From an uncultured Verrucomicrobiae bacterium (lineage in GTDB: Bacteria; Verrucomicrobiota; Verrucomicrobiia; JADLBR01; CALLMV01), in the NCBI GenBank assembly GCA_938005615.1, contig CALLMV010000023.1, positions 1 to 64,000 of the forward strand: 64,000 nt of DNA, given 5' to 3'. The position numbers and the translations under genes are program-made. Within the stretch, counting starts at the first letter, position 1. Every line of letters starts with the position of its first letter. This document shows positions 1-64,000 of the stretch, in pieces. The notes under the pieces are model-generated. The model saw nothing but the letters and a program-made list of their open reading frames with translations, was not told the DNA's origin and did no database searches.

Positions 1-67
1 TCTGGTGCGTTGTAGACATTGAAGGGATAGTGTGCGTGTGGGGCGCGGGGATGAAAAGCGTTTTTGG

Positions 68-1342
68 CTAGGTGCGGGTCTGGCCGGTGCCGGTGATTTG
101 GTATTTGTAGGAGCAGAGTTCTTCGAGGCCCATGGGGCCGCGGGCGTGGATCTTGTCGGTGGAGATGCCGATTTCCGCGCCGAAGCCGAATTGGTGTCCG
201 TCGGTGAAGCGGGTGGAGGCGTTCCAGTAAACGGTGGCGGAGTCGCAGTGGGCGAGGAAGTGGCGGGCGACGGCTTCGTTGCGGGTGCAGATGGCGTCGG
301 AGTGGTGGGAGCCGTAAGTCTCGATGTGTTGGAGGGCTTGGTGGAGGTCTGCAACGACGCGGATAGAGAGGATGAGGTCGAGGTATTCTGTGCGCCAGTC
401 GTCTTCGGTGGCAGGGAGGGCGTCGGGGAGAATCTGAAGGGTGTCGGGGCATCCGCGGAGTTGGACGCCCTGCTGGCGGAGAGCCGCGGCGAGGCGAGGC
501 AGGAGGGTGGGGGCGATGGTGCGATCGATGAGGAGGGTTTCGATGGCGTTGCAGACGCCGGGGCGCTGGCATTTGGCGTTGATGGTGAGGGCCTCGGCCA
601 TGTCGGGATCGGCGTCGTTGTGGATGTAGAGGTGGCAGATGCCATCGTAGTGTTTGATGACGGGGACGCGAGCGTGTTCGACCACAATCTGAATAAGGCC
701 GTGACCGCCACGGGGGATGAGGAGGTCCACAAGGCCAGTGAGTCCGCAGAGGGCGGGGATGGCGGCACGGTCGGTGGTGGGGATGAGTTGAATGGCTGCG
801 GGGGGAAGGCCGGTCTTTTCGAGGGCTTGGGAGGCGATGCGGGCGAGGGCGAGGTTAGTGCGGAGGGCTTCGCTGCCGCCGCGCAGGAGGGTGGCGTTGC
901 CGGATTTAAGGCAGAGGACGGAGGCGTCGATGGTGACGTTGGGCCGGCTCTCAAAGATGATGGCGATGAGGCCGATGGGGACGCGGAGTTTGCGGATGTG
1001 GAGGCCGTTGGGGCGCGTCCATTCGGAGATGGTGGTGCCGACGGGGTCGGGGAGGGCGGCGACTTCGCGGACGCCTTGGGCCATGGCGGTGATGCGTTTG
1101 GGGTCGAGGGCAAGGCGGTCGAGGAGTGCGCCGGAGGTGCCGCGTTCGCGGGCGGCTTGAAGGTCGGCGGCGTTCTCGGCGAGGATGGGGTCTTGTTGTG
1201 CGAGGAGGGCGTCGGCGATGGCGTGGAGGGCGGCGTTTTTCTGTTCGGTGGTTGCGGTGTGGAGGGCGCGGGCAGCGTCACGCCCGGCGAGGGCAAGTTG
1301 GCGGATGCTTTCGCGGATGTCCGGTTGTGAGGTTTCGTTCAT
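68..1342 (-). CDS. proA: gamma-glutamyl phosphate reductase
   Basis: 424 aa ORF with ProA-like segments (VPIGLIAIIFESRPNVTIDASVLCLKSGNATLLRGGSEA; GPMGLEELCSYKYQITGTGQ). Confidence 0.96.
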   Translation of the reverse strand: MNETSQPDIRESIRQLALAGRDAARALHTATTEQKNAALHAIADALLAQQDPILAENAADLQAARERGTSGALLDRLALDPKRITAMAQGVREVAALPDPVGTTISEWTRPNGLHIRKLRVPIGLIAIIFESRPNVTIDASVLCLKSGNATLLRGGSEALRTNLALARIASQALEKTGLPPAAIQLIPTTDRAAIPALCGLTGLVDLLIPRGGHGLIQIVVEHARVPVIKHYDGICHLYIHNDADPDMAEALTINAKCQRPGVCNAIETLLIDRTIAPTLLPRLAAALRQQGVQLRGCPDTLQILPDALPATEDDWRTEYLDLILSIRVVADLHQALQHIETYGSHHSDAICTRNEAVARHFLAHCDSATVYWNASTRFTDGHQFGFGAEIGISTDKIHARGPMGLEELCSYKYQITGTGQTRT

Positions 1343-1390
1343 GTTGGAGATTATGAGATGAGGGTGGGTGGGGAAACAGTGTTTTTGCGA

Positions 1391-2413
1391 TTACATGTGC
1401 GGGGAAAGGTCGGGGAAATAGTCAGCCACGGGAGTCCAGTCGCGAGCTTCTTCGGGGCGAAGCCAAGCTTCACGCAGGGAGAACTCGCCGTGCAGTAACA
1501 TGGTGCGAATGCGTTGAAACGAGTAGGGTCCCCAGACGCGGTAGCGGTCGTAGATGTAGGCGACTTCGTCAGCTTGGAGGTCGTGTGCGTTGGGTGTCGT
1601 GTGGGCTGCTGGATCATCTTCGTGACCGGGGAGTGCTTCGATTTGTTCGCGTCTGGCCTGCGCTGTTTGCCAGGCGAGGTCGAATTGTTCGCGGGTGAGG
1701 GGTTGGCGTTTGGAGAGGGTGTCCTGGACGATCTCTACCGCAGCGGCGATGCCGGTCGCGGCGTGGGATTTGCCGCGGGACTTTGCGGTGATGGGCAGGC
1801 CCTTGCGGGTGAATTGGCGGATGGCGGCCAGAGTGGCTCCGGTGATTCCCATTTCGCTTGCGGCATTGCGCAAGTCTTCGGCTTCCACCCCGAGGTCGAG
1901 GAGTCGGTCTGCGGCAGTCTTGGCAGCTTCGACACGCTGGAGTTGCAGAAGGGTCAGGACTTTTAGGATCCAGAGGCGGATGTTGCAACGGTTGATGCGG
2001 AGTCCGTGATCAGCCGCGACAAGACAGCGGCCCCAGTGACCGAGGTGGAAGTAGGCGCGGGCGGTCTCAGCCCAGATGGTATCGCAGCCAGGGATCCGCC
2101 GGGCGGTCTGCTCGAGGAATGCTGCGCTGCGTTCGGGTTCGTCGGCCTGTGCGTAGAGGTCGGCCAGGATCCAAAAGCCGTCGGGACACCAGGGGGAGAT
2201 TTTGGTGAGACGCAGTGCGGCACTGTAGGCTGCTTGCGGTTCACCCAGGCGAAACTGAGCTTCGGCGAGGTAGCGTAGACCTTCAGGATGATCGGGCATC
2301 AGGTGGAGGAGTTGGCGCGCGATGCGGCGGACAGCAGGCCAGTCGTTGTGCTCTTCATATTCTGAAAGCCAGAACTGAAGCGAGTAGGGGCTGTCTGCGT
2401 CGGTGACGGACAT
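1391..2413 (-). CDS. TPR-repeat protein with C-terminal GYF_2-like segment
   Basis: Helical repeat pattern in the N-terminal part (LLHLMPDHPEGLRYLAEAQFRLGEPQAAYSAALRLTKISPWCPDGFWILADLY) and C-terminal YRVWGPYSFQRIRTMLLHGEFSLREAWLRPEEARDWTPV, which resembles GYF_2. Confidence 0.7.
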   Translation of the reverse strand: MSVTDADSPYSLQFWLSEYEEHNDWPAVRRIARQLLHLMPDHPEGLRYLAEAQFRLGEPQAAYSAALRLTKISPWCPDGFWILADLYAQADEPERSAAFLEQTARRIPGCDTIWAETARAYFHLGHWGRCLVAADHGLRINRCNIRLWILKVLTLLQLQRVEAAKTAADRLLDLGVEAEDLRNAASEMGITGATLAAIRQFTRKGLPITAKSRGKSHAATGIAAAVEIVQDTLSKRQPLTREQFDLAWQTAQARREQIEALPGHEDDPAAHTTPNAHDLQADEVAYIYDRYRVWGPYSFQRIRTMLLHGEFSLREAWLRPEEARDWTPVADYFPDLSPHM

Positions 2414-2416
2414 GAC

Positions 2417-4381
2417 TTAACTTTGAGTGGTGTTTTGATCGTGGCAAGGTGTGGAGTTGCTGCGAGCTGGTGTGGTTGCCGTGTCTAGCTGTCCAACCGC
2501 GCGTAAAGCGGCTTCGGCAACTTCCCAGGCTGTGATCTGAGTGAGGCAGTTATAGTGCCCGAAGCGGCAGGTGCGTTGAAAGCAGGGGGAGCACTCAATT
2601 TTTTTATAAACAATCTGCGCCGGATCAACTGGGCGTGTGGCATCGGGTGATGTCGAGCCGAAAATTCCCACGGTGGGCGCACCTGTCGCGGCGGCCAGAT
2701 GCATGACTCCAGAGTCGTTAGAGAGCACTACTTGGGCGTAGGCGAGCAGGTCGATGAGTTCACCTAAAGATGTTTTCCCGGCGAGGTTTTCAGATCCTGG
2801 GAGTAATTCCTGAACACGAGCACACGCCTCGGCATCAGTCGCTGCACCAACGACTATCCAATGGAGAATAGTTTCTTGTAGCAATTTCCCTGCTTCGGCG
2901 AATCGCTCTGCAGGCCACATTTTCGCGGGGCCATAAGCAGCCCCGGGGGCGATAACTCCGTAAGAGAAATTTCGCGGTGCTGTATGTGACCTTTTGAGTA
3001 ATATTGGTTCAGTTCTGCTCACCCCGCCCCAGTAGTGGACTGCACGAGTCCAGGTGAGGGACTGATGCTCCTTGCCTTGAGCAATTTTTTCAAGGGGGAC
3101 TTTTATCGTAATCTCCCGTGCAGTGCGTCCTCGCACGCGGTAGCCGGCTCGGTGAGGGATCCCTGCAAACGTGGCTTCGAGCACGACTCGGAATGAGTTG
3201 GGCATCAGCACGGCCACGTCAAATCGTCCTTGTCGCAGAATTGCTGATGTCTTGAGCAAAGACTTTTTAGCGGGGATGGGAAGCACTTCGTCCAAAAAAT
3301 CACACCGCTCATACAGCTTGGTCAAACCAGTCGGGCATGCCACAGCTAAATACAGATCTGGCCGTGAAAGCTTCATATCGCGTAAAGCGCGCAAATGCAT
3401 CACAGCATCGCCCAGCCAGTTCATGGAACGCACTACCACACGCAGTTTTTTTAACTTCTCCGGCTCTGGCGCGTGAATTCTGTGTGCCCAACGCCCCAGT
3501 AGCCACTGCGGGTTGGGCAGCTTCCAACGCTCGTGGAACCACAACCAATCCCACGGGTAATCCCTAATGCGCTGTTCGATCATTTTGTTGAGGTGTGCCG
3601 TCTGCTGCTCGACACTGAACTCGCCTGGCTCGATGGGTGCCTGGGCCTCCACAACCCACCGGCTGCCAGGCAGCGTGCGCACAAGCAGTGGAATCAGGGG
3701 AGCCTTTGCACGAATAGAGAGCAGCGATGGCAGTCCGCTTGTTGAGGCAAGCCGACCAAAAAAATCGCACCAAATTCCATGTCTTCCGCTGTTTTGATCC
3801 GCAAGCACGGCCAGAGAATACCCTTGGCGAAGCGCGGAGAGAGATCCCTTCCAGGCGTTTTTTCTCTCGATCAAAACTACCCCATCCCGCTGACGTAGCT
3901 TCTGAATTTTTTTGTTCAAAAATTCATCGTGCAAACTCTGAAATAACGCCGCGTATTTTCCCGGACCAATGATTAGTGGCAACCGCGGTAGCACCTCCCA
4001 ACAGCCCAAGTGTGCAGTCACCACGATGGAGGGGCGTCCAGTTTTCTGCAGGTTTGTGTAATTAAATCCCGCCTTTAATTCAACGCGTTGGGCGTAATCC
4101 TCACCACTCAACTTGGCGACCTTCAGAGCACAAAGCGTGTTATGAAAAAAATGCCACCACACCAAAAACGAATCCTTCCCACTGGGCTTGCGATCAAAAG
4201 CCAAACACCAATTCTCCTTCATCACACGATTCCACCTGATCGGTAACGGGAAAAACACCGAGGCCAGTAACCCACTGAGCACACGGATCGCTCCAAACGG
4301 AAGCCGCCCAATTGCGTCCATCATCAAAGACAGCAACGCGGTTCTCAAAACAGATAACATCCCCACACTTTGTTGCCCCAC
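2417..4381 (-). CDS. fused lipid A-type acyltransferase (LpxL/HtrB-like) and heptosyltransferase (GT9/WaaF-like)
   Basis: 654 aa. N-half has VVTAHLGCWEVLPRLPLI and ADQNSGRHGIWCDFFGR (acyltransferase type). C-half has VVVRSMNWLGDAVMHLRALR and VLSNDSGVMHLAAATGAPTVGIFGSTSP (GT9 type). Confidence 0.9.
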   Translation of the reverse strand: MGQQSVGMLSVLRTALLSLMMDAIGRLPFGAIRVLSGLLASVFFPLPIRWNRVMKENWCLAFDRKPSGKDSFLVWWHFFHNTLCALKVAKLSGEDYAQRVELKAGFNYTNLQKTGRPSIVVTAHLGCWEVLPRLPLIIGPGKYAALFQSLHDEFLNKKIQKLRQRDGVVLIERKNAWKGSLSALRQGYSLAVLADQNSGRHGIWCDFFGRLASTSGLPSLLSIRAKAPLIPLLVRTLPGSRWVVEAQAPIEPGEFSVEQQTAHLNKMIEQRIRDYPWDWLWFHERWKLPNPQWLLGRWAHRIHAPEPEKLKKLRVVVRSMNWLGDAVMHLRALRDMKLSRPDLYLAVACPTGLTKLYERCDFLDEVLPIPAKKSLLKTSAILRQGRFDVAVLMPNSFRVVLEATFAGIPHRAGYRVRGRTAREITIKVPLEKIAQGKEHQSLTWTRAVHYWGGVSRTEPILLKRSHTAPRNFSYGVIAPGAAYGPAKMWPAERFAEAGKLLQETILHWIVVGAATDAEACARVQELLPGSENLAGKTSLGELIDLLAYAQVVLSNDSGVMHLAAATGAPTVGIFGSTSPDATRPVDPAQIVYKKIECSPCFQRTCRFGHYNCLTQITAWEVAEAALRAVGQLDTATTPARSNSTPCHDQNTTQS

Positions 4382-4405
4382 CCATCTGCTGACAAGCAGG
4401 AGCGA

Positions 4406-5281
4406 TCAACCATCACTTGCTGTCAAAAACCCAAACACCTGCTTACCCCACAATGCTGAATAAATCGGCAACTCATCGTGCCGACCCTGCTCGAGCTCGA
4501 TATACAAAAGTCGTGTATTCTCCTGCAAAGCATCGCGCAGAGCACGGGCGTGGCGCACAGGAATCACCTCATCCTCTGCGACTGCCACAATCGCCACAGG
4601 CACAGCAGCCCCACGGAGGCGTGGCACACTTTCGAAACGATCGCTCATCAACCAGCCCAGCGGCAAAAACGGCAACCTCCCGCGCGCCACATTCAACACA
4701 CTGTCGTAAGGCACAGCCAGAATGATCCCGCGCACCAACTCCGGCACCCTCTCATACACACCAGCCGCGACACCCGAACCCAAACTTTCGCCCAACACAA
4801 AAACAGGCGCAGCCAGCTCACGGCACCAAACCTCGAACGCCTCTGTTCCTGCCTCGATCAGTGCCTCTTCACTCGGCCTACCGCTCCGGCCACCGTAGCC
4901 CGGATATTCTACCACGCGCACCTCGCCAAAACCCATCCCCTGCAGTGTGCGCACCCAGTTCAAGCGCCAAGTTGCACTCCCCGAGTTCCCGTGCAGCATC
5001 AACAACGGCGGGCCGTCTACACGTTCACGCGCCTTCACAATCCACCCCATACGCTCACCCGCTTCTGACACCCACTCCACCCAACCTGCCTCGAATGCCA
5101 TCTCATCCATGACAGAGCTGCTCATCGGGAAGTAGATAAAACTGCGCTCACACCCTACAACCAATAAAACCAAGCCCACATACAAAAGTCCCAAACGCCA
5201 CACGCTCCCAAAATTCACGATCCAACGACTCCAGCCCGACATGCTCAAGACATAAACCGCTCCAACCAAATCGCAACTCAA
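4406..5281 (-). CDS. membrane-anchored/exported alpha/beta hydrolase
   Basis: Hydrophobic N-terminus ending LLVVGC; LLMLHGNSGS oxyanion region; VFVLGESLGSGVA nucleophile elbow; GRHDELP C-terminal His. Confidence 0.75.
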   Translation of the reverse strand: MSCDLVGAVYVLSMSGWSRWIVNFGSVWRLGLLYVGLVLLVVGCERSFIYFPMSSSVMDEMAFEAGWVEWVSEAGERMGWIVKARERVDGPPLLMLHGNSGSATWRLNWVRTLQGMGFGEVRVVEYPGYGGRSGRPSEEALIEAGTEAFEVWCRELAAPVFVLGESLGSGVAAGVYERVPELVRGIILAVPYDSVLNVARGRLPFLPLGWLMSDRFESVPRLRGAAVPVAIVAVAEDEVIPVRHARALRDALQENTRLLYIELEQGRHDELPIYSALWGKQVFGFLTASDG

Positions 5282-5328
5282 CTGGCACCCCTTGACACAA
5301 CCGCAAAATCAAAGAGGTTATACAAAGC

Positions 5329-5718
5329 ATGAAACTTCTCGCTCTAGTCATGACCTCTGTTCTGGCCCTTGGCCAGGGTCATGGCCTTAAAGCAACCTCG
5401 CAAGAAACATACTTCCCAGCATCCTCCGAAAACTGTTGCTGTGGAAATACGCAGTCTCTCGAAGCTGATCAGAACACCTGCTGCCTCAATAAAAACTTCG
5501 AGCAGCCGAATAACAAATCATGCAATTTCGATAATAAATGCTGCGACGCCTGCCTCTGCTCCAACATCTCCCTGGGCGGCTCCCCGAACGCCGCACTCTT
5601 CGTAAAAAACATGATCTCACCTGGAGCTTCCCGGATTGCCCTCTTCACTTTGCCTGACAACAACTCTCTGCGTTCGTTCACCACTCCCCCCGATTCCCCG
5701 CCACCGAAGCTCGCATAG
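5329..5718 (+). CDS. exported cysteine-rich protein, unknown function
   Basis: 129 aa ORF with a signal-like N-terminus (MKLLALVMTSVLALGQG) and 10 Cys within residues ~34-80 (CCCG, CC, CC, CLC). Confidence 0.6.
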   Translation: MKLLALVMTSVLALGQGHGLKATSQETYFPASSENCCCGNTQSLEADQNTCCLNKNFEQPNNKSCNFDNKCCDACLCSNISLGGSPNAALFVKNMISPGASRIALFTLPDNNSLRSFTTPPDSPPPKLA

Positions 5719-5823
5719 CATCCCCCTGAGTTGTAAATCCGAAGTTAAACAACCTCAAAATAAGCGTTGCTTACTCGGATTTGTGGAAACGATAACACCA
5801 ATATTATCCAGAAAGGTAATGTT

Positions 5824-5997
5824 ATGAAAAAGATCATTCTGACTTTGGCCGGGCTTATTCCCGCCGCTGTCTTCGCCTGCGCTGTGGCTGGCTCCTCCTG
5901 CAAATGCGGTGAGGATTGCACCTGCTGCGGCTGCTGCGAAGAAGGCGTGGAATGCACCTGCGGTGATAACTGCGAGTGCCCCTGCTGCAAAGAGTAA
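5824..5997 (+). CDS. small exported cysteine-rich (metallothionein-like) protein
   Basis: 57 aa from ATG 5824 (the ORF track starts upstream at 5767): signal MKKIILTLAGLIPAAVFA, then CKCGEDCTCCGCCEEGVECTCGDNCECPCC, 14 Cys in total. AGAAAGG just upstream and a terminator just downstream. Confidence 0.75.
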   Translation: MKKIILTLAGLIPAAVFACAVAGSSCKCGEDCTCCGCCEEGVECTCGDNCECPCCKE

Positions 5998-6021
5998 AGC
6001 TCGCTAGACATCACTAACATC

Positions 6022-6058
6022 AACCCCCGGAACCTAAAAACTCCGGGGGTTCTTTTTT
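6022..6058 (+). terminator. Rho-independent terminator of the Cys-rich gene
   Basis: Perfect 10-bp stem AACCCCCGGA/TCCGGGGGTT (6022-6031, 6042-6051) followed by CTTTTTT. Confidence 0.9.
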
Positions 6059-6203
6059 AATAACTCATGTAACTTAAATACAAAACTTATAACACAAAAA
6101 TAATCTTAATAAGTTACATTTAATAAATTCACTCAAGGTAAATTAAAAATTACAGCATAACATCAATCAGTAGCATCGATATTAGCTATAGTTTGAAGAA
6201 GTT

Positions 6204-7247
6204 TTATTCTTCGATCCCTAAGAATACCAAAGGCTCTGCGGGTTGGAATTTCTCAGAGCTTTCACCAAAATAAACTTCCCCCTTGGAAGCCCCTAGCTTC
6301 ATCACTGGCGCACCTTCAGAAAAATTCAACTTTTTCAAATCCACCCAGAACACATTCGGCTCCGTGACGCGATCAAGGTAATACACCGAATTTTTATGAT
6401 CCGAAACCGCACGCCACTGTGTGGTCGAAATATTTGGTTGGTCAGGCGAAGATATGCCGTAAGGCACAGAGCAGTTTCTGATCACGCTAAACACAGCGGC
6501 CAAAGCTTTTTTCAGGTCCGATGTTTGCGGGATGGCGTTGACGTAAAACGATGCCCGCACGAAGCGATCCGCTGCCCGGTTAGTGCCCGGCAGCATGGTC
6601 ATGCCTCCGATCTCTTGCCAATAGTCGTTGAGCGTGAGCTGTTTTTCAAACTGCGGTGAGTTGGTCATCACCGTATAGGATTTATCGTGGTGGATCACCA
6701 GGCGCCCTTCGATATATTCCAAGATCGCGCTATCTCCCGAAGAGTCAGAGAGCGACATGTGCAGGGGAACAAAAATCTCCGTGCCCGGGATTTTATCGGA
6801 CACCACGACAAACTCCTCCTTCGAAAGGGCAGTCACCGCCTCGGCCACACTCGCAAAATTTTCCAGCACATACTGCACCCACAAGGCCACGCTCAGCCCC
6901 GGGCGGCTCCCGTCAAACTCCGGATACTGCGTCTCCACAAGCCACAGCACATTTGCCACCAGGCCTTTTTCGTTCATGCCGTCGGCCACTGCACAGTCGA
7001 AAGAACTTGCCGAGAGCGTGCCATACTTTGATACCCACTCGATGGTGTTTTTTCCGGTCAACCCGGTGCGTTTCATGCCGCGAGGAAACACCCAAAGGTC
7101 CGTGGGAATATCCACGCGAAAATCCATCGTCCTCGCAGTAATTACGGTGTTATCTGGTCCGTTATAAACAAACCGCGTGCAGGCCGACACTTTGGAGAAA
7201 CCTGAAACAAAGAATAATGCGATAGTAAGAACAACTGTTTTGATCAT
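6204..7247 (-). CDS. exported choloylglycine hydrolase / penicillin V acylase family (linear amide C-N hydrolase)
   Basis: MIKTVVLTIALFFVSGFSKVSA|CTRFVYNGPDNTVITARTMDF with the N-terminal nucleophile Cys directly after a signal-like segment. Start moved to Met16 of the ORF. Confidence 0.85.
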   Translation of the reverse strand: MIKTVVLTIALFFVSGFSKVSACTRFVYNGPDNTVITARTMDFRVDIPTDLWVFPRGMKRTGLTGKNTIEWVSKYGTLSASSFDCAVADGMNEKGLVANVLWLVETQYPEFDGSRPGLSVALWVQYVLENFASVAEAVTALSKEEFVVVSDKIPGTEIFVPLHMSLSDSSGDSAILEYIEGRLVIHHDKSYTVMTNSPQFEKQLTLNDYWQEIGGMTMLPGTNRAADRFVRASFYVNAIPQTSDLKKALAAVFSVIRNCSVPYGISSPDQPNISTTQWRAVSDHKNSVYYLDRVTEPNVFWVDLKKLNFSEGAPVMKLGASKGEVYFGESSEKFQPAEPLVFLGIEE

Positions 7248-7433
7248 AAAGCCAGTGTTCCCACAAAACAGATAAAGTCGAGCGGAAATCATCAGCCTAA
7301 ACCGGCAGAGGAGAATGTGACTTGGCTAACTTGTGAAAACTTAAATTCGATGATATACAAATCCTTGCTGAACTAACATCTGAGAACACGAAGTTAGTAA
7401 CTAAGAAACAGCCAAGTTAATAAATGTCTCAGG

Positions 7434-8384
7434 CTACTCGTTTACCAAGCCCTGCCCCGGTGCGGAAGCCGGCTCTGATCCTGGCGGATTTTCCTCTACA
7501 ACATCATCATCCAGCCACGCGGGATCATCCGCCAAAATACTCAACCCCGGCGCGGGACTAATCACCCGCACCCGTTGAATCGGTGCTCCAAAATATAGCT
7601 CCTCGTCCAGGGGAATCGCGCGCGCGACCACCACGCCTTCATCCTCGATTGACAGCGCACGCGGCGGCGGCTCTCGTACAGTAAAGCGGCATGTCGCAGA
7701 TAAATATGGACCGCCCAACGGCCTACCATCCTCGCCCACAATCTCCGCTCGCAGGATGTGCTCACCAGGCGGCAGTTCAGTGAAAAACACCGGACTATTT
7801 TGCGATAAATAACCCGTAAAGTCCCCTACCTGATATTTTAGCTTCAAGCCGCGCTCCCCGAGCATCAGGTTTCTCGTCGTGAAATCAAATAATACCAAAC
7901 GCGAATCCTCATAATTAAAAATCCCCTGCGGAGAAGCTACGGTGAGCAGAGGCATTTTTTCCGGGCTCGCGGTCTCCTCCTTCCTCAGCACATGCAACAG
8001 GGTGATCACCTGCGACTCTGGCGCACGCAGCATCGCCCCGCGCGGGCTCACCAAAAACGCCCGCACCAAATGCGTGCCCGGTCGCAGGTCGCGAAACGTC
8101 GCCGGCTTGAGCACATGGTCCACCGTTTCACGCAGAGTGCCTCCCACTAGCACCACAATGCGAAACTTATCCGGTGCCACATCCACACCCTTCACCTCAA
8201 AAAACAAATCCACATCCCGCGATTCTAACACGCTCTCGGGAGCCGGCGAGACGAGCCGCAGCACTGCCTTCTGCTCCACCGGCGGCGGCAATCTGCGCGA
8301 GGCTTGCCCGTAAACTTGCGGCAACACAGCACAAAGCACCGCAATGAGCAGGGCCAGTTTTGCGGCCTGGGAATTAACAGACAT
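7434..8384 (-). CDS. exported hypothetical protein with beta-rich/Ig-like repeats
   Basis: Signal-like N-terminus (LALLIAVLCAVLPQVYGQA), repeated PGEHILRAEIV/PGTHLVRAFLV motifs. Confidence 0.6.
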   Translation of the reverse strand: MSVNSQAAKLALLIAVLCAVLPQVYGQASRRLPPPVEQKAVLRLVSPAPESVLESRDVDLFFEVKGVDVAPDKFRIVVLVGGTLRETVDHVLKPATFRDLRPGTHLVRAFLVSPRGAMLRAPESQVITLLHVLRKEETASPEKMPLLTVASPQGIFNYEDSRLVLFDFTTRNLMLGERGLKLKYQVGDFTGYLSQNSPVFFTELPPGEHILRAEIVGEDGRPLGGPYLSATCRFTVREPPPRALSIEDEGVVVARAIPLDEELYFGAPIQRVRVISPAPGLSILADDPAWLDDDVVEENPPGSEPASAPGQGLVNE

Positions 8385-8489
8385 TGGAAAAATTACTTTT
8401 CATCTCCCACAGCGTCAACCAAGCCGAACGCCAGATCCGAATCACAAAAAATCATCGCCACAACGCCCACTCCTCGACAATAAACTCTC

Positions 8490-9755
8490 ATGCTCGACAT
8501 CCGCAAAGCCCGCGAAAATCCTGACGCCCTCCGCAGCCGCCTGGCTGCCCGCCGCCCCGAAGCCGCACAAGCCTTCGATGAATGGCTCGAAGCCGATCGC
8601 CAATGGCGCGCCGCGACTCAACAGTGTGAAACCCTCCTCGCTGCAAAAAACCGCACCGCCAAAGCCATTGGCCAAGCCAAAGCTCAAAAAGAAGACGCCG
8701 CCCCGCTCCTTCATCAAGGGAAAATTATCGCCGAGCAACTCACCCAAGCCGAGACCTCCGCCCGCGACGCCGAAGAGCGCGTCCGAGCCTTGGGCCTGCT
8801 TGTGCCCAACGTCCCGCACGACACCGTTCCCGCCGGCACCGACGCTGCCGACAACCCCGTCGTCGCCACCTGGGGCGAAAAGCCTCCATTCTCCTTTGCG
8901 CCCAAAACCCACACCGAACTCCTCGAACACCTCGGCTGGGTGGACTTCGCTGCCGCCGCCAAAATCTCCGGCTCCGGCTTCGCCGTCTATCGCGGCCCCG
9001 GCGCACGTCTTGAACGCGCCCTCATCAACTTCCTCCTCGACCTCCACACCACCCAGCACGGATACACCGAAGTCGCGCCCCCCTACCTTATTAACCGCGA
9101 CAGCATGACCGGCACCGGCCAGCTCCCCAAATTCGAGGAGGACATGTATCGCACCGCCGAGTCCGACCCCGCGCACGCCCTCTTCCTCGCGCCCACTGCC
9201 GAAGTGCCCGTCACAAACCTCTACCGCGACATGCTCCTCAAAGAATCCGACCTCCCCATCCGCCTCGCCGCCTACACGCCTTGCTTCCGCAAGGAAGCCG
9301 GCAGTGCCGGGCGCGACACCCGCGGCCTCATCCGCATGCACCAATTCGACAAAGTGGAACTCGTCTGGATCACCCGCCCCGAGGACTCTTATAACACCCT
9401 CGAAACCCTGCGCAGCCACGCCGAGCGAGTGCTGCAACTCCTCGGTCTGCACTACCGCACCGTGCTGCTCTGCACAGGCGACATGGGCTTTGGCGCTGCC
9501 AAATGTTACGACATCGAAGTCTGGGCCCCCGGCGAAGGCCGCTACCTCGAAGTCTCCTCCTGCAGCAACTTTGAAGACTTCCAGGCCCGCCGCATGGCAC
9601 TGCGCTACAAAACCGCCGATGGCAAAAACATCCCCTGCCACACACTCAACGGCTCCGGCACGGCCCTCGCCCGCCTCTACGTGGCCCTGATCGAAACCTA
9701 CCAGCAACCCGACGGCACCATCGCCTTGCCCGAAGTTCTCAATCGTTACCTTTAA
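8490..9755 (+). CDS. serS: seryl-tRNA synthetase
   Basis: [22 protein letters not shown]; class II motifs [45 protein letters not shown]. Confidence 0.98.
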
Positions 9756-9793
9756 CACCGTCTAGCTCATAATTTGATCTACTGGCTCACGAA

Positions 9794-10981
9794 ATGAACG
9801 CTCCCCGCGCGATTCTGAGAAAACATCCTGTTCCACGTGCTCTTATGGGCCACCCCTGGGTTTTTGCAGGCGAAATCACTCGCTGGGAAGGTGAGCCCGC
9901 GGTACACACACATGTCGAAGTGTACGACCATCGAGGCCGTTTCTTGGGAAATGCCCTCTACAGCCCCCGCTCCAACATTCGTTTACGCATTTACACGCGA
10001 AGCCGCCAACCTTGGGACGACGCATATCTCGAAAATCAACTTCTCACAGCCATCGCCAGACGCGGCGCACTGCCAGCCGACGCAGCCGCCCGCCTTGTCT
10101 GGTCAGAAGCAGATGCCCTCCCCGGCCTCGTCGTTGACAGATACGGATCTCAAGCCGTGTGCATGCAGATCCAACACACTGCCATCAATGCCGTACGCGA
10201 AAGCATCCTCACCCTAATCCAAACACATCTTTTCCCACAGGTCCTCGTCGAGCGTTCTGACTCTCCCGGTCGCAAAATGGAGGGCCTCCCTCCGCGTACA
10301 GAAATGGTTTGTGGCGTCACCTCTCGCGTGACTTGCCGTATCGGAACGGCCCTATTTGAGGTGGATCTGCTTCAAGGCCAAAAATCCGGCAGCTACCTGG
10401 ATCAAGCGAACAACTACAAACTTCTCGCCGCACACTGTGCAGGGAAAAACGTCTTGGATTGCTTTTGTCATAGTGGGGGTTTTGCCATTCATGCCGCCCT
10501 AGCAGGAGCTAAATACGTCGAAGCTGTAGACATCTCTGAAGAAGCCTCACGCTCCACACAAAGTGCTGCAACTCTCAACTCCGTCGCCATCACCACGCGC
10601 ATCGCCAACGTCTTTGACGACCTCCGTGCCCGCGACAAAGCAGGTGAACACTGGGACGTCATCATCCTCGATCCACCCTCCTTCACGCGCACACGCGAGG
10701 CCCTCCCCGGCGCGCTGCGCGGCTACCACGAGATCAACCTCCGTGCCATGAAGTTGCTCAAACCCGGCGGCCTGCTTGCCACATTTACCTGCTCCCATCA
10801 CATCGGACCTGAAGACTATCTCACCATGCTCCGGTCTGCAGCCTCAGATGCCCGACGATCCTTCACAATCCTTGAGCAATACACCCAAGCTCCCGATCAT
10901 CCCGTGCTCCTCGCGATGCCTGAAAGCGGCTACCTGCGCGGCTGGCTCCTGCAAGCCGCAGATCATCACAGGATAAAATAA
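9794..10981 (+). CDS. rlmI: class I SAM-dependent rRNA methyltransferase (RlmI family)
   Basis: PUA-like N-terminus (HPWVFAGEI), LDCFCHSGGFAIHAALAGA, DVIILDPPSFTRTR. Confidence 0.88.
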   Translation: MNAPRAILRKHPVPRALMGHPWVFAGEITRWEGEPAVHTHVEVYDHRGRFLGNALYSPRSNIRLRIYTRSRQPWDDAYLENQLLTAIARRGALPADAAARLVWSEADALPGLVVDRYGSQAVCMQIQHTAINAVRESILTLIQTHLFPQVLVERSDSPGRKMEGLPPRTEMVCGVTSRVTCRIGTALFEVDLLQGQKSGSYLDQANNYKLLAAHCAGKNVLDCFCHSGGFAIHAALAGAKYVEAVDISEEASRSTQSAATLNSVAITTRIANVFDDLRARDKAGEHWDVIILDPPSFTRTREALPGALRGYHEINLRAMKLLKPGGLLATFTCSHHIGPEDYLTMLRSAASDARRSFTILEQYTQAPDHPVLLAMPESGYLRGWLLQAADHHRIK

Positions 10982-11368
10982 TACTTCACACCATTATATA
11001 TCGGTATATTGTAATATTGGAATGCTTTAATAAAGCGATCTTTCATTTAACCAAAACGTAGCTTAAGTATACTTGCTTAAACTCCGTCTTACAATCGCCA
11101 ACTTCGATAACTAATATAATCAAAAAACAACTTACCTCATATTATAACAATATTGATATATATGAACGTTATGATATAGTAACAAATTAATACTTAGTGT
11201 TCTGTAGATTTTTCTTACATTACCAGTCCCCCAAAAATCGCCTACTTCTCTCTGTTTTTCCACAACACCTTCCTCAAATTCTCTCGTCCTGAAAAAAATC
11301 CTAAACGTGGCCGGTAAATTTCTTTCTTCGCCGTGTGTGCACAAGAACTAGGAAAATTCTGATGAAGT

Positions 11369-11400
11369 AAACGATATGCGTAAATCGTTTTTCTCGTTTT
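11369..11400 (+). terminator. possible terminator/attenuator upstream of aceE
   Basis: AAACGAT-ATGCGTAA-ATCGTTT stem followed by TTCTCGTTTT; AT-rich 7-bp stem. Confidence 0.35.
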
Positions 11401-11595
11401 GTTCGCAGCTCAAATTTTTAATCAGCCTCTAAGAAAACCACCAAATATTTTAAAAAATCTCAAGTAACGCTTTGGTAAAGTTAATCCGTAAAGAATTTGC
11501 TCAACCGAGAAGTATTTTTCTTAAAGGGATAAATAAAGATTTTCCTACACCTACACTTGAGCTTTCCGAAAAATCGAGGCTATAAATTACTGCTT

Positions 11596-14325
11596 ATGGC
11601 CGATAACCCGCTCAACGGTAAACACACTGCAACACAAGACATCGATCCCGCAGAGACACGCGAATGGATGGAGTCCCTCGACTACGCCGTCGAACGCGGG
11701 GGATCCGAGCGCGCACTGTTCCTTCTCAATGAACTGGAAACCCGCGCCTGGGCGCGCGGCGTCGAGATCCCCATGCAGTTTTCCACGCCCTACGGCAACA
11801 CCATCCCGCGTGAGCGTGAGGCCCGTATGCCCGGCAATCCCGAAATGGAGCGCCGCATCCGCAGCTACATTCGCTGGAACGCCATGGCCATGGTTGTGCG
11901 CGCCAACACCCAGGGGGTAGATGGCATCGGCGGCCACATTTCTACTTACGCCTCCTCGGCCACACTTCTCGAAGTCGGCTTCAACCACTTCTTCAAAGGT
12001 CCCAGCCACCCCGAAGGGGCCGATGCGGTTTATTTCCAAGGTCATGCCTCGCCCGGCGTTTATGCCCGCGCCTTCATCGAAGGTCGCCTCACCGAGCGCA
12101 ACCTAGAAAACTTCCGCCGCGAACTCGGCGAAGGTGGCGGCCTCAGCTCCTACCCGCACCCGTGGCTCATGCCCGACTTCTGGCAATTCCCCACGGTCTC
12201 CATGGGCCTCGGCCCTATCATGTCTATCTACCACGCCCGCTTTAACCGCTACCTCACCCACCGTGGTATCAAGGACGTTTCTGGCCAGCGCGTCTGGGCC
12301 TTCCTCGGCGATGGCGAGACCGACGAACCCGAGTCCCTCGGCTGCATCTCGCTTGCCGCCCGCGAAAAACTTGACAACCTCACCTGGGTCATCAACTGCA
12401 ACCTCCAACGTCTCGATGGTCCTGTGCGCGGCAACGGCAAAATCATCCAAGAACTCGAAGGCATCTTCCGCGGAGCCGGCTGGAATGTCATTAAAGTCCT
12501 CTGGTCCAGCGAATGGGATCCCCTCTTTGCCGCCGACAAAACCGGCGCCCTCCTCAAACTCATGATGGAAGTTCCCGACGGCCAATACCAAAAATACTCC
12601 GGCAGCTCCGGCGAATACGTCCGCCAAGACTTCTTCAACCGTTACCCTGAGACCAAACGCCTCGGCGAAATGCTCTCCGACGAGCAAGTTCAACGCATCC
12701 GCCGCGGCGGCCACGACGCGCAGAAAGTGTTTGCCGCCTTCCACGCCGCCGTTCACCACAAAGGCCAACCCACCGTCATCCTCGCCAAGACCATCAAAGG
12801 CTACGGCATCACAGGCGGTGAGGGTCAAAACAAAGCCCACAACCAAAAAACCCTCGGCAAAGACGAGGATGAACGCCGCAAACTCGTCCTCGACTTCCGC
12901 ACTCGCTTCTCCATCCCCCTCAACGACGAAGACGCGGCCGCTCTCAAATTCTACAAGCCCGCCGAAGACAGTGACGAGATGAAATACCTCCGCGCTCGGC
13001 GCGAAGCCCTCGGTGGCTACCTACCTCACCGCAACCGCGACTGGCCGCACCTTACCGCGCCCGACCTCAAAGAACTCGAGGAGTTCTTCAAACCTACTGC
13101 CGAAGGCCGTGAGATTTCCACCACCATGGCCTACGTGCGCATCCTCGCCCGTCTCCTCGCCCACAAATCCATCGGCAAACACATCGTCCCCATCATCCCC
13201 GACGAAGCCCGCACCTTCGGCATGGAAGGCCTCATCGGCAAACACGGCATCTACTCCTCCAAAGGCCAGACCTACGAACCCGTCGACAAAGACCAAGGCC
13301 TCATGTTCTACAAAGAAGCCACCGACGGACAAATCCTCCAAGAAGGCATCAACGAAGCCGGCGCGATGTCCTCCTTCATCGCCGCGGGCACCAGCCACAG
13401 CGTCCACGGCGTGCCCATGATCCCCTTCTACACCTACTACTCCATGTTTGGCTTCCAACGTGTGGGCGATCTCATCTGGGCCGCAGGCGACCTCCGCTGC
13501 AAAGGCTTCCTCATTGGTGCCACCGCCGGCCGCACCACCCTCAACGGCGAAGGCCTCCAACACGAAGACGGCCACAGCCACCTTATGGCCGCCACCGTTC
13601 CCAACATCATGGCCTACGACCCCGCCTTTGCCCACGAAATCGCCGTCATCTTCCAAGACGGCATCCGCCGCATGTATCAAGACGGTCAAGACGTTTTCTA
13701 CTACGTCACCGTTGGCAACGAAAACTACGCCCACCCCGGCATGCCAGAAGGCGACGTCAATGAAATCGCCCAAGGCATTGTTCGCGGCCTCTACAAACTC
13801 AAACCCGGGCCCAAAGGCAAAAAATTTCACGCCCAACTCCTTGGCAGCGGCTCCATTCTCAACTGTGCCCTCAAAGCCCAGGAAATCCTCGCTGAACGCT
13901 ACGGCGTCAGCGCCAACGTCTGGAGCGCCACCAGCTACAAAGCCCTCCGCTACGACGGCCAACAAGCCCTGCGCTGGAACCGTCTCCACCCTACAGAAAA
14001 CCCCCGCATCCCCTACGTCACCCAACTTCTCGACAAAGAAAAAGGCCCCATCATCGCCGCCAGCGACTACATGCAAATCGTCCCAGAACAAATTGCCCCC
14101 TACCTCCCTGGCGAGCATCGCTTCACTGCCCTTGGCACCGATGGCTTCGGCCGCAGCGAGAGCCGCGCCAACCTTCGCCGCTTCTTCGAAGTGGACGCCG
14201 AAAACATCGTCCTCACCACACTCCACCAACTCGCCCTCCGCGGAGAAATCGAACGCGAAGTCGTGGCCAAAGCCATCAAAGAGCTCGGCCTCAACCCTGA
14301 AAAACCCTGGCAAGTCCTCTGCTAA
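11596..14325 (+). CDS. aceE: pyruvate dehydrogenase E1 component, homodimeric type
   Basis: ~909 aa from ATG 11596 (ORF extends to TTG 11557): ETREWMESLDYAVE, GHISTYASSATLLEVGFNHFF, WAFLGDGETDEPESLG. Confidence 0.97.
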   Translation: MADNPLNGKHTATQDIDPAETREWMESLDYAVERGGSERALFLLNELETRAWARGVEIPMQFSTPYGNTIPREREARMPGNPEMERRIRSYIRWNAMAMVVRANTQGVDGIGGHISTYASSATLLEVGFNHFFKGPSHPEGADAVYFQGHASPGVYARAFIEGRLTERNLENFRRELGEGGGLSSYPHPWLMPDFWQFPTVSMGLGPIMSIYHARFNRYLTHRGIKDVSGQRVWAFLGDGETDEPESLGCISLAAREKLDNLTWVINCNLQRLDGPVRGNGKIIQELEGIFRGAGWNVIKVLWSSEWDPLFAADKTGALLKLMMEVPDGQYQKYSGSSGEYVRQDFFNRYPETKRLGEMLSDEQVQRIRRGGHDAQKVFAAFHAAVHHKGQPTVILAKTIKGYGITGGEGQNKAHNQKTLGKDEDERRKLVLDFRTRFSIPLNDEDAAALKFYKPAEDSDEMKYLRARREALGGYLPHRNRDWPHLTAPDLKELEEFFKPTAEGREISTTMAYVRILARLLAHKSIGKHIVPIIPDEARTFGMEGLIGKHGIYSSKGQTYEPVDKDQGLMFYKEATDGQILQEGINEAGAMSSFIAAGTSHSVHGVPMIPFYTYYSMFGFQRVGDLIWAAGDLRCKGFLIGATAGRTTLNGEGLQHEDGHSHLMAATVPNIMAYDPAFAHEIAVIFQDGIRRMYQDGQDVFYYVTVGNENYAHPGMPEGDVNEIAQGIVRGLYKLKPGPKGKKFHAQLLGSGSILNCALKAQEILAERYGVSANVWSATSYKALRYDGQQALRWNRLHPTENPRIPYVTQLLDKEKGPIIAASDYMQIVPEQIAPYLPGEHRFTALGTDGFGRSESRANLRRFFEVDAENIVLTTLHQLALRGEIEREVVAKAIKELGLNPEKPWQVLC

Positions 14326-14348
14326 ACTAAACACCACCTCTACCACCC

Positions 14349-16061
14349 ATGGCACAACAAATCACCCTCCCCGAACTCGGCGAAGGCATCACCTCCGGCA
14401 CCATCGTCAACCTCCTGGCCGCTGAAGGCGACACCATCTCCCCCGGCCAACCCCTCGTCGAGGTCGAGACGGATAAAGCCGTCGTCGAAGTCCCCTCCAC
14501 TGCCGCCGGCCGCATCACCCGCTTCCTCGTCAAAGCCGGCGAAACCGCAAAAGTTGGCGCACCCCTCCTCGAACTCGACCCCACCACTGTCGGCGACAAT
14601 CACAAAAACGGCCAAGCCCAACCCAGCGCACCCGCCACCCCCCCACCGCCTACTGCCGCCGCACCAGATCTGCAGCCCCCCGCACCCGCAGCGACCGCAA
14701 CACAGCCGCCGCCAGCCAACTCCGCACAAACTACAGACATCACCCTCCCCGGTCTTGGCGAAGGCATTACCGGCGGCGCCGTCGTCTCCCTATCCCTGAA
14801 ACCCGGCGACAGTTTCAACGCAGGCCAAGCCCTTCTCGAAGTCGAGACCGACAAAGCCGTTGTCGAAGTCCCCGCACCCACCGCAGGCACACTCCAAAGC
14901 TACCACGTCAAACCCGGCGACCAGGTTAAAATCGGACAACCCATCGCCACCATCACCACGGCCGCTAATACCTCTCAGACACAAGGGCCCGCACCGGCTG
15001 CGCCTGCCACGCCACCTCCCCCCTTACCATCGCCTGCCCCAGCTCCTCAGCAACCGGCAGCACAACACTCCCCGCCCACACCCGTCCCCATCCAGACTGC
15101 CCACTCCACTGTCGCAGGCCGCTCCAGCGGCGGTGCCTATGGCGCAGCCCTCCCGCAGGCCGAGCGCATCATCCCTGCCGGCCCCGCCACCCGCAGATTT
15201 GCCCGCGAACTTGGTGTGGACCTGAGCCTCGTCGCCGGCAGCGGCCCAGGCGGACGCATCACGATTGATGACGTGAAAAACTACGTCAAAACCAACGGTG
15301 TTGGCCGCACCTCGACCACCGGCACAACCCTGCCCGCCGCTCCGCTTCCCGACTTCTCCCTCTGGGGCGAAGTCGAACGCCAGCCCCTGAGCAATCTTCG
15401 CAAACGCATCATTGAGCAGATGCAACTCTCCTGGACCATCCCCATGGTGGCCCAGTTCGACCATGCCGACATCACCGACCTCGAGGCCTTCCGCAAGCGC
15501 AACTCCCCCGCGATGAAAGAGCGAGGCGCCTCTCTGACCATCACCGCCTTCGCCATCAAAGCCGCAGTCGCTGCCCTCAAAAAATTCCCCCAATTCAACA
15601 CATCCCTCGACCTCGCCCGCGGCGAACTCGTATTCAAAAAATACTACCACATCGGTATCGCTGTGGACACCCCCGCCGGACTCATCGTCCCCGTCATCCG
15701 CGATGCGGACAAAAAATCCCTCGCCGAAATCAGCTTTGAACTGGCTGCCCTTGCGAAAAAAGCGCGCGAGCGCAAAGTGTCGCCCAACGAGCTGCAAGGT
15801 GCCACCTTCACCATCAGCAACCTGGGCGGCATCGGCGGCACCCAGTTCACCCCACTAGTCAACCCCCCGCAGGTTGCCATCCTGGGCATCTCTCGCGGCG
15901 AGATTCAGCCCCGCTGGAATGGCACGGCCTTTGAACCACGCCTGCTCATGCCCCTGTGTGTGAGTTACGACCACCGCGTCGTGGACGGGGCCGACGGAGC
16001 ACGCTTTGCCCGCGCCATCGCCGAAGCTCTCGAAAACTATGCGGCAGATCTGTTGATGTAA
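14349..16061 (+). CDS. aceF: dihydrolipoamide acetyltransferase (E2) with two lipoyl domains
   Basis: Two lipoyl motifs VEVETDKAVVEVPS/LEVETDKAVVEVPA separated by Pro/Ala linkers; catalytic CVSYDHRVVDGADGARF. Confidence 0.96.
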   Translation: MAQQITLPELGEGITSGTIVNLLAAEGDTISPGQPLVEVETDKAVVEVPSTAAGRITRFLVKAGETAKVGAPLLELDPTTVGDNHKNGQAQPSAPATPPPPTAAAPDLQPPAPAATATQPPPANSAQTTDITLPGLGEGITGGAVVSLSLKPGDSFNAGQALLEVETDKAVVEVPAPTAGTLQSYHVKPGDQVKIGQPIATITTAANTSQTQGPAPAAPATPPPPLPSPAPAPQQPAAQHSPPTPVPIQTAHSTVAGRSSGGAYGAALPQAERIIPAGPATRRFARELGVDLSLVAGSGPGGRITIDDVKNYVKTNGVGRTSTTGTTLPAAPLPDFSLWGEVERQPLSNLRKRIIEQMQLSWTIPMVAQFDHADITDLEAFRKRNSPAMKERGASLTITAFAIKAAVAALKKFPQFNTSLDLARGELVFKKYYHIGIAVDTPAGLIVPVIRDADKKSLAEISFELAALAKKARERKVSPNELQGATFTISNLGGIGGTQFTPLVNPPQVAILGISRGEIQPRWNGTAFEPRLLMPLCVSYDHRVVDGADGARFARAIAEALENYAADLLM

Positions 16062-16166
16062 AACATCCGTGAGATACTTTTTCCCCGGCACTTATCCTGA
16101 CATACGATACCCTCGTGGGGCTCAAAGCTGCTTAAGAATCATGTGGCCAAATTGTTTTGCCTGCCG

Positions 16167-16259
16167 TGTCATTTTGAGCCTGCGAAAGGCGTGTGTCATT
16201 CTGGCTTATCAAGATTCTTGTGCGGGCAGGGGGGATTTCTCGCCCTGCTCGAAATGACA
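16167..16259. repeat. small terminal-inverted-repeat element (MITE/REP-like)
   Basis: TGTCATTTTGAGC (16167-16179) and GCTCGAAATGACA (16247-16259) form a 12/13-bp inverted repeat; internal TGTCATTCTGG at 16194. Confidence 0.6.
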
Positions 16260-16260
16260 G

Positions 16261-16420
16261 AGTGTGTTATCGAGAAGACTGAATATCTTTAGAAATAACG
16301 GAATATTTTTAGAGTGACAGAATATGCGTTCGAATGACGCAGCATGTGGCCAGCGGCAAAGCATGTGATCGAGTAAGAAAATATGTGATTGGGTCAGGGA
16401 AAATGTGATCGAGATGGCCA
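16261..16420. repeat. degenerate tandem array with ~20-bp period
   Basis: Rows at 16281 GAATATCTTTAGAAATAACG, 16301 GAATATTTTTAGAGTGACAG, 16361 GCATGTGATCGAGTAAGAAA, 16381 ATATGTGATTGGGTCAGGGA, 16401 AAATGTGATCGAGATGGCCA. Confidence 0.5.
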
Positions 16421-16654
16421 GGAGTAATCAATAGAACTCGGGTGCCGTCGAAATCACAAAAGGTCAGGTACAGGCTGGGGGCTTTCCTTCACTCAGAGAG
16501 AGTTTAGGCAAACGCATCGTGCAATATCGATAAGCGCTCTTTGCAGCGCGACTGGTTGTTGAGGGATTACAAGAAAATTTACTACATTATACAATCTGTA
16601 GCACAGAATACATTTTGAAGCATATACTCTGAGGAATGTGGGGCTTGTGTTGGG

Positions 16655-17965
16655 TTAAAACTTCATTCCCATTTGCCCGAGCAAGTCCTTAAAGCGACCC
16701 TTGGATTTCATCATTTTGCGCATGGTTGCAAATTGTTGTAGCAGGGTGTTGACTTGGGATACGGTATTGCCCGAGCCGCGAGCGATTCGTTGGCGGCGCT
16801 TGGCGTTGAGGATTTCTGGCTTGCGTCGCTCCAACGGAGTCATGGAAAGGAGTATGGCTTCGGTGCGTTTGAATTGTTTTTCTGCCACTGCGGGGTCAGG
16901 CAGTTTGGGAGCCCCAGGGATCATGCCCAAGACTTGACCGAGAGGTCCGAGTTTTTTGATGTGGCGGATTTGCACAAGCATGTCGTCGAGATCGAAGGTT
17001 TGTTTTCGCAATTTTTCCTCGAGTTTGGCTGCGTCTTCGAGGTTGATGGCTTCCTGGGCGCGTTCGACCAGACCGACGATATCGCCCATGCCCAAAAGTC
17101 GGGAGGCCAGCCGTCGGGAATCAAAGACTTCAAAGGCATCCAGTTTTTCACCGGTGCCGATAAATTTGATTGGGCAGCCGGTGACGTGTCGCATGGAGAG
17201 TGCCGCGCCACCGCGGGAGTCGCCATCCAGGCGGGTAAGGATGAGCCCGGTGAGGGGGCTGGCTGTATGAAATCGGGTCACGATTTCGACGGCGCGTTGG
17301 CCGAGGGCGGCGTCTGCTACAAAGAGCACTTCTTGGGGCCGTGCCGTTTCGCGCAACGCGGTGAGTTGAGCCATGAGATCTTCGTCAATATCCAATCGTC
17401 CGGCAGTATCGAGGATGATGGTATTTCGTTTGAGTGATTCTGCTTCGGCTAGACCGCTGCTTAGTACATCTAGGGGGTTCTGTGTATCGCGGCGCGCATG
17501 AACGGGCACGCTGATCTGCTGGCCCAGGCTTTCTAGTTGCGTGATGGCTGCCGGACGCTGGAGGTCTGCGGCAATGAGTAGTGGATGTCTGCCTTGTTTG
17601 AGGAGCAGCTTGGCGAGTTTGGCACAGGTGGTGGTTTTTCCGGAGCCTTGGAGGCCGCAGAGCATGATGATGAGCGGTGAGCCTGTGGCTAGGGGTGCAG
17701 GTTCACCGAGCAGGGCCACAAGTTCATCGTGGAAGACTTTGACGAACATCTGGCCAGGGTGGATGGACTCAAGAACACCAGTGCCGATGGCTTTGGTTTT
17801 GACTTTTTCGAGAACTTCACGTGCTACAACATAGTTGACGTCTGCTTCGAGGAGGGCGCGGCGGATGTCACGACAGGCGTCGGTGATGTTGGCTTCGGAA
17901 AGTTTGCCGTGGCCCCGAAGTTCTTTGAACACGGCAGAAAGTCGATTAGAGAGTTCCTCAAACAT
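16655..17965 (-). CDS. ffh: signal recognition particle protein
   Basis: MFEELSNRLSAVFKELRGHGKLSE, GLQGSGKTTTCAKLA, Met-rich C-terminal domain. Confidence 0.97.
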   Translation of the reverse strand: MFEELSNRLSAVFKELRGHGKLSEANITDACRDIRRALLEADVNYVVAREVLEKVKTKAIGTGVLESIHPGQMFVKVFHDELVALLGEPAPLATGSPLIIMLCGLQGSGKTTTCAKLAKLLLKQGRHPLLIAADLQRPAAITQLESLGQQISVPVHARRDTQNPLDVLSSGLAEAESLKRNTIILDTAGRLDIDEDLMAQLTALRETARPQEVLFVADAALGQRAVEIVTRFHTASPLTGLILTRLDGDSRGGAALSMRHVTGCPIKFIGTGEKLDAFEVFDSRRLASRLLGMGDIVGLVERAQEAINLEDAAKLEEKLRKQTFDLDDMLVQIRHIKKLGPLGQVLGMIPGAPKLPDPAVAEKQFKRTEAILLSMTPLERRKPEILNAKRRQRIARGSGNTVSQVNTLLQQFATMRKMMKSKGRFKDLLGQMGMKF

Positions 17966-18001
17966 ATTTTTGGGGTTGGGGTGTGTTTATGGGGGACAGG
18001 C

Positions 18002-19045
18002 TTATTTTTGAAGTGAGATGGCGTTGCGACATTTGCCCGTGGCAGCGTATTCGGAGATACCGCTGAGCGTTGTCTCTGCGATGTTGGAGATGGCTTCTTT
18101 GGTGAAGAATGCTTGGTGACCTGTGATGATGACGTTGGGGAAGGTGAGAAGTCGGGCGAGCATTTCGTCTTGCAGGATTTCGTTGGAGTGATCTTCGTAG
18201 AAGAGATCTGATTCTTCTTCGTACACATCAATGCCGAGGTGCCCGATTTTGCCGGATTTCAATCCGTCAATGACAGCGGCGGTGTCGAGCAGTGCACCTC
18301 GTGAGGTGTTGATGATCATGACTCCTTCCTTCATCTCTGCGATAGCACTTGAATCGATGAGGTGATGTGTGCCGGGGTTGTAGGGGCAGTGAAGCGAAAT
18401 GATGTCTGAACCGGTGAAGACGCCATTCAGTTCAGCGTATTCTACCCCGGCCTCCTGGAGGGGTTTGTTTGGTTGGGGGTCGTAAGCAATAACGCGACAG
18501 CCAAACCCAAGCATGATTTGAGAAAATGCCGAACCGATAGCGCCTGTGCCGATAACTCCGACGGTTTTGCCTTTGAGGTCGAAGCCCATGAGGCCGTCGA
18601 TAGAAAAGTTCATCTCACGTACGCGATTGTATGCGCGGTGAATGTTGCGGTTGAGGGCGAGGATTAAGCCGCAGGCGTGCTCTGCAACCGCATGAGGAGA
18701 GTAGGCGGGTACGCGAATAACAGTCAGATCGAGTTTGCTGGCCGTCTCCAAATCCACGTTATTGTAGCCGGCGCAGCGCAGAGCTATCAGGCGAGTGCCT
18801 GTGGCGGCGATTTTTAAGAGGACTGGGCCATCGAGAAAATCATGGACGAATACACAGACAGATTCGTAGCCGAAGGCCAGTGATGCTGTGGCAACAGAGA
18901 GGCGCGCTTCGAAGAAGGAAATCTGATGTCCGTACTTGTGGTTGGCTTGGAGGAATGATTCCTTGTCATAGGGGCGCGTGGAGAACATGGCGATTTTGAC
19001 GGATCGCACATTGGTAAAAGTTGGTGTTTTTATGGCAGTGGGCAT
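18002..19045 (-). CDS. ldhA: D-lactate dehydrogenase-type 2-hydroxyacid dehydrogenase
   Basis: MFSTRPYDKESF, VIGTGAIGSAFSQIMLGFGCRVIAYDP, HCPYNPGTHHLI, GHQAFFTKEAI. Confidence 0.9.
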   Translation of the reverse strand: MPTAIKTPTFTNVRSVKIAMFSTRPYDKESFLQANHKYGHQISFFEARLSVATASLAFGYESVCVFVHDFLDGPVLLKIAATGTRLIALRCAGYNNVDLETASKLDLTVIRVPAYSPHAVAEHACGLILALNRNIHRAYNRVREMNFSIDGLMGFDLKGKTVGVIGTGAIGSAFSQIMLGFGCRVIAYDPQPNKPLQEAGVEYAELNGVFTGSDIISLHCPYNPGTHHLIDSSAIAEMKEGVMIINTSRGALLDTAAVIDGLKSGKIGHLGIDVYEEESDLFYEDHSNEILQDEMLARLLTFPNVIITGHQAFFTKEAISNIAETTLSGISEYAATGKCRNAISLQK

Positions 19046-19109
19046 TCCAAAGAATTATGCACAAGCCGGGCCATACCGGAAGTGCGAATAAGTTTTCTGG
19101 AAAAGATGT

Positions 19110-19688
19110 TTGTTATACCTTAGTGCTATCGGCGTGACTTACCACGTACCTTTGAATACCACTGCGGGAGTGCTTGGCACTTGCCTTGTCCTGGCCAGTC
19201 TGCCTGGACTGCTGAAGCCTGGAATTGTGCGCGAATTTCTTCTGAAGCTGCCGCGTCACTTTACTGCAGGTGTGGTGGCAATTGTTATCTCTGCGGGCTG
19301 GGCCTTGTGGCTTTTGACGCGTGTTTTGGACTTGGGAGAGTTCACTCCTCAGCGAGGTTTGATGATTGGTGTTGTTGTGGCTCTGGCCGTTGCGACGGTG
19401 TCGTTCCTTCCCGATTATCTATTTGCGCGTGCTTGGGGGATTTTGCTTTTGCTAGGGACAGAAATTTTACTCAGTGCGGCGTTCACTTCAGATGCCGCTG
19501 CACGCATCGTGGTGGTGATAATCGCTTATGGATGGGCGACGAGCGGGATTATTTTTGTTGCTGCACCATTTACATTCCGGAATTTGCTAGAACGCTGGAA
19601 TTCTCACGATGGGATGACAAGAGTCTCTAGTGCAATCAATACGGCGATGGGTACCATACTGATAGTTTTATCAATCAGTCAGTTTTAA
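19110..19688 (+). CDS. multi-pass membrane protein, unknown function
   Basis: 192 aa, several hydrophobic segments; TTG or internal GTG start uncertain. Confidence 0.55.
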   Translation: MLYLSAIGVTYHVPLNTTAGVLGTCLVLASLPGLLKPGIVREFLLKLPRHFTAGVVAIVISAGWALWLLTRVLDLGEFTPQRGLMIGVVVALAVATVSFLPDYLFARAWGILLLLGTEILLSAAFTSDAAARIVVVIIAYGWATSGIIFVAAPFTFRNLLERWNSHDGMTRVSSAINTAMGTILIVLSISQF

Positions 19689-19714
19689 AGGTTAGGTTTT
19701 TACAGTAACTAGGA

Positions 19715-19891
19715 TTATTGTCCCATCATGCCACCCATCATGCCGCCGCTTTCCCAACGTTCGGGACGATTCCAAGGAATTTGAGAGACATTTTCCTCAG
19801 TCACACGACGAGGTTGGTTGTTCGTGGCACAACTCGTCAGCTGAAACAATGCAGCAAGACTTAGCAAAGCCAGTAAAAGAATGCGAGGCAT
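19715..19891 (-). CDS. small lipoprotein with Met/Gly-rich C-terminal tail (not in the ORF track)
   Basis: Own translation: MPRILLLALLSLAALFQLTSCATNNQPRRVTEENVSQIPWNRPERWESGGMMGGMMGQ* (58 aa), lipobox LTSC. Confidence 0.7.
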   Translation of the reverse strand: MPRILLLALLSLAALFQLTSCATNNQPRRVTEENVSQIPWNRPERWESGGMMGGMMGQ

Positions 19892-19902
19892 CTTTACGGC
19901 TA

Positions 19903-20655
19903 TTAGTTAGTGATCACTGTATCGCCAACCGCCGGAAGCGACTTGCCAAAGAGGCGTATGACATCGCCGAATGAGCGGCGGTTTTCAACCGTTGTCACCC
20001 GGACTTGGGCAATGGGCTGGTCACCACGGACGACTGTGACTTGGGAATTCTGTGCGATATCGTCATTTTGGCCGAGATTGAAGGTGATGAAGTTCCACTG
20101 TCCATCAACAGCAATGATGCGACCTTCCAAGCCGGGGGGATTAATGCCACTCGTAAGACGTGCAATACGTTTTTCGAGGTCTGCACGCGTCCGCTGTGCG
20201 GATGCTAGGGCGTCTTGGAGTCGCTCCTTGTCCGAACTGAGGGAGGTGATTTCGTCTCTCATGCGTTGGATTTCGGTGGCAAGGTCTTGACCGGAGACAC
20301 CACCAGCGGGGAGTTGGGCAAGCTGGGCTTTCATGTTGTCGAGTTCGTTTTTTGTAGTACGGAGTTCGGTCTCGAGGTTGGAGGCTTTATCGTTGGCAGC
20401 TCGAAGATCTCTTTCTGTGCTGTCGAGTTTGCTTTGGGTATCTGCGAGATCTTTGCGTGTGGTCTCCAAGGTGCTTGTAGTGGTTGCAAGCTTCTCCTCA
20501 GTATCCTTGAGTTTGTTTTGGGTGTTTTTTAGATTATTTTCAGTCGTGGCTAGGGTGGCTTCTGTATCTTTGAGTTTGGTAGACGTCTGGAAGGCCAACA
20601 CGACAACGATTATTGAAATGACTGCTGCTGCGATAGAGGCAATTTTTGTGGGCAT
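19903..20655 (-). CDS. membrane-anchored coiled-coil protein
   Basis: N-terminal TM (ISIIVVVLAFQT), long heptad region (TKLKDTEATLATTENNLKNTQNKLKDTEEKL), globular C-terminus. Confidence 0.75.
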   Translation of the reverse strand: MPTKIASIAAAVISIIVVVLAFQTSTKLKDTEATLATTENNLKNTQNKLKDTEEKLATTTSTLETTRKDLADTQSKLDSTERDLRAANDKASNLETELRTTKNELDNMKAQLAQLPAGGVSGQDLATEIQRMRDEITSLSSDKERLQDALASAQRTRADLEKRIARLTSGINPPGLEGRIIAVDGQWNFITFNLGQNDDIAQNSQVTVVRGDQPIAQVRVTTVENRRSFGDVIRLFGKSLPAVGDTVITN

Positions 20656-20760
20656 AGTTTTATCCTTTAGGCTAAGTTTGAAGAAACAAATTCGCTTATG
20701 TCAACAATGATTATGATTTGTTTCATAATTGTTACTTTTGGTGCTCGAAAGCGGCGTCTC

Positions 20761-22221
20761 TTAGCGGGATTGAAGAGAAGCAGGCGGACCTGTGACGCCG
20801 GAGAGGCCCAAAGGTATGATGGTGATGTGATTTGCCTCGGGTAGTATGATTTGGGTGGTATCTTGATAATGGCGAACGAGCCTTGCCCGCCCGTCGCGAA
20901 TGATGACAAACCAGCGAACGGAGGTACGCGAGCTGGGTTGGATAGTCACTTCGACACCTTGAGCAAGGTGTCTGGCCCGAATTTTTGGGCGTTCTGGGCG
21001 CTCACCTTTACTTAGCCAGGGCGTGGGTGGAACAGTAGCAAAATTTCTGTATGGCCCGTTACGAAGCGTTTCGCGGATACCGCCTTTGTTTTGCCTCAGA
21101 GGTGTCCAATGCCAAAGGAGATGGCCCGAGGAAGTGGGAAGGTGGGTTGTAGTACTGATTTGTTCTGCGATGTGTGCAGCGTTGCGGTCGCGCCCAATCC
21201 TGTCTATTGCCAGGCCTGGCCAGAGGTGTTTTCGACGCACGTTTTCTGAACTCCACCAGCGCAAAAGGGTGTCGTAGTCTTGTGCTCCGCCTCTTGGCCA
21301 GTAGAGCTGGGGAGAAAAGTAGTCTAACCAACCTTCCCGTAGCCAGCGCCGGGAATCTGCGGAGAGATCTACGTAAGCATCAAGGCCAGCTTCGATTTGA
21401 GCGGGTACACCAGGTCGCCAGATTCCAAACGGACTAATGCCGACTTTGACCCAGGGTTTAACGCGTTGGACAGCAGGTTTTAGTCGCATGATAAAGTCGT
21501 TCACGTTGAGGCGGCGCCATTCCTCGCGCTGCGTTCCTCTTCCGTGTATTCTCCATGTTTCCGTATCAGGGAAAGGCGTTGTCTTACCACGGTTTTTTAA
21601 AGGATATGGGTAGAAATAATCATCCAAGTGTATGCCATCCACATCGTAGTTGCGCACGACTTCCACGATTGATTCAATCACCCAGTCGCGCACGGCGGGA
21701 ATACCCGGATCCATCCAGGAAAGTCCCCCATAGCGCCTCACCCACTCTGGTCTTCTTTGGGTAACGTGCTGCTCATTTGGGGGGCCTGATGAGCTGACTC
21801 GCGCCCGGAAAGGGTTAAACCACGCGTGGAGTTGAAGGCCCGCAGCGTGTGCCTCGCGAATTGCAAATGCAAGTGGATCATACCCCGGATTAACACCTTG
21901 GCGACCGCTGAGATATTCTGACCAAGGTTCGCGAGACGAACGGTACAACGCGTCGGCAGTTGGTCTCACCTGAAGGATGATCGCGTTAAAACCCGTGTCT
22001 GCTGCTACACGAACGATGTTTCGAAATTCTTCCCGCTGCTGGTCTGCGCTTAATCCTGGCTGCGAAGGCCAGTCCAAGTTGTAAACCGTGGCTACCCACA
22101 GCCCACGAAACTCTTCTCGGGGCGGTTGTTGGTGATTGTTGGTATCAAAAAACTTTTGGGCACTGAGACTGTTAGTGATGCTTATTAAAGCCAAAACTGT
22201 CCAGCATCTAGAGATATTCAT
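20761..22221 (-). CDS. exported glycoside hydrolase family 10-like protein (DUF187/GHL10)
   Basis: From Met45 of the ORF: signal peptide, EEFRGLWVATVYNLDWPSQPG, DGIHLDDYFYPYP, KVGISPFGIWRPG. Confidence 0.85.
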   Translation of the reverse strand: MNISRCWTVLALISITNSLSAQKFFDTNNHQQPPREEFRGLWVATVYNLDWPSQPGLSADQQREEFRNIVRVAADTGFNAIILQVRPTADALYRSSREPWSEYLSGRQGVNPGYDPLAFAIREAHAAGLQLHAWFNPFRARVSSSGPPNEQHVTQRRPEWVRRYGGLSWMDPGIPAVRDWVIESIVEVVRNYDVDGIHLDDYFYPYPLKNRGKTTPFPDTETWRIHGRGTQREEWRRLNVNDFIMRLKPAVQRVKPWVKVGISPFGIWRPGVPAQIEAGLDAYVDLSADSRRWLREGWLDYFSPQLYWPRGGAQDYDTLLRWWSSENVRRKHLWPGLAIDRIGRDRNAAHIAEQISTTTHLPTSSGHLLWHWTPLRQNKGGIRETLRNGPYRNFATVPPTPWLSKGERPERPKIRARHLAQGVEVTIQPSSRTSVRWFVIIRDGRARLVRHYQDTTQIILPEANHITIIPLGLSGVTGPPASLQSR

Positions 22222-23120
22222 AAGCGACCTGAAGCGACTGAATTCTCTGCCGCCTTGATGGTGTTGGCCATGAGCATAGCGATTGTCATCGGCCCGACAC
22301 CGCCCGGATTGGGTGTTATTGCACCAGCGACTGTTCGTACTTCTTCCTGGCACACATCACCGACCAAACGGTAACCGCGTGGACAGCTTTGATCCTCTAC
22401 ACGGTTCACACCAACATCGACAACCGTAGCACCCGGTCTCACCATATCAGCTCGTACGAACTCCGCCTGTCCCATCGCCGCCACAAGGATGTCCGCCCGA
22501 CGGCAATGTTCTGGCACTCCGCGGCTGCGTGAATGCACTAGAGTCACAGTGGCATCTGCCTCTTTTGATTTTTGGCACAACATGGCTGCCAGCGGTTTGC
22601 CCACGATATTTCCCCGCCCTAGTATGACAACATCCGCCCCTTGTATGGGTACTCCACAACGTACTAACAACTCTACGATTCCTGCAGGCGTGCATGGTCG
22701 GAAACCGCAGGCGTCTCCGAGCAAAAGCTTCCCCATATTTTCGGGATGGAAGCCGTCGACATCCTTACTTGGGTCCACACTGGCGAAGACCCGCTGCTCG
22801 CAAATATGCCTAGGTAACGGAGCCTGCACCAAGATTCCGTGCACTGACGCATCCTCGTTCAGAGTCGCTAACAGGGAGATCAGGTCCCTCTCGCTCGTGG
22901 AATTTTTCAAGACGATGGTCCGAGAGCTAATACCTAATTCTTTCGCTTTTTTTTCCTTCATCTCGACGTAAGCTCGTGATGCTGGGTCCTCCCCCACACG
23001 CACAAAAACCAAGCCCGGCACAACTCCGTTAGCTGACAAAAGCGAAATACGCTCGCGCGTCTCAGCGTGAATTTGATCGGCCACTAACTTCCCATTAAGC
23101 ACAACAGCAGACATCGCCAA
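22218..23120 (-). CDS. folD: methylenetetrahydrofolate dehydrogenase/cyclohydrolase
   Basis: VGEDPASRAYVEMKEKKAKELGI, DVDGFHPENMGKL, PCTPAGIVELL, GRGNIVGKPLA; 4-bp overlap with the downstream gene. Confidence 0.96.
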   Translation of the reverse strand: MAMSAVVLNGKLVADQIHAETRERISLLSANGVVPGLVFVRVGEDPASRAYVEMKEKKAKELGISSRTIVLKNSTSERDLISLLATLNEDASVHGILVQAPLPRHICEQRVFASVDPSKDVDGFHPENMGKLLLGDACGFRPCTPAGIVELLVRCGVPIQGADVVILGRGNIVGKPLAAMLCQKSKEADATVTLVHSRSRGVPEHCRRADILVAAMGQAEFVRADMVRPGATVVDVGVNRVEDQSCPRGYRLVGDVCQEEVRTVAGAITPNPGGVGPMTIAMLMANTIKAAENSVASGRL

Positions 23121-23178
23121 GAACTATGCAGAAACCACGCGCTGCGCCAACACATCAAACTCGTCGCTGGCCAGTAAA

Positions 23179-24324
23179 TCATGATCGTGATGACCTCCAA
23201 AAAAGGTACACACCCAAACTTTGGAAAACCAAATTTGGCGACCAGATCAACAGCTCCGGAAAGATCGCCCCGTGTTCCTTAAAGCTTTCCGCAAACACGA
23301 TCAGAAAGTAATAACCAAACGAAATTGCAAAGCTTAATGCAAAGCCCACGCTTGTCTCTCTCCTGTGCGAGTGCACCGCCAGCGGGATTCCCACAAGCGC
23401 CAGAGTTAAAGGTCCAAGCGAAGCAGCCACGCGCTTTTGAATCTCTGTCAACATCGGTGCAAAGTTAAAATTATCCGCTGCTGTTCTGCCCAAAAACACA
23501 CGCCCGATCAACTCATCTAACCGAAGCGAGGAAAGACCGCGTCGCTCCTCCATCTGATCTCGCAAAGGCTCGAGCGGTATGCGCACCGGTGCCTCCTCAA
23601 AGCGTGTGCCTGCGTTTATCAAAGTCACATCCCGAGGCTGGTTCTTGTCGCGTTCATCCACGCGCACTCCGTGCAGACTCAAAAGGATACCCTCCCCGGA
23701 TGCATCCGCCTCTACGACGGCCCGCAGTGCCCTCAGAGAACGCACCACTCTATCATCGGGGCCTAACTCCCACACATGAACATTTCTCAAGTGCGGCCCT
23801 TGTTTTTCCTCCACCCAGATACGCAAACCCGGGAACACACTCAACACCTGCCCTGGCTCGAACATTGCCGTGGGTGTTCGCTCTGCTAGCGTCAAACCCA
23901 TAAGCCGCAATCTTGCATCTGCCCACGGCGCCACCGTCGTGCTCATCAAGAGGCAGATCCCGCTTGCGCCAGCTGCTGTCAGCACCACGGGTGCCGTCAA
24001 CCATGCCAGAGAGATCCCCGCTGCACGAGCCGCCACCAACTCGCTGTCCGAACTCATGCGGCCCAGAGCGATCATGATCCCCGTCAACAAACTCCAAGGA
24101 ATAGTGAAAATTAGCGAAAACGGAATCAGCAGCAGAAAAATCTCCAGCATGTACCATAGTGGTACTTCACTGCTAACTAGCAGGTGGAAAAACCGTGTCA
24201 TCACATTACCCACCACCAGTACAAAAGTCAGCAAGCCCAGTGTGATTCCAGCTGTGCGCAACACCGAACTCAACAAATACCAGCGGAGAATCGCCATCAG
24301 CAAGGATACAGCCCCACGAGCCAC
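23179..24324 (-). CDS. LptF/LptG family LPS export permease
   Basis: Multi-TM; ILRWYLLSSVLRTAGITLGLLTFVL, RMSSDSELVAARAAGISLAWL typical of YjgP/YjgQ. Confidence 0.85.
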   Translation of the reverse strand: MARGAVSLLMAILRWYLLSSVLRTAGITLGLLTFVLVVGNVMTRFFHLLVSSEVPLWYMLEIFLLLIPFSLIFTIPWSLLTGIMIALGRMSSDSELVAARAAGISLAWLTAPVVLTAAGASGICLLMSTTVAPWADARLRLMGLTLAERTPTAMFEPGQVLSVFPGLRIWVEEKQGPHLRNVHVWELGPDDRVVRSLRALRAVVEADASGEGILLSLHGVRVDERDKNQPRDVTLINAGTRFEEAPVRIPLEPLRDQMEERRGLSSLRLDELIGRVFLGRTAADNFNFAPMLTEIQKRVAASLGPLTLALVGIPLAVHSHRRETSVGFALSFAISFGYYFLIVFAESFKEHGAIFPELLIWSPNLVFQSLGVYLFWRSSRS

Positions 24325-24505
24325 AATATCAACACATCAACAGGTACATCGCACCAAAAATTTAATTTTGTAGCAAATAAGCACAGCAACATTAAAACAT
24401 TAAAATATTGTAATGTAATAATGTATTACCAGGATACATTACACACATCAAACAAAGTCCACTCCTCGCTTGCCCGAGCAGTTGGTGTGATGCATAACAC
24501 CGTGC

Positions 24506-25447
24506 ATGCCTAGAACACTCGTCACCGGTGCCGCAGGATTCCTCGGTTCACACCTCTGCGAACGCCTCCTGGCCGAGGGCCACGAAGTCATCGCCATGGA
24601 CAACCTCCTCACCGGAAACATCGACAACATCGCCCACCTTTACGACCGCGAACAATTCAAATACATCAAGCACAACGTCACCGAATACATCTTCTACCCT
24701 GGCCCGCTCGACTACATCTTCCACTTCGCCTCCCCCGCCAGCCCCATTGATTACCTTGAGCACCCCATCCCCACGCTCAAAGTCGGCGCCCTCGGCACGC
24801 ACAACGCCCTGGGCCTGGCACACGCCAAGAAGGCCAAGTTCCTCCTCGCCTCCACCTCCGAGGTGTATGGCGATCCGCTCGTGCACCCGCAACGAGAAGA
24901 CTACTGGGGCAATGTGAACCCGATCGGCCCGCGCGGCGTTTACGACGAAGCCAAGCGCTTTGCCGAAGCCATCACCATGGCCTACCATCGCAGCCACGGC
25001 CTGCGCACCCACATCGTGCGCATCTTTAACACCTACGGGCCTCGCATGAGGCTGCGCGACGGGCGTGTCGTCCCCGCCTTCATTGGGCAGGCCCTACGAG
25101 GTGAAGACTTGACCGTGTTTGGTGACGGTAAACAAACGCGCAGCTTCTGCTACGTGAGTGACCTGATTGATGGCATCTATCGCCTCTCGCAGAGCGACTA
25201 CCACGAGCCGGTGAACATCGGCGACCCGACGGAACTCACCGTGCTACAATTTGCCGAAGAAATCCTCAGGCTCACCGGGTCAAAATCCAAAATCGTCCAC
25301 AAACCCCTGCCTGTGGACGATCCCAAGCAACGCCGGCCCGACATCTCCCTGGCCAAGCGCGTTTTGGGCTGGGAGCCGCGCGTCCCGCTCTCTGAAGGCC
25401 TGGGCAAGACAATTGAGTATTTCAAGACCAAGGTGGGCGGAAGCTGA
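24506..25447 (+). CDS. UDP-glucuronate decarboxylase (UDP-xylose synthase)
   Basis: [92 protein letters not shown]. Confidence 0.94.
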
Positions 25448-25769
25448 TCCGGATCTAATCACTGTAAAACGTGGAACTTGAAGGCGTGTTATTAATATCG
25501 TTGCTGGCCTGCCGGGAGCTGCAGATTTAGATTGTCTTTAAAAATTACTATATAAGAATCTTTTAATATTGAGTAATTAAATTTTTAAAACTCAGTAATG
25601 CGTTTCGATAAAAAATCAGAAAACTATTGAATTAAGTATTGAATTAAAATATTGTAATATTGATATATATTGATATGTTTTAATATTATTAGCAGCAAAT
25701 CGATATCTGTTCCCGGGATAAGAATTTCCTCGCTCACAGTGCTAAGCAAGAGGGAGTGGCCGCTGCGTG

Positions 25770-27017
25770 TTATTTACGCCCAAGCAGGACCTTCGCCTCG
25801 TAGTTTTTAATGTGTTCCGGAAGTTCGATATCTGTGGGCATATTGTGCCTGCGGCAAAACTCTTCCCAAACTGCCGACCAGGGGAGGCTTTTAGCGGCTT
25901 CATGCAGCATGAGGCGGGTGGTGTAGTCGCCTGCTGCCTCGGCGGTGCGGAGGCGATCACGGGGCTCAAGCAGCGCGATGAGGAGTGCTTTTCTTGCAGC
26001 TCGAGCGCCGATTACCCATGCGGCGATCCGGTTGATGGAGGCATCAAAATAATCCAGGCCGATGTGGACGCGATCTAGAGCGGCGCAGCGGACAATTTCT
26101 CGCATAATGTCGATCGTGGGATCATCGAGTAGCACGACATGGTCGCTGTCCCAACGAATTCCTCGGGAAACATGGAGCAGCAGTCGCGGCAGGAAAAGCA
26201 GGGCAGAGGAGATTTTATCGGCCAGACTTTCCGTGGGGTGAAAGTGGCCCGCATCGAGACAGAGTGTGATCTGTTTCTGGACAGCGTAGGATAGGTAGAA
26301 TTCATGACTGCCAGCTACGTAGCTTTCCGAGCCGATGCCAAAGAGTTTGCTTTCCACGGCATCAATGTTGTACGTGTTGTCGCAAGGGGCGGCGAGGATT
26401 TGATCGAGGCTGTCACGCAGCCTCGCCCGGAAGCTCAGGCGGTCTGCAGGCAGGTCCTTCATGCCATCGGGTATCCAGATGTTGGTGATGCAGGGGTTGG
26501 CGAGCGCACGGCCGATATGTTCACCGATCTGGCGGCACTGGATGCAGTGGCGGATCCAAAATTCGCGGATTTTGCGCTCGGGGTGGGTGAGGGTGAGTCC
26601 GCTGGCGGCGTTGGGATGAGCAAAACAAGTGGGGTTGAAGTCCATGCCCAGAGACCGTTCTGAGCACCAGGAAATCCAGCTCGCGAAGTGTTCTGGGCCT
26701 ATGGCGTCGCGCTCCACCCGCCCGGAGGAGAAGTCGCCATAGATGGCGTGAAGATTCAGGCGATGGGCTCCTGGGAGCAAAGCCAACGCGGCATCCAAGT
26801 CGGCGCGCAGTTCTGAGATGTCACGTGCGCGGCCCGGGTAGTTGCCCGTGACAGCTAAGCCCGAACCGGAGATGTCACCGCTTCGTTCGAACCCCCTCAC
26901 ATCATCGCCTTGCCAGCAATGGAGGGCGATGGGCGTGCGAGCGAGTGTGGTAAGTGCAGATTCGACATCTACGCCTAGGGAGGTGTAGGTTCTTATGGCA
27001 AAGTCAAAAGATGTCAT
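25770..27017 (-). CDS. rhaA: L-rhamnose isomerase
   Basis: PIALHCWQGDDVRGFE, GNYPGRARDISELRADLDAAL, RLNLHAIYGDF, LCLDAGHFHPTESLADKISS. Confidence 0.95.
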   Translation of the reverse strand: MTSFDFAIRTYTSLGVDVESALTTLARTPIALHCWQGDDVRGFERSGDISGSGLAVTGNYPGRARDISELRADLDAALALLPGAHRLNLHAIYGDFSSGRVERDAIGPEHFASWISWCSERSLGMDFNPTCFAHPNAASGLTLTHPERKIREFWIRHCIQCRQIGEHIGRALANPCITNIWIPDGMKDLPADRLSFRARLRDSLDQILAAPCDNTYNIDAVESKLFGIGSESYVAGSHEFYLSYAVQKQITLCLDAGHFHPTESLADKISSALLFLPRLLLHVSRGIRWDSDHVVLLDDPTIDIMREIVRCAALDRVHIGLDYFDASINRIAAWVIGARAARKALLIALLEPRDRLRTAEAAGDYTTRLMLHEAAKSLPWSAVWEEFCRRHNMPTDIELPEHIKNYEAKVLLGRK

Positions 27018-27084
27018 CTGTGTATTATTATAATTTATTGGGTAGTGTCAGTAACAAATTTCATGTCTGGCGGGGTTTTATTTG

Positions 27085-27795
27085 TTAAAGGTTCCAACCG
27101 CCGGAGACGATGATGTGTGAGCCGGTGATGTATTCGGTATTTGGTTCAAGCAGTGGGCGGATGGCACGCCAGATGTCGTCGCACGATCCAAATCTTCCAG
27201 CAGGAATCTTGGGCGCTGTGTCGAGATCTATGCTGTTATCGAGAATACCTGGCGAAACCATGTTGATGGTGACTCCATGAGCGGCCTCGCTGCGGGCAAA
27301 TGTGTGCATGAGCAGGAGCAGGCCGGTCTTGCCGATGTGATAAGAGAGGGAGAGTTGCCGTGCAGTGAGTTTGCCCGCTGCAGAATCGCCGATGAGAATG
27401 ATGCGGCCACGCGACTGACGCAGCAAAGGCAGGCAGGCTCGCGTGGCGAAGTACGCGGCGCTGATTGTGCTGGAAATGCCAACGTCCCACTGCTCTTGAG
27501 TGAGTTCGGCAGAAGCGACTGGTTGGTATGTACCCGCGTTGTTGATGAGTACGTCGAGCTGGCCGTGTGAATTGGCGATTTCTTGTGCGAGTTGCTGTGC
27601 ATCGCAGTCACGCGAGAGGTCGGCCCGGTGAGCGGTGTGTTGCGGGCCGAGGCCAGCGGCTAGTTCGCGAGCTACCGAGATATTTTTATGGGCATGAAGC
27701 GCGAGCGTGTATCCGGTTGAGGCCAGGCAGTGTGCGAGGTGGGTACCAAGGCCACCGGGGCGACCGGCTCCTGTGATGAGGGCAATTTTTTTCAT
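27085..27795 (-). CDS. SDR family oxidoreductase (pteridine reductase/FolM-like)
   Basis: ALITGAGRPGGLGTHLAHCLA, LDVLINNAGTY, LSYHIGKTGLLLL, ITGSHIIVSGGWNL. Confidence 0.82.
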   Translation of the reverse strand: MKKIALITGAGRPGGLGTHLAHCLASTGYTLALHAHKNISVARELAAGLGPQHTAHRADLSRDCDAQQLAQEIANSHGQLDVLINNAGTYQPVASAELTQEQWDVGISSTISAAYFATRACLPLLRQSRGRIILIGDSAAGKLTARQLSLSYHIGKTGLLLLMHTFARSEAAHGVTINMVSPGILDNSIDLDTAPKIPAGRFGSCDDIWRAIRPLLEPNTEYITGSHIIVSGGWNL

Positions 27796-27899
27796 TTAGT
27801 TGAACATGCTACTGCAAGCCACGGCGTGCGGGAAGGTCAAGTTGTGCTGCTGCTCAAGCGGGTATTGCAATTGAGGCAGTTTCGTATGATGCTCTTATC

Positions 27900-28844
27900 A
27901 TGTCCTGCAGTCTGCATTCGCCGTCGCTACTTCAGAACGCACCCGCCCGGCTGGGGGTGGAGCAAAGAGAGGATGGCACGACTAGAAAGCCTTCATGGCT
28001 GAAAGTGAAGCTGCCGACTTCTCCGGTTTTTCAGTCGACCACTGATCTGGTACGCGATCTACGCCTCAACACCGTCTGCGAGGAGGCAAAGTGTCCGAAT
28101 CGTTGGGAATGCTGGTCTCGTGGGTCGGCCACTATCATGATCGCTGGGCAGCAATGTACTCGGGCGTGTAAATTTTGTGCAGTGGGAACGGCCAGACCGG
28201 GCCCCTTGGAAGCGGACGAGCCGGAGCGTGTCGCCGAGGCTGCAGTGCGGATGGGCTTGAGGCACATCGTCATCACTATGGTAGCCCGAGATGATTTGCC
28301 TGATGGGGCTGCAGGGCATGTGGCCCGCACGATCAAAGCAGTGCGCAGGGCAAAACCCGGCATCGTTGTTGAAGTGTTGGTTAGTGACTTTCAGGGCAGG
28401 CTGCGCGATGTGGAAATGGTGGTGGACGCGGGACCGGACATCTACAATCACAACGTAGAGACTGTTCGGCGGTTGACTCCTACTGTGCGCCACCGCGCGA
28501 CTTACGATCGTTCTCTGATGGTGCTAGCACACGTCAAGGCACTCAACTCCAGGATGGTGACCAAAAGTGGAATCATGCTCGGGCTGGGCGAGACGGGTGA
28601 GGAAATCCGAATCACTTTGCAAGACATCAGGTCAGTTGGTTGCGAGATTGTCACTTTGGGGCAGTACTTGCAGCCGAATAAAGAGCTTTTGCCAGTAAAA
28701 TCGTGGGTGACACCTGAAGAGTTCGAAGCCTGGGAAATTTATGCGAAAAGCCTCGGTTACAGGTACGTGGCCTCTGGTCCCCTGGTGCGATCCTCTTACT
28801 ATGCCGATGCTGTGCGTATTGAGCAGTTGGCTAGCAGTTCTTAA
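27900..28844 (+). CDS. lipA: lipoyl synthase
   Basis: LNTVCEEAKCPNRWECW, TIMIAGQQCTRACKFCAVGTARPGPLEADEPERVAEA, RSSYYAD. Confidence 0.96.
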   Translation: MSCSLHSPSLLQNAPARLGVEQREDGTTRKPSWLKVKLPTSPVFQSTTDLVRDLRLNTVCEEAKCPNRWECWSRGSATIMIAGQQCTRACKFCAVGTARPGPLEADEPERVAEAAVRMGLRHIVITMVARDDLPDGAAGHVARTIKAVRRAKPGIVVEVLVSDFQGRLRDVEMVVDAGPDIYNHNVETVRRLTPTVRHRATYDRSLMVLAHVKALNSRMVTKSGIMLGLGETGEEIRITLQDIRSVGCEIVTLGQYLQPNKELLPVKSWVTPEEFEAWEIYAKSLGYRYVASGPLVRSSYYADAVRIEQLASSS

Positions 28845-28878
28845 GCAGCCTGCTTTTTAATCTTCCTAGCAGACGGTA

Positions 28879-30063
28879 TTGCGCCTTGAATGGAGCATGG
28901 CCGATGAAGTGACATTGTTAAGAGCGCGTGCTCTTGCACCCTGGGCACAAACGGTGACAGATAGTCGCGGACGTGAAACTATTGAGGAGGTACCCGCCTT
29001 TCATGACGAATTCTCTTTCGATATTTCCAAAATTCTCGGCTCTCAAGCATGGCAGAGCTTGGGCGGAAAATTCCTGAGGATTGGCGGCGGAGGCCCCAGT
29101 CTCGCCCAAATCGCACAATCTGCCGCTGAGATGGCACGCCTGATCGCCCGCGTGCTGCACTGCAATGAGGAATTAACCACTGCAGCAACTCTAGCGCATT
29201 TCTTGGGCATGGCCCCCGGTGGTCATCTTGGCAGACGGACCCTGGAATGGATGATGCGGCCCCATGGAGAATACTCCGTTTTGGGACAAGCGCTGCGCGT
29301 TTTAGAAGAGGTTGAGGTCATCCACCCAGATTATAATGGATTGAATTTGAGTTGGGAGATACGGGAAGCACTGGGAGCCACAAGGCCTGGCAGCGGGCGC
29401 GTGGATGTACAGTTAGGCTTTGCGCCAGAATCTGTTTGTGTTGAAGCGCAGGTAGCCCGGGTGGGTGTTCATTTGGGGATGTTTCTAGCAATGCTCGAAC
29501 ATGGTTTTGCGAGCAGTTTGGTGTTCTCTGAGATGTTGGAGGAGTGTTCCCTCTGGAGATGGGCCGAGACTTCGGTAGCGAAAGAATACAGAAGGGTGGA
29601 AGATAGAAGGAGTCTGCCACTTTGTTTTAAGCGCATTCAAGACCGCATCATCAGCGAGGTTTGCCGTGACTCACTTGAGAAACTGGAAACCACAGCACCT
29701 GGTAGCGCAGACGCAGTAAGAAAGACTCCGATTTCTTTTGTTAAGCTCCCGTCATCTACTCTCTCAGAAATTCAGGCCGTTGATGAAGTAGTGCGTACGC
29801 AAATATTCTATGCCAGCGATGATGCGCGTATTCGCACTAAACAAATGGAACGCTACAACCAGTTGTTTGAATTGCTGGTGCATAACACAACGCTACTTGG
29901 GCCGCATGCGGGACATAGACTGAAAAAACAAACTGCACAGCGCGTAGTCTGCGATCAGTGGTGCATGATGAACGACCATGCGCTTAATGAAATGGTGCAG
30001 GATCTGCTGGGTCTGGATTCAGAGCAATACATTGTTCAAAGCTCCCTGCCCATCCAGACATAA
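28879..30063 (+). CDS. dGTPase-related protein with degenerate HD motif
   Basis: Overall dGTPase layout (SKILGSQAWQSLGGK, ARVLHCNEELTTAATLAHFLGMAPGGHLGRRTLEWMM, NGLNLSWEIREAL) but HD ligands replaced. Start may be at internal ATG 28897. Confidence 0.75.
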   Translation: MRLEWSMADEVTLLRARALAPWAQTVTDSRGRETIEEVPAFHDEFSFDISKILGSQAWQSLGGKFLRIGGGGPSLAQIAQSAAEMARLIARVLHCNEELTTAATLAHFLGMAPGGHLGRRTLEWMMRPHGEYSVLGQALRVLEEVEVIHPDYNGLNLSWEIREALGATRPGSGRVDVQLGFAPESVCVEAQVARVGVHLGMFLAMLEHGFASSLVFSEMLEECSLWRWAETSVAKEYRRVEDRRSLPLCFKRIQDRIISEVCRDSLEKLETTAPGSADAVRKTPISFVKLPSSTLSEIQAVDEVVRTQIFYASDDARIRTKQMERYNQLFELLVHNTTLLGPHAGHRLKKQTAQRVVCDQWCMMNDHALNEMVQDLLGLDSEQYIVQSSLPIQT

Positions 30064-30138
30064 ATTGTTCCAAGAATTTTTTTTCGGTCATCTCAAGCTG
30101 GTCTTTTCACTCCCAACTCTTCTGTCAGCATTGCGGCG

Positions 30139-31299
30139 GTGAAGGTTTTTGCGGACATCGTTTACTGTGGCGGCGGGCGTGTGCTAGAGCCCGGGCTGGT
30201 CGTGGTGTCTGATAACCTGATAGTAGATGTCAGGGAGGCAAAAACTGGTGATGGGGCTGATGTGCTGCTCAGAGGCTGTGCTCTGTTTCCTGGCTTGGTA
30301 AATGCACACGCCCATATGGATTATACGTTATTTCAAGAAGCTTTCCTGCCGACCAAGAGTTTTACTGCATGGCTTTCGATGATGAACCAGACCAAGCGCC
30401 ACACGTCCGAAAGCGAGATCGCAGAAGGAATTCGCAAGGGTATTGCAATGGCAATCAGGAGCGGCACGACGAGCTTGGTAAACATCTGTGCGTATCCGCA
30501 TCTGGTGCCAGCAGTTGAGGAGGGACCGCGTTGTTGGCAGGTGCTTGAGGCGACGGATGTGAACCGAAGCTTCGTGTTTCCAGATCTGGAAAACTTCCAA
30601 GGCGTATCACCACATGCGCCTTACACGGCATCAACTGAACTGTATCGTAGGTCGAAGCGTACAGCTCTCCAGCGGGGTTTGCTGTTCACAACTCATGTAA
30701 ATGAATCCAATGAAGAGATGGAGATGTTCACCCTCGGGACGGGGGAGCTATACGAAATGATGCTTGGGCTGGGTAGGGACATGAGCGATTGCGGGTATGC
30801 CTCTGGCTTAGCGCTTTTGCTAGAAGAAGGCCTGCTACCTCAAGGCTCGTTGCTCGCACATGTGAATTTTTGTGAATCTTGGGAGATGGCAAAATTACGC
30901 GATGAGTGTCATACTGTTGTACACTGCCCATCGTGCCATAAGTTTTTCAGCCGCTCGAAGTTTTCAGCTAAGCAATATCTTCGGGCGGGGGTCAATTTAG
31001 CCCTCGGCACCGACAGTGCAGCAACGGGAAGTTCGTTGAGCATGATTGAAGAGATGCGGATTTTCAGTGAATTGCAGCCGGACTTTAGCATGGCTGAGAT
31101 TTTTCTTTTGGCTACAGAGCACGGTGCGCGAGCACTCGGCTTACAGCACAACATCGGAAAGATTGCACCTGAATACTTCGCATCGCTGTTTGCTGTGCCT
31201 CACGAAGGACGTGCTCCTTTGCATGCGCTTTTTGCCCATCGGGGCGAAGTACGGTGGGTGATGGTGGAGGGTCGTGTGGTTTATGGAGGCGAGCCGTGA
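30139..31299 (+). CDS. metal-dependent amidohydrolase (aminodeoxyfutalosine deaminase / chlorohydrolase-like)
   Basis: FPGLVNAHAHMDYTLF, FTTHVNESNEEMEMF, VVHCPSCHKFF, LALGTDSAATGSSLSMIEEMR. Confidence 0.82.
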   Translation: MKVFADIVYCGGGRVLEPGLVVVSDNLIVDVREAKTGDGADVLLRGCALFPGLVNAHAHMDYTLFQEAFLPTKSFTAWLSMMNQTKRHTSESEIAEGIRKGIAMAIRSGTTSLVNICAYPHLVPAVEEGPRCWQVLEATDVNRSFVFPDLENFQGVSPHAPYTASTELYRRSKRTALQRGLLFTTHVNESNEEMEMFTLGTGELYEMMLGLGRDMSDCGYASGLALLLEEGLLPQGSLLAHVNFCESWEMAKLRDECHTVVHCPSCHKFFSRSKFSAKQYLRAGVNLALGTDSAATGSSLSMIEEMRIFSELQPDFSMAEIFLLATEHGARALGLQHNIGKIAPEYFASLFAVPHEGRAPLHALFAHRGEVRWVMVEGRVVYGGEP

Positions 31300-31338
31300 T
31301 TGGGAAAGTGACTCTAGCGTATTGTTTTCCTTCTGGCA

Positions 31339-32322
31339 TTGGGATATGCGTTTGCGATGAGGTTGATAGCTTTCTCTGGGGCGCTCATTACTGTGTTCTG
31401 GCTTTCTCAATTGAGAGTATTGGCAGACGCGCAAAGCCTAGCTCAAGATCGTGAAAATCAGATTTTTCCGCACTCAAATATTCTGCAAGAAATAGAAAAC
31501 ACTAACCAAAAGCTTGGAAGTGCCTCAATCTTATCGCAGGATGAAGCATCAGATCTATCCAAGCCAGTGACGATCACATTTGGTCTGCTTGGTAGTCCTT
31601 CTTTTGAATTTGCAGGTGGGTTGTCACCAGACATTTTTTGGCGCAGGGATGCATGGCGCATGGAGAGTGATTTCACTTTCTTTGGGATATTAACTGGGGA
31701 TGAGTTGCCCGCAGATTCATCCTTGAAAGGTTTACAGGCGCCTGACGGTTCTCACTTTGCTTACATCCGTAACTTAAAAAAAAACGATGCCCGTTGGCTG
31801 AGTGGGGTGGAGCTCATCGCTGGAGCGTACTATTTGCTACGTGGTAAGCTGGCAGTGGCTCTTGAGGCAGGTGAATCTGGTGGAGCAAGTCTTGGAATAT
31901 TTAACGGCCCTGTGAGCGATTTGGTGCAAGACACGGGCGGGACTTGGGTTGATCGTGAGTTATACTTTCGGGTAGGCCCAGAAAATCGTTTTGCAGAAGT
32001 CGCGCTGAGACTTGGCTTTTTTGGAAAGGATGTACGGGGTGAGGCGGCGTTCGACCAGATTGATTTGAGGAGAATATCACCGGAGGAAATTCCTCTAGGT
32101 GTCAGAGTCTTCGATTTGGGTGGCGAGCCGCGGAATTCTGTTGTCTTTAGGGAAAGCTCTTCTGCCTCGGAGTTGCGCAAAGGCGCGCAACCTTTAGCAC
32201 TCGTGGTTGGAGTGGGTGCTTTTGTTTTTGCTGTCTTCGCGACGTTGTTCTTGCTTGTTCAACTGGACCGTTGGGAGGGGCGCGAGGCTAAGAGCAACGA
32301 CGAGAACAAATCCGGAAAATGA
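31339..32322 (+). CDS. exported, C-terminally membrane-anchored protein of unknown function
   Basis: N-terminal signal-like segment, beta-rich middle, C-terminal TM (LALVVGVGAFVFAVFATLFLLVQL) then charged tail; ATGA overlap with the next gene. Confidence 0.65.
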   Translation: MGYAFAMRLIAFSGALITVFWLSQLRVLADAQSLAQDRENQIFPHSNILQEIENTNQKLGSASILSQDEASDLSKPVTITFGLLGSPSFEFAGGLSPDIFWRRDAWRMESDFTFFGILTGDELPADSSLKGLQAPDGSHFAYIRNLKKNDARWLSGVELIAGAYYLLRGKLAVALEAGESGGASLGIFNGPVSDLVQDTGGTWVDRELYFRVGPENRFAEVALRLGFFGKDVRGEAAFDQIDLRRISPEEIPLGVRVFDLGGEPRNSVVFRESSSASELRKGAQPLALVVGVGAFVFAVFATLFLLVQLDRWEGREAKSNDENKSGK

Positions 32323-35300
32323 AAACTACTGCGAGTGAAATACCATCTTGGTTGGTGATGCGGATGGTATTTGCGGCTCTTATTGGTGTGTTGCTGAGAG
32401 TGATACTGTCTCGGCTTCCCGGACATGATGTTGACATGGGTTGTTTCATGGCGTGGTCGGCCGATATTTATGAACGGGGAACCGCGCACTTTTTTCGTGA
32501 AGGTTATTTCTGTGATTACCCGCCGTTTTATCTTTATGTTCTGTGGCTCGTTGGATGGGTGAGAAGTTTTTTTCCTGGAGAAGTTGCTAGTTTGCTCATC
32601 AAGCTGCCTCCGATTGCGGCCGATATAATTTTGGGGCTCTTGCTCTGGAAGGCGTGTCGTGGGGTGTTCACGGAAAAAGCAAGGTTTTTGATATTTTGTG
32701 CGATCATGCTTTATCCTCCGCTGCTACTCAATAGTGCTGTTTGGGGCCAGGTAGATTCTGTGACCGGAGTACTATGCCTAGCCTGCGCCCTTCATTTGCG
32801 AGGGGGACGCTTGCTTTTGGCAGGTGCGTTGTTTGGCGCGGCAATGGCTATGAAGCCTCAAGCGTTCTCCACTGCGGGCATGTTTGTCCCTGCCTTTGTC
32901 GTCGCCTGGTCTCGAGGAAGATTGGGGAGAATACCAGGGGCAGTCGCTTTGGCGATACTGGTGTTCGTTTTATTAGCGATGCCGTTTGCCGACGGCCGTG
33001 GGATTGTTCCGGTGTTTGAACGATATATTGCAATGTATGAGACTTATACCATATCGTCTTTCAATGCACCGAACTTTCTCTGCTCCATTGGCGGTAATTT
33101 GAAGTCGGAGGAAAGCGTAGTTGCTGGGATTTCACTTGCTGTTTGGGCCAAACTCTTTCTTGGCTTGAGCCTTGGGGCAGGCTTTGCCGTGGCTTTGCGT
33201 GGGCGGAGGGGGCAAATGCCAGAGCCTCTCTTGCTGGGAGCTTATTGCTCGATGTCGTTTTTCTTCTTTGGCCCACGAATGCATGAGCGTTATTCTTTTC
33301 TGGCTTTGATTTTTCTTTTGGGGGCTTGGCTAGTGAGCAGGGACAGACGTTTACTGATAGCTCACCTTCTTTTGACCGTCACTTTTGTTTTGAATGTGGG
33401 ACAAGTTTATTTGATGAGTTTAGAAAGAAAGTATCACATTCCCAGTAACGACGTTTTGTTGCTGACGCTTTCTTGGATAAACTGGATGCCGTTGCTTTTG
33501 ATTGGATTGGTCCTGTTCTTTCCGAACAGCAGACAGAATTGTGCTCAAAACGTGTTGTTGAGGGAAAGAATTAGGCTGGAACCTTGGATGATACGGGAGC
33601 GGCGAATTGTGGCGTTGTGTGTATCTGTACTTTTGGTGGCGAGCGGGACGTTGTTTCTTTGGAGGTTGGGCAGCATCAAGGCGCCTGTCACCGAGTGGGT
33701 TGCGGCGGATTATCCGGTTGTGATACTAGATTTGGGGCGAGACGTCGAGCTTGCTTCCGTGATGGTGTTTGCTGGCCCTGTTCATAACGGCTCGATCATT
33801 ATCGAAACTTCTTCGAATGGTAGGATTTTTGAACACAATATGATTATTGATCAACCTTCAGTGTTCAATTGGCATGAACGACCGCTGAACTCCGTGGCTC
33901 GGTTTGTTCGCGTGCGCACACGTGTGCCCCAGACAAGAATTATGGAAATTGTTTTTCGTGACAAGTTGGGAAGAATTGTGCCAGTCGCCTCCGTAGAACC
34001 ACCTTTAGCTAGGGCCATCGCGGACGAGCCGAACACCGCACCTGATCATCCTTCATCCTTCAACAGTACCTTTTTTGATGAGATCTATTTTGTCCGCACG
34101 GCTTATGAGCATTTGTATGAGCTGCCGATTTATGAAAACACACACCCGCCGTTGGGCAAGGTCGTTATCAGCGCTGGAATTGCTGTTTTGGGTTTAAATC
34201 CATTTGGATGGCGTCTTCCCTGTGCCCTAATGGGTATGTTATCGGGAGTGCTTTCTTTTTTTCTAGCTCGCACAATATTTCGCTCAAACGCAGCAGGACT
34301 TTTAACGGGGCTGATGTTTGGATTGGATGGCCTTCTGATAAGCCAAAGCAGAATCGCGACTGTGGACGCGATGATAACATCATTCACGTTAGCTGCATTT
34401 TGCTTTGGCTGGTGGTTTTCCCAAACTCACCTCCGGGATGGATGGTACAGAAGTTGGTGGAAACTGATGTTAGCCTGGTGTTTTCTCGGTTGTGCAGGCG
34501 CTACAAAATGGAATGGATTTTTCAGCGCACCGGCACTGCTGCTCGTATGTCTGAAACCCTGGATTTCGCGGTTGCTTTTCAGAAAGAAAGAAGCTGAAGA
34601 TTCTTGGAAAAAAAATCTCTTGCACGCAGCCATTGTTCCTGCCTGCGGATTAATCATGGTGTGTGTGGTCTATTTTGGAAGCTATGTCTTTGTGTTATCT
34701 AAAGAACAATCACGAGATTGGAATTGGGTCTTAGCTCAACCACATCATATATTTAGTTACCATTCAGGTGGCATCCTAGAACACCCTTACTCATCCCCGT
34801 GGTGGAGTTGGCCGCTAATGCTTAAAAGCCTCTGGCAGCATACAGATAAACTGCAAGAAACCGGACTAAGTGCTGAAAGGGTTTCACTCGGAAATCCACT
34901 TTTGTATTGGATGGCATTTCCTAGTTTTCTTTGTTTTTGCTTTTTTGCCTTTGTAAGGTTTTTCAAAAAAAAGGAATTAGACTTTTTGTTAATCCTAGCA
35001 ATTTTGTTAAGTTGTGTTTTACCGTGGATCTTAGTCAAGAGAAGTACATTTATCTATCATTTTTTGCCTATGCTTCCTTTTTATGTGATGACAATCACAG
35101 CGTTGGTTTGGGTAGCTTCTAAAGAAATGATACTTAAAAAAACTGCTTTAGGTTTAGGATCTCTTGTTTTGGCAATCTCTTTACTTGGTGTAAGTTTGTT
35201 CTATCCGTTGCAAGCAGGTATAACAACAGATAGTAGTTATCGCAGGGAAATGATGTGGCTAAACATTTATAATAATCAGGATGCAAATAAAAAATCCGGC

Positions 35301-35327
35301 TGGTTTGGCTGGGTCTGGAACAACTAA
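32319..35327 (+). CDS. fused membrane glycosyltransferase: N-terminal GT-C unit + discoidin-like segment + PMT (GT39)-like unit
   Basis: 1002 aa. N-half GHDVDMGCFMAWSADIYERG, DYPPFYLYVLWLVG. Middle DLGRDVELASVMVFAGPVHNGSIIIETSSNGRIFEH. C-half FDEIYFVRTAYEHLYELPIYENTHPPLGKVVISAGI and AATKWNGFFSAPALLLV, typical of PMT. Confidence 0.85.
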   Translation: MKTTASEIPSWLVMRMVFAALIGVLLRVILSRLPGHDVDMGCFMAWSADIYERGTAHFFREGYFCDYPPFYLYVLWLVGWVRSFFPGEVASLLIKLPPIAADIILGLLLWKACRGVFTEKARFLIFCAIMLYPPLLLNSAVWGQVDSVTGVLCLACALHLRGGRLLLAGALFGAAMAMKPQAFSTAGMFVPAFVVAWSRGRLGRIPGAVALAILVFVLLAMPFADGRGIVPVFERYIAMYETYTISSFNAPNFLCSIGGNLKSEESVVAGISLAVWAKLFLGLSLGAGFAVALRGRRGQMPEPLLLGAYCSMSFFFFGPRMHERYSFLALIFLLGAWLVSRDRRLLIAHLLLTVTFVLNVGQVYLMSLERKYHIPSNDVLLLTLSWINWMPLLLIGLVLFFPNSRQNCAQNVLLRERIRLEPWMIRERRIVALCVSVLLVASGTLFLWRLGSIKAPVTEWVAADYPVVILDLGRDVELASVMVFAGPVHNGSIIIETSSNGRIFEHNMIIDQPSVFNWHERPLNSVARFVRVRTRVPQTRIMEIVFRDKLGRIVPVASVEPPLARAIADEPNTAPDHPSSFNSTFFDEIYFVRTAYEHLYELPIYENTHPPLGKVVISAGIAVLGLNPFGWRLPCALMGMLSGVLSFFLARTIFRSNAAGLLTGLMFGLDGLLISQSRIATVDAMITSFTLAAFCFGWWFSQTHLRDGWYRSWWKLMLAWCFLGCAGATKWNGFFSAPALLLVCLKPWISRLLFRKKEAEDSWKKNLLHAAIVPACGLIMVCVVYFGSYVFVLSKEQSRDWNWVLAQPHHIFSYHSGGILEHPYSSPWWSWPLMLKSLWQHTDKLQETGLSAERVSLGNPLLYWMAFPSFLCFCFFAFVRFFKKKELDFLLILAILLSCVLPWILVKRSTFIYHFLPMLPFYVMTITALVWVASKEMILKKTALGLGSLVLAISLLGVSLFYPLQAGITTDSSYRREMMWLNIYNNQDANKKSGWFGWVWNN

Positions 35328-35488
35328 ATTGTTAGCTCTCGTTTTGTATTGTCGATGTTATTCTTTTTTCAGGTTGTAACACAAGCCTGCACAAATTTTT
35401 AGACACTTAAGTTTATGACTAGTTATACAAATCTTGAGATTTGGTAGGTCTTTAAAATGTGATTAATTCGTTTTAACCGAACGAAAGG

Positions 35489-36376
35489 CTATTCGAGGTT
35501 AGCAAGTTGTTCTCGAATTTTTTCTGTTTCAGCTTTGGCATTGACGATATGATGTGCTACGGAAGCGTCTGCACACTTGGATGCAATGGTGTTTAGCTCA
35601 CGAAGAATTTCCTGAGCCAAAAATTCGAGGTGCCGGCTGCGACCGTCTATTAAGTATTTCTTAAATGCACCTAAGTGTGATCTTAGGCGTGTAACTTCCT
35701 CGGTGTAATCGCCTCGTGAGACGAAAGAAATCACCTCGTTTCGAAGGTAGTCTGGCAAGGTGGCTGCCTTTGGAAGATCGTCAAATAACGAACGAAGTTT
35801 TTCATGTAGACGGCGCTCCGTGGTTTTTGCCAGACGTGGTGCTGAGGATGAGACTTTTTCCGTAATTTTGCAGATTAGTGACAATCTTGTTTCAATGTCT
35901 TGCCTGAGTTTTTCTCCCTCTCTCTCACGCTGCTGATTCCAATCACACAAGGCGGAAGAGAGAATTCTTTTTGTTTTTGCTATCGCAGTCACGGAGGGTG
36001 GAATACCAACTCCAAGATGCTCGCGCACAACACCGGGAAACCGAATGATGTCTTGAATGTTTGGTGTGCTGCGCAGTTTGAGTTTTTTGCAAAGTTTGTT
36101 GAGGGTGAAGTATGCAGTACTAGCGTTTATAAAGTCGATGTCGGGTGGCTTTTGTGTGTTGGTGTAAGTTATAGAAACTTTCACAGCACCGCGTGAGCAA
36201 TGTGCAGCTACAGTCTCACGAAAAATAGGTTCAGTAAACCCCCACCCTGCTGGTAAATTAATTGTTATCTCGAGTTGTTTGCGGTTGAGAGAAGAGATTT
36301 CAGCAGTCAGATTACCACCCGCGAGAGTTCCGAACGCAGTCCCATATCCTGTCATACTGCGTAATGAAGTACTCAT
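35489..36376 (-). CDS. yicC: YicC family protein
   Basis: RSMTGYGTAFG start; C-terminal DYTEEVTRLRSHLGAFKKYL, GRSRHLEFLAQEILRELNTIASK. Confidence 0.95.
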   Translation of the reverse strand: MSTSLRSMTGYGTAFGTLAGGNLTAEISSLNRKQLEITINLPAGWGFTEPIFRETVAAHCSRGAVKVSITYTNTQKPPDIDFINASTAYFTLNKLCKKLKLRSTPNIQDIIRFPGVVREHLGVGIPPSVTAIAKTKRILSSALCDWNQQREREGEKLRQDIETRLSLICKITEKVSSSAPRLAKTTERRLHEKLRSLFDDLPKAATLPDYLRNEVISFVSRGDYTEEVTRLRSHLGAFKKYLIDGRSRHLEFLAQEILRELNTIASKCADASVAHHIVNAKAETEKIREQLANLE

Positions 36377-36846
36377 ACAGCGGTGAAAATTTTTTCCAAT
36401 TTCTGCTTTCTGTAATCAAAAATCTTTTTAAGTTGTGGCGCCACAACCCACGGATGGACAATATCGCCCAGCGGACTGATAGGTAAAACGTAGTGGACTA
36501 AATCACGAACCCGAGTGGCTTCGGGGCCAATTGGCTCTAAGAAGTGTTCGTGATGCCAAATGCGGTAAGGGCCGAGACGCTGCTCATCTACAAAATAGTA
36601 TGGTTCACGTACGTGTGTAATTTCAGTAAGCCATGGCATCGGGATGCCCAGTACAGGGCGTACACGATATTCGATCATCAGCCCGGGGTGAATTTTTTCG
36701 GGAACTTTGGTAATGACACGGAAATCTAACTCTGCCGGAGTGATTTCTCGCAGATTCAACGGGCTAGAGAAGAAATCCCAGGCGACATTGTGTGGTACGG
36801 GTATTGTAATTTCAGTTTCTAATGTGTGGATTATTCCAAAACTCAT
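36373..36846 (-). CDS. SRPBCC/START-like ligand-binding family protein
   Basis: VPHNVAWDFFSSPLNLREITPAELDFRV, GLMIEYRVRPVLGIPMPWLTEITHV. Confidence 0.85.
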   Translation of the reverse strand: MSFGIIHTLETEITIPVPHNVAWDFFSSPLNLREITPAELDFRVITKVPEKIHPGLMIEYRVRPVLGIPMPWLTEITHVREPYYFVDEQRLGPYRIWHHEHFLEPIGPEATRVRDLVHYVLPISPLGDIVHPWVVAPQLKKIFDYRKQKLEKIFTAV

Positions 36847-37015
36847 TTCTGACTAATATCTGTCTTTCGTTTTTCATCAAGCTAAGCTAAGTGATTTGTT
36901 TCTTTTTAAGACTGTGCTCATCAGCAATCACTATGACATTTTATAAGATCGATTGCTTACTTGACATCTAGAATATTTCGAAAAAACTAAACCCTTAACC
37001 CTTTAAAGATCTTAT

Positions 37016-37393
37016 ATGAACACCGACACTTTAATTAAGAAAATCGAATCAGAGCAGTTAAAGAGTGGGATACCCAATTTCCGCGTGGGAGACTCTGTGA
37101 ACGTGCATGTGAAAGTGCGCGAGGGTGATAAGGAGCGCATCCAGCAGTTTTCAGGCGTGATCATCGCTAGGGGTGGACGCGGCATCAATGAAACAATTAC
37201 TGTACGGCGGATTTCGTACGGGGTGGGTGTTGAACGGGTGTTTCCGGTGCATTCGCCGATGATTGAAAAATTTGAGGTCGTCAAACAGGGCGTTACGCGA
37301 CGCGCCAAGTTGTATTATCTGCGCAATCGCACAGGCAAGGCGGCTACTGCCGTTAAGGAGCTGCGGAGCGAAGCCACCAGTTTGAGGAACTGA
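37016..37393 (+). CDS. rplS: 50S ribosomal protein L19
   Basis: [35 protein letters not shown]. Confidence 0.97.
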
Positions 37394-37415
37394 TCTCATC
37401 GCCCAGAAGTTTGTA

Positions 37416-38063
37416 GTGGGGCTGGATTGGGCAGAGGAGAAGGTTTTGCGCGGCTCTGCCCGCGTGGTGGCCGGTGTGGATGAAGTGGGGCGGGGGCCGC
37501 TTGCGGGTCCTGTGGTGGCTGCTGCCGTGATTTTGCCTGTGGGTCTGGAGGTTCCCCAACTCAACGATTCTAAGAAGATGTCGCCTCTTGCTAGGGCAAG
37601 GTGCAGGGATTTTCTACTTTCTCATGCAGGGGTCCGCTTTGCACTGGGAGTTAGTAGTGCTGGCGAGATTGATCAGTTAAACATCCATGAAGCTACTCGG
37701 CTTGCGATGATTCGTGCGTTACTGGCTCTGAATGTTGAGCCGGAGTTTGTTTTGGTGGATGGTCGGCCTTGGAAAGATTTCCCCCTGGCCCATGCTGGTG
37801 TTGTTGGAGGGGATGGGAAGTGTCCTTCGATTGCAGCGGCATCTGTGCTTGCGAAATGCACTCGGGACGAAATGATGTGTGATTTACATAAGAAGGATGG
37901 ACGTTATGGGTTTGACAAGCACAAGGGTTATGCGACGGCTGGGCACTTGGCCGCACTGGCTCGCTACGGCCCTGGACCGGAGCATCGGATGTCGTTTGCG
38001 CCCGTGGCACAAGCGCAAGTGCCCGGAGGTGGCAACACGCAGGCAGTTGGGCCGCTTCGCTGA
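37416..38063 (+). CDS. rnhB: ribonuclease HII
   Basis: VVAGVDEVGRGPLAGPVVAAAVIL, DGKCPSIAAASVLAKCTRD, GFDKHKGYAT. Confidence 0.96.
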   Translation: MGLDWAEEKVLRGSARVVAGVDEVGRGPLAGPVVAAAVILPVGLEVPQLNDSKKMSPLARARCRDFLLSHAGVRFALGVSSAGEIDQLNIHEATRLAMIRALLALNVEPEFVLVDGRPWKDFPLAHAGVVGGDGKCPSIAAASVLAKCTRDEMMCDLHKKDGRYGFDKHKGYATAGHLAALARYGPGPEHRMSFAPVAQAQVPGGGNTQAVGPLR

Positions 38064-38409
38064 GGATGCGGCAGTTTCGATGTTGCCTAAGTATGGGTTG
38101 AAGTTGTTGTACAGGAATTTTGTCGCTGATCAGGGGGAGGTGGATATTGTGGCGCGCGATGGGGGGACCTTGGTCATTGTGGAAGTGCGGGCGCGGAGCG
38201 CCTCGGATTTTGGCTCTCCGGCCGAGTCTGTAGGCCCTGCTAAGCAGAAACGAGTGGCGCGAGCCGCCATGGCCTGGGTGAGGTTGTTGGATAAACGTAG
38301 GGTGAATTTGAGGTTTGATATCATTGAGGTTTTCCTCAAACCTGGGGAGGTTCCTGAGTTGAGGCACATCGAGAATGCTTTTGACCTGCCGCGATCCATT
38401 CTTTACTAA
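38029..38409 (+). CDS. yraN: YraN family endonuclease-like protein
   Basis: RQLGRFAEDAAVSMLPKYGLKLLYRNFVADQGEVDIVARDGGTLVIVEVRAR; start inferred at GTG 38029 inside the rnhB end (the ORF is open from 37879). Confidence 0.85.
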   Translation: MATRRQLGRFAEDAAVSMLPKYGLKLLYRNFVADQGEVDIVARDGGTLVIVEVRARSASDFGSPAESVGPAKQKRVARAAMAWVRLLDKRRVNLRFDIIEVFLKPGEVPELRHIENAFDLPRSILY

Positions 38410-38414
38410 GAGAT

Positions 38415-39215
38415 GTGGTCAGGATTTTCTTTAGAACCACTTCCCGCTTGGGCCAGAGTTTCATTTCTTTGGTGAATTCTTTTGGGGAGGCGGCGTTGTT
38501 GTTTGCGTCGGCTGTTTTCTCTGTGTTTACGCAAAGGCTGCGGGGCAGGGAGCTGTTGCGGCAGATTTTGTTTGTGGGTGTGAAGTCGCAGTTTGTGGTG
38601 TTGACGACGGGGATTTTTACTGGTGCGGTGTTCGCGGCGCAGATTCAGTTTCAGTTTGCTCGGCTGGGGATGGAGTCCGCTACGGGGGTGGTGGCCACCA
38701 TTGCGATGTGTCGCGAGCTGGGGCCTGTGATTTCCGCGTTAATGATTGCGGGTCGGGTGGGATCGGCAATGGCTGCTGAGTTGGCCACGATGAAGGTGAC
38801 CGAACAGGTGGATGCGTTGCGTGGTCTGGCGGTCAGTCCGATTGATTATTTGGTGGTACCACGGTTTTTGGCGTTGATTATTTCTGGGCCGTTGCTTGTG
38901 GCTTTGGCTATAGGAGGGGGTATTGTTGCAGGCTACGTAGTGGCTGTGCCGCTGCTGGGAGTGGAGGGTAATTATTATTGGGATCGCATTCAGCTTTTTA
39001 CGGAGGCGAAGGATGTGTGGATAGGGTTGATTAAGGCATTTTTCTTTTCTCTCATAATCGCAGTGATTGCCTGTTATGAAGGTTTGCGCGTGGAAATGAC
39101 GACTGAAGCTGTGGGGCGGGCCACGACGGATGCTGCCGTGAATGGCTCGATTGCGGTTTTGATTTCCAACTTTTTCTTCACGCTGTTGCTGAATTGGATT
39201 TTTCCCGTGGGCTGA
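38415..39215 (+). CDS. mlaE: MlaE family ABC transporter permease
   Basis: LPTTG-like permease pattern: MCRELGPVISALMIAGRVGSAMAAELATMKVTEQVDAL. Confidence 0.93.
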   Translation: MVRIFFRTTSRLGQSFISLVNSFGEAALLFASAVFSVFTQRLRGRELLRQILFVGVKSQFVVLTTGIFTGAVFAAQIQFQFARLGMESATGVVATIAMCRELGPVISALMIAGRVGSAMAAELATMKVTEQVDALRGLAVSPIDYLVVPRFLALIISGPLLVALAIGGGIVAGYVVAVPLLGVEGNYYWDRIQLFTEAKDVWIGLIKAFFFSLIIAVIACYEGLRVEMTTEAVGRATTDAAVNGSIAVLISNFFFTLLLNWIFPVG

Positions 39216-39216
39216 T

Positions 39217-40023
39217 ATGTCTCAACCTGACATCCAGAACGCAGGGCCGAAGATTCGATTTGTAAACGTTTATAAACGCCTTGGTAGGCAGCAAATTTTG
39301 CGTGGGCTAGATTTGGATGTTTTTCCTGGAGAATCGTTAGTGATTCTTGGGCGCTCCGGTGGTGGGAAGAGCGTGCTGCTTAAACATCTGATCGGCTTAA
39401 TCAAGCCAGATTCAGGATCGATTTTTGTTGACGGCCAAGACATTTCGCTGCTCAACGAGCGCCAACTGATTCCTATACGCAGAAAGATCGCGATGGTGTT
39501 TCAAGGCGGTGCGCTTTTTGACTCGATGACCGTCGGGGAGAATGTGGCTTTCCCTTTGCGTGAGGAAAGGCGCTACAGTGAGCAGGAAATCCAGGAGCGC
39601 GTGGCCGAGATGCTCGAGGCTGTAGGGCTACCTGGCCAACAAGAGAAGATGCCCGCGGAACTGTCGGGTGGCATGAAGAAACGCGTGGCTTTGGCACGCT
39701 CAGTGATTAGGCGACCAGAAGTGATTCTCTACGATGAGCCCACGGCTGGTTTGGATCCCATCATGACGGCTAATATTGACCGGCTGATCAAAGAGATGAA
39801 AAAACGTTTCAATACTACCTCCGTTACTATAACTCACGATATGCAGAGTGCTTTCAACATTTCAGACCGAATAGCTTTTCTTAAATCGGGAAGGATCCAA
39901 AGTGTTGGGCGCCCGGAGGAGATTTTGAAAAGTGCGGATCCCGACATCCAAAATTTTATCCAGGGTGTGGCGGATGAAAGTGACGAGGCCATTCAACAAC
40001 TTATGCAGAGCCAGGCATCATGA
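39217..40023 (+). CDS. mlaF: ABC transporter ATP-binding protein (MlaF family)
   Basis: ILGRSGGGKSVLLKHLIGL Walker A, LSGGMKKRVALARSV signature, ILYDEPTAGLDP Walker B. Confidence 0.95.
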   Translation: MSQPDIQNAGPKIRFVNVYKRLGRQQILRGLDLDVFPGESLVILGRSGGGKSVLLKHLIGLIKPDSGSIFVDGQDISLLNERQLIPIRRKIAMVFQGGALFDSMTVGENVAFPLREERRYSEQEIQERVAEMLEAVGLPGQQEKMPAELSGGMKKRVALARSVIRRPEVILYDEPTAGLDPIMTANIDRLIKEMKKRFNTTSVTITHDMQSAFNISDRIAFLKSGRIQSVGRPEEILKSADPDIQNFIQGVADESDEAIQQLMQSQAS

Positions 40024-40997
40024 AAAAGACAACCCTTGGTCCAGATTTTCTTGTGGGTTTGTTTGTGCTGTGTGGTCTAGCAGCCATAGCCGTTTTGATC
40101 ATCCTTCTGAGCGGCGCATCTACGGCTGATATTTCCGTCACGAGAATCACTGTCAAAATGGAAAGTGCAGATGGATTGATCCGGGGCACTAAGGTCATGA
40201 TGTCAGGGGTGCGCATTGGGCGTGTGATGTCCCATCCTGAACTCACACCTGATGGGCAGCGTGCCATTGTGAGGGTGGCTGTACAACAACCATTTAGAAT
40301 CCGGCAAGGCTCCAATTTTGTAGTGAAGCCAGAAGGTATTTTGGGAGACAGATTTGTGGAGGTCATCCCCCCAGATGATCCGGACGCCCCCTTTTTGAAC
40401 GATGGTGATATTGCTGAGGGCTCCCGGATGACTGGCCTAGGTGATCTGGCAGACACGGCTCAGGACGTTGTTGCCCGATTGAAACCCACTCTGGATAATG
40501 TCCAGTTGGCAAGCAAACGCTTGGATTCCATTTTGGCTAAGGTGGATGGGGAAGTTTTAACTGATGAGGCTACAGATTCGCTACGCAACACCATCAAAGA
40601 ACTCGGCGCCGGTGTTGATAAACTGAACGAGCTGATCCTGGGTGCCGGTCAAGTCGTTAACAACACACGCGATGCAACCGGCTCACTCAAATCAGCTATG
40701 GCCAGAGTTGATGAGCAATTGTTAGACGAGAGGACTATCAACCAATTAAAAAATGCTATTTCAGATTTGCAGAGCACAGTGGCGAATCTTCAGAGCTTCA
40801 CGGAAGGCCTGACTAAGGGCGAGGGGGTTATCGGTCGTCTAGCGAATGACAAAAAACTTGCTGATGACTTAGCTGCTTTCGTCCAGAATCTACGTCAGCG
40901 AGGTATACTTTTTTACGCCGACGTCGCGAGCCGCGACCAGCAACAATCAGAGCCCGCGCGCCCAACAGTTCGCCCGACTCAGTCCACTAGGAGGTAA
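40020..40997 (+). CDS. mlaD: MlaD/MCE domain protein
   Basis: FLVGLFVLCGLAAIAVLIILLSG TM, ADGLIRGTKVMMSGVRIGRV MCE motif, helical C-terminus. Confidence 0.9.
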   Translation: MKKTTLGPDFLVGLFVLCGLAAIAVLIILLSGASTADISVTRITVKMESADGLIRGTKVMMSGVRIGRVMSHPELTPDGQRAIVRVAVQQPFRIRQGSNFVVKPEGILGDRFVEVIPPDDPDAPFLNDGDIAEGSRMTGLGDLADTAQDVVARLKPTLDNVQLASKRLDSILAKVDGEVLTDEATDSLRNTIKELGAGVDKLNELILGAGQVVNNTRDATGSLKSAMARVDEQLLDERTINQLKNAISDLQSTVANLQSFTEGLTKGEGVIGRLANDKKLADDLAAFVQNLRQRGILFYADVASRDQQQSEPARPTVRPTQSTRR

Positions 40998-41074
40998 TTC
41001 ATCGAGATGTTTTCGGATTAGACTCCAGAAACGAAAGAACTTTTTTTTCTGCAGTTTGCGTTTAGCAATACGCC

Positions 41075-42058
41075 ATGCCGGCTGTGAACCATCTAGATGA
41101 ACCAATCACTGCATATATCCGGCGTGAGTTTGATACCTTTCCTGCGGATATGTCGGTGGGGGATGCACTCAAGAGTTTACGCAGCCGTGATGTTTCAGGT
41201 GCCATCCTATACTTTTACATCACCGACAAAGAGGACAAGCTGGTGGGCGTTGTACCTACGCGCAAGCTGCTTACATCTCCCGAGCACAGGCTCATGAGCG
41301 AACTGATGATACCCCGAGTGATTACCGTTCGCGATGATGCCTGCATTATGGATGCCTGTGAACTTTTTGTCATGCACAGGTTTTTGTCACTGCCGGTTGT
41401 GAATTCTGAAAAAAAAATGGTTGGGGTACTGGATGCTACAATCCTTTCTGATGAGATTTTCGACATTACGGAGAAACAGGCTGCGGATGAACTTTTTGAG
41501 GGAATCGGTGTGCGTGTGGATCAGATTAAGGACGGAACCCCCATCAAAGCTTTCCGCTTCAGATTCCCCTGGCTGATCGCCACCATAGCCAGCGGGCTTC
41601 TGTGTGCCCTGCTAGCCAGCGCCTATGAAGTCACTCTGGCTGAGAGCATAGTACTAGCGTTTTTCCTAACACTCATACTGGGATTGGGAGAAAGCGTCGC
41701 GATGCAATCAATGACGGTCACGATTCAGCAATTACGCGTTGCACGACCGACGTTTGCCTGGTTCGCTAAGACTTTTCGCCATGAATTAGCCACGGCGGGT
41801 TTACTCGGTGCAAGTTGCGGAATGCTTGTAGGTGGCGTTGTTTGGTTTTGGCGTAGCGCTCTTTGGGAAGGCGTGGCCATAGGCAGTAGCATTTTTTTTT
41901 CCATTATCTGCGCCTGTGCAGTTGGGCGAAGTGTTCCGACACTCCTGCATGCCATACGACTTGATCCAAAAATCTCCGCAGGTCCAATCACACTAGGCTT
42001 AGCAGACATCATTACGTTGGCGATTTATTTCAACAGTGCTGTCATTTTTCTTTCCTAA
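41075..42058 (+). CDS. CBS domain-containing MgtE-type magnesium transporter, short N-terminus
   Basis: Two CBS repeats, then multi-TM with FPWLIATIASGLLCALLASAYE and GLGESVAMQSMTVTIQQLR. Confidence 0.85.
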   Translation: MPAVNHLDEPITAYIRREFDTFPADMSVGDALKSLRSRDVSGAILYFYITDKEDKLVGVVPTRKLLTSPEHRLMSELMIPRVITVRDDACIMDACELFVMHRFLSLPVVNSEKKMVGVLDATILSDEIFDITEKQAADELFEGIGVRVDQIKDGTPIKAFRFRFPWLIATIASGLLCALLASAYEVTLAESIVLAFFLTLILGLGESVAMQSMTVTIQQLRVARPTFAWFAKTFRHELATAGLLGASCGMLVGGVVWFWRSALWEGVAIGSSIFFSIICACAVGRSVPTLLHAIRLDPKISAGPITLGLADIITLAIYFNSAVIFLS

Positions 42059-42105
42059 TGGAAACACCTAATCAAAATTTATCGGAGAAAACTTCGATAA
42101 AACTA

Positions 42106-42134
42106 TTGACAAATTACAAAATCTGACCACTATT
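42106..42134 (+). promoter_or_regulatory. candidate promoter for tRNA-Thr/tuf
   Basis: TTGACA at 42106-42111 with only a weak -10 match about 17 bp downstream. Confidence 0.4.
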
Positions 42135-42175
42135 CGCGGCTCTGATTCAAGCAGTGCTTGATGAAGAGACCGATC

Positions 42176-42248
42176 GCCCACGTAGCTCAGTTGGTAGAGC
42201 ACGTCCTTGGTAAGGACGAGGTCGTCGGTTCAATCCCGATCGTGGGCT
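42176..42248 (+). tRNA. tRNA-Thr(GGT)
   Basis: GCCCACG...CGTGGGC acceptor, anticodon arm CGTCC-TTGGTAA-GGACG, T arm GTCGG-TTCAATC-CCGAT. Confidence 0.95.
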
Positions 42249-42308
42249 TGAGCCGCTGCCAACCGCTGCGTAAGATCATAACAAAACTAAACTACAACAA
42301 TTAAAATT

Positions 42309-43502
42309 ATGGCCAAAGAAGCATTCCAAAGAGACAAACCGCACGTCAACATCGGTACAATAGGTCACGTAGACCATGGTAAAACCACACTAACGGCAGC
42401 CATTACCACAGTCCTTTCCAAAAAAGGTCTAGCGTCTGCAAAAAAATATGACGAAATCGACGCAGCACCCGAAGAAAAAGAACGTGGTATCACCATCAAT
42501 ACGGCGCACGTAGAATATATGACGGAAAACCGTCACTACGCACACGTAGATTGCCCTGGTCACGCCGACTACATCAAAAACATGATCACCGGTGCGGCTC
42601 AGATGGACGGCGCTATCCTCGTTGTAAGCGCCGCAGATGGCCCCATGCCTCAGACCCGCGAGCACATTCTCCTGGCCCGCCAGGTTGGTGTCCCAGCGCT
42701 GGTCGTGTTTCTCAACAAATGCGATATGGTGGATGATAAAGAGTTGCTAGAGCTCGTAGAGCTGGAAGTACGTGAGCTCCTTAGCTCCTACGAATTTCCG
42801 GGTGACGAAATTCCCATCATTCGTGGCAGCGCGGTAAAGGCCCTTGAAGCAGCAGACCCCAATCACCCAGATGCCAAATGCATCCTAGACCTCATGGAAG
42901 CTGTGGATAAATACATCCCTCTGCCAGAACGACCCAAAGATCAACCATTCCTTATGTCGGTTGAAGACGTATTTAACATTGAAGGTCGCGGCACCGTGGC
43001 TACCGGTCGTGTAGAGCGCGGCGTACTCAAGAAAAACGAAGAGGTAGAAATCGTTGGGCTTAGACCGACACAAAAGACGGTAGTTACAGACATTGAAATG
43101 TTTCGTAAGCTGCTCGACACTGCCGAGGCTGGCGATAACGTCGGCATTCTTCTACGCGGCATCAAGAAGACGGACATCGAGCGTGGTCAAGTAATTGCCA
43201 AGCCGGGTACCATCAAGCCTCACTCCAAGTTCAAAGCAGAAGTATACGTCCTGAGCAAAGAAGAAGGTGGTCGTCATACTCCATTCTTCTCAAACTACCG
43301 CCCGCAGTTCTTCTTCCGTACCACAGACGTCACCGGCATCGTCAAACTACCTGAAGGAGTCGAGATGGTTATGCCTGGTGACAACGTCGCCCTCGAAGTA
43401 GAACTCATCGCGCCCGTGGCTATGGAAAAAACCATGCGTTTTGCCATTCGTGAAGGCGGCCGAACCGTCGGTGCGGGACGTGTATCGGAAATTCTCGCCT
43501 GA
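42309..43502 (+). CDS. tuf: elongation factor Tu
   Basis: [33 protein letters not shown]. Confidence 0.99.
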
Positions 43503-43526
43503 TTTTGCTTCCAAAAACTTGGAGAA

Positions 43527-43555
43527 GCCTGCCAAGAGGCAGGCAATCCTTTTTG
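43527..43555 (+). terminator. Rho-independent terminator after tuf
   Basis: GCCTGCC-AAGA-GGCAGGC stem followed by AATCCTTTTTG. Confidence 0.75.
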
Positions 43556-43583
43556 TTGACAAATTAAATATTATCGTTAAAAG
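43556..43583 (+). promoter_or_regulatory. candidate sigma70-like promoter for tRNA-Trp/secE operon
   Basis: TTGACA, 16-bp spacer, TAAAAG; located directly after the tuf terminator. Confidence 0.5.
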
Positions 43584-43600
43584 TCTTGGTTCCTCAAAAA

Positions 43601-43673
43601 AGGAGAGTAGCTCAACTGGTAGAGCAGCGGTCTCCAAAACCGCGGGTTGCAGGTTCGATTCCTGTCTCTCCTG
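43601..43673 (+). tRNA. tRNA-Trp(CCA)
   Basis: AGGAGAG...CTCTCCT acceptor, GCGGT-CTCCAAA-ACCGC anticodon arm, T arm CAGG-TTCGATT-CCTG. Confidence 0.95.
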
Positions 43674-43692
43674 AAGAGGAGTAAATTAGAAA

Positions 43693-44043
43693 ATGCCACC
43701 AGAACAAACAGCAGAACAATTGGCCGACGCCGTGCAGGTTGTTGAAAAGTCGTGGTTTCAACAGCATATGGCTTCCATAATCCTATGGGGCATCATCCTG
43801 CTTATTTTGGCCTTCTTACTCATCACAAAGTGGGGCCCATTTGCAAAGTTCGTCCGGGAGACTCGTGTTGAGCTAAGCAAATGCTCTTGGCCTTGGGATT
43901 ACTCACTCCCTCCTTCAAAGCGCTATCAAGAGCTCATCACCTCTACTCTTATTGTCTTGGTCGGCATGATCCTGCTTGGCGGTTATACAAGCATTTTTGA
44001 CTTCCTCTTTGGTTCAGGAGCTAAGTGGCTGATGTCCCTCTAA
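43693..44043 (+). CDS. secE: preprotein translocase subunit SecE
   Basis: FVRETRVELSKCSWPWDYSLPPSKRYQELITSTLIVLVGMILLGGYTSIFDFLF; between tRNA-Trp and nusG. Confidence 0.92.
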   Translation: MPPEQTAEQLADAVQVVEKSWFQQHMASIILWGIILLILAFLLITKWGPFAKFVRETRVELSKCSWPWDYSLPPSKRYQELITSTLIVLVGMILLGGYTSIFDFLFGSGAKWLMSL

Positions 44044-44050
44044 ACGAAAA

Positions 44051-44671
44051 ATGGAAACTTCGACGACCAGCACGGAAAACGCAGAGCCTAAAGCACCGGC
44101 ACAGGAAAAACATCCTAATGCCGAAAAAGCCCATTGGTTTGCCATTCATATCCTTAGCGGCCAAGAGCAAAAAGTCAAAGAATCTCTCCTCCGGCGCCTT
44201 CAACAGGAAGAAATGACACCCTACATCCACGAAGTTGTGGTACCTACGGAGCGCGTCTCTGAAGTCAAGAAATCTAAGCGAGTCGAATCCGAACGCAGGC
44301 TCTATCCGGGCTATGTGTTCATCCTCGCTAACCTGCTTGATGAAAACAACAACATTATAGAAAAAACCTGGTACTACATTCGTGAGACACAAGGTGTAAT
44401 CGGCTTCGCCGACGGCCAAAGGCCAGTGCCCATGCGGCAAAAAGAAATCGAGGGCATCCTTTCTCAGATGAGACAGGGCGAAGAAAAGGTCGTACCTAAG
44501 ACATTGTTTGAAGTCGGCGATAAAGTCAAAGTCGGCGACGGCCCGTTTCTCAATCAGGATGGCGTTGTCGAATCTATTGACCAAGAACGCGGTAAACTCC
44601 AAGTTTCCGTGAGCATTTTCGGCCGCAGCACTCTTGTAGAACTCGAATATTGGCAAGTGGAGAAAACTTAA
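44051..44671 (+). CDS. nusG: transcription termination/antitermination protein NusG
   Basis: [55 protein letters not shown]. Confidence 0.97.
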
Positions 44672-44676
44672 AATTT

Positions 44677-45105
44677 ATGGCAAAAGAAGTCGTCGCAACC
44701 ATCCGTCTGCAAATCCCCGCTGGTCAGGCCAACCCGGCACCTCCCGTTGGTCCTGCACTCGGACAGCAAGGTGTTAACATCATGGCTTTCTGCAAGGATT
44801 TCAATGCCCGCACCCAAAAACAAGCGGGCGATATCCTTCCTGTCGTCATCACTGTTTACAAAGATAAAAGCTTTACATTCATCACCAAATCCCCACCTGC
44901 AGGAGTGTTACTCAAGAAAGCCGCTAAAATAGCATCTGGTTCTAAGGAGCCGAACAAAACAAAAGTCGGCAAAGTAACACGAGCACAAGTGATGGAAATC
45001 GTTAAACTGAAAATGCAGGACTTAAACACTGCTGACGAGGAGGCCGCCTTCAGAATGATCGCAGGTACTGCCCGTCAGGCAGGGATCGAAATCGTAGATA
45101 AATAA
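44677..45105 (+). CDS. rplK: 50S ribosomal protein L11
   Basis: [46 protein letters not shown]; start at Met10 of the ORF. Confidence 0.98.
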
Positions 45106-45156
45106 CCCAAACGTGGGAGGGCCTTGCGGTCCGCTTGAACCACAGGAGAAAAACAA

Positions 45157-45858
45157 ATGCCAAGATTCAGAAGTAAGAGATACAAAGCGGTGTTAGACAA
45201 GTTGGGTGAGGACAAACCTCTCGACTTGGCCAGCGCTATCAAAAAAATTAAGGAGCTGCCGCCCGTGAAATTCGACCAGACGGTATCCCTTGCATTTAGC
45301 CTCACAGTGGATCCCAAACAAAGCGACCAAATGGTCCGCGGCACAGTGGGCCTACCCCACGGAAGTGGTAAAAACGTCCGCGTCCTTGTTTTTGCCAAAG
45401 GTGCAGCCGCCCAAGCTGCTAAAGACGCCGGTGCAGAATATGTTGGCTTTGAGGATCTCATCAAAAAATGCAACGAGGGCTTTACCGACTTCGACGTTGC
45501 CATCGCCACACCTGAAGCTATGACCGAAGTGCGTAAACTTGGTAAAGTGCTCGGCCCCCGAGGTCTTATGCCAAATCCCAAAACAGGAACCGTGACTGAC
45601 GACACCGCCCGCGCAGTCAAAGAATGCAAAGCCGGACGTGTCGAGTTCAAGCTCGATAAAAACGCCAACATCCAAGTTCCCTTTGGCAAGCTTTCATTTC
45701 ATGAAAAACAACTCATAGAAAATGGCGAAGCCGTGATTGATGCAGTCCTCAAAGCTCGCCCACCTGCTGCAAAAGGCGGCTACGTGCGTCGCGCTTCACT
45801 TGCAGCCACACAAACCCCGTCCATTACAATAGCCCTCGGTAAAACCACCAACCAATAA
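45157..45858 (+). CDS. rplA: 50S ribosomal protein L1
   Basis: FDQTVSLAFSLTVDPKQSDQMVRGTVGLPHGSGK, LGPRGLMPNPKTGTV. Confidence 0.98.
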   Translation: MPRFRSKRYKAVLDKLGEDKPLDLASAIKKIKELPPVKFDQTVSLAFSLTVDPKQSDQMVRGTVGLPHGSGKNVRVLVFAKGAAAQAAKDAGAEYVGFEDLIKKCNEGFTDFDVAIATPEAMTEVRKLGKVLGPRGLMPNPKTGTVTDDTARAVKECKAGRVEFKLDKNANIQVPFGKLSFHEKQLIENGEAVIDAVLKARPPAAKGGYVRRASLAATQTPSITIALGKTTNQ

Positions 45859-45864
45859 CACACC

Positions 45865-46380
45865 ATGAGACTCGGCAAATCCACACTCCTTGAAGAAGTC
45901 AAACAACGCGTTCAAAACACGCCCTATCTCATCCTCGCCAACTACAAAGGGATGACAGTTCCGGAATTCTCTGAACTACGTAAACGGCTACGCCCCACAG
46001 GAGCCAAATTCACAGTTGTTAAAAACACCATTCTGAAAATCGCCGCTAAAGACTCCGGCCTCCCCGAGTTCACCACCATGCTCGAAGGCCAAATCGCGAT
46101 GGTCGCTGGTTCCCAAGACGTCTGTGCCGCTGCAAAAGTCGTAAAAAACTTCAGTTCGGAATTCTCCAAACCCCTCATCAAGGGCGGAGTCCTCGACGGT
46201 GCCGTGCTTTCATCCGAACAAGTTTTGGCTCTTGCAGACCTCCCATCGCGCGAAGCACTACTTGGCCAAATTTTGGGACTATTGAACGCTCCTGCAACAA
46301 AGCTAGTCAGACTCATCGGCACACCCGGCGAAATGCTAGCAAGAGTCATACAAACCAACGCAGACAAACAGAAAGGCTAA
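45865..46380 (+). CDS. rplJ: 50S ribosomal protein L10
   Basis: NYKGMTVPEFSELRKRLRPTGAKFTVVKNTILKIA; between rplA and rplL. Confidence 0.96.
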   Translation: MRLGKSTLLEEVKQRVQNTPYLILANYKGMTVPEFSELRKRLRPTGAKFTVVKNTILKIAAKDSGLPEFTTMLEGQIAMVAGSQDVCAAAKVVKNFSSEFSKPLIKGGVLDGAVLSSEQVLALADLPSREALLGQILGLLNAPATKLVRLIGTPGEMLARVIQTNADKQKG

Positions 46381-46385
46381 ATATT

Positions 46386-46480
46386 TTCCCGCCCAAGCGG
46401 GAAGGGCAAACAATGTCGAAAACCACCAGACAACTAGTTCCGAAGCCCTTCGGAAATAATGCCCCCGCGGGTGCGGGAGC
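46386..46480 (+). promoter_or_regulatory. rplJ-rplL intergenic RNA with three consecutive hairpins
   Basis: TTCCCGC-CCAA-GCGGGAA (46386-46403), TTCCGAA-GCCC-TTCGGAA (46438-46455), GCCCCCGC-GGGT-GCGGGAGC with one mismatch (46461-46480). Confidence 0.65.
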
Positions 46481-46532
46481 CTATTGTTGGGGTCGCAGAC
46501 ACACAATCGCATAAAGCGGAAAAGGAAAAAAT

Positions 46533-46928
46533 ATGGCAGCAAACCTCGAACAAATCGTGGAACAACTCAGTGGACTTACCGTGCTAGAAGCCGCTGAACT
46601 CGTCAAACAACTTGAAACCAAATGGGGCGTGAGCGCCGCAGCGCCTGTCGCAGTGGCCGCCGCCGCTCCTGCCGCCGGAGCAGGCGCCGCAGCAGCCGCT
46701 CCCGCAGAGGAGAAGACCAGCTTCGATGTTATTCTTAAAGAAGCCGGTGCCAACAAAATCGGTGTCATCAAAGAAGTACGCGCTGTCGTACCTAGCCTTG
46801 GCTTAGCTGACGCCAAAGCACTCGTTGAAGGTGCGCCTAAAACCCTCAAAGAGGGTGTCGACAAAAAAGAGGCCGAAGAGATCAAGAAAAAGCTCGAAGC
46901 CGCCGGCGCAAAGGTCGAAATCAAATAA
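46533..46928 (+). CDS. rplL: 50S ribosomal protein L7/L12
   Basis: [49 protein letters not shown]. Confidence 0.98.
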
Positions 46929-46944
46929 CTTTTGTTTCGGAACA

Positions 46945-46975
46945 CCATCCCGCCAACCAAACTTCGGCGGGATGG
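46945..46975 (+). promoter_or_regulatory. hairpin in rplL-rpoB spacer (candidate attenuator or RNase site)
   Basis: Perfect 10-bp stem CCATCCCGCC/GGCGGGATGG with 11-nt loop, no following T-tract. Confidence 0.6.
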
Positions 46976-47000
46976 CATCCGGCACAAAAATCGAAATAAT

Positions 47001-50000
47001 ATGGCAACAAAAACTAAAGGAAAAAATCAACGAATCACTTTCGGCCATCACAAAGAGGCGGTCGAAATACCCAATCTCATCCAAATTCAACTGGATTCAT
47101 ATCGCGATTTTCTGCAGCTAGACAAAGATCCCAAGCAGCGCACTTCCGATGGACTGCACGGAGTTTTCCAGGAGGTATTTCCGATTCAAAGTTACGATAA
47201 CAAAGTCAAACTCGAATACGTCAAATACGACATCGAAGATCCCAAAATTTCCGTTGCTCAATGCATGCGCGAAGGCCAGACATATTCCGCTGCACTTTAC
47301 GTCACGTTCCGCCTTCGCGATGAAAACGGAACTAAAGAAGAAAAAGTTTACATGGGCGAGATCCCTATGATGACCAGCTCCGGCACATTTGTCATCAACG
47401 GCGCGGAGCGTGTTGTCGTTAGCCAGCTACATCGCAGCCCTGGTATTTGCTTTGAAAGCGGCGTCCATACCAACGGAAAAATCCTTCACAGCTTCCGCCT
47501 GATTCCGGACCGCGGTAACTGGATGGAAGTAGCCTTCGATACCAACGACCTACTCTACGTTTTCCTAGACCGGCGCAAACGCCGCAGAAAGTTCCTCATA
47601 ACCACATTCTTGCGCGCTCTGGGCTACAGTTCAGACCGCGAGCTCATCTCCCTCTTCCACAATATCGAGACACTCAAACTCACTGGCAAACTCGACGAAG
47701 AAAGCATAGCCACTAAAGTCCTCATTGAAGACGTGCGCGACCCTCATAATCCCGAGATCGTCATCGCACGTGCCTTTGAACCGATGTCACAAACAACCGT
47801 ACGTCAACTCATCGAACTGGATATCGAAAAAGTCGATGTTGTCGACACCGCAAAAGACGACGCTATCATCAAATCCATCAAAAAGGACCCCACGCGTAAC
47901 ACAGATGATGCACTCAAAGATATTTATCGACGCCTCCGCCCAGGCGATCCTCCTACGGTCCCAAATGCCAAGGCCTTACTCAAACGCCTTTTCTTTGACC
48001 CCAAACGCTACGATTTGAGCCGAGTAGGGCGCTATAAAATCAATCAAAAACTCGGTCTCGATGTGGACATCAACACCCGTACCATCACCAACGAAGACAT
48101 CGTCGCTGCCACCAAATACCTCATCATGCTCAACCGTGGCGAAGGCACTGTGGACGATATTGACCACCTCGGCTCGCGTCGCGTCCGTACGGTAGGCGAA
48201 CTCCTCGCTAACCAGTGCCGCACTGGCCTCGCCCGCACAGAGCGTCTCGTTAAAGAACGTATGACACTTTTCGACGTTAACATCGAGGGCATGACTCCCC
48301 AGAAACTTATCAACCCCAAGGCCCTCTCCGCTGCCATCCGCGATTTCTTCACCCGCAGCCAGCTCTCCCAGTTCATGGACCAGATCAACCCGCTTGCGGA
48401 GATGACTCACAAGCGCCGCCTCTCTGCCCTCGGCCCTGGGGGTCTCTCACGCGACCGCGCCGGTTTCGAAGTACGCGACGTCCACCCCAGCCACTACGGC
48501 CGAATCTGCCCCATCGAAACGCCAGAAGGCCCCAACATCGGCCTCATCTCCTCCCTCTCCTGCTTTGCTCGCGTCAACGAATTTGGCTTTATCGAAACAC
48601 CTTACCGCAAAGTCGAAAACGGACGTCTCACTGGCAAAGTAGATTACCTCACCGGCGACCAGGAGGAAGAAATGGTCGTAGCGCAAGCCAACGTGCCGGT
48701 GGATGAACAAGGCAACCTCATCGGCCCGAAAGTCACCGTTCGCTATCGCGGAGACTTCCTTGAAGTCGAGCCCCATCGTGTCCATTACATGGACGTCTCC
48801 CCCAAACAACTCGTCTCCGTAGCTGCTTCTCTCATTCCCTTCCTCGAGCACGACGACGCAAACCGCGCCCTCATGGGCTCAAATATGCAACGTCAGGGCG
48901 TGCCCCTGCTTCGTACCGAAGCCCCTCTTGTCGGGACAGGTATGGAAGCCAAAGTCGCCCGCGATTCACGCTCAGTTGTCATTGCCGAAGCAGATGGCAT
49001 TGTGGCCTCAGTCACAGCTAACGAAATCATCATCACCGACGACGGCAAACTCCCCGAAACCAAGAAACTGAAACACGACCTCTCCAAAGGTATCCAATAT
49101 TATCAACTGGTAAAATTCCGCCGCAGTAACGCCGGCACCTGCATCAACCAAAAACCTCTCGTCTCCAAGGGGCAAAGTGTAAAACGAGGCGACGTACTTG
49201 CCGATGGCCCATGCACCGATCAAGGTGAACTCGCCCTCGGTAAAAACGTCCTTGTCGCCTTCATGTCTTGGAATGGCTACAACTTCGAAGACGCCATCCT
49301 CATCTCTGAAAAAATCGTCAAGGAAGACATCTACACCTCTATACACATCGAAGAGTTTGAGATCTCCGCCCGCGACACCAAGCTCGGCCCCGAAGAAATC
49401 ACCCGCGACATCCCCAACGTCAGCGAAGAAATCCTCAAAAACCTCGGGCCCGACGGCGTCATCCGCATCGGTGCTGAAGTCAAGCCCAACGACATCCTCG
49501 TAGGAAAAATTACCCCAAAATCCGAAACAGAACTTGCCCCCGAAGAACGCCTTCTCCGGGCCATCTTCGGTGAGAAAGCTGCCGACGTCAAAGACTCCTC
49601 CCTGCGCGTCCCCTCCGGAGTTTACGGAATCGTCATGGACGTCAAGGTCTCCTCCAACCTCACCAAAAAACAAGAAAAACTTAAACTCTCACCAGCAGAA
49701 GCCAAGCGCCAAATCAAGGAAATCGAAGAGGAGTACGACAAGCGCACTGCAGAGCTCAAAGAAAAGCTCACCGACGCCCTGGCAAACGTGTTGCTCGGTG
49801 AAAAAATCCCGCTCGACGTCCTCAATGCGGAAACCGGTGAGATCATCATCCCCGCCAACCGCAAAATCACAAAAACTCTCCTTGCCAACCTAGCGGACGC
49901 CTACGCCCACATCGAAATCGAGCCCTCCCCTATCCGCATCAAAATTCGCGAAATCATCTCCCAGTTTGAAAGCAAATTCGAGCAAATCGCTAATGAAAAA

Positions 50001-50852
50001 ATGATGCAGATTGACCGCATCGAAAGCGGTGACGATGTGGACCCCGGCATCATCAAACAAGTCAAAGTCTACGTCGCCAGCAAACGCAAATTGGGAGTCG
50101 GCGACAAAATGGCCGGACGCCACGGCAACAAAGGTGTCGTCGCCAAAATCGTTCCCGAAGAGGACATGCCCTTCCTCCCTGACGGCACACCCGTTGAAAT
50201 CGTCCTCAACCCCCTCGGTGTGCCCTCGCGCATGAACGTCGGCCAAGTTCTGGAGACCCACCTCGGCATCGCCGCCAAAATTCTAGGCTTCAAAGTTGCC
50301 ACACCCGTTTTCGATGGCATTGAAGAAAACCAAATCCGCGAATTCCTCCGTCAAGCCAAGGAAAAAGAGCCCCTCTTCTGCTCCGATGAAGAAGGCAAAA
50401 ACTACCTTTACGATGGACGCACCGGCGAGCGTTTCGACCAGCGCGTCGTCGTTGGCTACATCTACATGATGAAACTCAACCACCTCGTCGCCGACAAAAT
50501 CCACGCTCGTGCCGTCGGCCCCTACTCCCTCGTTACCCAGCAGCCACTGGGCGGCAAGGCCCAGTTCGGCGGCCAACGCTTCGGCGAAATGGAAGTCTGG
50601 GCACTCGAAGCCTACGGTGCCGCATACACCCTGCAGGAACTCCTCACCGTCAAATCCGACGACGTCCCCGGCCGCACAAAAATCTACGAAAGCATCGTTC
50701 GCGGCGATAACTACCTCCAAGCCGGAACGCCAGAATCCTTCAACGTGCTCATTAACGAAATGAAAGCCCTTTGCCTCGACGTCAAAGTCGGTAAACGCAC
50801 CGAACGCAAAATAGACATCCGTCCACCCGAGGAGAGCATTCTCCAAAGCTAA
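47001..50852 (+). CDS. rpoB: RNA polymerase beta subunit
   Basis: Full-length; [58 protein letters not shown]; start at ATG 47001. Confidence 0.99.
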
Positions 50853-50902
50853 GACCCTGATAATGCCGCAAGCCGAAAAACCCACATATCCAAGCTAAAA
50901 AT

Positions 50903-55075
<4,173 letters not shown>

Positions 55076-55134
55076 CAACCCTGCAGCAAACAGGCATAGC
55101 TGAAGACGTTAAATAATTTTGAAATAACTAAATC

Positions 55135-55150
55135 ACTATATTGATATAGT
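55135..55150. repeat. AT-rich palindrome downstream of rpoC
   Basis: ACTATAT-TG-ATATAGT perfect 7-bp inverted repeat. Confidence 0.5.
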
Positions 55151-55291
55151 GTGATATACTAATATAGTAATATTTTTTTGTCGTGAACCTGTTCCTGTTT
55201 TCGGAAAAAGATTATCTAACCCTTCGCATGACGTAGAATCATTGCTGGGTTAATTTTCAGATCATCTTACGTTTTGTAATTGGAGATCGGT

Positions 55292-55314
55292 TTTCCCCAC
55301 CCGCGTGGGGATGG
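55292..55314 (+). repeat. solitary type I-E-like CRISPR repeat, copy 1
   Basis: TTTCCCCACCCGCGTGGGGATGG; CCCCAC/GTGGGG stem and GGGGATG tail resemble I-E repeats. Confidence 0.6.
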
Positions 55315-55430
55315 CCGCAGAACGCATATTTTGTGATCAAGCAATAAAAACAGCAGGCAAGCCGTAAGCGTTTCATCTGCTGCAGAGGGGTTGGGTCACA
55401 AAATTCAATGCGGCAGATACATTAGATGAG

Positions 55431-55634
55431 TTGATGAGGCCTAACGTTATTGGCTGGTTATTGAACGCAGTGCGCCCCTTGAGGTGGAGATCCCGTCCTG
55501 CTGAAAAAATGATCTTCCGGGCTGATCTCGATCAATTTGACGAACCACTCACCCGTTTCGCCTTTATGGACAAAAATAACAATGAACGCCCTCAGGTAAA
55601 GAAGCTAAATGAGATAGGAGAATTATGGACATAG
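55431..55634 (+). CDS. small hypothetical ORF, possibly a gene fragment
   Basis: 67 aa ORF; overlaps the next ORF by 10 bp. Confidence 0.3.
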   Translation: MMRPNVIGWLLNAVRPLRWRSRPAEKMIFRADLDQFDEPLTRFAFMDKNNNERPQVKKLNEIGELWT

Positions 55635-55846
55635 GCGTGGATCATATTGATGTTTTTGGCAACCTTGACGAACTAAATAAAGAAATGCTCGAAGAGTGGC
55701 AGCAAATTTATTCAACACTCAAGGTATCCCTAAAAGATCTCGAACCAGAAAAAAGACACTTGCTTATAACTTTGATGAGAGAAACATTCTACAATGGATT
55801 TATGAGCGGCAGTATTGCAACACTGATGAAACTTCATAGAAATTAA
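55625..55846 (+). CDS. small hypothetical protein
   Basis: 73 aa, ATG preceded by GATAGGAG-AATT; charged helical composition; ends 2 bp before repeat copy 2. Confidence 0.5.
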   Translation: MDIGVDHIDVFGNLDELNKEMLEEWQQIYSTLKVSLKDLEPEKRHLLITLMRETFYNGFMSGSIATLMKLHRN

Positions 55847-55848
55847 GC

Positions 55849-55871
55849 TTTCCCCATCTGCGTGGGGATGG
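55849..55871 (+). repeat. solitary type I-E-like CRISPR repeat, copy 2
   Basis: TTTCCCCATCTGCGTGGGGATGG; 21/23 identical to copy 1. Confidence 0.6.
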
Positions 55872-55958
55872 ACAGCCTTCCGTCTGTCGAGGACACAGGG
55901 AGGATCAGCACTGCGAATCTCAATTCTTACCGCAAACCAAAACTACAAATCATTAGCA

Positions 55959-56174
55959 GTGGCCTATGAGGACGAATGGGCAAAGCGAGGTGGGCATCCT
56001 TACGCCGGTAAGGACTATGGACCGGGTTCTGGTTTTACGGAAATTCTAACAATGGGCATCGAAAGATTGTTTAATGACCAAATAGGATTTGCGAAACAAA
56101 ACCCTGACGATTCTATATTCTTGATCCAAACAATGCAAAAAACTATGAAACCTCACGCATGGATTGATTTTTGA
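55959..56174 (+). pseudogene. possible fragment of a phage head-morphogenesis-like protein
   Basis: DEWAKRGGHPYAGKDYGPGSGFTEILTMGIERLFNDQIGFAKQNPDDSIFLI resembles C-terminal segments (TE.xSMGLE.LY.DP..FA..DPE) that I associate with SPP1 gp7-type proteins; by recall only. Confidence 0.35.
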
Positions 56175-56388
56175 GTGGCAGGGGAGGCGGTATCGATATC
56201 GCGGAGAATGGCCGGCAGAAATGAAAAAAGCCATCGGACAAGCGATGATAAATTGGCGGCGCGAGAAAAATCGAGTGTATCAGGTGGATTTAATTGAGAT
56301 GGCGGGCGGGAAAATCCTCGAAGTCCACAGCATTCGACCCGACGGCAGCATCCGAAGCGAAGACCTCCCAGATTTGATCATTCCCTAG
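56164..56388 (+). CDS. small hypothetical protein
   Basis: 74 aa, IFEWQGRRYRYRGEWPAEMKKAIGQAMINWRREKNRVYQVDLIEMAGGKILEVHSIRPDG; overlaps the previous ORF by 11 bp. Confidence 0.5.
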   Translation: MIFEWQGRRYRYRGEWPAEMKKAIGQAMINWRREKNRVYQVDLIEMAGGKILEVHSIRPDGSIRSEDLPDLIIP

Positions 56389-56614
56389 CCATGACCACTC
56401 CCACCCCCATGAGAACCGACCCCGTGAGAATCAGCCACTTCGCCTTTGCGGCGCGCAAGCAGCGGCTGCCCGATGGCAGGTGGAGTTTTCCCACTTACTA
56501 GGGGGCTGGGTGAGTTCAAGTCCCTCGCTTTTGCTCGGGATGAGGGTTGCGCTGGGCGGGCCAAGTAGATGTTCGTGTCTTGCGGCTGAGAGGTTGTGAG
56601 GCTAGAGGGAAGCT

Positions 56615-57748
56615 ATGCCCGGGAATAGTTTTGGAACGCTTTTTCGAATCTCGACGTGGGGGGAAAGCCACGGGGGTGGGGTGGGTGTGGTGATTGATGG
56701 GTGTCCGCCTGGGGTGCCTCTGTCGGAGGCGGATATTCAGCCGGAGTTGGACCGGCGTCGGCCAGGGCAGAGTCGCATTGTGACGCAGCGTAAGGAGGGG
56801 GATGTTTGCGAAATTTTGTCGGGGACGTTTCGTGGGGTAACGTTGGGTACGCCGATTTCGATTTGGGTAAGGAATACTGATGCGCGGCCAGAAGCGTATT
56901 CGGAGATGGAGAGTTTGTACCGGCCATCGCATGCGGATTTTACTTACGATGCGAAGTATGGGCTGCGGAATTGGCAGGGTGGGGGGCGTTCTTCGGCGAG
57001 GGAAACAATCGGGCGTGTGGCGGCGGCTGCTGTGGCACAACGGGCGTTACGGGTGTCATTGCCTGGGGTGGAGGTGCGTGGCTGGGTGTCGCAGATTCAT
57101 GAGATTGTGATGCCGGAGCCGGATTTGAGTCAGCCGGTGGCGCTCGAGTTGGTGGAGGCAAATGCGGTGCGTTGCCCGGACGTTGCGACTGCGGAAAGGA
57201 TGATCCGGGCGATTGAGGAGGCACGCCGGCAGGGGGATTCTTTGGGCGGGATTGTGCAGTGTGGGATTTGGGGTGCGCCTGCGGGATTGGGCGAGCCGGT
57301 GTTTGACCGGTTTGAAGCTGATCTTGCCAAGGCAATGTTGTCACTGCCAGCAACGAAGGGGTTTGAGGTGGGATCTGGGTTTGGGGCAGTGAAGCTCACT
57401 GGGCGCACACATAATGATGAGTTTCTTATGAAAGAAGGCCGTGTGCGGACGGCCACAAATCGCTCTGGGGGCGTGCAGGGGGGGATCACTAACGGTGAGC
57501 CGGTGATTTTTCGTGTGGCGTTTAAGCCGACGGCGACGATTGCTTCCGAGCAGCGAACAGTGGGCCGGGATAATAACGAGGCGGTATTAGCTGCGCGGGG
57601 GCGGCACGACCCCTGTGTGTTGCCTCGCGCAGTGCCGATCGTGGAGGCTATGGCTTGGTTGGTGCTGATGGATCATTGGATGCGCTGGTTGGCTCAGTGC
57701 CCAGAGCGGGCGTGGGCCGTGCGTAATGCGGCGCCTGCACAGAGGTGA
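56615..57748 (+). CDS. aroC: chorismate synthase
   Basis: [80 protein letters not shown]. Confidence 0.98.
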
Positions 57749-57780
57749 GCACAGGGTGGCGCAGGTTCTCGGGAGAATTA

Positions 57781-58533
57781 TTAAGGCATGAGGAGGCCGC
57801 CATCCACGATGAGGGTCTGGCCGGTGATGTAAGCCGATGCAGGGGAGGCAAGGAAGAGGGCGGCGTGGGCAATGTCATCCGGTGTGCCGAAACGGCCGAG
57901 GGGGATTTGTTTGAGGACTTCTTGCGTGACGTTTTCAGGAAGGACGTTGGTCATGTCTGTGGTGATGAAGCCTGGGGCGATGGCGTTGGCGGTGATGCCG
58001 CGTGAGGCGAATTCGCGGGCTGTAGTTTTGGTGAGTGCAATGAGGGCGGCTTTGCTTGCGGCATAGTTGGCTTGGCCAGCGTTACCGATGAGGCCGCTGA
58101 CGGAGGAGATGTTGATGATGCGGCCGCGTCGGGCTTTCATCATGGGGCGAACAACTGCTCGGGTGAGCAGGAAGGCTGAGCGGAGGTTGGTGTCTATGAC
58201 GTTCTGCCAGTCTTCGTCGCTCATGCGTAGGAGGAGGGTGTCGCGGGTGATGCCAGCGTTGTTGACGAGGATATCGATTTGTCCGAAGTGTTTGAGGACG
58301 AGGTCGGGGAGGGCTTTTGTGGTTTCGGCGTCGGAAAGGTCGCAGGGAAAGGGTTGAGCTTCTGCGCCGACTTGGCGAACGGCTTCCAGTGCAGGGGTCA
58401 AGGCTTGTTCGCTGCGAGCGACGAGGGCGAGTTTTGCTCCGTGCTGGGCGAAGAGTTTGGCGATGGCCAGACCAAGGCCGCGGCTGGCGCCGGTGACGAG
58501 GGCGACGTGGTTGTGAAGGGTGTGTTGTGACAT
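57781..58533 (-). CDS. fabG: 3-oxoacyl-ACP reductase
   Basis: From MSQHTLHNHVALVTGASRGLGLAIAKLFA; NVIDTNLRSAFLLTRAV, NYAASKAALIALTKTTAREFASRGITANAIAPGFI. Confidence 0.95.
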   Translation of the reverse strand: MSQHTLHNHVALVTGASRGLGLAIAKLFAQHGAKLALVARSEQALTPALEAVRQVGAEAQPFPCDLSDAETTKALPDLVLKHFGQIDILVNNAGITRDTLLLRMSDEDWQNVIDTNLRSAFLLTRAVVRPMMKARRGRIINISSVSGLIGNAGQANYAASKAALIALTKTTAREFASRGITANAIAPGFITTDMTNVLPENVTQEVLKQIPLGRFGTPDDIAHAALFLASPASAYITGQTLIVDGGLLMP

Positions 58534-58656
58534 TTTTTGAGTATTACGCGTTGGGCAGTTGAATCGCAAGAACGGCTTAGGGTTATAGGAAAATGGTTTA
58601 TGGTTGAGTGGAGTTGAGGATGATTCTTGTAAGGTCGCTACTTTAGCTTTTAGTGT

Positions 58657-60087
58657 GTGGGTATGCGCATTTTGTTTGCGACCAGCGAGGTGTTTCCGCT
58701 TGCCAAGACGGGAGGGTTGGCGGACGTATCGCGCGGACTGCCCGAGGCGTTGTCTTTGGCCGGCCACGAGGTGTATGTGGCGACTCCGTTTTATCGGCCG
58801 CAGGTAGGGAATGTGGAGGCGAGCGCGGATACGGGGTGTGAGTTAAAGTTACCCTACGGTAGTCAGGATTTGAGGGTGCGTGTGTACGAGGCAGGCATTT
58901 CTTCGCAGGTGAAGTATTTGTTGCTGCGTTGTGATGAGTTGTTTGATCGGAGTGGTTTTTATGGCAACGAACTGGGGGACTACCAGGATAATGCGGGGAG
59001 GTTTGCGTTTTTCTCGCGTGCGGTGCTGGAGCTGAGTCGTCGGCTTCCGGGTGGATTGCCTGACGTCATGCACGCAAATGATTGGCACACTGCATTACTG
59101 CCTGCTTATATTCGTGCGGCGGGTTTGCCTGCGCGTAGTGTGTTGACGATTCATAATCTGGCGTTTCAGGGATCGTTTTCGGCCGAGGAGTTTGCGTTAA
59201 CTGGTTTGCCGGGGGAGTATTTTTCGCCCCGGGGCGTCGAGTTTTACGGGCGACTGAATTTCCTCAAGGGAGGAATTTTGCTCGCTGATGCTGTAACGAC
59301 TGTGAGTCCAACCTATGCACGCGAGATTCAAACTCCGGAGCACGGCTGCGGGTTGGATGCGGTGTTGCGCGAAAATGCTCACAAGCTGACGGGCATCTTG
59401 AACGGGATTGATGATACGACTTGGCATCCGGGGTGTGACCCGCACATTCCTCGGCGCTATTCTGCGCGTTCCTTGCCAGGCAAGACGGTTTGCCGGCGGG
59501 CTCTCCTGTCCAGACATGATTGGCCGGAGGATGCGCCTGAAATGCTCATAGGGATGATTTCGCGGCTGACGCCTCAGAAGGGCTTTGACCTTTTGCGTTC
59601 TGGATGGGCGCGGTTGCGCCAGATGCCGTTGCGGCTGATTATATTGGGGCAAGGACTGCCGGAAATTGAGGATTGGCTGCAGCAGGCGGCCCTGGATGCA
59701 CCGGATTTTCTCCGGGTGCACTTGACGCATAGCGAGGATTTAGCCCACTTGATCGAGGCAGGATGCGATGCATTTTTAATGCCCTCACGTTTTGAGCCCT
59801 GTGGCCTGAATCAGATGTATTCCCAACGTTACGGGACTCTCCCGATTGTACACGGAACAGGTGGTTTGAAGGATACTGTAGTAGACGCCGTGGCAGATCC
59901 AGAAAGGGGAACGGGATTTGTGTTTGTTGAGCATACTGTTGCTGCCATGCTGGGAGCGATTAAGTCTGCAGTGGGCCTATTTGCAGAACCCAAGGCTTGG
60001 AAGAAAGTCGTAGTGAACGCTATGGGTAAGGATTTTTCGTGGAATGCGGCCGCAGCCGCTTATGAGAAGATTTATGCAGCAACCTGA
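58657..60087 (+). CDS. glgA: glycogen synthase
   Basis: MRILFATSEVFPLAKTGGLADVSRGLPEAL, HANDWHTALLPAYIRA, PSRFEPCGLNQMYSQRYGTLPIVHGTGGLKDTV. Confidence 0.97.
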   Translation: MGMRILFATSEVFPLAKTGGLADVSRGLPEALSLAGHEVYVATPFYRPQVGNVEASADTGCELKLPYGSQDLRVRVYEAGISSQVKYLLLRCDELFDRSGFYGNELGDYQDNAGRFAFFSRAVLELSRRLPGGLPDVMHANDWHTALLPAYIRAAGLPARSVLTIHNLAFQGSFSAEEFALTGLPGEYFSPRGVEFYGRLNFLKGGILLADAVTTVSPTYAREIQTPEHGCGLDAVLRENAHKLTGILNGIDDTTWHPGCDPHIPRRYSARSLPGKTVCRRALLSRHDWPEDAPEMLIGMISRLTPQKGFDLLRSGWARLRQMPLRLIILGQGLPEIEDWLQQAALDAPDFLRVHLTHSEDLAHLIEAGCDAFLMPSRFEPCGLNQMYSQRYGTLPIVHGTGGLKDTVVDAVADPERGTGFVFVEHTVAAMLGAIKSAVGLFAEPKAWKKVVVNAMGKDFSWNAAAAAYEKIYAAT

Positions 60088-61099
60088 ACTGCGACGCGAT
60101 CCGCTGCGGGACACGTGGACGATTTTCTCTGAAGAGCGTCGGCGACGGCCGTCGGAATATCATTTTCAGCAGTCTGCAGACGCGGTGTTTGATCCCTTTG
60201 CCCCGGGCCATGAAAAGTCTACACCGCCGGAGATTCTGGCACTTCGACCGGAAAATTCGGAGGCAAATTCTCCTGGCTGGAAGTGGCGCGTTGTGCCCAA
60301 CCGGTATCCCGCGCTCAGGATCGAGGGAAGGCCGGAGGGGCGCCCGGATGGGATTTTCGATGCGATGGATGGTTTGGGGGCGCACGAGGTTGTGATAGAG
60401 ACCTGTGATTCGCTGCCATTAGAGAAGCTGCCCGTAGCGCACGTTGCTTCCGTTTTGGGAGCCTGGAAGCAGAGGATTTTAGACCTGACGAAGGATGTGC
60501 GTTTCCAGTACATCTGTGTGTTTAAAAATCACGGGCCGCTGGCGGGTGCGACATTGAGTCATGCTCACAGCCAAATTGTGGCGCTGCCTTTGGTGCCTGA
60601 ACTAATTCGGCGCATGTGCACAAATGCGGCACAGTACTTTCGTTGGAAGGGGCGGCACTGGTTCCGTGATCTGCTTTTGCATGAGGAGCAAGTGAATAAG
60701 CGGGTGGTGTTTGAGAATTCTGGGTTTGTGGTTTTGTGTCCTTACGCTTCGCGATTTTTGTTTGAGATGGCGATTTATCCAAGGCGTTTGAGCGCAAATT
60801 TTCAGACTTGTACGGAGCATGATTTAAACCAACTGGCGGAGGCTTTACAGGCGGTATTGTTGCGGATGAATTTGGCTTTGGAAAACCCGGCTTACAACAT
60901 CACGCTGCTCAACGGACCTTTAAACGCTGTGAGAGAAGCAACACCAGAGGCTTTGCTAATTCGTGATTCATGGTGTTGGCATCTGGAGATTACTCCACGG
61001 TTGGGCACACTTGCTGGTTTTGAGCTCGGTACGGGATTTCACATTAACACACTTTTGCCTGAAGATGCGGCTCGGCATTTACGCGAAGTGATCGGGTGA
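60074..61099 (+). CDS. galT: galactose-1-phosphate uridylyltransferase family protein
   Basis: ELRRDPLRDTWTIFSEERRRRPSEY, SHAHSQIVALPLVP (HxHxQ motif), WHLEITPRLGTLAGFELGTG; overlaps the glgA end. Start could be 60062. Confidence 0.85.
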   Translation: MQQPELRRDPLRDTWTIFSEERRRRPSEYHFQQSADAVFDPFAPGHEKSTPPEILALRPENSEANSPGWKWRVVPNRYPALRIEGRPEGRPDGIFDAMDGLGAHEVVIETCDSLPLEKLPVAHVASVLGAWKQRILDLTKDVRFQYICVFKNHGPLAGATLSHAHSQIVALPLVPELIRRMCTNAAQYFRWKGRHWFRDLLLHEEQVNKRVVFENSGFVVLCPYASRFLFEMAIYPRRLSANFQTCTEHDLNQLAEALQAVLLRMNLALENPAYNITLLNGPLNAVREATPEALLIRDSWCWHLEITPRLGTLAGFELGTGFHINTLLPEDAARHLREVIG

Positions 61100-61170
61100 G
61101 GCAGGCTCTGTTTGGAGAATCGGAGGGAATCCTGTTTCGCTGTATTGGGATGAGTGTCAAGTTGTCGAGA

Positions 61171-62151
61171 TCATGCCGTTTCTTGTGAGTCTGACATTTT
61201 TTTTATGAAGAGGCGTGCGGATTTGCGCCGCACGACATGACTGCAGGGGAGATTCTGAGCGGTTGGTTTTGTCTGAGAACTGGCCAACTCCAGGATTTTG
61301 TCAGTTTCTTCGCTGCTGAGATTAACGTCACATTCGGATTTGACCCATAAGGTCACGATGCGTCTTTGGATTGGGCGGGGCAGTTTCAGGAGAGAAGGAA
61401 TATGAATACGGTTAGGGTGGCTGAAGTCGCGTGTATTTGTGAGTTCTTCCGAAGCCAGTGTGTTGAGAAACTCCTCATCATCTCGCAACAAAGTAGAAAG
61501 CCGTGAGAGGCGATTGATCAGTCCAGGCATAGCGAGGGATTCCATGAGAGGGAGCAGGTGCGAGCGCACGCGGACTCGGAGACTGCTCGAGTCTTGATTG
61601 AATGGATCCTCAATGAACTCGATTTTGTTAACCTTGGCGTAGGTAGTGATTTCTTCTCGAGTGTATTGGAGCCAGGGGCGCAGGATGAGTACTCCTTGGC
61701 GCTGATGCCTTGCCGGAATGCCACCAAGTCCGGCAGGTCCAGTGCCGCGCAACAGTCGCATAAGTAGAGTTTCTGCTTGGTCGTCCGCATGATGGGCAGT
61801 CAGCAGGCAGGAGCTTCTCACAAGGGCGCATGTGTGTAGCAGAAATTTGTAGCGCTGTTCGCGGGCAGTATTTTCATTGGTGGGCCCGCGCTTTGGTGAT
61901 TTAGCTAGATGAAAGGGAATGTCATGTTGTTTGCACCATTTTTCAATGAAGAGTGCCCACTGGTCTTCGGTTTTGCTCCATCTGTGGTTGTAGTGCGCGG
62001 CATGAGGTTGCAGGCCTGCAGTGAAGCAGGCGTGGAGTAGGCACATGGAGTCACGCCCGCCAGAAACGGCGATCAGTGGTCGGGCAGGGACGATGGAGAG
62101 CGCATCGCGTAAGCTACGGTTTTGAGCGGGGTATGGTTTCTTCTTTGCCAT
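61171..62151 (-). CDS. tilS: tRNA(Ile)-lysidine synthetase
   Basis: LIAVSGGRDSMCLLH, HYNHRW, LTAHHADDQAETLLMRLLRGTGPAGLGGI. Confidence 0.95.
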   Translation of the reverse strand: MAKKKPYPAQNRSLRDALSIVPARPLIAVSGGRDSMCLLHACFTAGLQPHAAHYNHRWSKTEDQWALFIEKWCKQHDIPFHLAKSPKRGPTNENTAREQRYKFLLHTCALVRSSCLLTAHHADDQAETLLMRLLRGTGPAGLGGIPARHQRQGVLILRPWLQYTREEITTYAKVNKIEFIEDPFNQDSSSLRVRVRSHLLPLMESLAMPGLINRLSRLSTLLRDDEEFLNTLASEELTNTRDFSHPNRIHIPSLLKLPRPIQRRIVTLWVKSECDVNLSSEETDKILELASSQTKPTAQNLPCSHVVRRKSARLFIKKMSDSQETA

Positions 62152-62181
62152 GAGCAGTGTTGGCGTGTATGTAGCGATTCA

Positions 62182-63150
62182 ATGATTGTTACCACAGCAC
62201 AACTATACAAGGTTGCCTACGGAAAATATGCCATTGGCGCGTATAACATCAATAACGCGGAGCAGACGATGGGTCTCTTTCGAGGGTGTATGGACTCCCA
62301 AGCGCCGTTTATTATCCAGATTTCCAAAGGCGCCAGAAAGTATACGGATAAACGCATTCTCGAAGCATTGATCCGTGCTGCTGAGGAGATTTTCCCTGAT
62401 GCGATTTTTGCAGTACATCTGGATCATGGGGATGAGCAAACTTGCTATGATTGCATCGAATCCGGATTTTTTTCTTCAGTCATGATAGATGCTTCCCATG
62501 AGCCATTTGAGAAGAACGTGGAAATTACCCGTCGGGTAGTGGAGCGTGCGCATGCCAAGGGGCTGAGTGTCGAAGCCGAGTTGGGAATGCTTGGTGGGGT
62601 AGAGGAAGACATAGTTGTTGAGGAGGGGCACGCCTGCCTGACCGATCCAGACGAAGCAGTCGAGTTTATCAAATTAACGGGATGCGACTCACTGGCTGCA
62701 GCCATAGGCACCAGTCATGGGGCTTATAAATTTAAGGGGCAGCAGTCTTTGCACTTCGATGTGATAGAGAAAATTCGCGATAAGGTCGCGGCTGCCGGGC
62801 TGCCGCCAATTCCTATTGTGATGCATGGGTCCTCCAGTGTGCCCAAAGAAGAAGTCATGCGCATCAACGCTGCGGGCGGTCAGCTTGACCCCGATGCTTG
62901 CGGCGTGAATCCCGCAGAGTATCTGCCAGCTGCGAAGTTGGGTGTGACCAAAGTAAACATCGATACCGATGGCAGGCTGGTGTGGACCAGGGTGCATAGG
63001 GAGTATTTCCGTGACCACCCGAAGGAATTTGACTTTCGCCCGCCGGGCAAGATTTTCATGGATGAATACGCGAAGTTCATAGCAGAAAAGAATCGTCTAT
63101 TAGGCTCCGCTGGACAATTAGAAGAAGTGCGAAAATCCATCCCGGGGTAA
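62182..63150 (+). CDS. fba: class II fructose-bisphosphate aldolase
   Basis: YAIGAYNINNAEQTMGLFRG, FAVHLDHGDEQTCYDCIESGFFSSVMIDASH, VMHGSSSVPKEEV; start at Met21 of the ORF. Confidence 0.95.
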   Translation: MIVTTAQLYKVAYGKYAIGAYNINNAEQTMGLFRGCMDSQAPFIIQISKGARKYTDKRILEALIRAAEEIFPDAIFAVHLDHGDEQTCYDCIESGFFSSVMIDASHEPFEKNVEITRRVVERAHAKGLSVEAELGMLGGVEEDIVVEEGHACLTDPDEAVEFIKLTGCDSLAAAIGTSHGAYKFKGQQSLHFDVIEKIRDKVAAAGLPPIPIVMHGSSSVPKEEVMRINAAGGQLDPDACGVNPAEYLPAAKLGVTKVNIDTDGRLVWTRVHREYFRDHPKEFDFRPPGKIFMDEYAKFIAEKNRLLGSAGQLEEVRKSIPG

Positions 63151-63231
63151 TCCTTCCGAAGAGCAGGTACCTGTTTAGCAAAGAGGTTAAATCTTTTCCG
63201 TTTTAACCAACTTTGTCATACTTAGTCTCGT

Positions 63232-64000
63232 ATGCGCCAGAGTGAATTTTTTTTGATGGCCGGCTTCTGGATTGCACTGGCACTTGTCTCTTGCAGGGAA
63301 AGGCAGGAGCTGAATCCAGATCCCTTTGCTGACCCTGAGCTGATGTTGATCTTAGAGCAGCCAAGTGAGACAGCTAATCAAATTACCGAGTGGGTGAAAG
63401 CATCGCTGACTGAAAGAGGCCGCGACTTCATGATGGTGAGGGCAGAGGAGCTCGCAGCTCTAATAGACGGCCGGGATGTTGTCCAGACGCCATCTTTACT
63501 CATCGCGGATTCTGCTCACGTAGACCTGCGGCAATGGAATTTACTTCGTGATATAATTAACAAAGGTGTGAGGATATATCTTGTCGGAGAGAATCCTTTT
63601 TCGCAGGTTGGGATGTGGCGTGATGATAAATGGGTGAGTGCGCCAGAGTGTTTTCGAGATACGGACTTCCCCCTCGAGATTTCGAACCTAGACGGTATGT
63701 GGAAATCTCAACACGACGATTTGGGTGGTGCGGCATGGACTCTACAAGGAAAAGAGATTTCTCTCGACTCCAGCCTGGGGATTTTTTTATCGCCAGATGA
63801 TGGGGAAGATTTGCAAGTTGAGCTGACCGATTCTGACGGTAACCGCTGGATCAACAGTTCCGAAAGGAATTCTTCTGTGCCGCTTTGGCTTTGGGATGAG
63901 TTTCTACTGGTAGATAAATTGGTGGAGGAAACCGCAAAACTTGGAGCCAAAGAGTCGTACCAGATCACGGTGAGGTTTTCAGAGCAAAGGGGCAACAAGC
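63232..64000 (+). CDS. lipoprotein of unknown function (3'-truncated by window end)
   Basis: Own translation, open to the window edge: MRQSEFFLMAGFWIALALVSCRERQELNPDPFADPELMLILEQPSETANQ...; lipobox-like ALVSC. Absent from the ORF track because no stop lies in the window. Confidence 0.7.
   Translation, partial: MRQSEFFLMAGFWIALALVSCRERQELNPDPFADPELMLILEQPSETANQITEWVKASLTERGRDFMMVRAEELAALIDGRDVVQTPSLLIADSAHVDLRQWNLLRDIINKGVRIYLVGENPFSQVGMWRDDKWVSAPECFRDTDFPLEISNLDGMWKSQHDDLGGAAWTLQGKEISLDSSLGIFLSPDDGEDLQVELTDSDGNRWINSSERNSSVPLWLWDEFLLVDKLVEETAKLGAKESYQITVRFSEQRGNK

Follow-up and report, generated by a model that had tools for sequence, protein, structure and literature searches.

A proposed two-gene metal module in an uncultured Verrucomicrobiae bacterium: a candidate nascent-chain sensor encoded upstream of a predicted exported metallothionein-like peptide

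CutF, from the cutFOG operon of Rhodobacter capsulatus, is a short protein that combines a signal peptide with a Cys motif and a proline-rich C-terminus. Its gene precedes that of an exported effector, and when copper binds the nascent chain during export, this export is held up and the ribosome-binding site of the next gene becomes accessible (PMC9973294). CruR, a DUF2946 protein of Bordetella pertussis, is an exported protein encoded at the head of its operon, in which 45 residues separate a CXXC motif from a RAPP motif; copper relieves arrest at RAPP, leading to Rho termination, and CruR lowers a TonB-dependent transporter under copper (PMC9426467). The arrest was subsequently demonstrated in vitro (PMC12992588). 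CopL (NCBIfam profile NF033807) is a Cys-rich regulator that is encoded first and acts in cis on copper genes (summarised in PMC9973294). As usually described, regulators of the CutF and CruR type stand upstream of pumps, transporters, oxidases and chaperones, while bacterial metallothioneins are cytosolic; a review (PMC7558416) treats the latter with cytosolic Cu binding, and metallothionein is not mentioned in the main texts of the CutF (PMC9973294) and CruR (PMC9426467) papers. Here we describe a gene pair in which an upstream ORF built like these regulators precedes a metallothionein-like ORF with an export-type signal.

The pair lies on the forward strand of the 64,000-nucleotide stretch that we analysed (the window), from an assembly of 1.67 Mb that is 75.7% complete. 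As the preliminary description of this locus had reported, there are two tandem same-strand ORFs with signal-like N-termini: ORF1 (129 aa, 5329-5718), preceded by a Shine-Dalgarno-like AAGAGG (5312-5317), and ORF2 (5824-5997, start ATG at 5824), preceded by a Shine-Dalgarno-like AGAAAGG (5810-5816). The 105 nt between them (5719-5823) are A+T-rich and hold an imperfect inverted repeat (AAATCCGA...TCGGATTT). The genome-like codon usage of the two ORFs supports the conclusion that both are genuine genes: their codon-usage scores are 0.07 for ORF1 and 0.19 for ORF2, compared to -0.16 and -0.15 when synonymous codons are drawn at random (0 of 2000 as high) and to -0.26 to -0.34 for overlapping ORFs in other frames. 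ORF2 encodes, as claimed, a 57-aa peptide with 14 Cys, and both of its Cys modules are located, CKCGEDCTCCGCC at 5899-5937 and CTCGDNCECPCC at 5953-5988. The description of the pair as very Cys-dense is apt for ORF2, which has the highest Cys density of the 488 window ORFs of at least 40 aa, but overstates the case for ORF1, which ranks 32nd of these 488, with 10 Cys in 129 aa, all of them within aa 36-77 (5434-5559), a region that ends in CCDACLC. Export of ORF1, of ORF2 and of the related arrays considered below is predicted from signal-like N-termini called by a crude hydrophobicity rule, not by SignalP.

The strong terminator attributed to the end of ORF2 is real (6022-6058), with a stem of 10 pairs (6022-6031/6042-6051), a 10-nt loop and a U run (-18.5 kcal/mol, z -4.9); our consensus terminator scan missed this element because loops were allowed only up to 8. 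The flanking genes, both on the reverse strand, are an alpha/beta hydrolase gene upstream and a choloylglycine-hydrolase-type gene downstream. Since these neighbours point away from the pair or converge on it, ORF1 and ORF2 are probably a transcription unit of their own, which would give a single transcript. No copper gene adjoins the pair within the window. Elsewhere in the window, on the reverse strand (2417-4381), a single 654-aa protein joins a lipid A acyltransferase domain with a domain of the heptosyltransferase type.

ORF1 shares with CutF its small size, a signal peptide (predicted in ORF1), a Cys motif, a proline-rich C-terminus and a place before the gene for an exported-type effector. 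Judged by the published filter for CutF-like proteins (<150 aa, a signal peptide, Pro-Pro among the C-terminal 15 residues and another gene downstream on the same strand; PMC9973294), ORF1 falls within the limits in its 129 aa, in its Pro-Pro sequences, which begin 9, 5 and 4 positions ahead of the final residue, and in the presence of ORF2 105 nt downstream, while its signal peptide is called by the crude rule only. These prolines form the motif PPDSPPP (5686-5706), a candidate stall motif in view of CutF and CruR (PMC9973294, PMC9426467). With CruR, ORF1 has in common an exported-type protein encoded at the operon head and a Cys motif ∼45 residues before a near-C-terminal Pro-Pro, and with CopL a Cys-rich protein encoded first. 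The target of CutF is a multicopper oxidase, whereas ORF2 is metallothionein-like, and the role of CutF is experimental, whereas we infer that of ORF1. In contrast to CruR, ORF1 has no RAPP motif near its C-terminus (the tail is FTTPPDSPPPKLA) and is unmatched by the DUF2946 profile at E 1 or better; in contrast to CopL, it is unmatched by NF033807 and its downstream gene is not copAB. We therefore file ORF1 in neither family, and our claim is that it would work like them.

ORF2 has many of the features of plant, eukaryotic and bacterial metallothioneins: it is small, approximately a quarter Cys and free of aromatic residues in its Cys region, with CxC, CxxC-type and CxCGxxCxC motifs and two CxCGxxCxCxxC modules. 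It differs from them in its export-type signal and in matching no Pfam metallothionein model; indeed, at E 1 the curated metallothionein profiles of both Pfam and NCBIfam leave ORF2 unmatched, as do all other families of the two collections for ORF1 and ORF2 alike. The Csp1 copper storage proteins are also Cys-rich and exported (export being predicted for ORF2) and sequester copper outside the cytoplasm (PMC7558416), but Csp1 is a Tat-exported four-helix bundle, and the 57-aa Cys array of ORF2 is too short for such a fold. Searches of solved structures with ORF1 or ORF2 returned no convincing match; neuraminidase and factor H (E above 0.2) were discarded as chance matches. Single-protein homology searches with ORF1 and ORF2 gave nothing convincing in the order, in 385 genomes of the class, in genome_contigs (peptide) or in plasmids, and the class-level matches were discarded as resembling chance frames or shared signal peptides.

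We scanned the genome_contigs collection with a motif written from features common to both ORF2 modules, CxCG[DE][DENK]CxCxxC. The scan found at least 118 stretches, most of them in Cys-dense frames; by our own estimate from base frequencies, ∼8 matches to the motif would be expected by chance. Signal-like starts by the crude rule were present in 32 of the matches listed, of which 29 were kept as exported arrays; a plant-like metallothionein, a pyruvate-oxidoreductase-like protein and a ferredoxin were left out. Nearest to ORF2 among the matches listed are arrays from a planctomycete (L119; Planctomycetota; CSCGENCTCCGCCKGGACTCGDDCTCC) and from an uncultured bacterium (L163). Each scores 137 in local alignment with the Cys region of ORF2 and beats 200 of 200 shuffles in which the Cys were fixed (z 4.8 and 3.8, respectively); thus, their sequence likeness to ORF2 exceeds what Cys content alone would give, although it may be convergent. 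When ten ORF2-related proteins were compared with profiles, two came near a family: L139 reached 16.9 bits against PF12749, which has a cut-off of 22, and L171 reached 17.8 bits against PF02068, where the cut-off is 31.8.

The same scan touched proteins of other kinds. Six contigs of 230-598 bp (L073, L085, L117, L126, L131 and L138), which sit in Arthrobacter, Streptomyces, Myroides, Glycocaulis, Nitrosospira and Paraclostridium assemblies, carry the plant-type metallothionein end CKCGDNCTCNPCNCK and are probably plant contamination. A metallothionein-like Cys module stands before a peroxiredoxin-like domain in five proteins of rumen Opitutales/Verrucomicrobia (L098, L114, L118, L107 and L144) and before a GrpE-like domain in seven of gut Clostridia/Bacilli (L088, L094, L125, L127, L135, L164 and L175), both domains being named by eye.

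Exported arrays are frequently accompanied by an upstream partner. Under a single detection rule, an exported Cys-rich ORF lay on the same strand just upstream of 13 of the 27 exported arrays (among the matches listed) with at least 400 nt upstream, compared to 20 of 450 control genes drawn from the scanned loci; the enrichment (odds ratio 20, p 7e-10) is to be read knowing that some of these loci had already served to draw up the rule and that the pairs are not mutually independent, many coming from related planctomycetes. Two pairs (L066 and L151) were added by hand, for at least 15 in all. The records that bear them belong mostly to Planctomycetota (several groups), and also to Bacteroidetes/Bacteroidota, Hydrogenedentota, ‘Deltaproteobacteria’ and unclassified bacteria. 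The gap between ORF and array is 52-240 nt (105 in the window), and, as in the window, the second gene is followed by a hairpin and U-rich stretch in each of the 11 additional pairs for which we read the sequence beyond it. The pairing is real and recurrent across phyla, and the earlier proposal of a metallothionein-like Cys cluster, exported by prediction, whose gene belongs with its neighbor is borne out by these similarly built pairs. Six exported arrays of the Myxococcales type have no upstream partner. One pair stands after a PepSY_TM gene, a known neighbor of CruR. In four Pirellulales-type loci (L074, L075, L121 and L167), a large permease-like gene follows the pair, and in L121 and L167 a purD-like gene precedes it; both gene names were given by eye and do not rest on profiles. 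L075 belongs to a cultured planctomycete, Lacipirellula limnantheis.

Besides a signal-like N-terminus, the partners carry CC and CxC clusters, and they are enriched for Pro-Pro at the C-terminus, which occurs within the last 16 residues of 6 of 12 partners, compared to none of 54 control genes (p 1e-5). Counted from the final Cys of the cluster, Pro-Pro comes 43 residues later in ORF1 and in one partner (L099), and 50-58 residues later in six others. The partner at L082 has a weak CopL match (NF033807, E 0.0049, 17.5 bits, cut-off 40). The combination of signal peptide, Cys motif and frequent Pro-Pro C-terminus in ORF1 and its counterparts makes a sensor and a sponge likelier than the two metal traps of the preliminary description, in that ORF1 and these counterparts are built like metal-sensing upstream proteins of the CutF/CruR/CopL type. 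We therefore lean, with modest confidence, towards a reading in which ORF1 is such a sensor and ORF2 is its exported metallothionein-like output, with metal binding, copper, export and regulation all put forward as inferences from this architecture.

According to this reading, ORF1 and ORF2 would be transcribed as one unit, and the Cys cluster of ORF1 would sense metal, most likely copper, during synthesis and export. The proline-rich C-terminus of ORF1 would then slow or stall the ribosome and so set expression of the next gene, and ORF2 would be exported as a thiolate peptide that binds metal outside the cytoplasm. If ORF2 is a sponge, an increase in its expression with metal, as for CutF, would be more sensible than a decrease, as for CruR. 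A ribosome stalled at the ORF1 tail might open a stem that is tentatively predicted between the region of the ORF1 stop codon (5714-5721) and that of the ORF2 start codon (5819-5826). In a fold of 5680-5850, the ORF2 start region is less accessible than in 59 of 60 shuffles, but taken in its entirety this fold is unremarkable (z -1.35). Moreover, sequestration of the ribosome-binding site of the second gene was seen in the window only, and we found no ribosome-binding-site stem-loop common to the pairs, which is a difference from CutF. The stem-opening step is therefore only a suggestion. The wider proposal is of a two-gene ‘sense and sponge’ module, undescribed in the searchable literature, in which a CutF/CruR-like nascent-chain sensor controls an exported metallothionein-like peptide in Planctomycetota, Bacteroidota, Hydrogenedentota and other lineages as well as in the window genome; to this we give an even chance.

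The metal need not be copper. Metallothioneins bind several soft metals, and the pair might handle Zn, Cd, Ag or Hg instead, or might be a general thiol/redox buffer, in either case with or without ORF1 as a sensor. We consider this doubtful but worth keeping in view, given that most Cys-rich CutF-like proteins are encoded upstream of copper genes (PMC9973294), and that the window genome has a P1B-type ATPase (L223, G000:C14:7049-8731, 849 aa) that is Cys-rich at its N-terminus and has a CPC motif, although its score is below the Cu-ATPase cut-off.

Alternatively, both proteins may bind metal outside the cytoplasm, ORF1 as a larger, non-regulatory chaperone or scavenger and ORF2 as a sponge. 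This would suit the fact that both are Cys-rich, exported-type and recur together, and it would also suit the half of the partners that lack Pro-Pro near the C-terminus and the partners that exceed 150 aa. Nevertheless, CutF too was initially guessed to be a chaperone, until it was shown to regulate in cis (PMC9973294). The Pro-Pro enrichment among partners, and a distance between Pro-Pro and Cys that is similar across lineages, are features that a protein which only traps metal could do without, and we judge this alternative unlikely.

It is very improbable that ORF2 binds no metal and instead has a structural role as a disulfide-bonded peptide of the envelope, like the small Cys-rich lipoprotein in the outer membrane of Chlamydiae, since this exported-type, Cys-dense peptide, despite a possible lipobox-like VFAC at Cys19 (with an unusual Phe at -2), does not match the chlamydial family in Pfam, and its CxCGxxCxC clusters are typical of metallothioneins, plant-type examples of which were returned by the same pattern scan.

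If ORF1 is indeed a sensor and ORF2 its output, many bacteria would export a thiolate peptide as a metal sponge and would gate its production through a nascent chain that senses metal. This would add a new class of effector to nascent-chain metal regulation and would suggest a role for many unannotated Cys-rich mini-proteins. Searches of open-access literature turned up no case in which an exported metallothionein of bacteria is accompanied by a sensor gene, and within this scope novelty is provisional.

Close to the window genome, the pair is scarce. Neither ORF1 nor ORF2 was found in four other genomes of the order, and the strict motif was found in no other genome among 390 of the phylum. 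A looser motif matched in 36 of 370 genomes of the class, where a reversed-pattern control gave about as many by eye and an out-of-frame control pattern matched in 8 of 370; a clear exported array was present in none of these 370 but the window genome. The pair is thus rare in its own phylum, which fits gene transfer or loss. In another genome of the class (G188, L027:1501-1665), an exported Cys cluster (CGCACC...VCCCH) is fused to an apparent CusF-type copper-binding domain.

Follow-up and report, generated by a model that had tools for sequence, protein, structure and literature searches.

The gene pair and its setting

A 64,000-nucleotide stretch of DNA from an uncultured Verrucomicrobiae bacterium (the window) raises the question of what is done by a polypeptide that appears to hold two membrane glycosyltransferase units and is translationally coupled to a membrane-anchored exported protein. 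Both genes are on the plus strand, at 31339-32322 (327 aa, the partner) and 32319-35327 (1002 aa, the enzyme); the two reading frames and the ATGA overlap were found exactly where the initial annotation had placed them. The partner may start from the ATG at 31357 (321 aa) instead of the TTG at 31339. The features used below are as follows.

31339-32322, plus strand: partner gene (signal or TM, CBM4/9-like jelly roll, TM), 327 aa from TTG
31348-31404, plus strand: partner N-terminal hydrophobic segment, signal peptide or TM anchor, aa 4-22 (hydropathy; long model helix)
31591-32124, plus strand: partner CBM4/9-like jelly roll, about aa 85-262 (phmmer, Foldseek)
32203-32259, plus strand: partner C-terminal TM helix, aa 289-307 (hydropathy; model helix 283-321)
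32319-32322, plus strand: ATGA stop/start overlap of the partner and enzyme genes (sequence)
32319-35327, plus strand: fused double GT-C glycosyltransferase, 1002 aa (ORF, Pfam, AlphaFold2, structure alignment)
32346-33569, plus strand: N-terminal GT87/ALG6/PimE/PIG-M-like GT-C unit, aa 10-417 (Pfam GT87, VIA-align)
32433-32435, plus strand: Asp39 in the GHDVD loop after TM1 of the GT87 unit (invariant in 52/52 full-length alignment rows)
33582-35252, plus strand: C-terminal GT39/PMT-like GT-C unit, aa 422-978, including PMT_4TMC (Pfam; Z 38.4 to Pmt4)
33582-33659, plus strand: first TM helix of the PMT unit, aa 422-447 (Pmt structure alignments start at 424-426; model helix)
33681-33998, plus strand: CBM32/F5-8C-like beta-sandwich, about aa 455-560 (profile, Foldseek)
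34077-34082, plus strand: PMT catalytic DE motif, Asp587-Glu588, first outer loop (invariant in 71/71 rows)

Upstream of the pair are lipA-like, dGTPase-like and amidohydrolase genes, and downstream are a yicC-like gene and other housekeeping genes; neighbors without a family scan were named by eye. No glycan genes were found among the window neighbors of the pair. The dGTP triphosphohydrolase-like protein (28879-30063, plus strand) scored far under the curated cut-offs; its Pfam HD match was marginal (E 0.12), and the active site may be divergent or altered. The amidohydrolase (30139-31299, plus strand) is kin to aminofutalosine deaminases and other deaminases but reached no equivalog cut-off, and its gene stops 40 bases ahead of the partner gene.

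Two GT-C folds in one polypeptide

The proposal that the 1002-aa protein holds two GT-C units, the second of them PMT/GT39-like, was borne out. Pfam matched GT87 at aa 67-309 (E 1.4e-7, 32 bits, cut-off 25), PMT at aa 605-784 (3e-18, 66.6 bits, cut-off 22.7) and PMT_4TMC at aa 811-982 (1e-12, 48.3 bits, cut-off 32.4), all above the curated cut-offs. The AlphaFold2 model, for which 70 Bacillota relatives were used, reached a mean pLDDT of 89.6 and confirmed two complete predicted GT-C folds rather than one. Structure alignment with VIA-align (scores given as Z) matched model residues 15-411 to ALG6 (29.9), 11-416 to PIG-M (24.4) and 4-404 to PimE (21.2), and residues 424-1002 to fungal Pmt4 (38.4, 429 residues aligned, 2.7 A). 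The nearest solved folds are thus lipid-phosphate-sugar enzymes of the PimE/PIG-M/ALG6 type for the N-terminal half and protein O-mannosyltransferases for the C-terminal half. The latter half shares with eukaryotic Pmt1, Pmt2 and Pmt4 the fold over 425-429 residues and the DE motif in the first loop, at 17-19% identity. A later loop of the eukaryotic PMTs bears a MIR domain; none was found in the PMT unit of the enzyme, which has a CBM32-like domain in its first loop.

Whole-protein phmmer of the enzyme against the PDB gave no match. For the NCBIfam protein O-mannosyltransferase equivalog NF058602, whose cut-off is 800 bits, the score was 54.9, and the enzyme is therefore placed in the wider GT39/PMT family and not among the orthologs of that equivalog. 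Asp39, likely the catalytic aspartate of the GT87 unit by analogy with other GT-C enzymes, and Asp587-Glu588 of the PMT unit are invariant among the relatives aligned, so both halves look catalytically competent from their sequence. The PMT residues H609-P-P-x-G-K614, R632, R678 and D683 are also invariant in 71/71 rows. No other GT87 or PMT family matches were found in the window genome, which is about 76% complete.

A carbohydrate-binding-like domain in the PMT loop

A discoidin/F5_8-like segment had been described as linking the two units; its fold was upheld and its role as a linker was not. The family profile matched the CBM32 structure 4a42 at 3.1e-6, and Foldseek matched the beta-sandwich to 4a42 and other CBM32/F5-8C domains (E about 0.02-0.07, probability 1.00). 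Since the TM helix at aa 422-447 precedes the domain and the DE motif comes after it, the model places the beta-sandwich within the first outer loop of the PMT unit. This placement is supported by many Bacillota proteins that consist of TM-CBM32-PMT alone and align with the enzyme from about aa 430 to 982. Two CBM32-like domains were seen in the PMT loop of three Bacillota fusions (L058, L071 and L084).

Relatives in Bacillota

Genome contigs scanned with the single window protein gave no match, and loci were instead found with a DNA pattern derived from the PMT motif AYE-x8-E-x-THPPxGK. The pattern yielded at least 119 loci, a list that is not a census; the group is Bacillota wherever a record title names one, and other phyla may also carry the family. 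A complete GT87 start was present in the same ORF in 58 of the at least 119 PMT ORFs, collinear with the window protein. These fused homologues (L017-L135) have a unit order identical to that of the window enzyme, to which they are mostly 26-31% identical over the full length; identity to relatives overall is about 23-31%. Strong profile matches were detected in 14 genomes of a 199-genome Bacillota sample, two of them full fusions, one of which is in the centre genome of the sample. A fusion unique to the window was rejected, as the same architecture recurs in Bacillota.

The GT87-CBM32-PMT architecture is widespread in Bacillota and apparently undescribed. We found no published description of GT39-GT87 fusions in the open-access literature, although closed papers may differ. 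The initial annotation had suggested that the pair could be a previously uncharacterised unit. This wording is too broad, as the architecture is common in Bacillota and the C-terminal module resembles Cbes_1864 of Caldicellulosiruptor bescii in layout.

The modules are also divided between genes in several ways. CBM-GT87 is followed by CBM32-PMT at L091, L092 and G448 and by CBM-CBM32-PMT at L064 and L118, and a lone CBM protein lies ahead of CBM-CBM32-PMT at L127. GT87 and CBM32-PMT units are neighboring separate genes in three sampled genomes (G448, G578 and G605). The matching stretches in these three genomes hold apparent stop codons, which may stem from decay or from the joining of frames. 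In two Paenibacillus genomes, the fused gene (1280 aa at L134) is overlapped at its start by a gene for a protein of about 665 aa (L098, 217-2220, plus strand; L134, 4853-6838, minus strand); the 665-aa protein of L098 matched the PMT profile weakly and no NCBIfam family.

These arrangements bear on whether the two halves share a task. Forty-eight of the at least 119 PMT ORFs lack a GT87 unit, 33 of them being complete on the N side, and some sampled Bacillota genomes have a GT87-module match and no PMT match at an equally strict threshold; each half may thus act independently of the other. The halves could then have unrelated jobs that the fusion merely co-localises, or the GT87 half could have a different lipid-linked substrate. 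We consider this unlikely, since the modules recur joined or side by side in various splits (GT87-CBM32-PMT in one chain, CBM-GT87 followed by CBM32-PMT, or unfused GT87 beside CBM32-PMT), which argues for one pathway.

The partner protein

The partner layout proposed earlier, with an N-terminal signal, a beta-rich domain and a C-terminal TM helix, agrees with our analysis, and the beta-rich domain is a CBM4/9-like jelly roll. Foldseek of the partner model matched a jelly roll of the CBM4/16/61 type, with a probability of 1.00 to several CBMs and E about 1e-6 to 1e-5. Pfam CBM_4_9 was matched by 15/23 family members (best 3.6e-7) but not by the window partner itself, and whole-protein phmmer of the partner against the PDB gave weak unrelated matches only.

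A single-sequence phmmer search with the partner against the 5215 ORFs of the listed loci picked out, at best with 5.9e-14, the N-terminal domain of long fusion proteins. Among the at least 119 loci listed, 15 of the 58 complete Bacillota fusions have the partner-like domain ahead of GT87 in a single chain. It was not seen, among the matches listed, in the remaining 43, so the domain appears to be optional. In whole-genome searches, the partner matched exactly once in each of five Bacillota genomes that carry the domain, always within or next to the glycosyltransferase, and had no match in five other Bacillota genomes. The iterated family profile is partly circular and its partner score was not used; no such circularity affects the phmmer search or the whole-genome test.

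Judged by these comparisons, the partner is a detached N-terminal domain of a CBM-GT87-CBM32-PMT family: the CBM4/9 domain is fused or absent in the Bacillota fusions, whereas in the window it is encoded by a separate, overlapping gene. Fusion in one chain supports a functional link between partner and enzyme. A check of whether the partner is conserved with the enzyme thus did not refute the initial proposal: conservation took a stronger form than expected, namely fusion, in the 15 homologues that have the domain. By hydropathy, the window split should fall in a supposed cytoplasmic loop, and the topology would therefore be kept, with the short tail after the C-terminal TM helix predicted to be cytoplasmic. 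We infer that partner and enzyme may pair stoichiometrically.

Distribution and origin

The fusion was absent from 386 sampled genomes of the window's own phylum, where isolated GT-C relatives are present. The tree placed the window protein outside the Bacillota groups, at the end of a long branch. A recent transfer from any of the sampled Bacillota lineages finds no support in this tree, as the window protein lies inside none of them. Because its long branch joins another long branch, the origin is left between two readings, and the fusion may reflect old presence followed by losses or transfer from an unsampled lineage.

The long branch, the low identity to every relative (about 23-31%), the absence from every other genome sampled in the phylum and a lower G+C at the 3' end of the enzyme gene would also fit a non-functional or decaying import. 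The frames are nonetheless open, the catalytic residues are intact, the genes are coupled and the partner domain is retained, and we regard decay as very improbable.

Pathway clues

PgfS-like GT2 proteins belong to a class of enzymes that make lipid-linked sugars. A PgfS-like GT2 gene was present at 24 of the at least 119 loci, and ten whole genomes, picked partly for PgfS adjacency, contained one to three such genes each (E <= 1e-30). From these numbers we infer that adjacency of PgfS-like genes to PMT loci exceeds chance. In the window genome, a single PgfS-like gene of moderate score lies on a different contig from the pair, and no PgfS gene in the layout of the Streptococcus mutans Pgf operon was found in the operon of the pair. 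PT-repeat protein linkers, a classical glycosylation substrate, are rare in the window genome, with four pattern matches versus one for the control, too few to argue from.

Elsewhere in the window genome (L171; G000:C13:10000-20000), at 4437-7153 on the plus strand, an ArnC/GtrB/PgfS-like GT2 gene overlaps that of a 580-aa GT-C-like membrane protein by ATGA. Beside them lie a GT4-like gene and, at 7000-8439 on the minus strand, a gene whose NlpC/P60-like product is secreted and has TP-rich linkers. Apart from the GT2, these families were assigned by eye, and the locus is perhaps a second surface-glycosylation locus.

Comparison with known systems

Three bacterial systems share parts of this architecture. 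The GT39 protein Cbes_1864 of C. bescii (556 aa) has a carbohydrate-binding domain in loop 1, and its deletion abolishes glycosylation of the secreted enzymes (PMC6151902). By the published description, the CBM32-PMT module of the window enzyme and many Bacillota homologues have its layout (PMC6151902), but no GT87 unit or CBM4/9 domain is reported for Cbes_1864, whereas the window enzyme has a GT87 unit and its partner a CBM4/9-like domain. In mycobacteria, a GT39 PMT starts O-mannose chains and the GT87 enzyme PimE extends them (PMC12757957). The actinobacterial PMT (Rv1002c type) and PimE resemble the two halves of the window enzyme in this division into starting and extending enzymes that use lipid-phosphate sugar donors (PMC12757957), but they are separate proteins and not one chain with carbohydrate-binding-like domains. 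S. mutans PgfS and PMT-like PgfM1 serve the Pgf operon (PgfS-PgfM1-PgfE-PgfM2), which modifies surface proteins; as at some Bacillota loci, a PgfS-like GT2 is encoded there beside PMT-like membrane proteins (PMC5856776). PgfM1 and PgfM2 are, however, separate proteins, and the window pair has no adjoining PgfS gene. The glycans of C. bescii and S. mutans are reported to contain galactose and GlcNAc, respectively, and are not clearly mannose (PMC12757957, PMC5856776). O-mannosylation, as suggested in the initial annotation, is one candidate reaction for the window enzyme.

The precedents also bear on the acceptor. The enzyme could act on a surface polysaccharide or a lipid-linked glycan, with a glycan as acceptor for the PMT-like half and polymer bound by the CBM-like domains. 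Two carbohydrate-binding-like domains are attached, and ArnT, a GT-C enzyme with lipid A as acceptor, is among the structural matches of the C-terminal half (Z 25.8). GT87/PimE also makes lipid-linked mannosides. Protein O-mannosyltransferases nevertheless match that half far better (Z 36-38), including the PMT_4TMC region, and the genetic precedents for the closest layouts are in protein glycosylation (PMC6151902, PMC5856776), leaving a glycan acceptor doubtful.

Proposed function

The PgfS adjacency and the Pgf, Cbes_1864 and PMT/PimE precedents together favor two-step protein O-glycosylation. We propose, at a probability of roughly 0.5, that the two genes encode one extracytoplasmic membrane enzyme in two chains that would start and extend protein O-glycans; the acceptor, the order of steps, the sugars and the pairing of the chains are those suggested by homology and gene arrangement. 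The PMT half would take a sugar off a polyprenyl-phosphate carrier and attach it to Ser/Thr of proteins leaving the cell, after which the GT87 half would draw on a second carrier to add another sugar. Both the loop domain (CBM32-like) and the partner (CBM4/9-like) would face the same compartment as the active sites and, by putative binding, probably keep the acceptor or the growing glycan near them. The position of the pair alone among housekeeping genes and the location of the best lipid-sugar synthase candidate on another contig count against this proposal, as do the rarity of PT-repeat linkers, the Bacillota genomes with a GT87 match only and the sugars reported for C. bescii and S. mutans.

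More tentatively, single polypeptides that start (GT39) and extend (GT87) a protein O-glycan outside the cytoplasm, with their own carbohydrate-binding domains, may occur across Bacillota and also in one or more distant lineages. In mycobacteria, the studied case, O-glycan initiation and extension from lipid donors are carried out by separate proteins. If the proposal is correct, point mutations in D39 and in D587/E588 could separate the two steps, opening the assembly of bacterial O-glycans to direct tests. The proposal would also supply an annotation for a protein family known only by its parts in the databases used here, and may account for short glycans on Bacillota surface and secreted proteins.
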